From: Thioalkalivibrio halophilus
GTDB lineage: Bacteria > Pseudomonadota > Gammaproteobacteria > Ectothiorhodospirales > Ectothiorhodospiraceae
NCBI RefSeq assembly: GCF_001995255.1
Contig: NZ_MUZR01000028.1
Coordinates: 1-49,128 of the forward strand
Direction of reading: 5' to 3'
Length of the DNA: 49,128 nucleotides
The position numbers were made by a program, and so were the translations under genes. The stretch's first letter is position 1; the number at the start of each line of letters is the position of its first letter. Positions 1 through 49,128 of the stretch are shown here, in pieces. A model generated the notes under the pieces. The model was not told where the DNA came from and did not search any database. It saw only the letters and a list, made by a program, of their open reading frames with translations.

Positions 1-27
1 GTCGATGGCGATGGCCGGGGGGCTCAT
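1..27 (-). CDS. Start of a further cobalamin-operon gene, cut by the window edge
   Basis: Only nine codons are visible (MSPPAIAID). The ATG overlaps the stop codon of cbiD in an ATGA arrangement, the same coupling used between other genes of this operon, so a real gene very probably continues to the left. From operon context it is likely another corrin-ring methyltransferase or tailoring gene such as cbiE, cbiT or cobL, but nine residues cannot identify it. Confidence 0.5.
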
Positions 28-1184
28 CGCGTCACCCCCGGGGCATCCGCGCTGTCACCGGCCGTCCCCACCACTCGGCCCTGGCGATCCACCGCGACCA
101 CCTCCAGCGTGGTATCGGGCAGCTGATAGCTGCGCGCCTGCTCCAGGGCCAGCGCCGCGATGCGGTCCCCCAGTGCCACGCCGGCCTCCTGACAGACGGC
201 GAGGGCCTCGATGCTGGTGTTGCAGCCGCGGATCCGCCGCGCCAGCGCGGCATCCGCCCCGGCGGCCTCGGCGGTGGCGGCGATGAAATCCAGATCGATC
301 GCGCTGCTGCGGCTGTGGGTATCCGGGTGCCCGGCGGCGAACTTGCCCAGCTTGGCGAAGCCCGCCACCAGCGCGACGCGCGGCAGCGGCTGGCGCCGCA
401 GGTATTTGAGCGCCGCGCCGAAGAAATCGCCCATCTCCACCAGGCCCATCTCGTCCAGCCCGTAGCGCTCGCTCGCGGTGCGTTCGCTGGTGCCGCCGGT
501 GCAGCAGGCGACCTGCGGCAGGCCGTTGGCCCGCGCCACGTCGATGGCCTGGTGGATGGAGGCGATGTAGGCGGAACAGGAGAAGGGCCGCACGATGCCG
601 GTGGTGCCGAGGATGGAGATGCCGCCGAGGATGCCGAGGCGCGGATTCATGGTGCGCCGGGCGATGCGTTCGCCGCCATCCACGCCGAGCGTGACCCGGA
701 AGCCGCCCGCATGGCCCAGCTCGCGGGCCAGGCGTTCGAGGTGGTCGCTGATCATCCGCCGCGGCACCGGGTTGATCGCCGGTTCCCCCGGCGACAGCAC
801 CAGCCCGGTGCGGGTCACCGTGCCCACGCCGGGCCCGGCGACGAAGGTCACCCCCGCGGCCGGCCGCGGCTCCACCCGCGCGCGGATCCGGGCGCCGTGG
901 GTGGCATCGGGATCGTCGCCGGCGTCCTTGATGACCGCCGCCTCGGCACCGCCCGGAACCCGCTCCAGCGACGCCAGCGCCAGGCTGACCACCTGGCCGC
1001 GCGGCAGCACCACCTCGGCCGCCGCACTCCGCTCGCCGGCCAGCGCCAGCCGCGCCGCGCCCAGGGCCGCCGCGGTTGCGCTGGTGCCGGTGGTCAGGCC
1101 GGTGCGCAGCGGTGCGGTGCCGTCACGGCTCTCCGCGCGCATCGCTCCGGGTTGCGCGCCCGGCTCGGGTACGGGTTCAACCAT
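24..1184 (-). CDS. cbiD: Cobalt-precorrin-5B C1-methyltransferase CbiD
   Basis: CbiD methylates C1 of cobalt-precorrin-5B with S-adenosylmethionine during anaerobic, early-cobalt-insertion cobalamin synthesis in the cytoplasm. The 386-residue product shows the family's N-terminal TGTSATAAA segment, a central GGTSER motif and the C-terminal stretch GFAKLGKFAAGHPDTHSR. The start chosen is the ATG at 1184, which overlaps the cobA stop by eight bases; an in-frame ATG at 1232 would run deeper into cobA and is less likely. It lies downstream of cobA and ends in ATGA overlap with the next gene. CbiD marks the anaerobic route, which matters when interpreting the CobN-like protein in the same operon. 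Confidence 0.93.
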   Translation of the reverse strand: MVEPVPEPGAQPGAMRAESRDGTAPLRTGLTTGTSATAAALGAARLALAGERSAAAEVVLPRGQVVSLALASLERVPGGAEAAVIKDAGDDPDATHGARIRARVEPRPAAGVTFVAGPGVGTVTRTGLVLSPGEPAINPVPRRMISDHLERLARELGHAGGFRVTLGVDGGERIARRTMNPRLGILGGISILGTTGIVRPFSCSAYIASIHQAIDVARANGLPQVACCTGGTSERTASERYGLDEMGLVEMGDFFGAALKYLRRQPLPRVALVAGFAKLGKFAAGHPDTHSRSSAIDLDFIAATAEAAGADAALARRIRGCNTSIEALAVCQEAGVALGDRIAALALEQARSYQLPDTTLEVVAVDRQGRVVGTAGDSADAPGVTR

Positions 1185-1992
1185 GGATCCCGTCAACCGC
1201 GCCGAGGTCCATCGCGGGCGCCCCGGAAGCATCGCCGGTCAGCCGGGCACGTTCGCCCACCACGTCGCCCACGATCAGCAGACTGGGCGACTCCAGCGCC
1301 AGCGCCGCGGTGCGCCCGGGCAGGTCCCCCAGGGTGCCGGCGACCACGCGCTGCCCCGGCCGGGTCCCGTGCTCGATGATGGCAGCGGGCCGCGTGGCCG
1401 GGGCGCCGGCGGCGACCAGCCCGGCACAGATCTCCGCCAGCGGGTTCAGCCCCATGTAGATCACCACTGTCTGTCGCGGGGCGGCCAGCGCCTCCCAGTC
1501 CAGCTCGGTACTGCCGTTGCGCCGGTGCGCGGTCACGAACTGGCAGCGATGGGCATGATCGCGGTGGGTCAGCGGGATGCCGGCGAACGCCGCGCAGCCG
1601 CCGGCCGCGCTGATGCCGGGGATGACCCGCACCGGGATACCGGCCGCCGCCAGCGCCGCCGCCTCCTCGCCACCACGGCCGAAGACATACGGATCCCCGC
1701 CCTTCAGCCGCACCACGTAACGCCCCTCGCGGGCGCGTTCGATCATCAGCGCGTTCAGCTCCTCCTGGCGCAGGCTGTGGTTGGAGCGCGCCTTGCCCAC
1801 GTAGCAGCGTTCGGCCTGCGGACTGGCCATCGCGAGGATCGCCTCGGGGATCAGGCGGTCGTGCAGCAATACCTCGGCATCGCGCAGCGCCGCGGCCGCG
1901 TCCAGCGTCAGCAGCCCGGGATCACCCGGCCCGGCGCCGACCAGATCCACGCGGCCGGCGGCCGGCGTGCTGCCCGTGAACGCCCGACTCAT
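1177..1992 (-). CDS. cobA: Uroporphyrinogen-III C-methyltransferase (SUMT)
   Basis: SUMT transfers two methyl groups to uroporphyrinogen III to give precorrin-2, the branch point to cobalamin and siroheme. The 271-residue protein matches the usual single-domain length. Visible family motifs are LVGAGPGDPGLLTL near the N-terminus, LKGGDPYVFGRGGEEA in the middle and the VIPGISAA loop that follows. No CysG-type dehydrogenase/ferrochelatase domain is fused. The ATG overlaps the cobB stop (ATGA at 1992-1989), so translation is coupled to cobB, and the 3' end overlaps cbiD. The name is the SUMT cobA, not the E. coli adenosyltransferase of the same name. Confidence 0.93.
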   Translation of the reverse strand: MSRAFTGSTPAAGRVDLVGAGPGDPGLLTLDAAAALRDAEVLLHDRLIPEAILAMASPQAERCYVGKARSNHSLRQEELNALMIERAREGRYVVRLKGGDPYVFGRGGEEAAALAAAGIPVRVIPGISAAGGCAAFAGIPLTHRDHAHRCQFVTAHRRNGSTELDWEALAAPRQTVVIYMGLNPLAEICAGLVAAGAPATRPAAIIEHGTRPGQRVVAGTLGDLPGRTAALALESPSLLIVGDVVGERARLTGDASGAPAMDLGAVDGIHG

Positions 1993-3317
1993 GACGCGAA
2001 CAGGGCCACGGCCGCCTCCGGATTGGAGGGGAACCAGGCGTGCAGATAGGTTGCGGTCAGCCGGCCATCGCGGTAGACCGCCTCGCCGGTGGAACCGGCG
2101 CCGCGGGCACGGGTGCAGTGCGCGAGAGGTTCCACCCCGACCTCGGCCCGGGTGTGGTGGAAGGTGTGGCCGCGCAGCTCGCCCTCCGACAGCGGCGCCG
2201 CCTGCAGCCCGAGGCCCTGCAGCTTGTCCTCCAGACGCGCATGCCCCGGCAGCAGACCGGCCATGGGCGCGGCATGGCCGTCGCGGTCCGCCAGCTCTTC
2301 CAGCAGGTAGAGGAAGCCGCCGCACTCGGCCAGGATCGGCCGGCCGGCCCCGTGATGCGCGGCCAGGTCCGCCTTCAGGCCGGTGTTGGCCGCCAGTGCC
2401 TCCAGGTGCAGTTCGGGATAGCCGCCCGGCAGCCACACCGCATCCACCTCGGGCAGGCGATCGCCGGCCACCGGGGAGAAGAACTCCAGCCGCGCGCCCT
2501 GTGCGCGCAGGAACTCGAGGTTGCCCGGATAGGTGAAGGCGAACGCCGCGTCGCGGGCGATGCCGATGCGCAGCCCGTCCAGCCGCGGGGCCCGTTCGGC
2601 CCCGGGTTGCGAGTCGGGCTCCGCACCCGCGTCCGCTTCGGGGGCGAACGCCACCGGCGCCGGCAGCTCGGTCACCCCGGCCTCGGCGATCGCCTGCGCG
2701 GCGGCCTCCAGACGGGCGTCCAGGTCCGCGACCTCGCCGGCCTGCACCAGCCCGAGGTGGCGGTCGGGCACGCTCAGGGCCTCGTTGCGCTGGATCGCGC
2801 CAAAGAAATGCACGCCGTCCGGGGTCGCATCGCGCAGCATGCGCCCGTGTCCCGGGCTGCCGGTGCGGTTGGCGATCACCCCGGCCAGTGGCATCTCCGG
2901 GCGCCAGGTCGCCAGCCCGTGCACGATGGCGCCGAAGGTCTGGGCCATGCCGCCGGCATCCACCAGCGCCAGCACCGGCAGGCCGAAGGCCACCGCCAGA
3001 TCGGCACCCGAAGGGTCGCCGTCGAACAGGCCCATGGAGCCCTCGACCAGGATCAGGTCCGCATCCTGTGCGGCGGCATGCAGCTTCGCCCGGCAGGCCG
3101 CCTCGCCCACCATCCACAGATGCAGCGGATCCACCGGATGCCCGGAGGCCTGCTCCAGGATCATCGGATCGAGGAAATCCGGGCCGGTCTTGAACACCCG
3201 CACCCGGCGCCCCTGGTTGCGATGGTAACGCGCGATCGCGGCGGTAACCGTGGTCTTGCCCTGCCCCGAGGCCGGCGCCGCCACGAACGCCGCCGGACAG
3301 CTCACCGGGGCACTCAT
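1989..3317 (-). CDS. cobB: Cobyrinate/hydrogenobyrinate a,c-diamide synthase
   Basis: This ATP- and glutamine-dependent enzyme amidates the a and c carboxylates of cobyrinate or hydrogenobyrinate. The 442-residue protein has an N-terminal P-loop ASGQGKTT (residues 16-23) followed by FKTGPDFLDP, typical of the CbiA ATPase domain. A C-terminal class I glutamine amidotransferase domain carries the nucleophile Cys332 in AECGGFLYL and a histidine-rich GHTFHHT segment. The ATG at 3317 is preceded by a GGAGG site at good spacing; an upstream in-frame ATG at 3374 has no such support. An acidic, proline/alanine-rich linker of about 25 residues joins the two domains. CbiA is the equivalent name in the cobalt-early pathway. 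Confidence 0.92.
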   Translation of the reverse strand: MSAPVSCPAAFVAAPASGQGKTTVTAAIARYHRNQGRRVRVFKTGPDFLDPMILEQASGHPVDPLHLWMVGEAACRAKLHAAAQDADLILVEGSMGLFDGDPSGADLAVAFGLPVLALVDAGGMAQTFGAIVHGLATWRPEMPLAGVIANRTGSPGHGRMLRDATPDGVHFFGAIQRNEALSVPDRHLGLVQAGEVADLDARLEAAAQAIAEAGVTELPAPVAFAPEADAGAEPDSQPGAERAPRLDGLRIGIARDAAFAFTYPGNLEFLRAQGARLEFFSPVAGDRLPEVDAVWLPGGYPELHLEALAANTGLKADLAAHHGAGRPILAECGGFLYLLEELADRDGHAAPMAGLLPGHARLEDKLQGLGLQAAPLSEGELRGHTFHHTRAEVGVEPLAHCTRARGAGSTGEAVYRDGRLTATYLHAWFPSNPEAAVALFAS

Positions 3318-3387
3318 GCCGACACCTCCAACTGCAGGCCGGCCGCCTGCCGACCCCGGTGCCCGTCCGGCCAAAGACCGCGCGCGG

Positions 3388-3996
3388 TCAGGCCTCGCCC
3401 GCGGGGGACTCCGGCGGTGCGTCCTCGAAGATGCGCCCGCCTTCCAGTGTCAGGCCGACGCTGCGCAGCTCCACGGCATCCCCCGTGGCATCGCGCCCCG
3501 TGGCATCGCACGCTTCGTGGGTGTACAGCACCCAGTGCCCCTCCGGGTCGCGCCGGTAGAGCTCCACCGCGCCGCTGGCCGGGTCGATCATCAGGTATTC
3601 CTGCAGCGAGGCCAGGGAACGGTAGGCGGCGAACTTCGCCCCGCGGTCGAAGGCCTCGGTCGACGGCGACAGGACCTCCACCACCAGCAGCGGGGCCTGC
3701 TTGTACTGCTCGCGCCCCCGGTCCTGAGGATCGCAGGTGACCATCACGTCCGGATAGAAGAAGGCATCGGCCGCTTCCACCCGCAGCCTCATGTCCGCGA
3801 TGAAGGTCCGGCAGGGTCCGCCGCGCAGGTGTTCGCGCAGGGCTGAAGCCACATTGAGCGAGATCGTCACGTGCCGATCCGAGGCCCCGCCCATCGCAAA
3901 GACCTCGCCGGCCACGAACTCGTGCTTCTCCGGCTGTTCGGCCTCCCACGCCAGAAAGGCGTCGGCATCCATATGTGCGGGTTGCGGGTTGCCCAT
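3388..3996 (-). CDS. Uma2-family (DUF820) nuclease-like protein
   Basis: A 202-residue member of the Uma2/DUF820 family, which has a PD-(D/E)XK restriction-like fold. The sequence shows the family signature FYPDVMVTC (metal-binding Asp), then VVEVLSPST (catalytic Glu) and a following D...K...Y pattern. A GGAG site precedes the ATG. The family is abundant in cyanobacteria and other bacteria but its biological role is not established; nuclease activity is predicted from the fold only. It sits between cobO and cobB in the cobalamin operon with 70-75 base gaps on each side, wider than its neighbours, which suggests a later insertion into the operon rather than a cobalamin function. Confidence 0.85.
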   Translation of the reverse strand: MGNPQPAHMDADAFLAWEAEQPEKHEFVAGEVFAMGGASDRHVTISLNVASALREHLRGGPCRTFIADMRLRVEAADAFFYPDVMVTCDPQDRGREQYKQAPLLVVEVLSPSTEAFDRGAKFAAYRSLASLQEYLMIDPASGAVELYRRDPEGHWVLYTHEACDATGRDATGDAVELRSVGLTLEGGRIFEDAPPESPAGEA

Positions 3997-4071
3997 GCTG
4001 GAGTCTCCGGTTCGGGCCGTCGTCCCCCTGATAGTAGCGCAGCGCCATGGCTGCCCGCAGCGTCCGCCGTG

Positions 4072-4680
4072 TCACAGCTCGATGCCCTTCTGCGCCTTGA
4101 TGCCGGCCTGGAAGGCGTGCTTGACGACCTGCAGTTCGGTCACCGTGTCGGCGGCGTCGATCAGGGCCTGCGGGGCCGCGCGGCCAGTGGTGATCACGTG
4201 CTGCATCTCGGGGCGCGCGGTAAGGTCCCGCACCACCTCGTCGACATCCAGATAGCCGTACTTCAGCGCGATGTGCAGCTCGTCCAGCAGCACCAGGTCG
4301 ATGGCCGGATCGGTCAGCATGTCGCGGGCGTGGGCCCAGGCCTCGCGCGCGGCCTCGCCATCCTTGTCGCGGTCCTGGGTCTCCCAGGTATAGCCCTCGC
4401 CCATCACGTGGTACTGCACGTTGTCCTGGCGCTTGAAGAAGGCCTCCTCGCCGGTGGCAAAACGGCCCTTGATGAACTGCACGATGCCCACCTGCATGTC
4501 GTGGCCCAGCGCGCGCGCCGCCATGCCGAAGCCGGAGGAGCTCTTGCCCTTGCCGTTGCCGGTCAGCACCAGGAACACACCGCGTTCCTCCTGCGCCTCG
4601 GCGATCTTGCGGTCCACCACTTCCTTCTTGCGCGCCATGCGCTCGGCGTGGCGGCGCGCGCGTTCGTCCTGTTCACTCAT
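4072..4680 (-). CDS. cobO: Cob(I)yrinic acid a,c-diamide adenosyltransferase CobO
   Basis: CobO-type adenosyltransferases attach the 5'-deoxyadenosyl group of ATP to the cobalt(I) of corrinoids. The 202-residue protein has the P-loop GNGKGKSS (residues 41-48), GIVQFIKGRF after it, and a LVLLDELHIALKYGYLD segment, all typical of the family (E. coli BtuR/CobA). The basic N-terminal helix is usual. It follows the ExbB/DUF2149 pair in the operon with a gap of about 50 bases. A second, unrelated adenosyltransferase of PduO type is encoded in the same operon, so the two may serve different corrinoid sources (de novo versus imported); that division is inference. Confidence 0.93.
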   Translation of the reverse strand: MSEQDERARRHAERMARKKEVVDRKIAEAQEERGVFLVLTGNGKGKSSSGFGMAARALGHDMQVGIVQFIKGRFATGEEAFFKRQDNVQYHVMGEGYTWETQDRDKDGEAAREAWAHARDMLTDPAIDLVLLDELHIALKYGYLDVDEVVRDLTARPEMQHVITTGRAAPQALIDAADTVTELQVVKHAFQAGIKAQKGIEL

Positions 4681-4733
4681 GGTCCTGTTCCTCGATTCGG
4701 TTTGCGGCCATCGGGCGGCCGGCTCGGGTGTGC

Positions 4734-5033
4734 TCAGTCGCCACCCTCGATCAGCAGCATGCGGCCGGTCTCCGGGTCACGGTAGACCTGGCCCATGGAT
4801 TCGAAACCGGAGCCGGCCTCGCCGGCGCCGTCGGGCAGTTCGGGAACCTCCTCGCCGGCCTCGACCTCCACGCCACCGGCTTCCTGCTGTTCCAGCCCGT
4901 CGTCGGCGGCCACCAGGGCCACGATCAGGCCGACCGCGAACACCAGCATGATGTCCGCAAGGTTGGCCAGCGGCCCCATGGGTTCCTCGTCCGGGGCGTC
5001 GAACCGGCTGGCACGGTAGTGCGGGACCCTCAT
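4734..5033 (-). CDS. DUF2149 protein, ExbD-like single-pass membrane protein
   Basis: A 99-residue protein with one predicted membrane helix (about residues 24-43) followed by an acidic periplasmic tail. The segment LADIMLVFAVGLIVAL places Asp27 at the start of the helix, closely resembling the IDVMLVLLIIF segment of ExbD/TolR, where the aspartate carries the proton path. The start codon overlaps the stop of the upstream ExbB-like gene (ATGA), so the two are made together. DUF2149 proteins are known as neighbours of CobN and MotA/TolQ/ExbB genes. The role proposed here, the D subunit of a proton-driven stator, is inferred from this motif and the gene pairing. Confidence 0.8.
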   Translation of the reverse strand: MRVPHYRASRFDAPDEEPMGPLANLADIMLVFAVGLIVALVAADDGLEQQEAGGVEVEAGEEVPELPDGAGEAGSGFESMGQVYRDPETGRMLLIEGGD

Positions 5034-5470
5034 GCCGCCTCCATGCGTTCCATCGCGCCGTCATACCAGCGCCGGCGCAGGCGGCCGAGCAGGAAACCGA
5101 GGATACCGATCAGCAGCCCCAGGACCGTGGTGTTGAAGGCCACGGTCACCGCCTGCGCCAGTACGTCGAGTTCGCCCCGGCCCATGGCCGCCAGCCCCGG
5201 TCCCAGCGGGATCAGCGTCCCCATCAGCCCCAGCATCGGGCCGATGCGTGCCAGCAGGTCGGCACGGTCGATGCGCCGCCGCGCCAGGAACGCCAGCCGC
5301 TCGGCATTGCCGCTGACCTCCAGGCGCCGCACCCCGCCGGTGCGCTCGCCCACGGCCTGTCCCAGCTCCCAGACGGCCACCGCGACCAGCACCAGCAGGC
5401 CGATGATCACCGGCTCCAGCAGCCAGCTCACCACCGTGTCCATCATTTGCATCGTGATCGAGAACGACAT
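5030..5470 (-). CDS. MotA/TolQ/ExbB-family proton channel protein
   Basis: A 146-residue inner-membrane protein with three hydrophobic segments: about residues 18-36, then a pair around 75-95 and 110-130. The stretch RIGPMLGLMGTLIPLGPGL and the later VAFNTTVLGLLIG match the conserved double-helix region of MotA/TolQ/ExbB channels. It is shorter than E. coli ExbB (244 residues), with a small cytoplasmic loop. A GAGGT site lies seven bases before the ATG. It lies directly between the CobN-like gene and the DUF2149 gene. Together with DUF2149 it probably forms a proton-motive-force-driven stator dedicated to cobalt or corrinoid uptake; the partner it energises is not proven. Confidence 0.85.
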   Translation of the reverse strand: MSFSITMQMMDTVVSWLLEPVIIGLLVLVAVAVWELGQAVGERTGGVRRLEVSGNAERLAFLARRRIDRADLLARIGPMLGLMGTLIPLGPGLAAMGRGELDVLAQAVTVAFNTTVLGLLIGILGFLLGRLRRRWYDGAMERMEAA

Positions 5471-5505
5471 TCGCGTTACCTCATCAATTTTTGTTCAGCG
5501 CTTTC

Positions 5506-8500
5506 TTAACGGCGCCGGCCGGCGACGATGCCCCCGAGCAGCAGCACGAACAGGGCCCCGGAGACCAGCCAGGGGATCCACGGCATGGCGCGCGCCTCAC
5601 CCGATTCGCGGCCGTCCTCGACCTCCGCCGCCTCGACCTCGGCCGGCTCCGGGGCCTCCTGCATCTCGCGGGCATCCGGCTGTTCCAGCGGCTGGATCTC
5701 GGCCATGCGCGCCGGGTCGGTCTCGGCGGGCTCGCGTTCGATCTGCGCGGCCTCGCGCACGGCGTCGAAGGCCTCGGCCAGTTCCGCGTCGTCCAGGCGT
5801 TCAGCGACTTCATCGAGCACGGGGTGATCCGGCCGCGTGTGGCCGCTGCCGGGCAGACCGTGCTCGGCCACCAGTTCGGCGAAGTCCTCGGACAGCGCCT
5901 GCAGGACCTCGGGATCGGCGTCCCAGAACTCGCGGCTCGCGGCCACCAGCAGCGTGGCCTGCATGTGCGTCTTCACGTGCACCTTGTGGCCGTCTTCCAG
6001 GAACTCGTCGAGCCCCAGGTCGTGCCGGTCCTGCAGGTAGACGTCGTGCACGTGGTCCCAGGCTTCGGAGCCGATCACGTGGGGACTGGTCACCTGCCAG
6101 CCCCACAGGTTGTTGACGAAATCGGCGGTGAAGGTCCGCGCCCCCGCATAGCCGTGGTCCATCAGCGGCTCGATCCACTGCGGGTTCAGGTTCTGCCCGT
6201 GCAGCTCGGTCATCAGCGCACGCTGCAGGCTCTCCACGCGCGGGTTGTCGGGGTCGGCATGCTGCAGGATGCGATTGTCCGGCGGGGTTCCGCGGGCGTG
6301 TTCCACCGCGGCCGACAGACCGCCCTGGAAGTCGAAGCCGTCGTCGTTGTCCAGCAGGCCGTAGAGATGGCTGGCGCGTCCCAGATAGGTGCGGCCCACG
6401 CCTTCCAGGCGCGCATCGAAGGCCTCGTGAGCGGGCTCGCCGCGGGTCCCGGCGCCATACGCATGCCCCATGCGCCGGGCATAGGCGTCGGCCAGCTCGG
6501 CACGATCCTCCCAGGCCCCGGAGCGGTCGGCCAGACGGTTCACCCCGGCGCCATAGGCCCCCGGCGCGGTGCCGAACACCCGCAGCGCCGCCTGGCGGCC
6601 GGCCTCGACCGCCTCCACGCCATCGGATTTCAGCGCCCGGGTATCGGCTACCCACTGGCTCGCCACGTCGTTGCTCTCCAGCGGCTCCCGGCCCGGATCC
6701 CTCAGGTCCTCGCCCAGGGGCTTCAGGGCCTCGTCCAGCGCCTCGTCCAGATGGGGGTATTCGGCGCGGATGGTCTTCGACGAGCCGTCCAGCGCCAGGC
6801 GCGCGGCCTGGTCCAGCCAGACCAGCTGATCCTCGTACAGGTCGCGGAACAGGCCCGAGGTGGTGAACAGGGCATCCCGCCGACGCTCACGATCGGCCTC
6901 GTCGAGATCCATCAGCTTCAGGCCCTCGACGATCCCGCGGCTGTTCCACTCGGGCTTGACCCCCAGCATGTCGAGTCCGAACGCCACCATCACGCCTTCG
7001 TCGCGCACGGTGTCGGAGGCCCACAGCACCACGGCCTCGCTGCCTTCGGCCTCGGGGTCGCCCTGCTCGCGGGCATCCGCGGCCAGGTCCTGGCCCAGGC
7101 TCCAGGCGATGCGAGTGGGCACCAGATCGGAGGACAGGGCGTGGAAATTGCGCCCGGTGGGCAGGACATCCGGGGTGCGCACCGGATCGTTGCCGCGGCT
7201 CGGCGGCACGAAACGGCCCTCAAGCCCCGCCAGCAGGTTCGCTCCCTCATTGGCGGGCGAACCCTCCAGGGCCTCGCGCATCGCCGCGTCCGGCTCCGCG
7301 TCGCCGGCCATCGAGTCGAGCATGGTGTCCACGGCCTCGCCATCCCAGTCGCGGGCCAGCACATGCAGCCCGAGGGGCATGTGCTCCTCCTGCATGTCGG
7401 TCACCCAGTGGCCCACGTCGTGGACCAGAAGCTCTTCGTCGAGATCGGCCAGACCGGCCTCGTGGTCCTCTTCATGACCATTCCCGGCCCCGTGTTCGTG
7501 CGCGTGCTCATGCTCGTGCGCGTGTTTCCCGTCATATCCCTCGGCATGATCCTCGTGCCGATCGTGCTCGTGCTCGTGCTCGTGCTCCCGATCGTGTTCC
7601 TTGCCCCTTTCACCCGAGTGGTCATGGTTGTGGTGGTCATCACCCTCGTGAGCATGTTCCTCGTCATGACCGTGGTCGTGGTCATGGGCGTCCATCGCCT
7701 CCTCGATGGTCTCGCTCAGACCAAGCTCCTCGATTCGGGCCAGCAGCGTCTCCGCGGCCCGGGCCTGAGTCGGCGAATTCGGGTCGGTGCTCGCCTCATA
7801 GCTTTCGACCAGCTGGCGCAGTTCCAGCAGGTCGTCGTAGAGCTCGGTGGTCGCCAGCGCCGGCGTCAGATGGCTGATGATCACGCCCTGGGCGCGACGC
7901 TTGGCCTGGATGCCCTCGCCCACGCCATCGACGATGTAGGGATACAGCACCGGCAACGGGCCGCCGAGGAGTTCCGGATAGTCGTCCGGGGCCAGCCCGG
8001 CGCGGCGCCGCGGCAGGAATTCACGGGTGGAGTGGCGCCCCATGTAGACCAGCGCATCCGCCTCGAAATGGTCGCGCAGCCAGTGGTAGAAGCCCACGTA
8101 CTGATGGGTGGGCGGGAACGTGGTGTTGGCGTGCAGCAGACGCTCGCTGACCTCCCAGCCCCGCGGCGGCTGCGGGCCGATGAACACGTTGCCGTATGCG
8201 ATCCCGGGGAAATGCATCGCCCCGTCGTGGATCATGGCCTCGCCCGGGGGTTCGCCCCAGCCGCTCAGGCCCGGGATGCCGGTGCGCGTGAGGGCGTCGC
8301 GCAGGGATTCCGCCCGGGCCAGATCGCCACCGCCGTCCAGCAGCGCCTCCCACTCGCGCTCCAGCTGGTCGATCAGTGACTGCGCACGCTCCTGTGCGTC
8401 GTGCGAGTGGTTCTGCACCATGTGGCGCAGGTCGCCGATGCCGTTCTCCAGCGCGCGCTCGGCGGCGTCGGTCGCGCCCAGTTCGCGGGCCTTGAGCAGC

Positions 8501-10074
8501 CGCTCGTGCAGATAGCCCACCGGACCGTGCACCAGTTCGGCCTGTACGGTCTCCGGCAGGGTCTCGAAGTAAGACCGATAGGTCTCCGCATCCAGGCTGG
8601 CCACGCGGCCGGCGATGTCGGCGGCCGCGTCGGCATGCTCGGGCAGGTTGACGCCGCGGTCCTGGATATCATCCAGCAGGGCCTCGGCATCTTCCGGGTG
8701 ATCCCCGGTGTCGTAGCCCGCGTCGCGCAGCAGATCCAGGGTCTCCAGCAGCGATTCGGGGACGTCCAGCTTGTCGGCGCCGATGTTGTGGCGCCCCGGC
8801 GGATGGTTGTAGTAGACGATGGCCACGCGCTTGTCGGCATTGGAGCGCTCGCGCAGGCGCTGCCAGCGGGCCATGCGTTCGGCCACCGCGTCGACCCGTT
8901 CCCTGATCGGCTCGGAGAGCATCAGGCGCACGCCGGTGCGGTCGTCGATCTCGGGTTCGCCGGCGGCGGCCAGCACCGTGGGCTGGCTCACGCCCTGCAG
9001 TTCGGGCATGGCCACCTGATAGTGGACGCTGTCCCGGGGGATGCCGTCATGCGCGACCCGCCATTCATCCTCGCTGCGCGAGGCCAGGCGCAGCCCCTTG
9101 ACCACGGGCACGTCCAGCTCGCCCAGCGCCCCGGCAACCGCCTCGCGGTTACCGCCGCCCCCGATCACGAAGTCCTGCAGGGAAACGATACCGGCGAGAT
9201 CGGCGGGTGCGGCCGACTGCGCCAGGTCCTCCACCGCCTGACGGCTGGCGCCGCCCCAGCGCGCCAGCACGCCGAAGCACTGCAGATCGCGCGATTCCAG
9301 CGCGTCGCAGGCGGCGTCCAGCAGCGCACGGTCCCCCGGCCGGTCGCCGGTGTCCAGGTCCAGCAGGGCGACCGCCGGGCGTTCATCCAGCTCCATTGCG
9401 GCGGCGTCATTTACCGCGCGGCCGTCGTGGTAGAAACGGATGGTCTCGCGCGGATCCGGCCGCGGCACGTCGATGTCGTGGCCGGCCTCGGCGGCCAGCC
9501 AGCGCATCAGGCCCTCCATGCTCTCCGGCGTACGCCCCTGGTAATACGCCCGGCCGGTGAGCCAGCCGGCCTGTTCGGGGAACGCCTGCCGCTGCTCCCG
9601 CAGGTGTTCGTGCGGATCCTCGTCGGCATCCGGATTGGCCGCGAGCTCGGTCCGTTCGTCGTCTTCCAGACCGGCCAGCGGCTGCTCGCCGTCCAGGCGC
9701 GACAGGGACGTCAGCTCCCGGTCGCTGTTGATCGCCAGCAACGGCACTTCGGCATCCGGGCCGCGCTCGCGCAGCAGCCGCGTCAGCCGGCCGACCTCGT
9801 CGCCCAGCACCGCCGCCACCAGCACGGCATCCGCGTCCTGCCACAACGCGATGACTTCGGAGTCATCCTTGTCGGCCAGCTGCTCCGGCGTACGCAGGCG
9901 CACGTCGGATTCGGGGAAGGCCTCGAGGAAACGATGCGCCCCGGCCGTGACCTCGGCGGCGGAGCGATCGGAGACGATGCCGAGGATATGCGGCGAAGGG
10001 TTCGTGTCCGCCGCCGGCACCCCCGGCAGCAGCAGCGCCAGCAACAGGGGGGAGCGTTTTTTCCATGTACTCAT
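5506..10074 (-). CDS. cobN: CobN/magnesium-chelatase-H-like protein, predicted periplasmic and membrane-anchored
   Basis: A 1522-residue CobN/BchH-family protein. Family motifs include YYNHPPGRHNIGADKLDVP (about residue 420), a region around 640-720 ending in YPYIVDGVGEGIQAKRR, and a conserved C-terminal part around 1340-1420. The usual HGTxEWLPGK motif is altered (GRHSTREFLPRRRAGL). The N-terminus (MSTWKKRSPLLLALLLPGVPAADT) reads as a cleavable signal peptide, and the C-terminus ends in one hydrophobic helix plus RRR, so the bulk should be periplasmic. Residues about 797-874 form a histidine/aspartate/glutamate-rich insert, likely metal binding. The ATG at 10074 follows an AGGTG site; the longer open frame upstream is not supported. 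No cobS or cobT is nearby. Family membership is clear, but function as a true cobaltochelatase is doubtful. Confidence 0.88.
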   Translation of the reverse strand: MSTWKKRSPLLLALLLPGVPAADTNPSPHILGIVSDRSAAEVTAGAHRFLEAFPESDVRLRTPEQLADKDDSEVIALWQDADAVLVAAVLGDEVGRLTRLLRERGPDAEVPLLAINSDRELTSLSRLDGEQPLAGLEDDERTELAANPDADEDPHEHLREQRQAFPEQAGWLTGRAYYQGRTPESMEGLMRWLAAEAGHDIDVPRPDPRETIRFYHDGRAVNDAAAMELDERPAVALLDLDTGDRPGDRALLDAACDALESRDLQCFGVLARWGGASRQAVEDLAQSAAPADLAGIVSLQDFVIGGGGNREAVAGALGELDVPVVKGLRLASRSEDEWRVAHDGIPRDSVHYQVAMPELQGVSQPTVLAAAGEPEIDDRTGVRLMLSEPIRERVDAVAERMARWQRLRERSNADKRVAIVYYNHPPGRHNIGADKLDVPESLLETLDLLRDAGYDTGDHPEDAEALLDDIQDRGVNLPEHADAAADIAGRVASLDAETYRSYFETLPETVQAELVHGPVGYLHERLLKARELGATDAAERALENGIGDLRHMVQNHSHDAQERAQSLIDQLEREWEALLDGGGDLARAESLRDALTRTGIPGLSGWGEPPGEAMIHDGAMHFPGIAYGNVFIGPQPPRGWEVSERLLHANTTFPPTHQYVGFYHWLRDHFEADALVYMGRHSTREFLPRRRAGLAPDDYPELLGGPLPVLYPYIVDGVGEGIQAKRRAQGVIISHLTPALATTELYDDLLELRQLVESYEASTDPNSPTQARAAETLLARIEELGLSETIEEAMDAHDHDHGHDEEHAHEGDDHHNHDHSGERGKEHDREHEHEHEHDRHEDHAEGYDGKHAHEHEHAHEHGAGNGHEEDHEAGLADLDEELLVHDVGHWVTDMQEEHMPLGLHVLARDWDGEAVDTMLDSMAGDAEPDAAMREALEGSPANEGANLLAGLEGRFVPPSRGNDPVRTPDVLPTGRNFHALSSDLVPTRIAWSLGQDLAADAREQGDPEAEGSEAVVLWASDTVRDEGVMVAFGLDMLGVKPEWNSRGIVEGLKLMDLDEADRERRRDALFTTSGLFRDLYEDQLVWLDQAARLALDGSSKTIRAEYPHLDEALDEALKPLGEDLRDPGREPLESNDVASQWVADTRALKSDGVEAVEAGRQAALRVFGTAPGAYGAGVNRLADRSGAWEDRAELADAYARRMGHAYGAGTRGEPAHEAFDARLEGVGRTYLGRASHLYGLLDNDDGFDFQGGLSAAVEHARGTPPDNRILQHADPDNPRVESLQRALMTELHGQNLNPQWIEPLMDHGYAGARTFTADFVNNLWGWQVTSPHVIGSEAWDHVHDVYLQDRHDLGLDEFLEDGHKVHVKTHMQATLLVAASREFWDADPEVLQALSEDFAELVAEHGLPGSGHTRPDHPVLDEVAERLDDAELAEAFDAVREAAQIEREPAETDPARMAEIQPLEQPDAREMQEAPEPAEVEAAEVEDGRESGEARAMPWIPWLVSGALFVLLLGGIVAGRRR

Positions 10075-10097
10075 CTTCAACACCTGAATACGTGCAG

Positions 10098-10138
10098 ACA
10101 CGCCCCGCCCGAAGCCTCGAGGCATCCGGCGGGGTGTG
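10098..10138 (-). other. GC-rich stem-loop between the pduO-type gene and the CobN-like gene
   Basis: The 157-base gap between the PduO-type stop and the CobN-like start holds a hairpin. CCCCGCC at 10103-10109 pairs with GGCGGGG at 10128-10134, with three more pairs outside one mismatch. Within it lies a second perfect hairpin, GCCTCGAGGC, at about 10114-10123. No T-run follows on the minus strand, so it is not a standard intrinsic terminator. It could be an attenuator, an RNA-processing or stabilising element, or have no function. Confidence 0.45.
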
Positions 10139-10231
10139 GGAGAAAGGGGATACCGGCCGCGTCTTGCAGCATCGCTGCGGCACCGGCATGGATCGGGGAG
10201 GCGACTCGCCGCTGAGGCAAGCCCGGCCGGT

Positions 10232-10798
10232 TCAGCCGCCGGAGGCCTCGCGCCGCGCGGCGGGCTGCCACAGGACCTCGGAACCGTTCTCGTGCCGCGC
10301 CAGCAACCGGCACAGCACGAACAGCAGATCCGACAGGCGATTGAGGTAGGCCAGCGAGCTCGGCCGCAGCGCCTCGTGGTGATTGACCGCGACCAGCCGC
10401 CGCTCGGCGCGGCGGCAGACGGTGCGGGCAATATGGCAATCCGCGGTGGCCGGGCCGCCGCCCGGGAGGATGAACTCCTCCAGCGGCGGCAGATCGGCGT
10501 TGAAGCTCTCGAGCTCGACGTCGAGGCGCTCCACGGAGGCCTCCGGCAGCGCCTGATGCCCCGGCACCGCCAGCTCCGCGCCCAGATCAAACAGCTCATG
10601 CTGGATCAGCGACAGCGAACGCCGCACGTCCTCGGGCAGGTCGTGGACCAGCACCCGGCCGACCACGCTGTTCAGCTCGTCTACGTCGCCGAAGGCCTCG
10701 ACCCGGTGGCTGTCCTTGTCCACGCGCGAGCCGTCACCGAGGCCGGTGCGGCCCTCGTCGCCGGTGCGCGTCACGATCCTCGACAGTCGATTGCCCAT
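10232..10798 (-). CDS. pduO: PduO-type ATP:cob(I)alamin adenosyltransferase
   Basis: A 188-residue adenosyltransferase of the PduO/EutT/MMAB trimeric family, evolutionarily unrelated to CobO. Motifs seen are TRTGDEGRTGL near the N-terminus (ATP binding), GDVDELNS, FILPGG and the CRRAER helix with the conserved arginines. It converts cob(I)alamin to adenosylcobalamin in the cytoplasm. It lies three bases after btuB, so it is transcribed with the importer, which suggests that it acts on imported cobalamin. A 157-base gap with a strong hairpin separates it from the CobN-like gene downstream. Confidence 0.93.
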   Translation of the reverse strand: MGNRLSRIVTRTGDEGRTGLGDGSRVDKDSHRVEAFGDVDELNSVVGRVLVHDLPEDVRRSLSLIQHELFDLGAELAVPGHQALPEASVERLDVELESFNADLPPLEEFILPGGGPATADCHIARTVCRRAERRLVAVNHHEALRPSSLAYLNRLSDLLFVLCRLLARHENGSEVLWQPAARREASGG

Positions 10799-10801
10799 GC
10801 C

Positions 10802-12661
10802 TTACCTCTGCTGCTGATAACGCAGTTTCACGAACGCTGCGCGGCCGGGGTTATTGAAACCACCCTGGGTCTCGTAATCCCGGTCGAAAAGATTGGTCAG
10901 GGAGCCTTCGACCGTCCATTCGGGGTCGAGGGCATACGCCGCGCGCAGGTTCATGGTGCCGTAGCCCGAAAGCCGCTCGTCGTTACTGGCGTCGTCGTAA
11001 GTGCGACCCCGGGCAAGGACCGTACCGCCCACGGACAAATCGCCGATCCGGCGATCCAGATCGAAGCGGGCCGAGACTGGCGCCCGGCGCTCCAGCTCAT
11101 TCCCCGTGTCACGGTCCTCGGCGTCCAGCAGGGTCAACGACACCCGCGAATTCCACGGACCAAGATCGTGCCCACCCTCAATTTCCAGTCCGCGAATCCG
11201 CGCGTTTTCGACATTGCGCGGCTCATAGACATCACTAAAAGGATTGCCGTCATCACAATTAGCCACACAGCGGTTCACAATAAGGTCATCAACCCTGGTT
11301 TCGAACACCGCCACATCCACATAGGCAAGGCTGGCTGAATACCTCCCGCCCAGTTCAAATGTTTGCGATTCTTCCGGGGCAAGGTCCGGATTACCTCGGA
11401 ACCACCCCTGATCGGGCCAGTAAAGGTCATTGAAGGTCGGCGCCTTGAAGGCGGTGCCATAGCTGGCGCGCAGCCGCAGAGCGTCGGTAGCCTGCATGCC
11501 CCAGGCGACCTGACCGGTGGTCTTGTCACCGAACTGCTCGTTGTCGTCGTAGCGCAGCGAGCCTTCCAGATCATGGTTGCCGAGCTCGGTGCGCACGACC
11601 GAATAGACGCCTACGTTGTAGCGCGAATCCTCATCAAAATCTTCGTTACTATCGACCCGATCTTCGTAGGCATCCACCCCGGCGATCAGGTCGGTGCGTT
11701 CACCCAGGCGGACATCGTTACGCCAGGTCAGCTGATCCCGCCGGGTGTCGAAACGGGAGTCGGCAACCCCGTTTTCGAAATTTTCGTTTTCGTCACGGCT
11801 TTGAGCATAGGCAAGCTCCGTATCCCATTGCTCCAGGACCGGGAAACGGACTCCGGCCTGCACTGCCCCGTGAACAAAATCCGTCTCATCCGTACTGAAA
11901 GTGTCGACTTCAGTGTTACCTTCGGAATACAAGACATTGCCGAAGAGTTCGATCCCGTTGTCGAGGCGGTGAGCAACCTTGCCGGCCAGCGAGGTGTTGT
12001 CATAGCCGTCGGGATCGTCATCACCCATGTCATCCTGGACATTGATGCCTTCGGTGTCGTACATGCTCACGGACAGGCTGTAATCGGTGCGCCCGGTGCC
12101 GCCGGCCACGCCGAGCCCGGCCTCCCAGGTACTGAAGCTGCCGGCGCCGAGGAAGGCATTGACCCGCGGCGGACCTTCGCGGCCCGCGCGGCTGAAGACC
12201 TGGGTCACCCCGCCGATGGCATCGGAGCCGTAGATGGAGGTGCGCGGCCCGCGCACGATCTCCACGCGTTCGATCTCCTCGGGCGGCAGGAACTGCCAGC
12301 TGGCACCGCCGGTGGTGGCCGACCCCATGCGCACGCCGTCGATCAGCATCAGGTGGTGATCGGATTCGGTGCCACGCAGGCGCACGCTGGACTGCTTGCC
12401 GAACGGACCGGCGCTGGAGACCGAGACCCCGGCGCGTCCCTCCACCAGATCGGTGAACTGGCGCGGCTGCAGGCGTTCGATCTCTTCGCGGTCGATCACG
12501 GTCACCGAGGCCAGGGCCTCGTCGACGGTCCGGCTGAGGCGGGTCGCGGTGACCTGAACGGGTTCCAGGGTCGCGGCATCGGAGTCGGTGCCCGGCGCTT
12601 CGTCGGCCACGGCCGGGGACACGGCTGCAACGATGGCTGCGGAAAGGATGCTGCGTTTCAT
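10802..12661 (-). CDS. btuB: TonB-dependent vitamin B12 receptor BtuB
   Basis: A 619-residue outer-membrane receptor with a signal peptide (about residues 1-19), a TonB-box-like LEPVQVTAT segment (32-40), an N-terminal plug with SSVRLRGTESDHHLMLIDG and VEIVRGPRTSIYGSDAIGG, and a long beta-barrel. The B12 assignment rests on the cobalamin riboswitch directly upstream and on the operon. Asp-rich loops are present (about residues 200-220 and 310-330). The C-terminus ends in YQQQR instead of the usual terminal aromatic residue. The central part of the gene is visibly richer in A and T than its 5' end and its neighbours. It is the first gene of the operon. Confidence 0.93.
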   Translation of the reverse strand: MKRSILSAAIVAAVSPAVADEAPGTDSDAATLEPVQVTATRLSRTVDEALASVTVIDREEIERLQPRQFTDLVEGRAGVSVSSAGPFGKQSSVRLRGTESDHHLMLIDGVRMGSATTGGASWQFLPPEEIERVEIVRGPRTSIYGSDAIGGVTQVFSRAGREGPPRVNAFLGAGSFSTWEAGLGVAGGTGRTDYSLSVSMYDTEGINVQDDMGDDDPDGYDNTSLAGKVAHRLDNGIELFGNVLYSEGNTEVDTFSTDETDFVHGAVQAGVRFPVLEQWDTELAYAQSRDENENFENGVADSRFDTRRDQLTWRNDVRLGERTDLIAGVDAYEDRVDSNEDFDEDSRYNVGVYSVVRTELGNHDLEGSLRYDDNEQFGDKTTGQVAWGMQATDALRLRASYGTAFKAPTFNDLYWPDQGWFRGNPDLAPEESQTFELGGRYSASLAYVDVAVFETRVDDLIVNRCVANCDDGNPFSDVYEPRNVENARIRGLEIEGGHDLGPWNSRVSLTLLDAEDRDTGNELERRAPVSARFDLDRRIGDLSVGGTVLARGRTYDDASNDERLSGYGTMNLRAAYALDPEWTVEGSLTNLFDRDYETQGGFNNPGRAAFVKLRYQQQR

Positions 12662-12822
12662 GTCTTCGGATCTCCCGGCGAGCCGCCCGCACGCCGCTGG
12701 TTCACGGGGATCGCGCCGGCGCGAGGGATGAAGACGAGGAACGCATTCCCGGCGGGAAACGGGTACGGGGACCCGTGGCGGGAACGGTCATCCGTCTCGC
12801 ACGCCCTCCGCGTGCCGCACGA
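12662..12822 (-). promoter_or_regulatory. Leader/expression platform between the riboswitch and btuB
   Basis: About 160 bases of untranslated leader. It holds a perfect six-pair hairpin (12799-12815, GCACGC with GCGTGC) immediately after the riboswitch core, and a weaker GGGTACGGGGACCC hairpin around 12763-12776. No T-tract follows either, so control by occluding the btuB ribosome-binding site (GGGAG about ten bases before the ATG) seems more likely than intrinsic termination. That is inference. Confidence 0.5.
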
Positions 12823-13057
12823 CCATTCCCCGGCCGGTCTCCGGGCTGACGAGCGGGACATTCCCGGCGGGCGGCGCCTTCCCGTGTCCATGACACAGTG
12901 GCATTCGGCCGCCAGCCTCGAGGATCCACTGCCGAAGGACTCCGGAATGGATCCGCGCTCGATCACCGTTGCGGGGGCAGCGCCGGACTCGCGCGTGAGC
13001 GCTCACCGGACTTCCCGTTTAACCCGGCGGCGAAACCGCCAGGGCACCGAGGAACGG
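12823..13057 (-). promoter_or_regulatory. Cobalamin (adenosylcobalamin) riboswitch
   Basis: The minus strand carries the canonical cobalamin aptamer. In order they are GGTGCCC (13048-13042), GGGAAGTCCGGTG (13016-13004), the CTGCCCCCGCAACGGT core (12980-12965), GCCACTG (12902-12896), GGGAAGGCGCC (12883-12873) and the B12 box TCAGCCCGGAGACCGGCC (12849-12832). A closing P1 helix pairs CCGTTCC (13057-13051) with GGAATGG (12829-12823), with one G-U pair. It precedes btuB and should repress the whole cobalamin operon when the cofactor is abundant. Confidence 0.95.
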
Positions 13058-13120
13058 GGCGCAGGGTACATGAGCCCCCCCTGATTTTCCACCCGTGCTC
13101 TCCGGCCGACCGCGCGGCGT

Positions 13121-15019
13121 TCAGTTCTGCCGCGCCTCCTCGGCCTGGCGATAGCGGGCGCCACGACGCAGAAGGCGGCCCCATTCCTTGTCCTGGAGCA
13201 TGGCGTCGAACTCGGGCGAGCGCTCGGCCCGCAGGGCCACGGGATGGTGGGATTCATCTCCGGTGTTCTGCGCCAGCATCGCCAGTCGCTCCGGGTTGGC
13301 CCCGTACTGACGCTGGAGGAATTCGCGCAGGCCCTCGGTCAGCGGGAGGTGATAGACCCGGGTCAGGCGCAGGGCCAGCCACTCGGCCGTCCGGCCGAGG
13401 TCCTGGCGCACCATGCGCACCATGGCCGATCCCAGCCCGGCCTTGGCGTCGGCACTCATGCCCACATACAGGCCGCCAAGATAGGCCGCCGGACTGGAAT
13501 AGATCGCACGCTGGATACTCGGGTTGGTCAGATCCACCAGCGGGTCCAGCAACAGCGCCAGCTGGATCCCGATGCGCTTGGCGGTCTCGTTGTCGAGCGG
13601 TTTCTTGCCGAAATAGATGAAATCACCCTCGCGCCGGATCTGCAGCTCCTCGAGGTATTCGCACAGCCCGTCGGCCAGCTTGATCTTCTGGTTGTCATCC
13701 AGCTCGATCAGCTCCTCGGACACGCGGATGCGCCGCGCCGAACGCATTTCCCAGCGCCGCCCCCCCTTGCGGTCGCGTTCGCGGCGGCGCAGGGCTCCCC
13801 AGCGCTCCGCCGCGTCGCCATAGCGGCTCTGCGCCTGCATCAACCGGTTGCGCGCCTCGCGCAGCTCGTCCACCTGCGCCATCGCGACCCCCAGGATACG
13901 GCCGTCCGCGGTGCGGACGTCCGGTTCGGCCGCCAGCATGGCATGCAGGCCTGCCAGCACCTGCTGGCCCAGCACCGGCAGCGGTTCGCGCAGATGCTGC
14001 TGGGTGATGCCGCTGGTCTCGCTGTGTGCCAGCAACATGGCCAGCGAACGCAGACGACTGATGACCCCGGCCTGAGCCACGCGGAAGCGATTGCCCTGGT
14101 ATTCCAGTCGATCCAGGGCCCGACCCAACTGCCACGACCCGGACCATCCGAAGGTCAGGCGCTTGATCTGACGCCCGTTCATCAACTCGAAGGCCAGCAC
14201 AAAGATCGCCTGCACGTCGTCCAGGCTGCAGCGGGACAGATCGTCGGCATCCGCCGCCGAGAACAGGCGCTCGAGGAACTGGTCGATGCGACGCACTCCC
14301 TCCTCGCGGGTGGGCGCAACCCCCTGCAGCCGGTCGCGCAGCAATTCCGCCAGCTCCGAATCCTCCGCATGCAGGCGCTCCAGCGCGGCCATGCGGGCAT
14401 CGGCGGTGGCCTCCACCAGGTCCGCTACCCGCGCATGCAGCCCCAGGCGCCGGTAGATCTCGATCTGCTCGGCGGTGGAGGCCAGCGTCGGGTCGCCAGT
14501 CATCTCGCGCACCGCGACCGCCACCGCTTCCGGCGATACCTCGACCTCGTGCAGCAGCACCGCCGCCGACTGCCGCCGCCGCATGTCCGGCGTCATCTCG
14601 CCCATGGCCAGGTCGCGGGTCGCGAACAGCAGATCCGGCAGCAAATCGATCGTGTTGCGCAGCTGGACCTGCGAGCGCTCCTGCCGCCTTCCCCGCGTGG
14701 CATCGGCGACGAAGCGGGCGATCAGGCCGATCACCCCGAACAGCAGGGTATAGACCGCGAAGAAGACGAAATTCTGGGTGGGAGCCGCATGGCCGAACCC
14801 GAGGAAGTAGCCGCCCTGCATCGCGAGGAAGGTCACGGGGCCGGCCGCCCACAAAAGCTGCAGCAGGTTCAGCGACCACGGGACCTTGCGGGCACTGGTC
14901 GCCACCTCGGTGATGCGGCTGCGTCCCGCAGCCTCGATCAGGACCTGGTCCTGAGTCGACTCCTGCGGTTCCGGGGCGCCCGGGGCCTCGGATTTGCGTT
15001 GACGAAAAAGGCGGAACAC
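13121..15019 (-). CDS. Unknown 632-residue membrane protein
   Basis: I do not recognise this family. The N-terminus is cytoplasmic-like and charged, followed by two membrane helices (about residues 48-72 and 82-103). A long, mostly helical soluble region follows, with arginine- and leucine-rich stretches suggesting repeated helical pairs or coiled coils. Around residues 410-470 is a basic segment (RRRERDRKGGRRWEMR) followed by an acidic one. There are no obvious catalytic motifs. It is on the same strand as the cobalamin operon and ends about 65 bases before the riboswitch, so read-through is possible. It starts 110 bases after the cfa stop, so it may be cotranscribed with cfa. The alternative frame across 13695-14879 is a shadow. 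Confidence 0.8.
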   Translation of the reverse strand: MFRLFRQRKSEAPGAPEPQESTQDQVLIEAAGRSRITEVATSARKVPWSLNLLQLLWAAGPVTFLAMQGGYFLGFGHAAPTQNFVFFAVYTLLFGVIGLIARFVADATRGRRQERSQVQLRNTIDLLPDLLFATRDLAMGEMTPDMRRRQSAAVLLHEVEVSPEAVAVAVREMTGDPTLASTAEQIEIYRRLGLHARVADLVEATADARMAALERLHAEDSELAELLRDRLQGVAPTREEGVRRIDQFLERLFSAADADDLSRCSLDDVQAIFVLAFELMNGRQIKRLTFGWSGSWQLGRALDRLEYQGNRFRVAQAGVISRLRSLAMLLAHSETSGITQQHLREPLPVLGQQVLAGLHAMLAAEPDVRTADGRILGVAMAQVDELREARNRLMQAQSRYGDAAERWGALRRRERDRKGGRRWEMRSARRIRVSEELIELDDNQKIKLADGLCEYLEELQIRREGDFIYFGKKPLDNETAKRIGIQLALLLDPLVDLTNPSIQRAIYSSPAAYLGGLYVGMSADAKAGLGSAMVRMVRQDLGRTAEWLALRLTRVYHLPLTEGLREFLQRQYGANPERLAMLAQNTGDESHHPVALRAERSPEFDAMLQDKEWGRLLRRGARYRQAEEARQN

Positions 15020-15055
15020 CCCTACTCCCCGAACACCGGAAACCCCGGTCAGTGT

Positions 15056-15091
15056 AAAGCGCGCAAGCCCCGCGCGTCGCCGTCAGCGACG
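15056..15091 (-). terminator. Possible terminator hairpins after cfa
   Basis: Two small hairpins lie in the gap after the cfa stop. CGTCGC/GCGACG pairs at 15075-15091 with a five-base loop. CGCGC/GCGCG pairs at 15060-15076 and is followed on the minus strand by a short CTTTA. The two overlap and could be alternatives. The T-tract is short, so termination is uncertain. Confidence 0.3.
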
Positions 15092-15129
15092 ACGGGAATC
15101 CACACTGGACCCGTGCCGGAGCCCGGGGT

Positions 15130-16362
15130 TCACCGCGCGGAAGAAATCAGCTCGTCCGCCGGCGGCACCGAACGCATCCCGGGGTCTTCCCGCCCGCAGA
15201 GATAGTCGCGGGTGAGCGGAACGGCATCCTGCCGGCGCGCCATCTGGATATGGAACACCACCTGCTTCCACCAGCGGAAGGTGCCCTCGCAGCTCGCCAG
15301 ATAGAACTCCCACATGCGGCAGAAGCGTTCGTCGAAACTGGCCGCCGCGTCTTCACGGACTGCCTGAAAGCGCCGGTACCATTCGGCCAGGGTTTCGGCA
15401 TAGTGCAGCCGCCAGAATTCGATGTCGGTGGTGTACAGCGGCGTGGGCTCCAGCGCTTCCATCACCTCGGACAGGGCGGGGGTGTAACCGCCGGGGAAGA
15501 TGTATTTCTTCAGCCAGGGGTTGGCCGTGGCCGGCGGCTCCTGGCGACCGATGGTGTGCAGCACCGCGATCCCCTCTGGCTTGAGCAGCTCGTTGACCCG
15601 GTGGAAAAAGGTGCCGTAGTTCGGCTGCCCCACGTGTTCGAACATGCCGACACTGACGATCCGGTCGTACTGATCCTCGTGCTCGCGGTAATCCTGATAG
15701 AGAAACCGCACTTTATGCTCCAGACCCCGGCGCTTCGCCTCGTCCTGCGCTACCCGCAGCTGCTCGCGCGACAGGGTGATGCCGTCGACCCGGACATCCG
15801 CGTGCTCGGCCAGATACATCGCCAGCCCGCCCCAGCCGCAGCCGATGTCCAGCACGCGCATGCCCGGCTCCAGGCACAGTTTCCGGCGCAGGACCTCGCA
15901 CTTGGCCTGCTGCGCCTCCTCCAGGCTCATCCCCGGCTCGGCGAAATAGGCGCAGCTGTAGAACATCCCCTCGTCGAGGAAGCGCCGGAACAACCATTCG
16001 TCCACGTCGTAATGGTGAGAGATATTCTTGTAGCTGCGCGCCACACGATTGCCCTGCTCCATCAGGCCGCGCAGCGTGCGTGTGAGAAAGCCGACCCGTT
16101 TCTGGAACATCGGCGCAAAATTGCGCATGGTCATATCAAGAAAGGCCCGCAGCCCCTCCGGCCCAGGCGACCACAGCCCGTCCATGTAGGTCTCGCCCAG
16201 CTCGAAGCCGGGATCCCGCGCGATGCGCTTCAGGGCGCTGGCATCATGCAGCCGCATGACCACTTCCGGCTCGCCGCTGCCAAAACGCTGCTCGGTGCCA
16301 TCCGGGCGACGCAGGGTCAGCGTCCCGTGGCGAACATGCTGTTCCAGCATCCGTTCAATCAT
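15130..16362 (-). CDS. cfa: Cyclopropane-fatty-acyl-phospholipid synthase
   Basis: The enzyme transfers a methylene group from S-adenosylmethionine to cis double bonds of membrane phospholipid acyl chains, usually on entry to stationary phase or under acid and osmotic stress. The 410-residue length is normal. Motifs are the SAM-binding VLDIGCGWGG (170-179), SHHYDVDEWLF ahead of it, VSVGMFEHVG and KYIFPGGYTP, which are characteristic of Cfa. The ATG at 16362 has a GAGGG site nine to ten bases upstream; the fifth codon is also ATG. It diverges from fnr, with an AT-rich stretch (about 16411-16424) in the gap that could hold promoters for both. Confidence 0.94.
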   Translation of the reverse strand: MIERMLEQHVRHGTLTLRRPDGTEQRFGSGEPEVVMRLHDASALKRIARDPGFELGETYMDGLWSPGPEGLRAFLDMTMRNFAPMFQKRVGFLTRTLRGLMEQGNRVARSYKNISHHYDVDEWLFRRFLDEGMFYSCAYFAEPGMSLEEAQQAKCEVLRRKLCLEPGMRVLDIGCGWGGLAMYLAEHADVRVDGITLSREQLRVAQDEAKRRGLEHKVRFLYQDYREHEDQYDRIVSVGMFEHVGQPNYGTFFHRVNELLKPEGIAVLHTIGRQEPPATANPWLKKYIFPGGYTPALSEVMEALEPTPLYTTDIEFWRLHYAETLAEWYRRFQAVREDAAASFDERFCRMWEFYLASCEGTFRWWKQVVFHIQMARRQDAVPLTRDYLCGREDPGMRSVPPADELISSAR

Positions 16363-16589
16363 TACTGAGTGCCCTCGATTCCCTGAAATCCGGCACGATT
16401 CCGTGTCCGGCTATTTTTATACTGAGTCTAACTCTCACCTCCGAGCCCGTCCAGTGGAGCCGGTCCGCACACCATCCGTTGTACCAACGCATCAAGCGTA
16501 GTGCATCCGGGGAACACCGCCACCGCGAGCGCCGGCGTAAAAACCCGCAGCGTCTTCCCACATTGCGGCAAAAGGGCTACCCTCCGGCC

Positions 16590-17318
16590 ATGACCTTGCG
16601 CCCGACTCAAGCCTGCGATCAGTGCACCCTGCGCCAGTTGTGCCTGCCCATGGGGTTGCCCGACACCGAGCTATGGCAGCTCGACGAGATCGTGCAGCAG
16701 CGCCGGCCGATCGAGAAGGGCAGCACGCTGTTCTCCATGGGGTCGCCGTTTGAATATCTGTACGCCGTGCGCACCGGCACGATGAAGACGGTACTGATGG
16801 GAGACGACGGGACCGAACAGATCACCGGCTTTGCACTGGCCGGCGAGCTCCTGGGGCTGGACGCCATTCATCAGGGTTCCCATCCGGTCACCGCCATCGC
16901 CCTGGAGTCCACCAGCGTATGCGCGGTGCCCTGGTCGCTGGTGGAAGACCTCTCCGGCCGCCTGCCCACGTTCCGGCAGCACCTGATGGGGGTAATGAGC
17001 CGCGGCCTGGCCAGCGAGGAAAACCTGCACGCCCTGCTCGGCCAGCGCAGCGCGGAACAGCGCCTGGCCACCTTTCTGCTCTCGCTGTCCCAGCGCCACC
17101 ACGCACGCGGGCTTGCGGCCGACCGCTTCATCCTGCCGATGTCGCGCGCGGACATCGCCAACCACCTGGGCCTGACCCAGGAAACCATCAGCCGGCTGTT
17201 CACGCAGATGCGGCGCCAGGGACTGATCGAGCTGCACACCCGCGACCTCTACATCCCCGACCTGGATGCCCTGCGCACCACGGCCGGCGTCAGCACCTCC
17301 GCCGCCAGCAGTGCCTGA
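16590..17318 (+). CDS. fnr: FNR-type anaerobic transcription regulator
   Basis: An oxygen-sensing CRP/FNR regulator of 242 residues. Cys9, Cys12, Cys18 and Cys111 reproduce the exact spacing of the four [4Fe-4S] ligands of E. coli FNR (20, 23, 29, 122). An N-terminal cyclic-nucleotide-type barrel is followed by a C-terminal helix-turn-helix, MSRADIANHLGLTQETISRL, whose ETISR recognition helix matches FNR and predicts TTGAT-N4-ATCAA sites. The start at 16590 is chosen because it leaves the normal short N-terminus; an upstream in-frame ATG at 16479 would add 37 basic residues with no family precedent. The next gene overlaps its stop. Confidence 0.93.
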   Translation: MTLRPTQACDQCTLRQLCLPMGLPDTELWQLDEIVQQRRPIEKGSTLFSMGSPFEYLYAVRTGTMKTVLMGDDGTEQITGFALAGELLGLDAIHQGSHPVTAIALESTSVCAVPWSLVEDLSGRLPTFRQHLMGVMSRGLASEENLHALLGQRSAEQRLATFLLSLSQRHHARGLAADRFILPMSRADIANHLGLTQETISRLFTQMRRQGLIELHTRDLYIPDLDALRTTAGVSTSAASSA

Positions 17319-17793
17319 CACCCGGGCGACCGGGGATTTCTGGTCGTTCGCCGAGACCGCCTGGAACGATCCGGCGCTGCGCGAGCGGCTGATGGCCTGG
17401 CAGGATCACCATGGGGCTGACGTGATTCGGGTGCTGTTCGCCGCCTGGCACCCCGGTCCACTGGCCGCCGACGATCTCGATCGGCTGCACGCCCGGGCAC
17501 GCGACTGGAGTACCCGCGCCACCCTCCGGATCCGGGCCCTGCGCCGACGCCTGCACACCCCCGAACGACATGCCCTGTACCGCGCCCTGCTGGAACTGGA
17601 ATTGCGCGCGGAGCACCTGGGGGCGCTGCACCTGCTGCAGGAATGCCCGCCTCCGGCCGCCGCCGCAGCCCCGAACCGGCGCCCGCGCGCGGACACCATC
17701 GGGGAGCGCCTCGCCCGCCTCGAACCCGGACTCCCGCCGGACGAACGCACCCGCGGGGCGGCCGAACTCGCGGCGATCCCGGATCCGGACTGA
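17311..17793 (+). CDS. TIGR02444-family protein
   Basis: About 160 residues, recognised by the N-terminal FWSFAETAWNDPALRERLMA segment followed by WQDHHGADVIRVLFAAW, the hallmark of the TIGR02444 (DUF2390) family found in many gammaproteobacteria. The function is unknown. A GTG at 17311 overlapping the fnr stop gives the family-like N-terminus (VPDTRATGDFW); an ATG at 17266 is possible but lies well inside fnr. The C-terminal part is rich in alanine, arginine and proline and poorly conserved. Overlap with fnr suggests translational coupling. Confidence 0.75.
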   Translation: MPDTRATGDFWSFAETAWNDPALRERLMAWQDHHGADVIRVLFAAWHPGPLAADDLDRLHARARDWSTRATLRIRALRRRLHTPERHALYRALLELELRAEHLGALHLLQECPPPAAAAAPNRRPRADTIGERLARLEPGLPPDERTRGAAELAAIPDPD

Positions 17794-17896
17794 CCGGCCG
17801 CGCCGGTAAAACACCCCACGCCCGGGCCGCCCCCTGCACGCGGCCCGCGGTTCCGGCTATCCTGACAGGTTCCACTCAGCCAGACGGCAACCGAAC

Positions 17897-18466
17897 ATGT
17901 CCGACGCAATGCGCGACCAGCTCCTCAAGACCGGCCTGGTCGACGAAAAGCAGGTCAAGAAGGCCCGCAGCGAACAGCACAAGGGCAAAAAAAAGACCAA
18001 AAAGCCGAAGAAGGCGGCGCCACCCGCGGCCGAGCCCACGGCCGCCGAACAGCGTCAGGCGGAGCAGGCCGAGCGTTCACGACGCAAGAACGAGGAACGC
18101 CAGGCGCGCGCCGCGCGCAAGGCCCTGACGGCTCAACTGCGCGAGCTGGTCAACTCCAACCTGTACCCGGTGCCCAGCGGCAACGACGCCGAGGATTATC
18201 ACTTCCAGCAGGGCGGGCGGATCCGCAGCCTGCCGGTCACGCCGGCCCTGCGTCGCCAGCTGGCCGACGGACGCGCCGCGATCGCCGGCCTGGACCACCG
18301 ACCGGAGGCCGGTTTTCGCCTGGTGCCCCGCGAGACCGCGGATCGCATCCGCGAGCGCGACCCGCAGTGGCCGCTGGTCATCCCCGCCGAGGAGGCCGCG
18401 GACAGCGAACCGGCCGCCGACGACCCGTATGCGGATTACGTGGTGCCCGACGACCTGATGTGGTGA
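17897..18466 (+). CDS. DUF2058 (YaiL-type) protein
   Basis: A 189-residue protein of the DUF2058 family. It shows the family N-terminus MSDAMRDQLLKTGLVDEKQ, a lysine-rich stretch (about residues 25-41), an alanine/glutamate/arginine-rich coiled-coil-like middle, and a C-terminal globular part with DYHFQQGGRIRSLPV. E. coli YaiL belongs to this family and has been described as nucleoprotein- or polynucleotide-associated; a precise role is not known. The highly charged N-terminal half suggests nucleic-acid binding. It converges with the small lipoprotein gene, only 12 bases away. Confidence 0.85.
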   Translation: MSDAMRDQLLKTGLVDEKQVKKARSEQHKGKKKTKKPKKAAPPAAEPTAAEQRQAEQAERSRRKNEERQARAARKALTAQLRELVNSNLYPVPSGNDAEDYHFQQGGRIRSLPVTPALRRQLADGRAAIAGLDHRPEAGFRLVPRETADRIRERDPQWPLVIPAEEAADSEPAADDPYADYVVPDDLMW

Positions 18467-18478
18467 GACTCCGTCGCG

Positions 18479-18688
18479 TCAGTCGTCGTCGGTGCGCTTG
18501 ACGTCGGCGGCCGGCATGCCCCGCTGCTGCGGGCGCCGCACGCCCTCGTTATCCGTTGGCTGCGGCTCCATCTGGCGCTCGCCGAGGGCCTGAGGCGGAC
18601 CGTCCTCCGCCTGCGGTTCGCCGTCGCAACCGGCCAGCCACAGGCCGGCGGCCAGCAGCAGGGCCGGACTTATCTTCCGGATGTTCAT
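18479..18688 (-). CDS. Small predicted lipoprotein
   Basis: A 69-residue protein with a signal sequence MNIRKISPALLLAAGLWLAGC ending in a lipobox LAGC, so it should be lipid-modified at Cys21. The mature part is short, acidic and rich in proline, glutamine and aspartate, with no recognisable domain. A GGAGGAG site lies upstream. It follows arcC on the same strand after a gap of about 90 bases. The function is unknown. Confidence 0.7.
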   Translation of the reverse strand: MNIRKISPALLLAAGLWLAGCDGEPQAEDGPPQALGERQMEPQPTDNEGVRRPQQRGMPAADVKRTDDD

Positions 18689-18780
18689 GTCTTTCCAATC
18701 TCCTCCGAAGGCTTCGCCATCAGCGTGCCGGCGCAAGGGCGCGGCGCCAAGAACTCGGGTCGCAACCGGGGGCACGTCCG

Positions 18781-19674
18781 TTACGGGGTCACCCGGGTCC
18801 CGGCGGTACCGGCGAGGATGGCCGCGGCCGACCCCAGCGCCCCGATGCCCGCCATGCGGCCGCCCGCGGCCACCCGCCGCGCCGCATCCAGCTTGGGCCC
18901 CATGGACCCCGGCGGCCATTCGGCCGGATCAATGTCGCTGGCCTTCAGGCGGTCCAGCCGCCGGGCCCGGTCCGTGCCCCAGTCGGCATAGACCGCATCG
19001 ACATCGGTGAGCATCAGCAGGGCATCGGCCTCCACCTCGGCGGTCAGCAGGGCCGCAGCAAGATCCTTGTCCACCACCGCCTCCACACCCGAGAGCCGGC
19101 CGTCGGCATCGCGCGCCACCGGCACCCCGCCGCCGCCGGCACACACCACCAGCGTCCCGCTGGCCGCCAGGGTCCGGATCGCGGGCACCCCCAGCAACGC
19201 GCGCGGCTCGGGCGAGCCCACCACCCGCCGCCAGGCCTTGCCGTCGCGGGCGATGCGCCAGCCACGCTCCTGCGCCAGACGCCGCGCGGCCTCCTCGGCG
19301 TAGGTCGGTCCGATGAACTTGCTCGGCTCGTCGAAGGCCGGGTCCCGCGGGTCGACCTCGGTCTGCGTCAGCAGGCTTGCCACGCGATCATGTCCCAGTG
19401 CGTTGTGCAGCTCCTGCGCGAGGATATAGCCGATCATCCCGTGGCTCTCCGCACCCACCACGTCCAGCGGCCAGGCGATGCGGTCGCATTCCGCCTGGTT
19501 CGCCAGCAACCCCACCTGCGGGCCGTTGCCGTGGGTCACGATCACCTCGTGCTCCGCCGCCAGGCCGGCGATGGTCGCGGCCGCGCGCCGCGCGTTGTGC
19601 CGCTGATTCGCGGCCGAGGGCGTCTCGCCCCGCTGCAGCAGGGCGTTGCCTCCCAGAGCGACCACGATGCGCAT
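18781..19674 (-). CDS. arcC: Carbamate kinase
   Basis: Carbamate kinase makes ATP and carbamate from carbamoyl phosphate and ADP (the reverse direction is also possible), usually as the last step of arginine or agmatine fermentation. The 297-residue protein shows MRIVVALGGNALLQRGE at the N-terminus, VTHGNGPQVGLLANQ, and the C-terminal amino-acid-kinase segment DKDLAAALLTAEVEADALLMLTDVD. The arginine deiminase and ornithine carbamoyltransferase genes that normally accompany it are absent, so it may serve another carbamoyl-phosphate source such as cyanate or ureide breakdown; this is inference. It lies 14 bases after the Fic gene and is probably cotranscribed. Confidence 0.93.
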   Translation of the reverse strand: MRIVVALGGNALLQRGETPSAANQRHNARRAAATIAGLAAEHEVIVTHGNGPQVGLLANQAECDRIAWPLDVVGAESHGMIGYILAQELHNALGHDRVASLLTQTEVDPRDPAFDEPSKFIGPTYAEEAARRLAQERGWRIARDGKAWRRVVGSPEPRALLGVPAIRTLAASGTLVVCAGGGGVPVARDADGRLSGVEAVVDKDLAAALLTAEVEADALLMLTDVDAVYADWGTDRARRLDRLKASDIDPAEWPPGSMGPKLDAARRVAAGGRMAGIGALGSAAAILAGTAGTRVTP

Positions 19675-19688
19675 GCCTCTACCTCCCG

Positions 19689-21191
19689 TCAGCCGTCCGT
19701 GAGCATGAATGCCTGCTGCCAGACCTGCTCGATCCGTTCGAGTTCATGATCCTCGATCTCGCCGAACTGACCGCGCTTGTTCCGTGACAGCCGGCCCTCG
19801 TTCTGGTGGAGCAAACGCAGCAACAGATCCAGGCGCCGATCCGGGAGATCCACGATCTCGCGCACCGCGCGGCGTGCAGCGTCATGACCACGAAGGAAAC
19901 GCAGTTCTTCCACCAGATCTTCCCGGACGGTGCGGGCCACCGTTTCCGCGAGGTATTCGGTCTGGGCCGTCAGATCGGGGTAGCGATAGTAACTGGCCAC
20001 TTCTTCCGGATTCCGCAGCTCCAGCCGTCCTTCGGGATCCAGACGGTAGTCGATCCGCTCCTCCATCAGCGGCCGCGAGTAACGCTCCAGCACCGCGTCG
20101 TATTCGGTAATCCGACGCAGCATGGTGGCTGATACCGGAAGCATGAGATCGCCTTCCACGAATCCGTCGCGATGCAGCAGATCGTGGATCAGGAAGCGAT
20201 GGAGCCGCCCGTTACCATCTTCGAACGGGTGAATGAAGACAAAGCCGAACCCCACGGCCGCGGCGCGAACCAGCGGCGAAAGTCCGTGACTCCGCGTAGC
20301 CACCGTCGCCAAGCCTTCCATCATCGAGGCCAGCCATCCGGGCGGGGGACATACGTAGTGCACACGCTGCGTGAAATCCGGCCGCTGCTCGCCCACGTAA
20401 TTCTGGACAGAACGAAAACCGCTTTCCGCATAGCGCGGATCCACCACCAGATTCTGGCGCCGTGTCAGGCCGGCCTCGTCCAGCAGCTCCGCGAGCGGGA
20501 CCCGCCCTGCTTCACGCAGCAATGCCACGAAGCGCTCGAGACGCCCGGAGACCGGTTCCGGCTCATGTTCGATCCCGTAGGTCGAACGCGTTTCCTTGAG
20601 GTAGAGATAGTCGTTGGCCCGGGCAAACAGTTCCGATGGAAATGCCCCGATCAATCCGGACAGCTCCTCGGTCAGCGGCTGGGCCAGGGCGTCTTCCAGC
20701 CGCTGCGTCCGACGAATGACCGGACAGAAATCACCATTGCCAAGAAGGTTGTCCCGGACCCGCCAGCGCCGGTCAAATTCCGGCTCCGCTGCGGTCAGGT
20801 AATGGTCGGGGTTCAGTGCGTCCACGTAGTTGCCGCCCGCTGTCCGCGAGACCGCGAGGCGCTCCCCGGTCAGGCGTTCGTAGAAGAACCCCATCAGCCG
20901 CCGATAACGCCCGGTGGGTTTTTCGCTTACCGCCGCCTCGATCGGTGCGGGGCCACAGGCACGGAACAGGTCCGCCAGAACCGCCAGATTCACGCCCTCG
21001 TGCTTCAGCGCGAATTCAAGCTGGTTCGCGAGCGCGTCACCGGCTGCGTACTGCGGCGGGTACTCATACTGGACCGTCCCGTCCTCCTGCCATGTCTCAC
21101 GCAGGCGCGTGCCCAGACTCGAAGACACGGGCAGGGACGCGGACGGCAGTCCGAACGCACGAATCAGCCACCGATAACCCAATGGGCTCAT
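19689..21191 (-). CDS. Fic-domain protein (predicted AMP-transferase)
   Basis: A 500-residue Fic protein with a complete catalytic motif HPFEDGNGRLHR (residues 321-332), including the catalytic histidine and the phosphate-binding DGNGR. Fic enzymes usually transfer AMP to a hydroxyl of a target protein. The N-terminal region is long and probably specifies the target. The C-terminus (LLRLLHQNEGRLSRNKRGQFGEI) looks like a winged-helix-type tail seen in larger Fic proteins. I found no clear (S/T)xxxE(G/N) inhibitory helix, so regulation is unknown. Upstream is an AT-rich segment with a perfect inverted repeat. No antitoxin-like small gene adjoins it. Confidence 0.88.
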   Translation of the reverse strand: MSPLGYRWLIRAFGLPSASLPVSSSLGTRLRETWQEDGTVQYEYPPQYAAGDALANQLEFALKHEGVNLAVLADLFRACGPAPIEAAVSEKPTGRYRRLMGFFYERLTGERLAVSRTAGGNYVDALNPDHYLTAAEPEFDRRWRVRDNLLGNGDFCPVIRRTQRLEDALAQPLTEELSGLIGAFPSELFARANDYLYLKETRSTYGIEHEPEPVSGRLERFVALLREAGRVPLAELLDEAGLTRRQNLVVDPRYAESGFRSVQNYVGEQRPDFTQRVHYVCPPPGWLASMMEGLATVATRSHGLSPLVRAAAVGFGFVFIHPFEDGNGRLHRFLIHDLLHRDGFVEGDLMLPVSATMLRRITEYDAVLERYSRPLMEERIDYRLDPEGRLELRNPEEVASYYRYPDLTAQTEYLAETVARTVREDLVEELRFLRGHDAARRAVREIVDLPDRRLDLLLRLLHQNEGRLSRNKRGQFGEIEDHELERIEQVWQQAFMLTDG

Positions 21192-21249
21192 ACGCCGAAT
21201 CCTGGATATTCAATGGCCCCAGATTGCAACAAAATCGATTCAGGCGAAA

Positions 21250-21264
21250 CATTTTTGTTACAAA
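21250..21264. promoter_or_regulatory. AT-rich inverted repeat upstream of the Fic gene
   Basis: The 115 bases between the Fic start and the sulfatase-like stop are much richer in A and T than the surroundings. They contain TTTTTGTTACAAAAA, a perfect 7+1+7 inverted repeat about 60 bases before the Fic ATG. It could be an operator. On either strand the hairpin is followed by only a few T residues, so it might also help terminate the upstream sulfatase-like gene. Confidence 0.35.
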
Positions 21265-21306
21265 AAAGAGAAAGCGCGACAAAACGATTACGCAGCCACC
21301 GGTTGA

Positions 21307-22923
21307 TCAGGGGCGCTCGGTGTAATCCTCGTGCAGCCAGTCGCGCAGGTCCTCGAACCCGGGGATGTCCTTGTCCCCGGTGGCCGGTGGCAGCTCGAAG
21401 CCGTCGTGGAAGCCGCGGGCCCGGAACGGCTCCAGCAGGTCCGGGTCCCCGGAGATCACGTGCACCGGCACCGCCCACGAGGGGTCCGGGCCGGTGATCA
21501 GGGCCGCCGGCTGGTGGTCGCCCGGCATCAGGAACAGGGTGTCCTCGTCCACGTGATCGCGCGCCCAGTGGCCGCTGACCTCCAGCGAGTAGCGCACCGC
21601 CTCGGCGTAATGGTCGCGCACGCGGTCGAAGTCCCGCCACAGCACCTCGGGGGCGGGCCCGGCGCCGGCCTGTTCGTGGAACACCCGCCCGTCGTCCATC
21701 GCATCCGGGTCGTCCAGCACGTCCAGCACCGGGGTCCACGGGGCGTGGCTGCTGACCAGCGCGAGCATCGCGAACACCGGCGCCTCCCCGCCCTGCGGGT
21801 CCGGTCGCACATCCTGTTCGAAGCGCCACCAGCTGAATTCGTCGGGCATGGTGACCCAGAAGAACGGGGGCCCGCGGTAGTCCATGCCGTCGCGGTCCAG
21901 GATACGGTCCCAGCCGAACCAGCGCCCCTGTGGCCAGTCGAGGGTGATGGCCGGGGCCAGCATGGCCGTGTGATGGCCGGTGGCCGCGAAGTCCTGCACC
22001 AGGGTCGCCCGCTCGCGCTCCTGCAGCCGGCGATACTGGCCGGCGTGCCGCACGGCCACGCCCGACAGCAGGGTGGCGTGCGCCAGCCACGACTGACCGC
22101 CGGCGACGGGGGCCTTCATCACCCCGGTTACCACGTGCAGATCCTGCGCAGCGAGATCCTGCTGCAGATCCTCCAGCGTCGGCTCGATGACCTCGGCATA
22201 GCGCGGGATCTCCAGCGCCGAGACCCCGTAGGACTCGATCAGGCCCACCACCACGTCAACACCGGCCAGACCCTCCAGCGGCCGGGGTTCGGCCAGCCGC
22301 GGATCCTCTTCCAGCCGGTGCGCCAGCGCGCGATCCTCGCGCCGCGCCTCGCGCATGCCGTCGACCTGCTCCGTTACCAGCGCCACCGCCGGCGCCGCCG
22401 TGCGCGGCGGCTCCACACCCACCGCGTGGCCCGCGAGCCCGGCGAGGCCCGCGCCCAGCAGCACGAAACCCGCGCCCCGGGGCACGACCGGGCGCGCCAG
22501 CGCCCACACCGCCAGTCCGATCACGGCCAGCAGCGCCGCGACGGCCAGGATCACGCCGACAGTGGGGAGGTTGCCGGTCAGCAGCCGGAAGACGGCATCC
22601 AGCAGGCCGATGTCCACGTAGACATTCAGCGGACGGGCGAGACTGACCCGGGCCAGCGCATCGAACAGCGCCAGCACCGCCAGCGCGAGCAGGGCAGCGG
22701 CCACGACCCGCTCCAGCACGCGGGCCGTGATCGGAGGAAGGACGGCAAACAGTCCGGCCAGGACCACGGCCTCCCATGCCAGCCACCCCGGACCCGGACC
22801 CGCGTGGCGCGGGATGTCCAGGGCCAGGAACAACCCGTTCAGAAGCAGCAGGGTCAGCAGGACGCGGACCCCGCCGGGGACGGCGCGCAGGCGCCGGCCG
22901 GACTGTTCGGGCGAAAGGCTCAA
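21307..22923 (-). CDS. Membrane-bound alkaline-phosphatase-superfamily protein (LTA synthase/sulfatase-like)
   Basis: A 538-residue protein with about five N-terminal membrane helices (residues 20-170) and a large extracytoplasmic domain. That domain shows sulfatase/LTA-synthase signatures. LIESYG gives a metal-binding Glu, GGQSWLAHATLLSG matches the nucleophile region with Ser or Thr, SSHAPWTPVLD follows, and LMPGDHQPAAL supplies the Asp and His metal ligands near the C-terminus. Related enzymes transfer phosphoglycerol or phosphoethanolamine, or hydrolyse sulfate esters, at the cell envelope. The substrate here is unknown. The soluble domain is acidic, in keeping with a salt-adapted organism. 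It starts ten bases after the DsrE gene, so they are likely cotranscribed. Confidence 0.78.
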   Translation of the reverse strand: MSLSPEQSGRRLRAVPGGVRVLLTLLLLNGLFLALDIPRHAGPGPGWLAWEAVVLAGLFAVLPPITARVLERVVAAALLALAVLALFDALARVSLARPLNVYVDIGLLDAVFRLLTGNLPTVGVILAVAALLAVIGLAVWALARPVVPRGAGFVLLGAGLAGLAGHAVGVEPPRTAAPAVALVTEQVDGMREARREDRALAHRLEEDPRLAEPRPLEGLAGVDVVVGLIESYGVSALEIPRYAEVIEPTLEDLQQDLAAQDLHVVTGVMKAPVAGGQSWLAHATLLSGVAVRHAGQYRRLQERERATLVQDFAATGHHTAMLAPAITLDWPQGRWFGWDRILDRDGMDYRGPPFFWVTMPDEFSWWRFEQDVRPDPQGGEAPVFAMLALVSSHAPWTPVLDVLDDPDAMDDGRVFHEQAGAGPAPEVLWRDFDRVRDHYAEAVRYSLEVSGHWARDHVDEDTLFLMPGDHQPAALITGPDPSWAVPVHVISGDPDLLEPFRARGFHDGFELPPATGDKDIPGFEDLRDWLHEDYTERP

Positions 22924-22933
22924 CCCGCCGGCA

Positions 22934-23290
22934 TCAGAAGCTCATCGAGCGATCAAACTCGGCCACCGCCTGCACGTAGTGGCCCATGCCGGCGTATTCG
23001 GCAGTGGCCAGGAAGTTGTCCGGGGTCACGTCACGACCACGGCCGCAGGCCTCGCAGACCCACAGCGGCACGCCGGCGTCGACCAGATCCTCGACGATGT
23101 CCTTCATCGCCGGCATGTTGTGGCCGACGATCTTGTCGTAGACGTTGCGGTTGGCGATGTTCGCCGCCTCGCCCTGCAGCCATACGGTCACGTCGTGGCC
23201 CTGATCCTTCGCCACCTTGGCTGCGATCATGCCCAGCGTGGCGCGGGTGGGGTCATCGGTTCCGGCGGTAACGGCAACGATAAAGCGCAT
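22934..23290 (-). CDS. DsrE/DsrF-like protein
   Basis: A 118-residue cytoplasmic protein of the DsrE fold. The N-terminus MRFIVAVTAGTDDPTRA, then VTVWLQGEAANIA and VPLWVCEACGRGRDV are typical of small DsrE-like proteins, with Cys residues in a CEAC motif near the position of the sulfur-carrying cysteine. Related proteins relay persulfide sulfur in sulfur-oxidising bacteria. A good AGGAG site fixes the start at 23290; the longer open frame to 23392 is not needed. It is not part of a dsr operon here, so its partner is unknown. Confidence 0.85.
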   Translation of the reverse strand: MRFIVAVTAGTDDPTRATLGMIAAKVAKDQGHDVTVWLQGEAANIANRNVYDKIVGHNMPAMKDIVEDLVDAGVPLWVCEACGRGRDVTPDNFLATAEYAGMGHYVQAVAEFDRSMSF

Positions 23291-23384
23291 GGTCGATTCT
23301 CCTGTGTCATCGCGTGTCGGCCTTGCGGCCGGTTGGCGGACCCGACGGGCCCGTTGTTGTTGCAGCAGTCCGCAGCGTACCCGA

Positions 23385-23627
23385 TCAGGCACCGTTCCGG
23401 CTCTGGCGGGCCAGACGCAGCGCCATCAGCAGCCACGGCAGCCCGTGCAGCAGCAGACCGCCCCAGCCTGCCACCCCGGCGAGTTCACCGGCCAGCAGGT
23501 CACGCACCAGTCCGGCGATCGCCGGCTCGGGCTGCCAGGGCCACAGACCCACGGTCGCCACGATCAGGGCGAACAGCCACAGCGGCAGGCGGTCGAACAG
23601 GCGCAGGGCGGTCGGCATGGCGCGCAT
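23385..23627 (-). CDS. Small hypothetical membrane protein
   Basis: About 80 residues (MRAMPTALRLFDRLPLWL...), with a start at 23627 or 23618. There is a hydrophobic helix LPLWLFALIVATVGLW, a tryptophan/proline turn and a second hydrophobic stretch WGGLLLHGLPWLLMALRLA. I do not recognise the family. It lies between the Smr and DsrE genes on the same strand. The length and coding character are modest, so this is a moderate-confidence gene. Confidence 0.55.
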   Translation of the reverse strand: MRAMPTALRLFDRLPLWLFALIVATVGLWPWQPEPAIAGLVRDLLAGELAGVAGWGGLLLHGLPWLLMALRLARQSRNGA

Positions 23628-23678
23628 CCTATCGCATACGAACCGCGACGCCGCATGCCCCGACACGGAGGCGCGGAT

Positions 23679-23933
23679 TCAGTGGCGAAAATGCACGAAC
23701 AGCCGCCCGTGGTTCTTCGAGTCCTTCTCCACCCGGTGGTAACGCGCCTTAACCTCCGGCTGCTGCAAAAACCGCAACACGCGCTTCTTCAACTGGCCGC
23801 TACCCTTGCCGTGGATAATCTCCACGGTCTTGATGCGTTTCTCGCAGGCCTCGTCGATTGCCCCGTTGAGCGCCTGATCGATGCGCCGACCATCACGGAA
23901 ACATTCGTGCAGGTCGATGGAAAGCCGGGACAT
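23679..23933 (-). CDS. Smr-domain protein
   Basis: An 84-residue stand-alone Smr (small MutS-related) domain. SIDLHECFRDGRRIDQAL followed by VEIIHGKGSGQLKKRV carries the conserved DLH and HGKG motifs, and the C-terminus has GRLFVHF. Smr domains bind or nick nucleic acids. It is 12 bases downstream of parE, which suggests cotranscription with a topoisomerase gene. Stand-alone versions are known in other gammaproteobacteria, but their role is poorly defined. Confidence 0.88.
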   Translation of the reverse strand: MSRLSIDLHECFRDGRRIDQALNGAIDEACEKRIKTVEIIHGKGSGQLKKRVLRFLQQPEVKARYHRVEKDSKNHGRLFVHFRH

Positions 23934-23945
23934 GCGGACCTCCGT

Positions 23946-25832
<1,887 letters not shown>

Positions 25833-26030
25833 TCAGGAACCCCTTTGTTGATCGTGCCCTTTGCCGGCCCCGGCCTGCTGAACAGCACTCCCCGGACGAA
25901 ACCCGCGGCCCCGCGCGCCGCACAGTGCGCAGCGTACCAGAGCTCGCGGGGGCGGGGCTGCTTGCAATCGCCGGGACGATCCCAACAATGCACCGCATAT
26001 CCCGTATTCCGATCTTCCAGGAGGTTTCCG
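25833..26030. promoter_or_regulatory. Divergent intergenic region between parE and the thioredoxin-TPR gene
   Basis: A 198-base, GC-rich gap between divergent genes. A weak sigma70-like candidate for the plus strand is TTGCAA at 25962-25967 with AACAAT at 25984-25989 (16-base spacing). The strong ribosome-binding site CAGGAGG lies just before the ATG at 26031. No other structure was seen. Confidence 0.3.
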
Positions 26031-27020
26031 ATGACCGAAGCCGAAAACGCCACCGGCGATGCCATTCTCGACGTCACCCGCGACAGCTTCCAGCAGGCGG
26101 TGCTGGACGAATCGCACCGGCGTCCGGTGCTGGTCGACTTCTGGGCCGCCTGGTGCGGACCCTGCAAACAGCTGATGCCCCTGCTGCAGAAGATCGCCGA
26201 AGATTATGGCGGCGCGTTCCGGCTGGCCAAGGTCAACAGCGACGAGAACCAGGAGCTGGCCGGGCAGTACGGGGTGCGCAGCCTGCCCACCATCATGTGC
26301 TTTCGTCACGGCGAGGTGGTGGATCAGCAGATGGGGGTACAGCCGGAGTCCACCATCCGCGAGATGATCGATCGCCACGTCGAGCGCCCCTCCGACGCCC
26401 ACCGCCAGCAGGCCCTGGCCGCCCTGCAGGCCGGGGATGCGGCAGGTGCCGTGCGCGCGCTGGAAGAGGCCGTGGCGGTCGATCCGGGCAACAAGGACCT
26501 GCGCTCCGAACTGGCCCGCGCGCAGATCCGCGCCGGTGACACCGCGGCCGCCCGCACCACCCTGGAAACCGCGCTGGAGGCCTTCCCCGAGGACCCGGAT
26601 CTGCGCATCGAGCTGGCGCGCGCGCTGTCCCAGGCGGGCGACCCCGATACCGCCGAGGCGCAGCTCAACCAGTTGCCGCTGAACCGCGCGGAGGACGACG
26701 CGGTGAAGACCCTGCGCGCCCACCTGCGGTTCTCCCGCCGAGCCGCCGGCGCCGACCCGCAGGCGCTGACACAGGAGATGCAGCAGGGCGATCCGGCGCC
26801 GGAGACCCTGGAAACCCTGGCCGCGTATTCCATGCTGCACGGCCGCTACGAGGAGGCCCTGGGCCTGTACCTGGAACTGATGAAACAGCATCCGGACTAC
26901 AAGGACAACGAGGGCGACAACGCCGGCAAGAAGGGGCTGCTGGCGGCCTTCAACGCCCTCGGCAACGACAATCCGCTGGTCAGCCAGTACCGCCGCAAGA
27001 TGATGGCCGCGATGTACTGA
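26031..27020 (+). CDS. Thioredoxin-TPR protein (CnoX/YbbN-like)
   Basis: A 329-residue co-chaperone-type protein. An N-terminal thioredoxin domain (about residues 12-115) has the active site WCGPC with Cys42 and Cys45. Tetratricopeptide-like helical repeats follow (about residues 125-270), then the C-terminal domain ending in LLAAFNALGNDNPLVSQYRRKM that is typical of the CnoX family. CnoX proteins protect substrates of GroEL/DnaK during oxidative stress. E. coli CnoX lacks the first active-site cysteine, whereas this one has both and is probably redox-active. A CAGGAGG site precedes the start; the much longer open frame upstream is spurious. Confidence 0.9.
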   Translation: MTEAENATGDAILDVTRDSFQQAVLDESHRRPVLVDFWAAWCGPCKQLMPLLQKIAEDYGGAFRLAKVNSDENQELAGQYGVRSLPTIMCFRHGEVVDQQMGVQPESTIREMIDRHVERPSDAHRQQALAALQAGDAAGAVRALEEAVAVDPGNKDLRSELARAQIRAGDTAAARTTLETALEAFPEDPDLRIELARALSQAGDPDTAEAQLNQLPLNRAEDDAVKTLRAHLRFSRRAAGADPQALTQEMQQGDPAPETLETLAAYSMLHGRYEEALGLYLELMKQHPDYKDNEGDNAGKKGLLAAFNALGNDNPLVSQYRRKMMAAMY

Positions 27021-27023
27021 CCG

Positions 27024-27045
27024 CCGGCCGGCCGCTGCCGGTCGG
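27024..27045. terminator. Hairpin between convergent genes
   Basis: A nine-pair stem (CCGGCCGGC with GCCGGTCGG, one G-T pair) and a four-base loop fill most of the 34-base gap between the thioredoxin-TPR and diguanylate cyclase stops. It is well placed as a bidirectional terminator but has no T-tract. Confidence 0.4.
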
Positions 27046-27054
27046 GAAGCGGTT

Positions 27055-28434
27055 TCAGTCCGCGACGGCCACCTGATCGCGGCCGCTGTTCTTGGCGGCG
27101 TAGAGGGCGTCGTCGGCCCGGCGCACCAGGCGCTGGTAGTCCGGGTGGCCGTCGTGACTGGCCAGTCCGATGCTCACGGTCAGCCCGAGCTGCTGGCCAT
27201 GGGCACCCTGGAACGGCTCGGCACGGACCGCGGTGCGCAGTTTCTCGGCGATGCGTTCGGCATCGCGCGGGACCACGTCCACCAGCATCATCAGGAATTC
27301 CTCGCCGCCCAGGCGAAAGAGGTAATCGCCGGCCCGCGAGTTGCTGACCAGCAGCGTGGCGAACTGCTGCAGGATGCGGTCGCCGGTCTCGTGGCCATGT
27401 TCGTCATTGACCCGCTTGAAATAGTCGATATCCAGGGCCAGTACCGCGAAAGGGGCATGGGTCTGCTGTACGCTGGCGATGTGCCGCCCCAGCACCACGG
27501 GCAGGAACTTGCGGTTCAGGGTCCGGGTAAGGACGTCGCGCCCGGACTCCAGTTCGTTGCTGCGCTCGAACAGCTGACCCAGATGGTAGTCGATGCTGCG
27601 GACCTGCTCGCGCACGTCACGCAGGTAATCCTGCCGCTGTCGGGCCTCGACGCAGACCAGCGACGGCAGCAGGGCCTCGTCGATGCGGGCGACGGCCTCC
27701 AGCACCCGCTCGGTTTCCGCGGCCCCGCCAAAGGCGTCCACTCCCTTGTGCCGGAACCACAGGCCGAACTCGGAGGCCGACAGTCGCGGAAGCTGATCAC
27801 CCGAGGCCCCCATGGCCAGATCGAACATCAGCCCGTTCTCCCAGTCCAGCAGGCAGGCCCGCTGGCGGTCTTTCTCGCTGGCGAGGTTCTCCGACACCGC
27901 GAACAGACGGTAGGCCTCCTCGGCGCGGGCGTTGCGCTCATGCGAGCGTGAATAGGCGTGGCTCATCAGCTCCATCGCCATGTCGATGCTGTCGGAGACG
28001 TGACGCGCCGCCTGCAGCCGCATTTCGTGCCCCATCGCGGAATCCAGCTCCAGCAGGGTCAGGAACTGCTCCTTCACGCAGCGCGCGCCGCGCATGACCA
28101 GATGGATGGGGATGGAGATGCGCGCGTGGATGCCGCCCACATGGGCCTGGCGCGCGGCCTGTTCTTCCACGCCGCTGCCGCTCTCCACCGAGAAGATGCC
28201 GCGGATCCATTCCTGCAGCGACGCGTTCAGCCGCGAATTGACGTCCTCGTGGTCGAGGAACACGCAGGCATCCGGGTCCGCCAGCATCTCGGCGTAGAAC
28301 CGTTCCGCAAGCGAGGCACGGTGCTGCTCCGCCAGCTCGCGCACGCGGCCGCGCACCGGCCCGGGGCAGCGTTCGAGACGCCACTGCCATTCGTCCACCA
28401 GTTGCCGCTGTACCGCGGGCCCTCCGTCTGGCAT
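27055..28434 (-). CDS. Globin-coupled diguanylate cyclase (DosC/DgcO-like)
   Basis: A 459-residue oxygen-sensing c-di-GMP synthase. The N-terminal globin domain (about residues 10-165) has candidate heme ligands Tyr47 in ERFYAEML and His103 in GGIHARI, closely matching Tyr43 and His98 of E. coli DosC. A helical linker (about 170-295) leads to a GGDEF domain with the active GGEEF motif near residue 373. An RAGD inhibitory (RxxD) site lies just before it, so product feedback is expected. The start at 28434 follows GGGAG; the open frame continues upstream to 28917 through repeat DNA, which is not coding. No matching phosphodiesterase is adjacent, unlike the E. coli dosC-dosP pair. Confidence 0.92.
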   Translation of the reverse strand: MPDGGPAVQRQLVDEWQWRLERCPGPVRGRVRELAEQHRASLAERFYAEMLADPDACVFLDHEDVNSRLNASLQEWIRGIFSVESGSGVEEQAARQAHVGGIHARISIPIHLVMRGARCVKEQFLTLLELDSAMGHEMRLQAARHVSDSIDMAMELMSHAYSRSHERNARAEEAYRLFAVSENLASEKDRQRACLLDWENGLMFDLAMGASGDQLPRLSASEFGLWFRHKGVDAFGGAAETERVLEAVARIDEALLPSLVCVEARQRQDYLRDVREQVRSIDYHLGQLFERSNELESGRDVLTRTLNRKFLPVVLGRHIASVQQTHAPFAVLALDIDYFKRVNDEHGHETGDRILQQFATLLVSNSRAGDYLFRLGGEEFLMMLVDVVPRDAERIAEKLRTAVRAEPFQGAHGQQLGLTVSIGLASHDGHPDYQRLVRRADDALYAAKNSGRDQVAVAD

Positions 28435-28492
28435 CGCTTGCTCCCTGTCACCTGGTTCGCATCGCCCTCGCGCCGAGCGCGCGGGAAGCTTA

Positions 28493-28549
28493 TTGGAACC
28501 CCCGGGGTGACGGGCGTCAACGCGAACGTGCACACCGATCAGTGTTTCC
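28493..28549. repeat. Partial second copy of the palindromic element, head to head with the full one
   Basis: This stretch carries GGAACCCCCGGGGTG and then AACGCGAACGTGCACACCGATCAGTGTTTCC in the same order as the left end of the neighbouring element read on the opposite strand. The two ends meet at a shared CTAG (28550-28553), giving a perfect 30-base palindrome at 28537-28566. It appears to be the end of another, truncated copy. Confidence 0.65.
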
Positions 28550-28553
28550 CTAG

Positions 28554-28834
28554 GGAAACACTGATCAATATACACGCTCGCGTTGGCACCCCGGGTTTTC
28601 CGAGACAAGGCGCGGTGCGCAGCCGGTAGTGGTTCTACCGGCAAGGGCCGCAACGCAGGATCGGGGAACCCGGGGTACCAACCCCCACAAGTGATTGAAT
28701 GCAGGGGCTCGGCCGCTTTTGCGCGCGCACGGCGTTGCGGCTCCCTTGTGCAGAATGACTGCACGGCGGTCGCCGCGCCTTGTTCGCACGCAAAAGCGAC
28801 TCGAGCGCGAGCGTGTACATTGATCAGTGTTTCC
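28554..28834. mobile_element. MITE-like element with inverted ends and CTAG flanks
   Basis: A 281-base element whose ends form inverted repeats of about 32 bases (28554-28585 and 28804-28834). The left end begins GGAAACACTGATCAATATA and the right end is its near-exact reverse. CTAG flanks both ends (28550-28553 and 28835-28838), as a four-base target duplication would. The interior has nested hairpins, GCCGGTAG/CTACCGGC (28622-28642) and GTGCAG/CTGCAC (about 28747-28763), and no plausible gene. The CTAG target is known for some IS5-family elements, so a non-autonomous relative of such an element is likely; the family assignment is inference. Confidence 0.65.
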
Positions 28835-28892
28835 CTAGACTCCGGATCGATACTCATAAGAAGGCAAAAGGACGCGACATGCTGATTATCGA

Positions 28893-29006
28893 ATTGATTT
28901 CGGCTCGGTGGCCGCACTGAAATCCGCCCGGGGATCCTCCACCGTGGCGCTGGTCACCGCCTCCGGCATGATCACCATCTACATCCAGGGCCTGATCTTT
29001 GTCTGA
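28893..29006 (+). pseudogene. Remnant of a GntP-type (gluconate/glycerate) permease
   Basis: In the frame ending at the TGA of 29004-29006 the DNA reads IDFGSVAALKSARGSSTV and then ALVTASGMI. This resembles the AxLKxAQGSSTVAxxTxSA segment of GntP-family H+/gluconate symporters. It ends in YIQGLIFV, which could be the extreme C-terminus, so most of the gene on both sides is missing. The stop overlaps the TTG start of glycerate kinase, as expected if a permease-kinase operon once existed. The MITE lies about 55 bases upstream. No start codon or ribosome-binding site for an intact product is visible. Confidence 0.5.
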
Positions 29007-30153
29007 ACGACTCCGGGTCGTCGTTTGCCCGGACAGCTACAAGGGCAGCCTGGAGGCCGAGGACGTGGCCGCCGCCATGGCCCGCGGAGTGCACGCCGCC
29101 CGACCGGATGCCCGGGTACGCTCCCTGCCCATGGCGGATGGCGGCGAGGGCACGGCGCGGCTGGTCAGCCACACCCTTGGCTGGGCCTGGCACCTGTCGG
29201 ATGTGACCGACCCCACCGGCGCCCACTTGAGCGCCGGATGGGGCTGCGATCACCGCGAACAGCGGGCCGTGATCGATGTCGCCTCCGCCTGCGGGCTGGA
29301 CCGGATCCCCGACGACCGGCACGACCCCTGGCAGCTCCACAGCTTCGGCGTCGGCGAACTGATGCGGGCGGCCCTGGACGCCGGCGCCGAACACCTGATG
29401 ATCGGCCTCGGCGGCAGCGGCACGGTGGATGGCGGCGCCGGCATGCTGGCGGCCCTGGGCGTGCGCTTCCTGGATGCCGAGGGGCACGCACTTGCGCCCC
29501 ACCCCGCCGGCCTGGCCGGTCTCGCACGGGTCGCTTTCGACGCGCTGGACCCGCGCCTGGGCCGCATCGACATCACCGTGCTGAACGATGTGGACAACCC
29601 CCTGACCGGGCCGCATGGCGCGGCGGCGGTATTCGGCCCGCAAAAGGGCCTGAAGGCGGCCGACATCCCGGCGATGGATGGGCACATGGAGCACCTGGCG
29701 CGTTGCATTGATGCCGCCGGGCACCTCCATCGTCCCACCGACACCCCGGGCGCCGGCGCCGCCGGTGGGCTCGGGTTCGCACTGGACTGCGTCCTCGGCG
29801 GTAGCGCGCGCATGGGCGCGGGCTACCTGGCCGAACTGATCGGGCTGGACGCAGCGATCCGCGAGGCCGATCTGGTCATCACCGGCGAGGGCCAGCTGGA
29901 CGGCCAGACCTCGCACGGCAAGGTGGTAGCAGAAGTCGTGCGCCGCGCCCGAGAACTGCGGGTTCCGGTGGTGGCGATCGCCGGCTCCATCGCCTGCGAC
30001 GAGGCCGGGATCGGCGCCTTCGGCCTGAGCGGCGCCCGCGCCCTGTGCGACGGCAGCATCACCCTGGACCAGGCCCTGGCCCGCCCCGCACACTACATCG
30101 CCGAGCGCACCCGTGCCCTGATCGAGGCGGCCGAGCCGGGTATCCGACCGTGA
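28999..30153 (+). CDS. glxK: Glycerate kinase (GlxK/GarK family)
   Basis: This kinase phosphorylates D-glycerate to 2-phosphoglycerate (family I enzymes), feeding glyoxylate-derived carbon into glycolysis. The 384-residue protein shows the family N-terminus VVVCPDSYKGSLEAEDVA, PMADGGEGTA, IGLGGSGTVDGGAGML, and the C-terminal DLVITGEGQLDGQTSHGK. The start is a TTG at 28999, overlapping the permease remnant's stop; the next plausible starts would remove the conserved N-terminus. It begins the plus-strand salvage region. With glcE/glcF and the aminotransferase it suits recovery of RuBisCO-derived glycolate. Confidence 0.93.
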   Translation: MSERLRVVVCPDSYKGSLEAEDVAAAMARGVHAARPDARVRSLPMADGGEGTARLVSHTLGWAWHLSDVTDPTGAHLSAGWGCDHREQRAVIDVASACGLDRIPDDRHDPWQLHSFGVGELMRAALDAGAEHLMIGLGGSGTVDGGAGMLAALGVRFLDAEGHALAPHPAGLAGLARVAFDALDPRLGRIDITVLNDVDNPLTGPHGAAAVFGPQKGLKAADIPAMDGHMEHLARCIDAAGHLHRPTDTPGAGAAGGLGFALDCVLGGSARMGAGYLAELIGLDAAIREADLVITGEGQLDGQTSHGKVVAEVVRRARELRVPVVAIAGSIACDEAGIGAFGLSGARALCDGSITLDQALARPAHYIAERTRALIEAAEPGIRP

Positions 30154-30245
30154 ATCAGCGGAATGCTCCCGTCTGAAAGGAACGTGTTCGGTTGATCCGG
30201 GTCCGACTCGCAGCACGGATCGATACGAACCCAAAGGAAGACCCC

Positions 30246-31352
30246 ATGACCAAGCACGACGACGCGCTTTTTCGCCCCTATGTCCTCGGCCCGCTGGAGT
30301 TGCCGAACCGGGTGCTGATGTCCCCGCTGACGCGCTCGCGCGCCGGGCAGCCAGGCGACGTACCCACTGACCTGAACGCCGAGTACTACGCGCAGCGCGC
30401 CGATGCTGGCCTCATCATCAGCGAGGCGACGCAGGTCTCGCCGCAGGGCAAGGGGTATGCGTTCACCCCGGGCATCCACTCGCAGGAGCAGGTGGAAGGC
30501 TGGCGCAAGGTCACCGAGGCCGTGCATGGCGCCGGGGGACGCATCCAGGCGCAGCTATGGCACGTCGGCCGCATCTCGCGCCCGGAGCTGCAACCCGACG
30601 GTCAGAAGCCGGTCGCCCCTTCCGCCATCCAGCCGGAGGGCGCCTATACCTTCATCAGTGCCGAGTCCGGCATGGTTGAAGTACTGGAGCCGCGCGCGCT
30701 GGAACTCGACGAGTTGCCCGGCATCGTAGAGCAGTATCGCCAGGGTGCGCGCAACGCGAAGGCGGCCGGCTTCGACGGCGTGCAGATCCACGCCGCCAAC
30801 GGCTACCTGCTGGACCAGTTCATCCGCAGTGGCAGCAACCACCGCACCGACGCCTACGGGGGCTCGGTGGAGAACCGCATCCGTCTGCCGCTGGAGGTGG
30901 TGCGCGCGGTGATCGAGATCTGGGGTCCGGAGCGCGTGGGCATCCGCGTGAGCCCGACCGGCAGTTTCAACGGCATGCATGATGATGATCCGCTGGCGAC
31001 CTACAGCGCCTTCGCCGAGGCCCTGGATGCCACCGGCATCGCCTACATCGAGGTGGTGGAGGACTCCTTCCAGGGCAACCACGAATCCGGCCGCCCGGAA
31101 TCCATCATCGACGCGATCCGCGCGCGCTTCAGCCATACCTACATCGGCAACGGCGCCTACACCGCCGAAGAGGCACGCCAGCGCATCGACGCCGGCCGCT
31201 GCGACCTGGTCACCTTTGGCCGCCCGTTCATCGCCAACCCGGACCTGCCCGAACGCTTCCGCCAGGGCGCCCCGCTCAACGAGTGGAACGAAGCCACCTT
31301 CTACGGCGGCGACGAACACGGCTACACCGACTACCCGGCGCTATCCGACTGA
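30246..31352 (+). CDS. nemA: Old Yellow Enzyme-type alkene reductase
   Basis: An FMN-dependent ene-reductase of 368 residues with an (alpha/beta)8 barrel. Motifs are PLTRSRA near the N-terminus, QAQLWHVGRIS, the substrate-binding HAANGYLLDQF, the YGGSVENR loop with the catalytic Tyr region, and the phosphate-binding TFGRPFIANPDLPERF near the C-terminus. Relatives reduce activated alkenes, quinones, nitro compounds and N-ethylmaleimide using NAD(P)H. The ATG at 30246 follows AAGGAAG; an upstream in-frame start at 30192 is not needed. The physiological substrate is unknown, and its place in the salvage region may be coincidental. Confidence 0.92.
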   Translation: MTKHDDALFRPYVLGPLELPNRVLMSPLTRSRAGQPGDVPTDLNAEYYAQRADAGLIISEATQVSPQGKGYAFTPGIHSQEQVEGWRKVTEAVHGAGGRIQAQLWHVGRISRPELQPDGQKPVAPSAIQPEGAYTFISAESGMVEVLEPRALELDELPGIVEQYRQGARNAKAAGFDGVQIHAANGYLLDQFIRSGSNHRTDAYGGSVENRIRLPLEVVRAVIEIWGPERVGIRVSPTGSFNGMHDDDPLATYSAFAEALDATGIAYIEVVEDSFQGNHESGRPESIIDAIRARFSHTYIGNGAYTAEEARQRIDAGRCDLVTFGRPFIANPDLPERFRQGAPLNEWNEATFYGGDEHGYTDYPALSD

Positions 31353-31429
31353 AACCGGCCCCCTTCGCGCATCCCCTCCCTGGCTCGCACCACTGTGCAC
31401 CCCCGAATCCGCCCCGCGAGGATCTGCTC

Positions 31430-31621
31430 GCCGCAGGGTGCGGACCGCGGCCCGAAGACTCCGGCCATGATCCACCACCAGGCGAACCATCCGCTCTCGA
31501 CCACGGGGTCTCATTAAGGCATTTTGATGAAGGTTCACGGGGCGTCCTCCCTGGAATGGCCAGGTCGGCCAACTCAGCATCCTTCGGAGTCGCCCCGTGG
31601 ACAACCTGTTGAGAGATCACA
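31430..31621 (-). pseudogene. IS481-family insertion sequence remnant (left end and transposase 5' end)
   Basis: Read on the minus strand, this begins TGTGATCTCTCAACAGGTTG at 31621, which resembles the terminal repeat of IS481. From a GTG at 31539 it encodes VNLHQNALMRPRGRER and MVRLVVDHGRSL, the start of an IS481-type transposase (the RPRGRERMVRLV helix is characteristic). Homology fades by about 31430 and no catalytic domain or right end is present. The element's end lies about 40 bases before the TAXI gene start, so the remnant occupies its promoter region. The rest of the 31353-31660 gap shows no other feature. Confidence 0.7.
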
Positions 31622-31660
31622 CCTGGACTCCCGTCGATCAGGCCCCACGAGGAAATGCGA

Positions 31661-32644
31661 ATGAACCGGTACGGCGGATTCAACGGCCCGGCCCTGCTGC
31701 TCGGCCTGCTGGGGGTACTGCTGGCCCTGCCGGCCGCGGCCGGTCAGGCCTTCGTGAACATCGGCACCGGCGGGGTCACCGGGGTCTACTACCCCGCCGG
31801 CCAGCACCTGTGCCGGCTGTTCAATGCGGCGCGCGACGAACACGGCATGCGCTGCACCGCCGAGAGCACCGGCGGCTCGGTGTTCAACCTGAACATGATC
31901 CGTTCGGGCGACATGGACTTCGGCGTGGCCCAGTCGGACCTGCAGCACCACGCCTACCACGGCAGCGGACGCTTCGAGGCCTTCGGCCCGGCGCGTCACC
32001 TGCGGGCGATGTTCAGCCTGCACCCCGAACCGCTGACCCTGGTGGTGCACCCGGATTCCGGCATCGAAAGCCTGGATGACCTGCGCGGCCAGCGGGTGAA
32101 TATCGGCAACCCCGGTTCGGGTCAGCGCGCGATGATGGAAGAACTGCTGGACGAACTCGGCTGGGACCACGACACCTTCGCCCGGGTCGCCGAACTGCCC
32201 TCGCGCGAACAGGCCCAGGCGCTGTGCGACAACCGCGTGGATGCCTTCGTGTTCTCGGTCGGGCACCCGTCGGCCGCGATCCAGGAACCCATCGCCACCT
32301 GCAACGCCCGGCTGGTCTCGCTGGAGGGCGCAGCCATCGACCGGCTGGTGAACGAAACCCCGTATTACATGGCCGCCGAGGTCCCGGCCCGGACCTATCC
32401 CGGACAGGAAGACACCATCCGTACCTATGGCGTGGGCGCGACCCTGGTCACCTCGGAGCGCACCAGCAACGAGGCCGCCTACGCCCTAACCCGCGCGGTG
32501 TTCGAGAACTTCGACACCTTCCGCGGTCTGCACCCGGCGTTCGCGGGACTGGAGCGCGAGGCGATGGTCGACGAAGGCCTGTCCGCGCCGCTGCATCCGG
32601 GGGCGCGGCGCTATTTCCGCGAGGCAGGATGGATCCATGACTGA
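31661..32644 (+). CDS. TAXI-family TRAP transporter substrate-binding protein
   Basis: A periplasmic binding protein of about 327 residues. A signal peptide (PALLLGLLGVLLALPAAAG) is followed by the TAXI-family start FVNIGTGGVTGVYYPAGQ, then STGGSVFNLNMIRSGDMDFGVAQSD and LRGQRVNIGNPGSGQRA. The second ATG (31661) is chosen because AGGAA sits at proper spacing; the ATG at 31655 is too close to it. The stop overlaps the permease start by eight bases. TAXI proteins bind carboxylates or amino acids such as glutamate and 2-oxoglutarate; beside glcE and glcF a hydroxy- or keto-acid is plausible but unproven. Confidence 0.92.
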   Translation: MNRYGGFNGPALLLGLLGVLLALPAAAGQAFVNIGTGGVTGVYYPAGQHLCRLFNAARDEHGMRCTAESTGGSVFNLNMIRSGDMDFGVAQSDLQHHAYHGSGRFEAFGPARHLRAMFSLHPEPLTLVVHPDSGIESLDDLRGQRVNIGNPGSGQRAMMEELLDELGWDHDTFARVAELPSREQAQALCDNRVDAFVFSVGHPSAAIQEPIATCNARLVSLEGAAIDRLVNETPYYMAAEVPARTYPGQEDTIRTYGVGATLVTSERTSNEAAYALTRAVFENFDTFRGLHPAFAGLEREAMVDEGLSAPLHPGARRYFREAGWIHD

Positions 32645-35402
32645 GCCCGAACGCACACCCCCGCAATCCGCCGCCCCGCAGGAGATCGAGACCGGTGCGC
32701 GCCATCCCGGAACAGCGACGCGCAGCCTGATCTTCGTGGTCGCGGTCGCGTGGTCGCTGTTCCAGTTGTGGATCGCCTCGCCGCTGCCGGATGCGCTGGA
32801 CTGGTTCACGGTGTCCGACACCGATGCCCGGGCGGTGCATCTCGCGTTCGCGGTGTTCCTCGCCTTTCTGCTGTTCCCGGCCTTCCGGCCCACCGCGCGG
32901 CGCGCCCTGCCGACCCGCGCCTTCGGCTTCGCCTATGGCCTTGGCGGGCTCGCCCTGCTGGCACTGGGCGCGTGGCAGTTCGCCGGGCTGGAGCGCCTGG
33001 GCGAGGTGTATGCCGCGCTGGGCGTGGCCCTGCTGGCGGTGGCCTGGCCGCTGCTGCGCGGGCGCGATCCGCTGGACCGGGTTCCGCTGACCGACTGGAT
33101 CTACGCCGGCGTGGCGGCATTCAGCGCCCTTTACCTGTACCTGTTCCACGAGGCCCTGGGCCAGCGTGCCGGGGCCCCCACGGAGGTGGATCTGATCCTC
33201 GCCGGCGTCGGCCTGATCCTGCTGCTGGAGGCCGCGCGGCGGGTGCTGGGGCCGGCGCTGACCCTCATCGCGGCAATCTTTCTGTTCTACACCTTCGCCG
33301 GGCCGCTGATGCCGGACATCATCGCCCATCGCGGCGCCAGCTACCCGCGCGCCATGGCCCAGCAGTGGCTGTCCAACGAGGGGGTGTTCGGGATCGCCCT
33401 GGGGGTCTCCACCAGCTTCGTGTTCCTGTTCGTGCTGTTCGGCGCGCTGCTGGAACGCGCCGGGGCCGGCGACTACTTCATCCGCGTGGCCTTCGCCCTG
33501 CTGGGGCATATGCGCGGTGGCCCGGCCAAGGCCGCGGTGATCGCCTCGGGCATGACCGGACTGGTCTCCGGTTCCTCGATCGCCAATACCGTGACCACCG
33601 GCACCTTCACCATACCGCTGATGAAACGCGTCGGCTTCCCCGCGCACAAGGCGGGGGCCATCGAAGTCGCCAGCTCGGTCAACGGCCAGCTGATGCCGCC
33701 GGTGATGGGCGCAGCCGCGTTCCTGATGGTGGAGTACGTGGGCATCACCTACGTGGAGGTCCTCAAGCACGCCATCCTGCCGGCCCTGATCGCCTACATC
33801 GCGCTGCTCTACATCGTGCACCTGGAGGCCTGCAAGGGTGGCATGGAAGGCCTGCAGCGCGCGGTCGGCGGGACCCTGCGCGGGCGTCTGATCGCCTTCG
33901 GCCTGACCCTGAGCAGCCTGATCATCCTCGCCGCCGCGGTGTACTGGGGTCTGGGCTGGATCAAGGACGTGGCGGACGAGCGCGCCGCCTGGATCATCGC
34001 CGGACTGCTGTTCGCGGCCTATCTGGTGCTGCTGTGGATCGCCGCGCGCGAGCCGGACCCCGAGCCGCTGGACACCGACCGCCCGCTGCCACGCATCGGC
34101 CCCACAGTGCTGGCGGGCATGCATTTCATCCTGCCGCTGGTGGTGCTGGTCTGGGCTCTGGTGGTGGAGCGCCTGTCCCCCGGCCTGGCCGCGTTCTGGG
34201 CGGTGGCCTTCATGATCTTCATCGTACTGACCCAGCGGCCGCTGGTGGCCCTGTTCCGCCGCAGCGGCGGCCTGCTGCAGGCCACCTGGGCCGGAATCTG
34301 GGAACTGTTCAACGGGTTCGCCACCGGCGCGCGCAACATGATCGGGATCGGGGTGGCCACGGCGGCGGCCGGAATCATCGTCGGCACGGTGGCGATGACC
34401 GGGCTCGGGCTGGTGCTGACCGACGTGGTCGACACTCTGTCAGGCGGCAACCTGCTTCTGGTCCTGCTGCTGACGGCCGTGATCAGCCTGATCCTGGGCC
34501 TGGGCCTGCCGACCACGGCCAACTACATCGTGGTGGCCACGCTGATGGCCCCGATCGTGGTCGAGCTGGGGGCCCAGAACGACGTCCTGATCCCGCTGAT
34601 CGCCGCCCATCTGTTCGTCTTTTACTTCGGCATCATGGCCGATGTCACCCCGCCGGTCGGCCTCGCCTCGTTCGCCGGCGCGGCCGTCGCGAAGGCGGAC
34701 CCGGTGCGCACCGGCCTCCAGGCCTTCGCCTACAGCCTGCGTACCGTGGCCCTGCCGTTCTTCTTCATCTTCAACAGCCAGCTGCTGCTGATCGGGGTGG
34801 ACAACGTGTTCCAGCTGGCGCTGGTGTTCTTCGGCTCGCTGGCGGGGATCCTGGCGTTCACCGCGGCCACCCAGGGCTGGTTCCTGACCCGCAGCCGCTA
34901 CTGGGAGTCCGCCCTGCTGCTGGTGGTGGCCTTCACCCTGCTCGCACCCACCGTGCTGATGGACCGCATCGCGCCGGCCCATGTCAGCGAGGACCCGGCG
35001 ACCCTGACCGAGGTAGTGGACGCAGCCCCGGAGGGGGCGAACCTTCGCCTGCGGGCCACCGGCCTGGATCTGGAGGGACGCGAGGTCACCCGCACGGTGA
35101 TGTTCCCCCTGAGCGAGCGCCGTGACGACCCGCTGGAGCGCCTGTCGGAGGCCGGTCTGGACGTGGATCCGGAGGAAAGAACGCGCATCCGCACGGTTGC
35201 TTTCGGCAGTCCCGCCGCCCGCGTAGGCTTGGAAGGTGGCTGGGAGATCACCGCGGTGCTGGTGCCCACCGACCGGCCGAGCCCGTACTGGTTCTATCTG
35301 CCGGCGCTGGCCCTGGGGCTGGTGGTGGTGTGGAACCAGCGGCGGCGCGATCCGCCTGCGGGGCCCGGCCCGGCAACGGCGGCGCCGACGCTCCCGGCCT
35401 GA
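32637..35402 (+). CDS. TRAP transporter permease, fused small and large subunits (4TM/12TM)
   Basis: A 921-residue inner-membrane permease that joins the DctQ-type and DctM-type subunits, as is usual for TAXI systems. There are many hydrophobic helices from about residue 28 onward. The DctM-like part has GLVSGSSIANTVTTGTFTIPLMK, PPVMGAAAFLMVEYVGI and LGLPTTANYIVVATLMAPI, all typical. The C-terminal part (about residues 750-900) matches the DUF3394 extension found on these permeases, ending in a last helix and a basic tail. It uses an ion gradient, usually Na+, to import the TAXI ligand. It is translationally coupled to the binding protein and lies 76 bases before glcE. Confidence 0.94.
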   Translation: MTEPERTPPQSAAPQEIETGARHPGTATRSLIFVVAVAWSLFQLWIASPLPDALDWFTVSDTDARAVHLAFAVFLAFLLFPAFRPTARRALPTRAFGFAYGLGGLALLALGAWQFAGLERLGEVYAALGVALLAVAWPLLRGRDPLDRVPLTDWIYAGVAAFSALYLYLFHEALGQRAGAPTEVDLILAGVGLILLLEAARRVLGPALTLIAAIFLFYTFAGPLMPDIIAHRGASYPRAMAQQWLSNEGVFGIALGVSTSFVFLFVLFGALLERAGAGDYFIRVAFALLGHMRGGPAKAAVIASGMTGLVSGSSIANTVTTGTFTIPLMKRVGFPAHKAGAIEVASSVNGQLMPPVMGAAAFLMVEYVGITYVEVLKHAILPALIAYIALLYIVHLEACKGGMEGLQRAVGGTLRGRLIAFGLTLSSLIILAAAVYWGLGWIKDVADERAAWIIAGLLFAAYLVLLWIAAREPDPEPLDTDRPLPRIGPTVLAGMHFILPLVVLVWALVVERLSPGLAAFWAVAFMIFIVLTQRPLVALFRRSGGLLQATWAGIWELFNGFATGARNMIGIGVATAAAGIIVGTVAMTGLGLVLTDVVDTLSGGNLLLVLLLTAVISLILGLGLPTTANYIVVATLMAPIVVELGAQNDVLIPLIAAHLFVFYFGIMADVTPPVGLASFAGAAVAKADPVRTGLQAFAYSLRTVALPFFFIFNSQLLLIGVDNVFQLALVFFGSLAGILAFTAATQGWFLTRSRYWESALLLVVAFTLLAPTVLMDRIAPAHVSEDPATLTEVVDAAPEGANLRLRATGLDLEGREVTRTVMFPLSERRDDPLERLSEAGLDVDPEERTRIRTVAFGSPAARVGLEGGWEITAVLVPTDRPSPYWFYLPALALGLVVVWNQRRRDPPAGPGPATAAPTLPA

Positions 35403-35478
35403 ACCGCGCGGGGCCGCCCCCGACCGGCCGGATGCCGAACGCACCCGCGCGCCGCCACCCGAAACCCGCGGGAGACCG

Positions 35479-36588
35479 ATGTCCGAGACCGCCGACCACA
35501 GCCAGGAACTCGCCCGCGCGGTACGCGAGGCCGCTGATGGCGGCCGCCGGCTGTGGATCGCCGGGGGCGGGACCCGGGCGGCGATCGCCCGCCCCGACCC
35601 CCTGCCCGCGGACGTCGAGACCCTCGACGTGACCGCGCACCGCGGCATCACCCATCTCGCCCCCAGCGAGCTGGTGGTCAGTGTGCGGGCCGGCACCCCG
35701 CTGGCCGAACTGCAAACCGAGCTGGCGGCGGTGGGCATGATGCTGCCGTTCGAGCCGGGGGATCCCGGGCCGGGCGCCACCGTGGGGGGCATGGTGGCCA
35801 CCGGACTGTCGGGTCCGCGCCGGCCGTGGACCGCCAGCCTGCGCGATGCCGTACTGGGCACCCGCGTGATCAACGGCTCCGGCGAGATCCTGCGCTTCGG
35901 CGGCGAAGTCATGAAGAACGTCGCCGGCTTCGACGTCTCGCGCCTGATGGCCGGCAGCCTGGGCGGCCTCGGGGTCCTGCTGGAGGTCAGCTTCAAGCTC
36001 CTGCCGCGCCCCGCTCACGAGCTCACCCTGCAGCGGAACCTGGACGCCGCCGGCTTCATCGACGCCTGTCGCGAGCTCGGTCGTACGGCCCTGCCCCTTT
36101 CCGGGCTGGCGTGGAACGACGGCCGCATGTACCTGCGTCTGAGCGGCGGGGAACAGGCGGTCACGGAAGCCGCCGAGCGCCTGGGGGATGCCCCGGCCGC
36201 GGATGGCGAAGGCTTCTGGAGCGGTCTGCGCGACCATCGCGCGGAACCCTTCACGCGCGAACCCGCGCCCGGCGAGCGCCTGTGGCGCATCGTCGTGCCC
36301 CCGGCCACGCCCCCGCCGGAACTGCCCGGCGAGTGGCTGCTGAACTGGGGCGGCGGGGAGCGCTGGCTGCGCAGCGAGGCCGACCCGGCGCGGGTGCGCA
36401 CGGCGGTGGAGGCCGCCGGCGGACATGCCCGCATCTGGCACGGGGACCCGGCCGGTGCACCGCGCCTGCATCCGCGCGGCACCGCCCTGGAGGGGCTGGA
36501 GGCCCGGGTGCGACAGTCCATGGACCCCGAAGGCATGTTCCACAGTCCGCTGCTGCCCGGCTCCCCGGCCCGCGCCACCGGTACCTGA
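35479..36588 (+). CDS. glcE: Glycolate oxidase FAD-binding subunit GlcE
   Basis: A 369-residue FAD-binding (PCMH-type) subunit of glycolate dehydrogenase. The N-terminal half shows LWIAGGGTRAAIA, VSVRAGTPLAELQTELA, GATVGGMVATGLSGP and GGEVMKNVAGFDVSRLMAGS, which are GlcE-specific signatures. The C-terminus RVRQSMDPEGMFHSP is the short version of the FAD-oxidase C-terminal motif. The ATG at 35479 follows GGGAG. With GlcD and GlcF it oxidises glycolate to glyoxylate and passes electrons to the membrane quinone pool. The catalytic GlcD subunit, normally just upstream, is not encoded in this window; the TRAP genes occupy that position. Confidence 0.92.
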   Translation: MSETADHSQELARAVREAADGGRRLWIAGGGTRAAIARPDPLPADVETLDVTAHRGITHLAPSELVVSVRAGTPLAELQTELAAVGMMLPFEPGDPGPGATVGGMVATGLSGPRRPWTASLRDAVLGTRVINGSGEILRFGGEVMKNVAGFDVSRLMAGSLGGLGVLLEVSFKLLPRPAHELTLQRNLDAAGFIDACRELGRTALPLSGLAWNDGRMYLRLSGGEQAVTEAAERLGDAPAADGEGFWSGLRDHRAEPFTREPAPGERLWRIVVPPATPPPELPGEWLLNWGGGERWLRSEADPARVRTAVEAAGGHARIWHGDPAGAPRLHPRGTALEGLEARVRQSMDPEGMFHSPLLPGSPARATGT

Positions 36589-36601
36589 AGCGAGCACTCC
36601 C

Positions 36602-37870
36602 ATGGACACCCGTAGCCACGAACGCTACGCCGACGACCCGGCCGCCCGCATCGCCGCACAGGCCCTGCGCAACTGCGTCCACTGCGGTTTCTGCAACGCG
36701 ACCTGCCCCACCTACCAGGAACTGGGCGACGAGCTGGACGGCCCGCGCGGGCGCATCTACCTGATCAAGCAGGTACTGGAACAGGGCGAGGCCGATGCGG
36801 CCACCGGGCGCCACCTGGATCGCTGCCTGACCTGCCTCAACTGCATGACCACCTGTCCCTCCGGGGTCAACTACGCGCATCTGGTGGAATTCGGCCGCGA
36901 GGCTGTGGAACGCGATGTCCCGCGCGGCTGGCGCGAACGCCTGCTGCGCGCGGCCCTCAAGCGGGCCCTGCCCGCCGGGTGGCCGTTCCGCCTCGCCCTG
37001 GGCGCCGGGCGCCTGGCCCGCCCGTTGCTGCGGGGCGAACTGCGGGCCAAGGTGCCGGCCGCCCTTCCGGCCCCGCCGCGTCCCGGACGACCCGCCGGCG
37101 GGCCGGTGCTGCAGGGCGGGGCCGTACCCTTCGAGCACGGCCGCGTACTGCTGCTGGCCGGCTGCGTGCACGACGCCATCGACGCGCGCATCAACGCGGC
37201 CTTCCAGCGCCTGATGGCCGCGCGCGGCATCGAGGTCGTGCAGGTCTCCGCGGCGCGCTGCTGCGGTGCGGTGGAGCATCATCTGAGCGACACCGAGCGC
37301 ACCCATGCCCGGCTGCGCGCCAATCTCGACGCCTGGGCACCGGCACTGGATCGCGGGGTGGACGCGGTGGTCTCCACCGCCAGCGGCTGCGGGGCCATGC
37401 TACGCGACTACGCCCACCTGCTGGAGGGCGACGACGAATACCAGGAGCGGGCGCGCGAACTCACCGCCCTGGTGCGCGACCCGGCCGAGCTGTTCGACGC
37501 CGATACCGTCACCGCGCTGGGGATCGAGGTCGCCGACGAGGACCGCCGGATCGCCTGGCACGCCCCCTGCACCCTGCAGCACGGCCAGGGCCTGGCCGGA
37601 CGCGTGGAACCGCTGCTGCGGGCGGCCGGCTGCGAGGTGCTGCCGGTCGCCGAGGGGCATTTGTGCTGCGGCTCGGCCGGGACCTATTCCATCACGCAGC
37701 CGGCCATGGCGCGGCAGCTGCGCGACCGCAAGCTGGCAAACCTGGAGGCCGTGGCCCCGGCGCGCATCGTGTCGGCCAACATCGGCTGCCTGAGTCACCT
37801 GCAGTCGGGCACCGAACGCGGGGTGGAACACTGGCTGAGCCTGCTGGACCGCCACCGCCGGGAAGGGTGA
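36602..37870 (+). CDS. glcF: Glycolate oxidase iron-sulfur subunit GlcF
   Basis: A 422-residue iron-sulfur subunit. Two [4Fe-4S] motifs are complete: Cys25, 28, 31, 35 (CVHCGFCNATCP) and Cys75, 78, 81, 85 (CLTCLNCMTTCP). Two CCG-type domains follow (ARCCGAVEHH with ASGCGAM, and HLCCGSAGTYSITQP), which ligate further clusters in related heterodisulfide-reductase-like proteins. The gene starts 13 bases after glcE. It should shuttle electrons from the flavin subunits to quinones. A GC-rich hairpin (about 37880-37903) lies in the 111-base gap to the aminotransferase. Confidence 0.94.
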   Translation: MDTRSHERYADDPAARIAAQALRNCVHCGFCNATCPTYQELGDELDGPRGRIYLIKQVLEQGEADAATGRHLDRCLTCLNCMTTCPSGVNYAHLVEFGREAVERDVPRGWRERLLRAALKRALPAGWPFRLALGAGRLARPLLRGELRAKVPAALPAPPRPGRPAGGPVLQGGAVPFEHGRVLLLAGCVHDAIDARINAAFQRLMAARGIEVVQVSAARCCGAVEHHLSDTERTHARLRANLDAWAPALDRGVDAVVSTASGCGAMLRDYAHLLEGDDEYQERARELTALVRDPAELFDADTVTALGIEVADEDRRIAWHAPCTLQHGQGLAGRVEPLLRAAGCEVLPVAEGHLCCGSAGTYSITQPAMARQLRDRKLANLEAVAPARIVSANIGCLSHLQSGTERGVEHWLSLLDRHRREG

Positions 37871-37981
37871 CCATGAACCGGCGCGGGGAACTCCCGCCGC
37901 GCCGTGGGGGCGCTTGCCCGCACCCCGGGCGGGGCCTACATTCGCGCCATCCGATTCCCGAGTACTGCAGAAGGTTAAATC

Positions 37982-39184
37982 ATGACCACCTCCTCCTTTC
38001 TTCCGCCGCAACGCACCCTGATGGGGCCCGGCCCCTCCGACGTGAACCCGCGCGTGCTGAGCGCGATGAGTCGCCCGATCATCGGCCACCTGGACCCGGT
38101 GTTCGTCGGCATGATGGAAGAGATGAAGGGCCTGCTGCAGTATGCCTTCCAGACCGAAAACGCGCTGACCCTGCCGGTCTCCGCCCCCGGCTCGGCCGGC
38201 ATGGAGACCTGCTTCGTGAACCTCGTCGAACCGGGGGACAAGGTCATCGTCTGCATCAACGGCGTGTTCGGCACACGCATGAAGGAGAACGTCGAACGCT
38301 GTGGCGGCACCGCCGTGGTGGTGGAAGATGACTGGGGCAACCCGGTCTCCCCGGACAAGGTCGCGGACGCGCTCAAGGGCAATCCGGATGCAAAGATCCT
38401 CGCGTTCGTCCACGCCGAAACCTCCACCGGCGCGCGCTCGGACGTCGAGACCCTGTGCCGGCTGGCCCGTGAGCACGACTGCCTGACCATCGTAGACTCG
38501 GTGACCGGCCTCGCCGGGAGCCCGCTGTACGTCGACGACTGGGGCGTGGACGCGATCTATTCCGGCACCCAGAAATGCCTGTCCTGCACCCCCGGCCTGT
38601 CGCCGGTCAGCTTCAGCCAGCGCGCGGTGGACCGCATCCAGGCGCGCAGCCACAAGGTGCAGAGCTGGTTCCTCGACCTGAACCTGGTCATGGGCTACTG
38701 GGGTGGCGGCAGCAAGCGCGCGTATCACCACACCGCCCCGATCAACGCCCTGTACGCTCTGCACGAGTCACTGGTGATCCTGCAGGAAGAAGGCCTGGAA
38801 AACAGCTGGGCGCGGCACTGCCGTCACCACGACGCTCTGCGCGCCGGCCTCGAGGCCATGGGCCTCGAATTCCTGGTGGCCGAGGAACACCGTCTGCCGC
38901 AGCTCAATTCCGTATATGTCCCCGAGGGCGTGGACGAGGCGGCGGTGCGCGGCGAGCTGCTGGAACGCTACGGCCTGGAGATCGGTGCCGGCCTGGGGCC
39001 GTACGCCGGCAAGGTGTGGCGCATCGGCCTGATGGGCTATGGCGCGAACGAACGCAACGTGCTGACCTGCCTGTCCGCTCTGGAGGCGGTACTGGCGGAT
39101 CGTGGTGTGGTGGAACCCGGCCGGGCGATGGCGGCGGCGCGTGCGGCCTATGCCCGCATGGATGCCACCGGCAGCACCGGCTGA
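37982..39184 (+). CDS. Class V aminotransferase (alanine/serine-glyoxylate type)
   Basis: A 400-residue pyridoxal-phosphate enzyme. The N-terminus [17 protein letters not shown], the cofactor-binding [22 protein letters not shown] and the Schiff-base Lys198 in [10 protein letters not shown] are typical of alanine-glyoxylate and serine-glyoxylate aminotransferases. It would convert glyoxylate made by GlcDEF to glycine, with alanine or serine as donor. If serine is the donor it yields hydroxypyruvate, which leads to glycerate and GlxK. Donor specificity cannot be read from the sequence. An AAGG site precedes the ATG. Confidence 0.92.
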
Positions 39185-39207
39185 ACAAACGACCCGAGGA
39201 GGCTTTG

Positions 39208-39537
39208 ATGACCCTGAGCGAACTGCTGAACTACCTGGACCGGCACATGGACACGGAATTCCTGGACGGCGATGCCGCCGGCACCCTGGCAAAGGCCCGC
39301 AACGGCGAACACAAGGACCCGATCGTGGCCGAAATCCTCACCGCGCTGATGGACGGGGCCGGTGCCGACGGCCCCGACACCACGCTGGAGCGTGCCGAGG
39401 CGGTCAAGTCGATCGGCCCGGTGCGCCTGAAGTACATGGCCGACGATGCCCCGGTGGAGGGTTTCCGCCTGGTGGAGAAGACCATCACCACCATCGATGC
39501 CGCCTACAACGAGGAGGCCCTCGCCGCCCGCGGCTGA
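39208..39537 (+). CDS. Unknown 109-residue protein
   Basis: I do not recognise this small acidic protein ([18 protein letters not shown]...). It is predicted to be mostly helical, with no membrane segment, no cysteines and no evident catalytic motif. A strong GAGGAGG ribosome-binding site precedes the ATG and it starts 24 bases after the aminotransferase, so it is well expressed with it. It may be a regulator or an accessory factor of that enzyme; this is a guess from position. It converges with the YdcF-type gene. Confidence 0.75.
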
Positions 39538-39556
39538 CCCGGACCCGCGTCCGTGG

Positions 39557-40276
39557 TCAGGTGATCCGCCGGAGCATGCCGCGCCGGCGGAACACCCGGG
39601 CGAATACCCGCCCGGTGTGGTACCAGTGCAGCAGCCAGGCCTCGCGCCACAATACCGGTCCCCGGGCAGCATGACGGCCGGGCTCGGCGGGGCACGGCTG
39701 CAGGTGCAGACCCAGCCCGCGCGCGATCGCCAGCGCCCGGGCCAGGTGATAGCGGCTGGTCACCAGCACCGCCGGCGGATCGTCCGAGCCGGCGCTCTCC
39801 TCGCGCATCAAATCGCGCGCATGGCGCAGGTTCTCCAGGGTATGCGTGGAGCGGTCCTCGATGCGGATGCGCGCGTTCGCGACGCCCCGTTCACGCAGGA
39901 ACGCCGCCCCGGCCGCCGCCTCGCTGGGCCCCTGTGCCGCGGTCTGACCGCCCAGCAGCAGCACCCGGGCTTGCGGATGCCGGCGCAGCAGCCGCAGCGC
40001 CCGCAGCAGCCGCAGGCGATATCCGGGGGTCGGATGCCCCTCTTCCAGCTGCATCCCCGCCACCAGCACGGTACCCACCTCCCGCGGCCGGCAGGCTGCA
40101 TGCGCGGTGCAGCGCACGCCGTGCCACGCCAGCAGCAGGCTGATCCCCAGGGTCGCCAGGATCACGACCTGCGACAGCGCGAACATCGCCAGCCCGTCCG
40201 TACCCACGCGTTCCAGGGTTACCCGGCGATGCTGCGCCAATGTGACCTCCATGATCAGGATGAGAATGATCGGCAT
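39557..40276 (-). CDS. YdcF/ElyC-type (DUF218) membrane protein
   Basis: About 239 residues. An N-terminal membrane helix (AMFALSQVVILATLGISLLLAW) precedes a DUF218 domain with VLVAGMQLEEGHPTPGYRLR, LLLGGQTAAQGPSEA, EDRSTHTLENLRHAR and VLVTSRYHLARAL. The family (SanA, ElyC, YdcF) takes part in envelope integrity in E. coli, but its chemistry is unsettled. The start is uncertain: ATG at 40276 has AAGG nearby, while a GTG at 40321 and an ATG at 40252 are alternatives. It diverges from the polyene-type operon, and its DUF218 partner role in that pathway is unknown. Confidence 0.85.
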   Translation of the reverse strand: MPIILILIMEVTLAQHRRVTLERVGTDGLAMFALSQVVILATLGISLLLAWHGVRCTAHAACRPREVGTVLVAGMQLEEGHPTPGYRLRLLRALRLLRRHPQARVLLLGGQTAAQGPSEAAAGAAFLRERGVANARIRIEDRSTHTLENLRHARDLMREESAGSDDPPAVLVTSRYHLARALAIARGLGLHLQPCPAEPGRHAARGPVLWREAWLLHWYHTGRVFARVFRRRGMLRRIT

Positions 40277-40395
40277 CCGAGCCTTGCCGAAGGCTGACAC
40301 AACCCGACGCCGGAGTAACACCTTCGTTTGAAGGGTACCAAGCCCGGGGTCTTACCGGTATCATCGCCCCCGACTAGGGACATCAGGGGGAAGTT

Positions 40396-40668
40396 ATGGG
40401 GGCGCAGACGGCATTCGAGCAGGAAGTCGCCCGATTGATCGTGGACAGCCTGAACCTCGAGGAAACGGCGCCGGAGGACATCGAGCCGGAGGCCCCGCTG
40501 TTCCGCGAGGGTCTGGGGCTGGATTCTATCGATGCCCTCGAGCTGGCTCTGGCGATCGGTCGCGCGTATGGCGTGCAGATCCGTTCGGACGACGAGGACA
40601 ACCTGCGGATCTTCGCATCCCTGCGTGCGCTGAGCGAACATATCGAGGCGAACCGGACGTCCTCGTGA
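40396..40668 (+). CDS. Acyl carrier protein
   Basis: A 90-residue acyl carrier protein with the phosphopantetheine attachment Ser44 in the GLDSIDALEL motif and the usual acidic helices. It is first in the polyene-like operon and presumably carries the growing chain or a starter unit. The start follows GGGGGAAG. Aryl polyene clusters usually encode two carrier proteins; only one is seen here. The stop overlaps the GTG start of the next gene (GTGA). The region 40322-40395 upstream should hold the operon promoter, but I see no convincing -10/-35 pair. Confidence 0.92.
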   Translation: MGAQTAFEQEVARLIVDSLNLEETAPEDIEPEAPLFREGLGLDSIDALELALAIGRAYGVQIRSDDEDNLRIFASLRALSEHIEANRTSS

Positions 40669-41279
40669 CGGCACGGCCGGCCGCTGCGGTCGCGCTGGCC
40701 TACCCGGTGTCAGTGATCGCCGGGCAATGGGTCGAGCTGCAGCCGCTGCCGCTGGTCCTGCTGACGCTGCTGGTGTTTCTCGCCGTGGCCACGTCGCTGC
40801 GCCCGCGGGCACGCATGCTGCTGGGCACGGGGCTGCTGGCGGCGCTGGCCCTGTTCGGTCTGACCCCGGCCGGCGAGTGGCTGATCCACGCGGTGCCGGT
40901 GCTGGTCCCGGGCCTGATCGCGGCGCTGTTCGCGCGCTCGCTGCGGTCCGGCTCCACGCCACTGATCACGCGGTATGCCCTGGAAATGGGGGCCTCGGAC
41001 AGCCCCGCGGTCCATCGCTATACCCGGGTCATCACCGCCATCTGGGCGAGTACCTGCGCCCTGCTGGCGCTAGTGTCCGCCGGACTGTCGCTGTTCGCGC
41101 CGACGACCGTATGGGCGGTCGTGGCCAACGGCCTGAACTATCTTCTGCTGGGAGTCCTGTTCATGCTGGAATATCCGCTGCGTGCCCGCTTCCTGCCGGA
41201 TGAACCCCGTGACGGGTTTCTCGCCTATCTGATGGAACTGGCGCGGGCCGATCATCGACGTCTCCTGAGGCAGCCATGA
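40665..41279 (+). CDS. COG4648-like integral membrane protein
   Basis: A 204-residue membrane protein with about five to six helices: residues 5-25, 28-47, 50-70, 75-92, 120-142 and 145-165. It resembles the predicted membrane protein (COG4648) found beside the carrier-protein and AMP-ligase genes in aryl polyene clusters. The function is unknown; membrane tethering or transport of intermediates has been suggested by position. It starts with GTG overlapping the carrier-protein stop and its end overlaps the AMP-ligase start, so it is tightly coupled. Confidence 0.8.
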   Translation: MTARPAAAVALAYPVSVIAGQWVELQPLPLVLLTLLVFLAVATSLRPRARMLLGTGLLAALALFGLTPAGEWLIHAVPVLVPGLIAALFARSLRSGSTPLITRYALEMGASDSPAVHRYTRVITAIWASTCALLALVSAGLSLFAPTTVWAVVANGLNYLLLGVLFMLEYPLRARFLPDEPRDGFLAYLMELARADHRRLLRQP

Positions 41280-42646
41280 GCGAAGCCGCTGCCCTCGCCT
41301 GCCCGCTGCTGACGGACGCCGACACGCCTCTGGCCCGGGTCGGCGGACGCCCGGTGTCGCGCGCCGCCTGGCTGGCCGACGTCCGCGAACTGGCCGCCCG
41401 CCTGCCCGAGGCGCCGGCGGCCTTCAACCTGTGCGAGGACCGTTACCGGTTCTCGGTCGCGTTCGGCGCCATCCTGCTGCGCGGACAGATGAACCTGCTG
41501 CCGCCGGCGCGCGGGCGCACGGTGCTGGGCGAGATCGCCCGTGGCTATCCCGAAGCGGTCGCACTGGTGGACTCCTGCGAGGAGGACTTCCCCCTGCACA
41601 CCCTGGCGGTCAGCGCGCGTGGCGACGCCGGGGGCGGGAACGAAGACCGTCCCGCGGACATCCCGATGATCCCCCGGGATCGCACCGCGATCCTCGGTTT
41701 TTCATCCGGCTCCACCGGGACGCCCACCGCCCATCCACGACGCTGGGGGGATCTGGTCGCGGTCACCAAGCAGGCGCTGCAGCGCCTGAAGCTGGACCGC
41801 ACCCCCGGGCATACCCTGGTCGCCACCGTGCCGCCGCAGCACATGTACGGGCTGGAGTCCACGGTGCTCCCGGCCCTGCTGGGCCCCAATACCCTGCTCG
41901 CCGAACGTCCGTTCTACCCTGCCGACGTGCACGCGGCACTGGAGCGCGAGACCCGTCCGGTGCTGATCTCCACGCCTTTCCACCTGGGGACCTGCCTGCG
42001 TTCCGGCCAGTCGGCCCCGTCCGCGCCGCGCCGCATCCTCTCCGCCACCGCACCGCTGGAAGCCAGCACCGCGAAGGAGCTCGAGGCGCACTTTGGCGCC
42101 CCGGTCAACGAGATCTACGGCTGCACCGAGGCCGGTGCCATCGCTTCCCGCCGCACGGTCCGGGAACACCACTGGACCCCGTACCCGGGTGTGCATGTCC
42201 GCGCCGACGGCGATGCCTCCGGTCTGGCCCTCGCGCATGGTCCGCAGCATCGCGAGCCGGTTCCGCTGCCGGACTGCATCGAGGTCGCCGAGGACGGCCG
42301 CTTCCGCATGACCGGACGCCTGGCCGACATGCTCAATATCGCCGGCAAGAGGGCCTCGCTGGTCGAACTGAATCGCCACTTGCAGACCCTCCCCGGAGTC
42401 GAGGACGGGGTGTTCATTCCGCCCGCAGACAGTTCGGATGCCGCCGGGATCGCCCGGCTGGCGGCGCTGGTGGTGGCCCCGGAGCTGAGCGAGACCGACA
42501 TCCTGGAGCAGCTCGCCGAACGCCTCGACCCGGCGTTCCTTCCGCGCCCGCTGGTACGGGTGGACAACCTGCCGCGCTCGACCACCGGCAAGCTGCCGCG
42601 TCAGGCACTGCTGGAGCTGCTTGCCAGCCACGGGGAGCCCGTCTGA
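41276..42646 (+). CDS. AMP-dependent acyl/aryl ligase
   Basis: A 456-residue adenylate-forming enzyme, somewhat short for the family. The core motif is FSSGSTGTPTAHPRRW (P-loop-like A3), with the MTGRLADMLNIAGKRASLVEL region and the C-terminal LPRSTTGKLPRQAL lysine motif. In aryl polyene pathways the comparable ligase loads an aromatic starter acid onto the carrier protein. It overlaps the membrane-protein gene by ATGA and is followed immediately by the dehydratase. The substrate here is not readable from sequence. Confidence 0.88.
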   Translation: MSEAAALACPLLTDADTPLARVGGRPVSRAAWLADVRELAARLPEAPAAFNLCEDRYRFSVAFGAILLRGQMNLLPPARGRTVLGEIARGYPEAVALVDSCEEDFPLHTLAVSARGDAGGGNEDRPADIPMIPRDRTAILGFSSGSTGTPTAHPRRWGDLVAVTKQALQRLKLDRTPGHTLVATVPPQHMYGLESTVLPALLGPNTLLAERPFYPADVHAALERETRPVLISTPFHLGTCLRSGQSAPSAPRRILSATAPLEASTAKELEAHFGAPVNEIYGCTEAGAIASRRTVREHHWTPYPGVHVRADGDASGLALAHGPQHREPVPLPDCIEVAEDGRFRMTGRLADMLNIAGKRASLVELNRHLQTLPGVEDGVFIPPADSSDAAGIARLAALVVAPELSETDILEQLAERLDPAFLPRPLVRVDNLPRSTTGKLPRQALLELLASHGEPV

Positions 42647-42647
42647 G

Positions 42648-42974
42648 ATGCCCACCCTGACCAGTCAGCCCCGCCGGGTCCCGCAGGACCACCCGGCACT
42701 TCCGGGTCATTTCCCCGGGAACCCCGTGGTGCCCGGCGTGATCATCCTGGAACAGGTGCTGGACGCAGCCGGAGAACTGGGGCTGGCCGCCCCCGGCCGG
42801 TTCCCGCAGGTGAAGTTCGTGGCGCCGCTGCACCCCGAAGCACCGTTCCGCGTGGAGATCGACGAGCCCGGGCGCCGCGGCTCTCGGGCCTTCCGCTGCG
42901 TCCTCGATGACGGGTCCGCCACCCTGCTGTGCGCGGGACAGCTGGACCCCGAACCGCCGGCCGACCCGTCATGA
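42648..42974 (+). CDS. Hotdog-fold 3-hydroxyacyl-ACP dehydratase (ApeI-like)
   Basis: A 108-residue FabA/FabZ-type dehydratase. The active-site segment LPGHFPGNPVVPGVIILEQV gives His21 and Glu35 as catalytic residues. It would dehydrate the 3-hydroxyacyl intermediates during polyene chain growth. The start at 42648 is right after the ligase stop; the in-frame ATG at 42621 lies inside the ligase. Its stop overlaps the acyltransferase start. A second dehydratase-like gene lies at the right end of the window, matching the two dehydratases of aryl polyene clusters. Confidence 0.87.
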   Translation: MPTLTSQPRRVPQDHPALPGHFPGNPVVPGVIILEQVLDAAGELGLAAPGRFPQVKFVAPLHPEAPFRVEIDEPGRRGSRAFRCVLDDGSATLLCAGQLDPEPPADPS

Positions 42975-43864
42975 GCGGGGACTGGCGCGCTCAGGAGGAA
43001 CGCGGCAGTCCCCTCGCCCTGCGCATCATCCTGTGGGTCGCGCTGCGCCTGGGGCGCCCGGCCGGGCGCCTGCTGCTGTACCCCATCACCGCCTATTTCC
43101 TGCTGCTGGCACCGCGCGCACGGCGGCACAGCCGGCAGTATCTGCGGCGGGTGCTGGGGCATCCGCCGCGCGTACGCGATGTCGCCCGCCACCTGCACAG
43201 CTTCGCCGCGGTGATCCTCGACCGGGTGTTCCTGCTCGCCGGGCGCGAGCAGGCCCTGGATATCCGGGTGCACGGCGCCGAGATCTTCCACCAGGCACTG
43301 GATTCCGGGGACGGCGCGATCCTGCTGGGGGCCCATCTGGGCAGTTTCGAGGCCCTGCGGGCACTGGCCGTCGGCCATCACGACTTCCCCGTCCGGGTGC
43401 TGATGGATGCCGACCACAACCAGGTGATCACCCGCCTGCTGGATTCGCTCAACCCCGAGGTCGCGCACAGCGTGATCCCGCTGGGACGCACCGACACCCT
43501 GATCCGCGCCCGCGAGGCGGTGGAACGCGGCGAGATGGTGGGCATGCTGGGCGATCGGGTGGTGGAAAACGACCGCACCGTGGAATGCGAATTTCTCGGC
43601 GACCGCGCGGTCTTCCCCATGGGGCCGATGCTGCTGGCGACGGTGCTGAAGGTGCCGGTGATCCTGTGTTTCGGACTCTATCGCGGCGGCAACCGCTACG
43701 ATATCGTCTTCGAACACTTTGCCGACGCGATCGAGGCGCCGCGGGCACAACGCGACGCGGTGCTGCAGGACTGGACCTGCCACTATGCCCGGCGCCTGGA
43801 GGCCCATGTGCGGGACGCCCCGTGGAACTGGTTCAACTTCTATGATTTCTGGCATGACGACTGA
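42971..43864 (+). CDS. LpxL/HtrB-like lysophospholipid acyltransferase
   Basis: A 297-residue acyltransferase of the lipid A late-acyltransferase type. An N-terminal membrane-associated helix (LRIILWVALRLGRPAGRLLL) is followed by the catalytic H-X4-E motif, His122 to Glu127 in GAHLGSFE. The WNWFNFYDFW tail is typical of this group in polyene clusters. It probably attaches the finished chain to a lipid or sugar-lipid carrier. In some aryl polyene clusters this domain is fused to a glycosyltransferase; here it stands alone. The start overlaps the dehydratase stop by ATGA. Confidence 0.87.
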   Translation: MSGDWRAQEERGSPLALRIILWVALRLGRPAGRLLLYPITAYFLLLAPRARRHSRQYLRRVLGHPPRVRDVARHLHSFAAVILDRVFLLAGREQALDIRVHGAEIFHQALDSGDGAILLGAHLGSFEALRALAVGHHDFPVRVLMDADHNQVITRLLDSLNPEVAHSVIPLGRTDTLIRAREAVERGEMVGMLGDRVVENDRTVECEFLGDRAVFPMGPMLLATVLKVPVILCFGLYRGGNRYDIVFEHFADAIEAPRAQRDAVLQDWTCHYARRLEAHVRDAPWNWFNFYDFWHDD

Positions 43865-44474
43865 CCACCTCCGCACCCGCGGGCCCGCCCGGCTCGCATG
43901 GCTGGCCCTGCTGCCCTGGCTGTGGCTGCCGCTGCCGGCCGCCGCGGACACCCTGGATGCGATCCTGGCGGCCCTGAGCCTCGACGCCCCCGCGGAGATG
44001 GCCTTTCGCGAAGTCCGCCAGGACCCCATGCTGCAGTCGGAGGACCGCCAGAGCGGCCGCATCGCCTTCGAGCCCCCGGATACCCTGATCCGCGAGACCG
44101 ACGGCCGGCGCGGCGAGCACGTGCGCATCGAGGGCCGGGAGCTGACCCTGACCCGGGGCGATTCGGTGCGCGAGATCCGTCTGGACGAACAACCCGGGCT
44201 GGAGGCCTTCGCCGGGCTGTTCCGCAGCCTGCTGCAGGGCGACCGCGAGGCACTGGAAGCCGGCTTCGAGGTCGAGCTGGACGGCGATCTCGAAGCCTGG
44301 GAACTGGAGCTGCGCCCGCGCGACCGCGCGCTGCGCCGGGCGATCATCGAGATCACCATTCGCGGCCGCGAAGGCGAGATCCGGCGCATGGACACCTGGG
44401 AATCCGGCAACCGCACCAGCCGCATGCATTTCGAAGCACCGGCATCCGGCGACCCGTCCAGCGAACGCGACTGA
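43854..44474 (+). CDS. LolA-like outer-membrane lipoprotein carrier protein
   Basis: A 206-residue secreted protein. A signal peptide (LAWLALLPWLWLPLPAAA) is followed by a LolA-like domain with FREVRQDPMLQ, SGRIAFEPPDTLIRE and GREGEIRRMDTWESGNRTSRM. In aryl polyene clusters a LolA-like protein is thought to carry the lipid across the periplasm. It overlaps the acyltransferase gene by 11 bases and ends six bases before the exporter gene. An in-frame ATG at 43842 is an alternative start. Confidence 0.85.
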   Translation: MTTDHLRTRGPARLAWLALLPWLWLPLPAAADTLDAILAALSLDAPAEMAFREVRQDPMLQSEDRQSGRIAFEPPDTLIRETDGRRGEHVRIEGRELTLTRGDSVREIRLDEQPGLEAFAGLFRSLLQGDREALEAGFEVELDGDLEAWELELRPRDRALRRAIIEITIRGREGEIRRMDTWESGNRTSRMHFEAPASGDPSSERD

Positions 44475-44480
44475 CCACGC

Positions 44481-46904
44481 ATGTCGTCCCTCCCCTCGCG
44501 TGCCGCGGTCACGCTGTGGCTGGCCGGTCTGCTGATCGCGGCCCTGGTCCTGGCCCTGCGCGGCGAGATGGCCACCGATCTCGGACGCTTCATGCCCGAC
44601 CCCGGCGCCGAGGCCGGACTGCCGCTGGACGTCGACGGCGGACCGGGGGCCCGCCAGCTGTTGCTGGCCATCGAGGGCGGCGATGCCGCACGGCGCGCCG
44701 CGGCCTCCGACCGACTCGCCGAGGCCCTGCGCGGGGACCCGGCGGTCGCCGGCATCCACAACGGACGCGGTGCTTTCGACCCCGAGGCGCTGGAAGCGAT
44801 CCTCGACCTGCGCTATCTGCTGAGCCCGGCGGTCACGCCCGAGCGCTTCTCCCGGGACCACCTGGACACCGCGTTCGCCGAGCGCCGCGCCGACCTCTCC
44901 AGCGCAGTACCCGCGATGCCGCGCGAGCTGATCCCGCGCGACCCCACCGGCGAACTGCTGGAACTGGGCGAGCGCCTGCGCGACCCGTTCGGCGACGCAA
45001 CCCGCGGGCAGCACGGCGTATGGACCGACCCGGCCGGCGAGCGGGCCCTGCTGGTCGTACGCATCGCGCCCGAGGCCGCGGGCCTGGAGGAACAGACGGA
45101 ACTGCTGCAGCGCGTCGACCGCGAGTTCACGGCCCTGGCCGCCGATGACCTGAATCTGCTGCAGGCCGGGCCACCCGCCATCGCCGTGGAATCGCGCGAG
45201 CGCATCCGCGCCGAGGTCACCGCCTTCAGCCTGGCCGCCTCGCTGGCGCTGGCGGTGCTGCTGCTGGTGGTTTTCCGCCACCCCCATCCGGTGTGGCTGG
45301 CGGCGATCCCGCTGGGCAGCGGGATCCTCGCCGGCGCGGCCGTGGTCACGCTGGTCTTCGGCCATCTGCACGGGATCGCGCTGGCCTTCGGCATCACCGT
45401 GCTGGGGGTCGCACTGGACTACCCCCTGCATCTGTTCGCACACGCCGGCCGCCGGGCTGCCGCACGGGTCGCCGGGGAACTGTGGCCGGCGCTGGTGCTG
45501 GGCGCCGGCTCCACCGCGCTGGTCTACGCGCTGATGGCCGCGACCTCGTTCCCCGGCATGGCCCAGCTGGGTCTCTTCGTGCTGACCGGGATCCTGGTCG
45601 CCGCCGCGGTGACCCGCTGGGTCCTGCCGGCCCTGCTGCCACGCGGCGCACGCGAACGGGGCCTGCCGGAACCGCGGCTGCCCCTGCCCTCGCTGCGGCC
45701 GCGCGGACAGCGAGCGGGCCTCGGGCTGCTGCTGGTGGCGGTGATCGCGGCGCTGGCCGTGCTGCTGAGCCGCGACCCCTTCCCGTGGAACGACCAGCTC
45801 ACCGCGCTCAATCCGGTCCCCGAGGAGGCCATCGCCCTGGACCGCGAACTGCGCGACGCGCTGGGGCTGCCGGACGTGCGCCATCTGGTGCTGATCCGGG
45901 GGGAATCCGCCGACGCCGTGCTGCAGGCCGCGCACGCGCTGGACGAACCGCTGGAGGCGCTGCGCGACGCGGGGGCAATCACCGGTTTCGACCATCCCGC
46001 GCGGATCCTCCCGGATATCGTGACCCAGCGCGAACGCCAGGCGGCCTTGCCCGAGCGCGACACCCTGGCCGAACACGTGGAACGGGCCGTGCGGGACCAC
46101 GGCTTTCAGGCCGAGGCCTTCACGCCGTTTCTCGATGACGTGGAACGCAGTCGCGAGATGGACCCGGTGACCCCTGACAGCCTGCCCGACGGGCCGCTGC
46201 GCCAGGCGCTGGAACCGCTGTTGCTGGCCCCGGGCGAACATTCGGCGGCGGGCCATGAACAGGCCTGGATCGGACAGGTACTGCTGCGCGGGCTGAGCGA
46301 CGCCGGCGCCGTGAGCCAGCGCCTCGACGCCCGCGCCCCGGCCGGCGGGGCGGAAATCGGGCTGGTCGACCTGCGCGCCACCACCGAGGCCATGGTCGCG
46401 GATTTCCGCACGGCGGCCCTGACCCGCCTGGCCCTGGCCGCGCTGGCGGTCACCGCCCTGCTGTGGCTGCTGACGCGCGATCCCGGGCGCAGCCTGCGCA
46501 TCGTGACTGCAGTCGCGGCCGGCTTGCTGCTGACTACCGCCAGCCTGCTGCTGCTCGGGATCGAGCTGACCCTGTTCCACCTGATCGCATTGATGCTGGT
46601 GATCGGGCTGGGGCTGGACTACGCGGTATTCCTCGGCCGCCCGGGCGCCATGGAACCGGACGAGGCCCGGCGCACCCGCCGCTCGGTGACCCTGTGCGCC
46701 CTGTCCACCGGTCTGGTTTTTGCTCTCCTGGCCCTGTCCAGCCTGCCGGTGCTGCGCGCCCTGGGTCTCACCGTGGCCCTGGGCGTGGTATTTTCCTACG
46801 TGGCGGCCCTGTTGCTGGCCCGTCCCGTGAACCCGTCCCCGACGCCCGAGGCCCCCGGCCCCGGGCCGGGGTTGTTGCGCTCGAGGAAGAACCCGACTCC
46901 ATGA
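44481..46904 (+). CDS. MMPL/RND-superfamily exporter
   Basis: An 807-residue inner-membrane transporter with the RND-type plan: an N-terminal helix, a large periplasmic loop (about residues 30-240), a block of helices (245-430), a second loop and a final block (640-790). LVIGLGLDYAVFLG near residue 710 is a typical MMPL motif with a membrane Asp. A comparable segment, FGITVLGVALDYPLHLF, lies in the first block. It should export the polyene lipid using the proton gradient, with the LolA-like protein as acceptor. The stop overlaps the ketosynthase start (ATGA). Confidence 0.9.
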   Translation: MSSLPSRAAVTLWLAGLLIAALVLALRGEMATDLGRFMPDPGAEAGLPLDVDGGPGARQLLLAIEGGDAARRAAASDRLAEALRGDPAVAGIHNGRGAFDPEALEAILDLRYLLSPAVTPERFSRDHLDTAFAERRADLSSAVPAMPRELIPRDPTGELLELGERLRDPFGDATRGQHGVWTDPAGERALLVVRIAPEAAGLEEQTELLQRVDREFTALAADDLNLLQAGPPAIAVESRERIRAEVTAFSLAASLALAVLLLVVFRHPHPVWLAAIPLGSGILAGAAVVTLVFGHLHGIALAFGITVLGVALDYPLHLFAHAGRRAAARVAGELWPALVLGAGSTALVYALMAATSFPGMAQLGLFVLTGILVAAAVTRWVLPALLPRGARERGLPEPRLPLPSLRPRGQRAGLGLLLVAVIAALAVLLSRDPFPWNDQLTALNPVPEEAIALDRELRDALGLPDVRHLVLIRGESADAVLQAAHALDEPLEALRDAGAITGFDHPARILPDIVTQRERQAALPERDTLAEHVERAVRDHGFQAEAFTPFLDDVERSREMDPVTPDSLPDGPLRQALEPLLLAPGEHSAAGHEQAWIGQVLLRGLSDAGAVSQRLDARAPAGGAEIGLVDLRATTEAMVADFRTAALTRLALAALAVTALLWLLTRDPGRSLRIVTAVAAGLLLTTASLLLLGIELTLFHLIALMLVIGLGLDYAVFLGRPGAMEPDEARRTRRSVTLCALSTGLVFALLALSSLPVLRALGLTVALGVVFSYVAALLLARPVNPSPTPEAPGPGPGLLRSRKNPTP

Positions 46905-48091
46905 ATGCCCTGGCCATTACCGCCCACACCCAGACCAGCGCCGCCGGCACCGGCAACGCCGCGGGCGCGGCCGCGCTGCGCGCGGGCCGCAGTGGCCTGC
47001 GGCGCTGCGACCTGCCCGACGTGGATCTGGAGACCTTCATCGGCCGCGTCGAAGGCCTGGAAGATCACCCGCTGGAAGGCGAGCTGGCGGCGTTCGACTG
47101 CCGCAACAACCGGCTGGCCGAACTCGCCCTGCAGCAGGACGGCTTCCTCGCCGCGGTGGATGCCGCGATACGTCGCCACGGCGCCGACCGGATCGCGGTG
47201 CTGCTGGGCACCAGCACCTCCGGGATCGCGGCCACGGAGGAGGCCTACCGGCGACGCGATCCGGCGACCGGCGCCCTGCCCCCCGACTACGACTACCGTC
47301 ACACCCAGAACATGTATTCGCTGGCGGACTACGTGGCCACGCGCCTGGGCCTGAGCGGGCCGGCCATGGTGGTCTCCACCGCATGCTCCTCCAGCGCCAA
47401 GGTGTTTGCCGATGCCTGGCGCCATATTCACGCGGGCATCTGCGACGCGGCCATCGTCGGCGGGGTCGATTCCCTGTGCGGCATGACCCTGTACGGCTTC
47501 AATGCGCTGCAGCTGGTGGCGCCGGAGCCCTGCACCCCGCTGGATCGTCAGCGTCGCGGCATCTCCATCGGCGAGGCCGCCGGCTTCTTCCTGCTGGAAC
47601 GCGCCGAGGACGCCCCGGCGGACGCCCCGCGCCTGACCGGTCACGGCGAGTCCAGCGACGCCCATCACATGTCCGCGCCCCACCCCGAGGGTGCGGGCGC
47701 CGCACGGGCCATGCGCGAGGCCCTGCAGCGCGCCGGGCGCGAAGGACACGAACTGGACTACGTGCTGATGCATGCCACCGCCACCCCCGCCAACGACCGC
47801 TCGGAGGCGCGTGCGCTGGCCGATGTCCTGGGCCCGCGGGCACGCTGCGCCGGCACCAAGGGCCTCACCGGCCACACCCTGGGCGCGGCCGGGGCGGTGG
47901 GCGCGGCCCAGGCCCTGGCCAGTCTGGCCGGCGGCTTCGTGCCCGGCACCGCCGGACTGACCGACCCGGACCCCGAACTGGGTCTGGATGCGCGCGCGGC
48001 CAGCGAAGAACGCCCGGTGCGCCGGGTGCTGCTCAACGCCTTCGGTTTCGGGGGCAACAACTGCTCGCTGCTGCTGGAGGCCCCGTGCTGA
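46901..48091 (+). CDS. Beta-ketoacyl-ACP synthase (FabB/FabF type)
   Basis: A 396-residue ketosynthase with a complete Cys-His-His triad: Cys162 in VSTACSSSAK, His291 in HATATPAND (usually HGTAT) and His325 in GLTGHTLGAAG. It catalyses chain-elongating condensation with malonyl-ACP. The C-terminal NAFGFGGNNCSLLL is typical. In aryl polyene systems such a synthase pairs with an inactive chain-length-factor partner, and the next gene encodes one. The ATG at 46901 overlaps the exporter stop. Confidence 0.92.
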   Translation: MNALAITAHTQTSAAGTGNAAGAAALRAGRSGLRRCDLPDVDLETFIGRVEGLEDHPLEGELAAFDCRNNRLAELALQQDGFLAAVDAAIRRHGADRIAVLLGTSTSGIAATEEAYRRRDPATGALPPDYDYRHTQNMYSLADYVATRLGLSGPAMVVSTACSSSAKVFADAWRHIHAGICDAAIVGGVDSLCGMTLYGFNALQLVAPEPCTPLDRQRRGISIGEAAGFFLLERAEDAPADAPRLTGHGESSDAHHMSAPHPEGAGAARAMREALQRAGREGHELDYVLMHATATPANDRSEARALADVLGPRARCAGTKGLTGHTLGAAGAVGAAQALASLAGGFVPGTAGLTDPDPELGLDARAASEERPVRRVLLNAFGFGGNNCSLLLEAPC

Positions 48092-48876
48092 ATCCCGTCG
48101 GCATCCACGCGGTCGGGCTGATCGGGCCCGGGCTGGCGGATTTCCCGTCGGCGCGGGAGATCCTCGCCGGGCGCGAGGAGCACCTGTACGCACCGGTGCA
48201 GATCCCGCCCACCAGCCTGCTTCCGGCCAACGAACGCCGTCGCACCACACAGACCATCCGTCTGGCCCTGCGTGCGGCAGAGGAGGCCAGCGAGGGCGGT
48301 GACCGCACGTCGATGCGCAGCGTGTTCGCCTCCTCCAGCGGCGACATGGACATCATCGACCGCATCTGCGAGGCGCTGACCCACCCGGACCCGGCGGTCT
48401 CGCCCATGCAGTTTCACAACTCGGTGCACAACGCCGCGGCCGGCAACTGGTCCATTGCCACCCGCAACCCGGCACCGGCCACCGCCCTGTCCGGCTTTAC
48501 CGGTACGGTGGCCGCCGGGCTGCTGGAGGCGGTCACCCTGCAGCTGTCCGAAGGCGGCGAGGTCCTGCTGGTCTGCTACGACGTCCCGTCCATGGAGCTG
48601 TTCCGCGAGGTCCGCCCGGTCACCGAGAATTTTGCCTTTGGCCTGCGCCTGGGACCGGTCGCGGGCGCGCAGTGGCAGCTGCGCCTGGACCCCGGGGGGA
48701 ACGGTCCCGAGACCCCGTGCCGGGCGCCGGCGCTGGAAGCCCTGCGCGCCACCAATCCCGCGGCCCGGGCCCTGCCCCTGCTGGAACGTCTGGCCGGCGC
48801 CCACCACGACGCAGTGGTCCTGGAAGCCCCCGCCGGGCGGGTACTCGGGCTGCACGTGGAGGAAGCCACGCCATGA
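48085..48876 (+). CDS. Beta-ketoacyl-synthase-like protein, chain-length-factor type
   Basis: A 263-residue protein of the short ketosynthase-like family (PF13723). RRRTTQTIRLALRAAEEA, SSSGDMDIIDRICEAL and SPMQFHNSVHNAAAGNWSIAT are characteristic, and there is no active-site cysteine. Such proteins dimerise with an active ketosynthase and set chain length in aryl polyene synthesis. The start is a GTG at 48085 overlapping the ketosynthase stop; there is no upstream ATG in frame that fits. The end overlaps the next gene by ATGA. Confidence 0.87.
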   Translation: MLNPVGIHAVGLIGPGLADFPSAREILAGREEHLYAPVQIPPTSLLPANERRRTTQTIRLALRAAEEASEGGDRTSMRSVFASSSGDMDIIDRICEALTHPDPAVSPMQFHNSVHNAAAGNWSIATRNPAPATALSGFTGTVAAGLLEAVTLQLSEGGEVLLVCYDVPSMELFREVRPVTENFAFGLRLGPVAGAQWQLRLDPGGNGPETPCRAPALEALRATNPAARALPLLERLAGAHHDAVVLEAPAGRVLGLHVEEATP

Positions 48877-49128
48877 TTCTGGACGCCGCCGCCATCCGTG
48901 AGCGCCTGCCGCATGCCGGCGCGATGAGCCTGCTCGACGAGGTCGTGGCCCACGATGCCGACCGCATCCACTGTCGCGCCCGCTCGCACCGTGATCCGGA
49001 CAACCCGCTGCGCGGCGAACCCGGCCTGCACGCCCTGGCGGCACTGGAATACGGCGCCCAGGCGATGGCCGTGCACGGCAGCCTGGGCGCGGCGGACAGC
49101 GCACCACCCCGCGCGGGCTATCTCGCTG
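48873..49128 (+). CDS. Hotdog-fold 3-hydroxyacyl-ACP dehydratase-like protein (ApeP-like), cut by window end
   Basis: The first 85 codons are present. The start MILDAAAIRERLPHAGAMSL, followed by LLDEVVAHDADRIHC and NPLRGEPGLHALAALEYGAQAMAVHG, matches the second dehydratase (ApeP-like) of aryl polyene clusters. The hotdog HxGxM segment (PHAGAM) is visible. It overlaps the chain-length-factor gene by ATGA. A ketoreductase and a further ketosynthase would be expected beyond the window. Confidence 0.82.
   Translation, partial: MILDAAAIRERLPHAGAMSLLDEVVAHDADRIHCRARSHRDPDNPLRGEPGLHALAALEYGAQAMAVHGSLGAADSAPPRAGYLA

Follow-up and report, generated by a model that had tools for sequence, protein, structure and literature searches.

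A predicted periplasmic CobN-like protein with ExbB-like and DUF2149 partner genes in a cobalamin riboswitch-headed operon of Thioalkalivibrio halophilus

Analysis of a 49,128-nucleotide stretch of Thioalkalivibrio halophilus DNA (contig NZ_MUZR01000028.1; the window) identified a locus that suggests a little-known machine processing B12-like molecules during their entry into the cell. A cobalamin riboswitch is followed in order by btuB, pduO, a CobN-like gene, an ExbB-like gene, a DUF2149 gene and cobO, all on the minus strand (Table 1). The order of the genes, the riboswitch, the signal sequence and C-terminal helix of the CobN-like protein, the acidic residue of DUF2149 and the association of helix with stator are all read, or predicted, directly from sequence. 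The explanation that we favour by a narrow balance is a periplasmic chelatase-fold protein that works on corrinoids between BtuB and BtuFCD and is powered by a proton-driven stator instead of the AAA+ motor of the cytoplasmic chelatases.

Table 1. Features of the operon and of the CobN-like protein within the window.
Feature	Position	Strand	Support
Cobalamin riboswitch RF00174, heads operon	12815..13066	-	cmscan 70 bits, E 2.5e-15
btuB, TonB-dependent corrinoid receptor	10802..12661	-	TIGR01779 522 bits, under cut-off 599.7; Pfam Plug + barrel
PduO-type cob(I)alamin adenosyltransferase	10232..10798	-	TIGR00636 197 bits; PF01923
CobN-like class-I chelatase-fold protein, 1522 aa	5506..10074	-	PF02514 791.7 bits
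Predicted signal peptide, residues 1-21	10012..10074	-	sequence, hydropathy, conservation in relatives
R680-H681 of clade motif GRHST	8032..8037	-	H681 aligned with HmuS His-538
His/Asp/Glu-rich insert, residues 797-871	7462..7686	-	approximately the site of the HmuS Met-rich insertion
D1245, aligned with HmuS His-1209	6340..6342	-	Asp also in solved CobN 9uk9
Predicted C-terminal membrane helix, residues ~1500-1518	5521..5577	-	hydropathy, conservation in relatives
ExbB-like proton-channel protein, 146 aa	5030..5470	-	PF01618 37.4 bits
DUF2149, ExbD-like one-helix partner, 99 aa	4734..5033	-	PF09919 33.2 bits
cobO/btuR adenosyltransferase	4072..4680	-	TIGR00708 230 bits
cobB/cbiA a,c-diamide synthase	1989..3371	-	NF002204 414.7 bits
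cobA (uroporphyrinogen-III C-methyltransferase); true start inside range	1177..2049	-	TIGR01469 285.5 bits
cbiD	24..1232	-	TIGR00312 391.6 bits

The arrangement described in the initial annotation (a CobN-like protein bearing a signal peptide and a helix at its C-terminus, ExbB-like and DUF2149 genes behind it, riboswitch and btuB upstream) was confirmed in its coordinates; the pduO gene between btuB and cobN had gone unmentioned there. The DUF2149 and exbB frames overlap by 4 bases. The contig ends at cbiD, apparently mid-operon, and in a sister genome CbiC is encoded about 4 kb past CbiD. CbiX, considered as the missing cobalt chelatase of the window's genome (G000), reached a best score of only 22.6 bits there.

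The N-terminus of the CobN-like protein, with a basic start, a leucine run and V-P-A ahead of residue 22, reads in hydropathy analysis as a cleavable signal peptide, and the final 25 residues appear to form one helix followed by RRR. Both features are conserved in relatives and bear out, by prediction, the proposal of a membrane-anchored protein facing the periplasm. Judged by its sequence, the protein belongs to a distinct clade, new here, of 80 intact loci, in all of which GRHST is conserved (R680, H681, S682 and T683). DN(D/N)DxFDxxGG, including D1245 and D1248, is likewise found in 80/80 members. At least eight His residues occur at the insert site in 18/80 members; the other 62, without a His-rich insert, have 23-25 residues there. 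The head, which in HmuS holds the heme ligands Met-79 and His-254, did not align; between residues 232 and 345 the window protein has a single His, at 342. Scores fell below the NCBIfam CobN/BchH equivalog cut-offs (best 563.3 bits against 1619; TIGR02257 481.5 against 822.05).

Relatives were taken as the best 80 of 280 found, plus nine from a 274-genome class sample, and the window was counted among the 80 intact loci, entered as a positive from its own gene calls. Eleven loci were dropped as partial or short (L058, L075, L079, L094, L111, L115, L120, L123, L127, L138 and L143); in L127 and L138 the CobN frame ends early and stator genes lie farther on, such that both would count as stator without helix. 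Distinct genomes number fewer than 80, as L037/L125 and L040/L130 are apparently identical records and a single strain contributes both L110 and L128. With hydropathy thresholds of our own choosing (1.6 for the signal peptide, 1.25 for the helix), 79/80 clade members passed the signal threshold and the remaining one scored 1.58. L047, a cytoplasmic-type entry, also passed it.

CobN is followed by an ExbB-like and a DUF2149 gene in 57/80 intact clade members and in 9/9 close relatives from the class sample, an association beyond chance, which agrees with the dedicated stator put forward in the initial annotation; at locus L071 ExbB is present and the contig stops before any DUF2149 could appear. 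A C-terminal helix was predicted in 58/58 intact loci with ExbB (hydropathy 1.32-3.32) and in 0/22 loci without it (maximum 0.98). All 22 Marinobacter loci have neither stator nor helix, and in our tree they form a single clade nested in stator-bearing relatives (support 0.998). Sequence comparison thus indicates that Marinobacter lost helix and stator jointly, in one event, and that the motor is dispensable in some lineages, since Marinobacter keeps the predicted periplasmic protein alone. The correlation of helix with stator depends on this one evolutionary event. As PF09919 alone was insensitive, giving no true match in 3/5 positive controls, a clade profile was used to search for DUF2149 anywhere in Marinobacter genomes; it matched in 0/10 and recovered 5/5 positive controls. 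In the 274-genome class sample, where the count may miss divergent DUF2149 genes owing to the same insensitivity, the contig with DUF2149 also gave a CobN-like match in 18/18 genomes that have DUF2149; genomes G075 and G211, with CobN matches that were short or marginal only, were still counted.

For the AAA+ partners, the ChlI/ChlD-type model TIGR02442 scored above 300 bits in 8/8 cytoplasmic-type genomes examined (8 of the 18 CobN-bearing genomes without DUF2149), none above the full-length cut-off of 779.45, and in 0/16 stator-type genomes, where the maximum was 48.2 bits. The window's genome lacks both CobS (best 31.8 bits; cut-off 558.55) and a ChlI/ChlD-type partner (best 43 bits), consistent with the earlier statements that CobS is absent and that the protein is not a biosynthetic cobaltochelatase. 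The neighbourhood survey that had been called for gave the reverse of the outcome named as refuting, finding this CobN type with ExbB/DUF2149 and not with CobS or ChlI/ChlD, save for the stator-type genome G143, whose CobS-like gene (491.6 bits, on a different contig) makes the exclusion of AAA+ partners incomplete.

The ExbB-like protein has Thr85 in 63/63 aligned sequences and weak MotA/ExbB/TolQ matches in the PDB, and DUF2149 has Asp27 within its helix in 61/61 aligned sequences, with Glu in a Runella homologue. From their sequences the two appear to be a MotA/TolQ/ExbB channel subunit and a partner with an acidic residue in a single helix. Comparison of DUF2149 with ExbD by hhalign aligned the Asp, yet at a probability of 4% and P of 0.01, and the ExbB-like control aligned one column; any homology of DUF2149 to ExbD is weak. 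DUF2149 matched nothing of value in the PDB, and its model (helix 25-43 and a hairpin, mean pLDDT 66) was uninformative on assembly. A tblastn search of plasmid records with the window's DUF2149 gave 0 matches; the annotation of those records does list distant DUF2149 genes.

Corrinoid genes accompany the module in most of the clade. A B12 gene lies within 9 kb in 70/80 loci, supporting the initial placement of the protein in the corrinoid-uptake path, and 68/80 have a gene for a TonB-dependent receptor on the same strand, no more than 9 kb away; no receptor was found near the L083 unit. Cobalamin riboswitches, which normally direct expression under B12 scarcity, were found in 15/19 clade-A loci scanned, window excluded, and in Massilia one stands immediately upstream of a bare cobN-exbB-DUF2149 unit. 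Four loci (L041, L042, L117 and L134) had neither a cobalamin riboswitch nor a nearby B12 gene. One Marinobacter operon reads btuB-cobN-btuF-btuC-btuD-cobB-cobO-cobQ. The possibility that the module replaces BtuFCD was rejected on account of the btuF-btuC-btuD-type genes in that operon and of FecCD-type permease matches in 24/24 genomes (weak only in three; 280.9 bits in the window's genome). Both corrin-ring markers, CbiC and CbiD, were unmatched in 26/34 genomes with the system, and free cobalt, which the initial annotation had offered as a possible substrate, is therefore unlikely as a general role. The genomes reached via named loci for these marker searches, and for the DUF2149 searches in Marinobacter, include several drafts and MAGs, in which absences are softer.

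Structural comparison by VIA-align placed the modelled body of the protein closest to CobN (7c6o, Z 42.2; 9fpc, Z 42.0), then ChlH, with HmuS at Z 33.8-34.0; superposition gave an rmsd of 1.8 over 378 residues for 9fpc and of 3.0 over 483-485 residues for HmuS. The model, good in its C-terminal half, points to a CobN/ChlH fold; the region of domain III is poorly modelled and for that reason active-site geometry is not claimed. Sequence scores for HmuS and CobN were 335.8 versus 335.2 bits, 487.5 versus 474.6 by profile and 210.9 versus 185.2 in the C-terminal third.

In the stator-driven reading, the ExbB-like protein and DUF2149 would form a motor powered by the proton motive force, substituting for the AAA+ subunits (ChlI/ChlD, CobS/CobT) with which ATP drives the cytoplasmic relatives. 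The C-terminal helix of the CobN-like protein would be the part on which this motor acts, by analogy with ExbB-ExbD, which acts on TonB through TonB's helix. The substrate would be a corrinoid imported by BtuB, with BtuFCD and then the cytoplasmic Cob enzymes as its next recipients. As to chemistry, we propose weakly and tentatively that cobalt is inserted into scavenged corrinoids that carry no metal or the wrong one, or that these are re-metalated; in some members the His-rich loop would perhaps collect the metal. Our confidence was lowered because neither the sequence scores nor the position of Asp-1245 single out CobN. Cobalt-free corrinoids are made by some purple sulfur bacteria, according to PMC6771967. 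Characterised relatives of the same architecture (HmuS) remove metal, which counts against metalation. The broader view that the class-I chelatase fold has two motors, a cytoplasmic AAA+ motor and a periplasmic proton-driven stator, and that in the B12 branch scavenged corrinoids are metalated or repaired outside the cytoplasm, seems unlikely as a whole, and its standing fell because the sequence comparison is no kinder to CobN than to HmuS.

A role in handing on corrinoids, with no chemistry at the metal, is roughly as likely as metalation and can be entertained as a possibility well short of probable: the chelatase fold would serve as a corrinoid receptor, and force from the stator would release the corrinoid or pass it from BtuB to BtuF. 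The placement of Marinobacter cobN between btuB and btuF-btuC-btuD and the lack of both ring markers in most hosts agree with this, but H681, the catalytic His shared across the superfamily, never varies in the clade (80/80), the loop in 18/80 members is His-rich and resembles a metal-binding site, and the Marinobacter operon already has a BtuF-type receptor. This alternative overlaps the stator-driven explanation except in chemistry.

It is rather improbable that the protein strips cobalt from a corrinoid or cobalt-tetrapyrrole in the periplasm for metal supply, as HmuS does with heme. The gene set is the same as that of HmuS, a demonstrated heme de-chelatase, scores to HmuS equal or exceed those to CobN, and relatives exist in zinc and nickel contexts. 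However, the riboswitch suggests expression at B12 shortage, when destruction of corrinoids makes little sense, and the 26/34 hosts without both ring markers would have little use for free cobalt. Cobalt corrins also resist cobalt removal short of destruction (PMC6771967), and the HmuS motif LSLDHxxEFMGG (His-1209, Glu-1212) is absent from the clade, which has D1245 and D1248 instead. This motif separates the groups weakly, because among six HmuS-like gammaproteobacterial proteins only two have His at the His-1209 place and four have Asp.

We consider it more doubtful still that the ExbB-like and DUF2149 proteins serve BtuB as a dedicated Ton energiser, with the CobN-like protein independent of them. 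Receptor genes are frequent neighbours, and papers assign HmuU/HmuV and PA1924 to receptors, but where the stator was lost it was the CobN helix, and not btuB, that went with it, and some units, such as L083, have no receptor nearby. The stator is separate from the general Ton motor: canonical exbB-exbD-tonB stands alongside it in the Trichlorobacter operon, and other contigs of the window's own genome gave ExbD matches (two full, one partial). A classical late-insertion, cytoplasmic cobaltochelatase for de novo B12 synthesis, for which the CobN fold, the B12 operon and its cobA, cobB and cbiD genes might speak, is close to refuted by the predicted signal peptide and anchor, the absence of CobS and of ChlI/ChlD from the genome of the window, the lack of both ring markers in 26/34 hosts and the presence of CbiD, which belongs to a route with early cobalt insertion.

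If the stator-driven reading is right, the proton motive force directly drives a periplasmic metal-tetrapyrrole protein, the use of ExbB-type stators extends beyond outer-membrane transport and motility, and DUF2149 is explained. A corrinoid-salvage step would be defined for marine and soda-lake bacteria, and HmuU/HmuV of gut and oral Bacteroidota would gain a testable job, driving HmuS and not the receptor. Marinobacter, having lost helix and stator, provides a ready natural control. Were the two-motor view also true, the metal step of B12 acquisition could take place in the periplasm.

The window locus is far from a lone oddity or unprecedented, as closely similar gene sets have been published. 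Its predicted signal sequence, C-terminal helix and gene neighbours are those of the known receptor/CobN-like/ExbB-like/DUF2149 architecture. Rodionov (2003) reportedly proposed a third CobN type and is said to be the source of the BtuS name. For BtuS1/BtuS2 of Bacteroides fragilis (PMC6460266) the established role differs, being heme-iron use. Pairing of a CobN-like protein with ExbB-like and/or DUF2149 proteins is already in print for the hmu heme, PA1922-PA1925 zinc and Geobacter plasmid operons. CobN cobaltochelatase (with CobST or ChlI/ChlD) shares the body fold, with the top Z among solved structures, but is cytoplasmic and biosynthetic and has ATP-driven AAA+ partners.

HmuS of Bacteroidota (hmuYRSTUV, with HmuU/HmuV; PDB 9d26, 9p4s) likewise has the chelatase fold, a signal sequence and terminal helices, and its gene neighbours encode a TonB-dependent receptor, DUF2149 and an ExbB-like protein. 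Its operon differs in heme/iron rather than B12 control, and has HmuY and a heme receptor where the window has BtuB and the cobalamin riboswitch; GRHST and the Asp at the His-1209 place are further differences of the window protein. The Met-rich insertion of HmuS (domain IV) is missing from our clade and also from the six HmuS-like gammaproteobacterial proteins (14-15 residues), which form a separate clade with HmuY present at the one locus checked. Pseudomonas aeruginosa PA1922-PA1925 combines receptor, CobN-like, 'ExbD'-annotated and DUF2149 genes in a single operon, but one that is Zur-controlled and linked to zinc starvation. The Trichlorobacter (Geobacter) lovleyi plasmid cluster (pSZ77, PMC3403914; record pGLOV01) shares with the window TonB-dependent receptors, ExbB-like, DUF2149 and CobN, under two cobalamin riboswitches; the 2012 paper reported no CobS/CobT and suggested that siderophores, B12 or precursors of corrinoids are what the cluster transports. 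Its CobN belongs to another branch, with a GTHG motif and 31.7% identity over matched parts, and the cluster additionally holds DUF2162 and canonical exbB-exbD-tonB.

The minus-strand genes behind the cobalamin riboswitch that heads the operon in the window (see table) are, in order, btuB, pduO, the CobN-like gene, the ExbB-like and DUF2149 genes, cobO, a Uma2-family gene, cobB, cobA and cbiD, at which the contig ends; the window is this entire contig, one of 97 in a genome of 2.87 Mb. The CobN-like protein strongly matched the CobN/Mg-chelatase family and missed all listed NCBIfam CobN and BchH equivalog cut-offs by a wide margin, and the genome searches found no second CobN match, no CobS and no ChlI/ChlD-type partner. 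Among the best 80 of 280 loci, the closest named relative found was Thioalkalivibrio sp. ALJ24 (94% identity in the best segment). Uma2-family relatives were also observed in the corresponding place at three other loci (L065, L036 and L082, the last with two matches).

Coordinates of features in the window and at two related loci
Feature	Locus	Position	Strand	Remark
Cobalamin riboswitch	window	13066-12815	minus	heads operon
Uma2-family gene	window	3388-3996	minus	between cobO and cobB, inside B12 operon
Two cobalamin riboswitches	L139	9366-9613 and 9696-9856	opposite strands	between btuB-like gene and cobN
TPP riboswitch	L041	12346-12476		immediately downstream of cobN-exbB-DUF2149 unit, beside receptor gene

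CobN-like matches occurred in 36 of the 274 genomes of the class sample, and nine of these besides the window carried the close type, with ExbB-like and DUF2149 genes following CobN in all nine. A scan of named genomes contributed a further 80 loci (the best 80 of 280), and after removal of partial genes the alignment comprised 80 close-type proteins (group A), six HmuS-like gammaproteobacterial proteins (group B; HmuY (PF14064) and DUF2149 were present at the one locus checked) and 15 other proteins assigned to CobN or BchH by motif (group C). In the tree rooted on group C, groups A and B each formed a single clade, with local support of 0.874 and 1.0, respectively. The motif GRHST was found in 80/80 group A proteins, GTHG in 6/6 of group B and G(K/T)HG in 15/15 of group C. 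Residues D1245 and D1248 were invariant across the 80 group A proteins; the equivalent positions hold His-1209 and Glu-1212 in HmuS, the heme de-chelatase of Bacteroidota, and the solved CobN 9uk9 has Asp at the first. The Asp at D1245 does not single out CobN, because four of the six group B proteins share it. The CobN-like frames of L094 (Marinobacter salarius), L120, L127 and L138 were clearly shorter than those of their relatives, for which frameshift, decay or assembly error are possible causes.

Our topology analysis showed that 79 of the 80 group A proteins passed the signal-peptide threshold, the remaining one falling short by 0.02. All 58 members that have an ExbB-like gene carry the predicted C-terminal helix and all 22 that lack the gene also lack the helix, the window itself being entered as a positive. 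These 22 were all Marinobacter and formed one clade within stator-bearing relatives, and therefore represent one joint loss of helix and stator rather than 22 independent losses. A sensitive profile did not find DUF2149 in any of 10 Marinobacter genomes and recovered it in 5/5 controls, and no stator genes were annotated alongside the CobN-like gene of a Marinobacter plasmid. Within the stator, an Asp in the DUF2149 helix was conserved in 61/61 aligned proteins and Thr85 of the ExbB-like protein in 63/63; the DUF2149 Asp aligned with the ExbD Asp in a low-confidence profile comparison.

All 18 DUF2149-bearing genomes of the class sample had the DUF2149 and CobN-like matches on one contig, and the other 18 CobN-bearing genomes lacked a DUF2149 match, under a model insensitive to divergent members; one control, Methanosarcina acetivorans, also gave a DUF2149 match, and archaea such as this one lack outer-membrane receptors. 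Among 24 genomes tested for a ChlI/ChlD-type partner, none of which passed the full-length cut-off of the model, all eight cytoplasmic-type genomes scored above 300 bits whereas all 16 stator-type genomes scored at most 48.2 bits, these counts being drawn from related genomes that are not independent of one another. CobS-like genes were detected in the cytoplasmic-type genome G258 (568.5 bits) and in the stator-type genome G143 (491.6 bits, on a different contig from the CobN-like gene), and the latter speaks against a strict partition. The case that the stator would stand in for the AAA+ motor relies chiefly on this near-partition across genomes.

The stator is not the general Ton motor of the cell. 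ExbD matches lay on other contigs of the window's genome (two full, one partial), and the Trichlorobacter lovleyi operon, preceded by two cobalamin riboswitches, has the order receptor, DUF2162, ExbB-like, DUF2149, CobN, canonical exbB, exbD, tonB and second receptor.

Gene associations to corrinoid metabolism were frequent: 70 of the 80 group A loci had btuB, cobO, cobB or pduO in the same orientation no more than 9 kb away. Among 19 group A loci scanned for riboswitches besides the window, 15 gave a match to RF00174 at some point in the scanned sequence (L069, L089, L103, L125, L131, L140, L083, L135, L081, L121, L124, L139, L142, L077 and L176), and none was found in the scanned stretches of L041, L042, L117 and L134, nor in that of the HmuS-like L044. 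In Massilia (L083, L121) the riboswitch directly preceded the cobN-exbB-DUF2149 unit with no other B12 genes near, in Marinobacter lipolyticus (L103) cobN lay between btuB and btuF-btuC-btuD-type genes, and in other Marinobacter (L107, L176) it followed cobB. The corrin-ring synthesis markers CbiC and CbiD were both matched in seven of the 34 genomes with the system and both unmatched in 26, and therefore de novo synthesis cannot be the general role of the CobN-like protein; the window's genome has CbiD, and its CbiC may have fallen into the gap where the contig ends. The operons of L103, L107 and L176 retain cobB, although neither CbiC nor CbiD was matched in the L103 or L107 genome; the retention would make sense if a precursor that comes before cobyric acid is salvaged.

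We propose, as the probable mechanism, that BtuB would deliver a corrinoid to the periplasm, where it would be bound by the CobN-like protein, itself held in the stator through its C-terminal helix. Proton flow through the ExbB-like and DUF2149 proteins would power a conformational change, as AAA+ subunits do in the cytoplasmic relatives, and the product would be handed to BtuFCD.

As a member of the cobalamin family, the riboswitch would tie the operon to B12 shortage. The core of the CobN-like protein is nearest CobN by fold, and a His-rich loop occurs in 18 of the 80 group A members, with a His-Asp repeat at the same site in the cytoplasmic-type L045, which has no signal peptide. Cobalt corrins are described as resisting cobalt removal, and cobalt-free corrinoids as known from purple sulfur bacteria (PMC6771967). 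Together, the riboswitch, fold, loop, cobalt-corrin stability and cobalt-free corrinoids weakly favour metal insertion into, or repair of, a corrinoid. HmuS, described as taking iron out of heme (PMC12583661), is the precedent for the opposite direction, metal removal. The CobN-like protein scored at least as high against HmuS as against CobN, and the odds of insertion are lowered because the HmuS sequence is no further away than that of CobN. Hand-over of the corrinoid with its metal left alone may be about as likely as insertion; these rival readings overlap one another, so that their probabilities do not sum to one.

In the open-licence papers searched, mostly as listings, no statement was seen of a stator driving a chelatase-fold protein or of the helix-and-stator co-loss, which is not proof of absence. 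Related entries concern BtuS in Methanosarcina (PMC10846266), metal-free B12 ligands (PMC7756841), a Geobacter plasmid cobN cluster with a transport proposal (PMC3403914) and the zinc-controlled PA1922-PA1925 (PMC4542158, PMC8531726, PMC9431628). A Runella slithyformis plasmid (L177) carries receptor, ExbB-like, DUF2149 and CobN genes among hypF, hypC, hypD, hypE and a urease accessory gene, a setting that points to a nickel form of this module. Among known systems, hmu operons are listed with receptor, CobN, ExbB-like and DUF2149 genes (PMC10434189), and the topology of Porphyromonas gingivalis HmuS is treated in PMC13227078.
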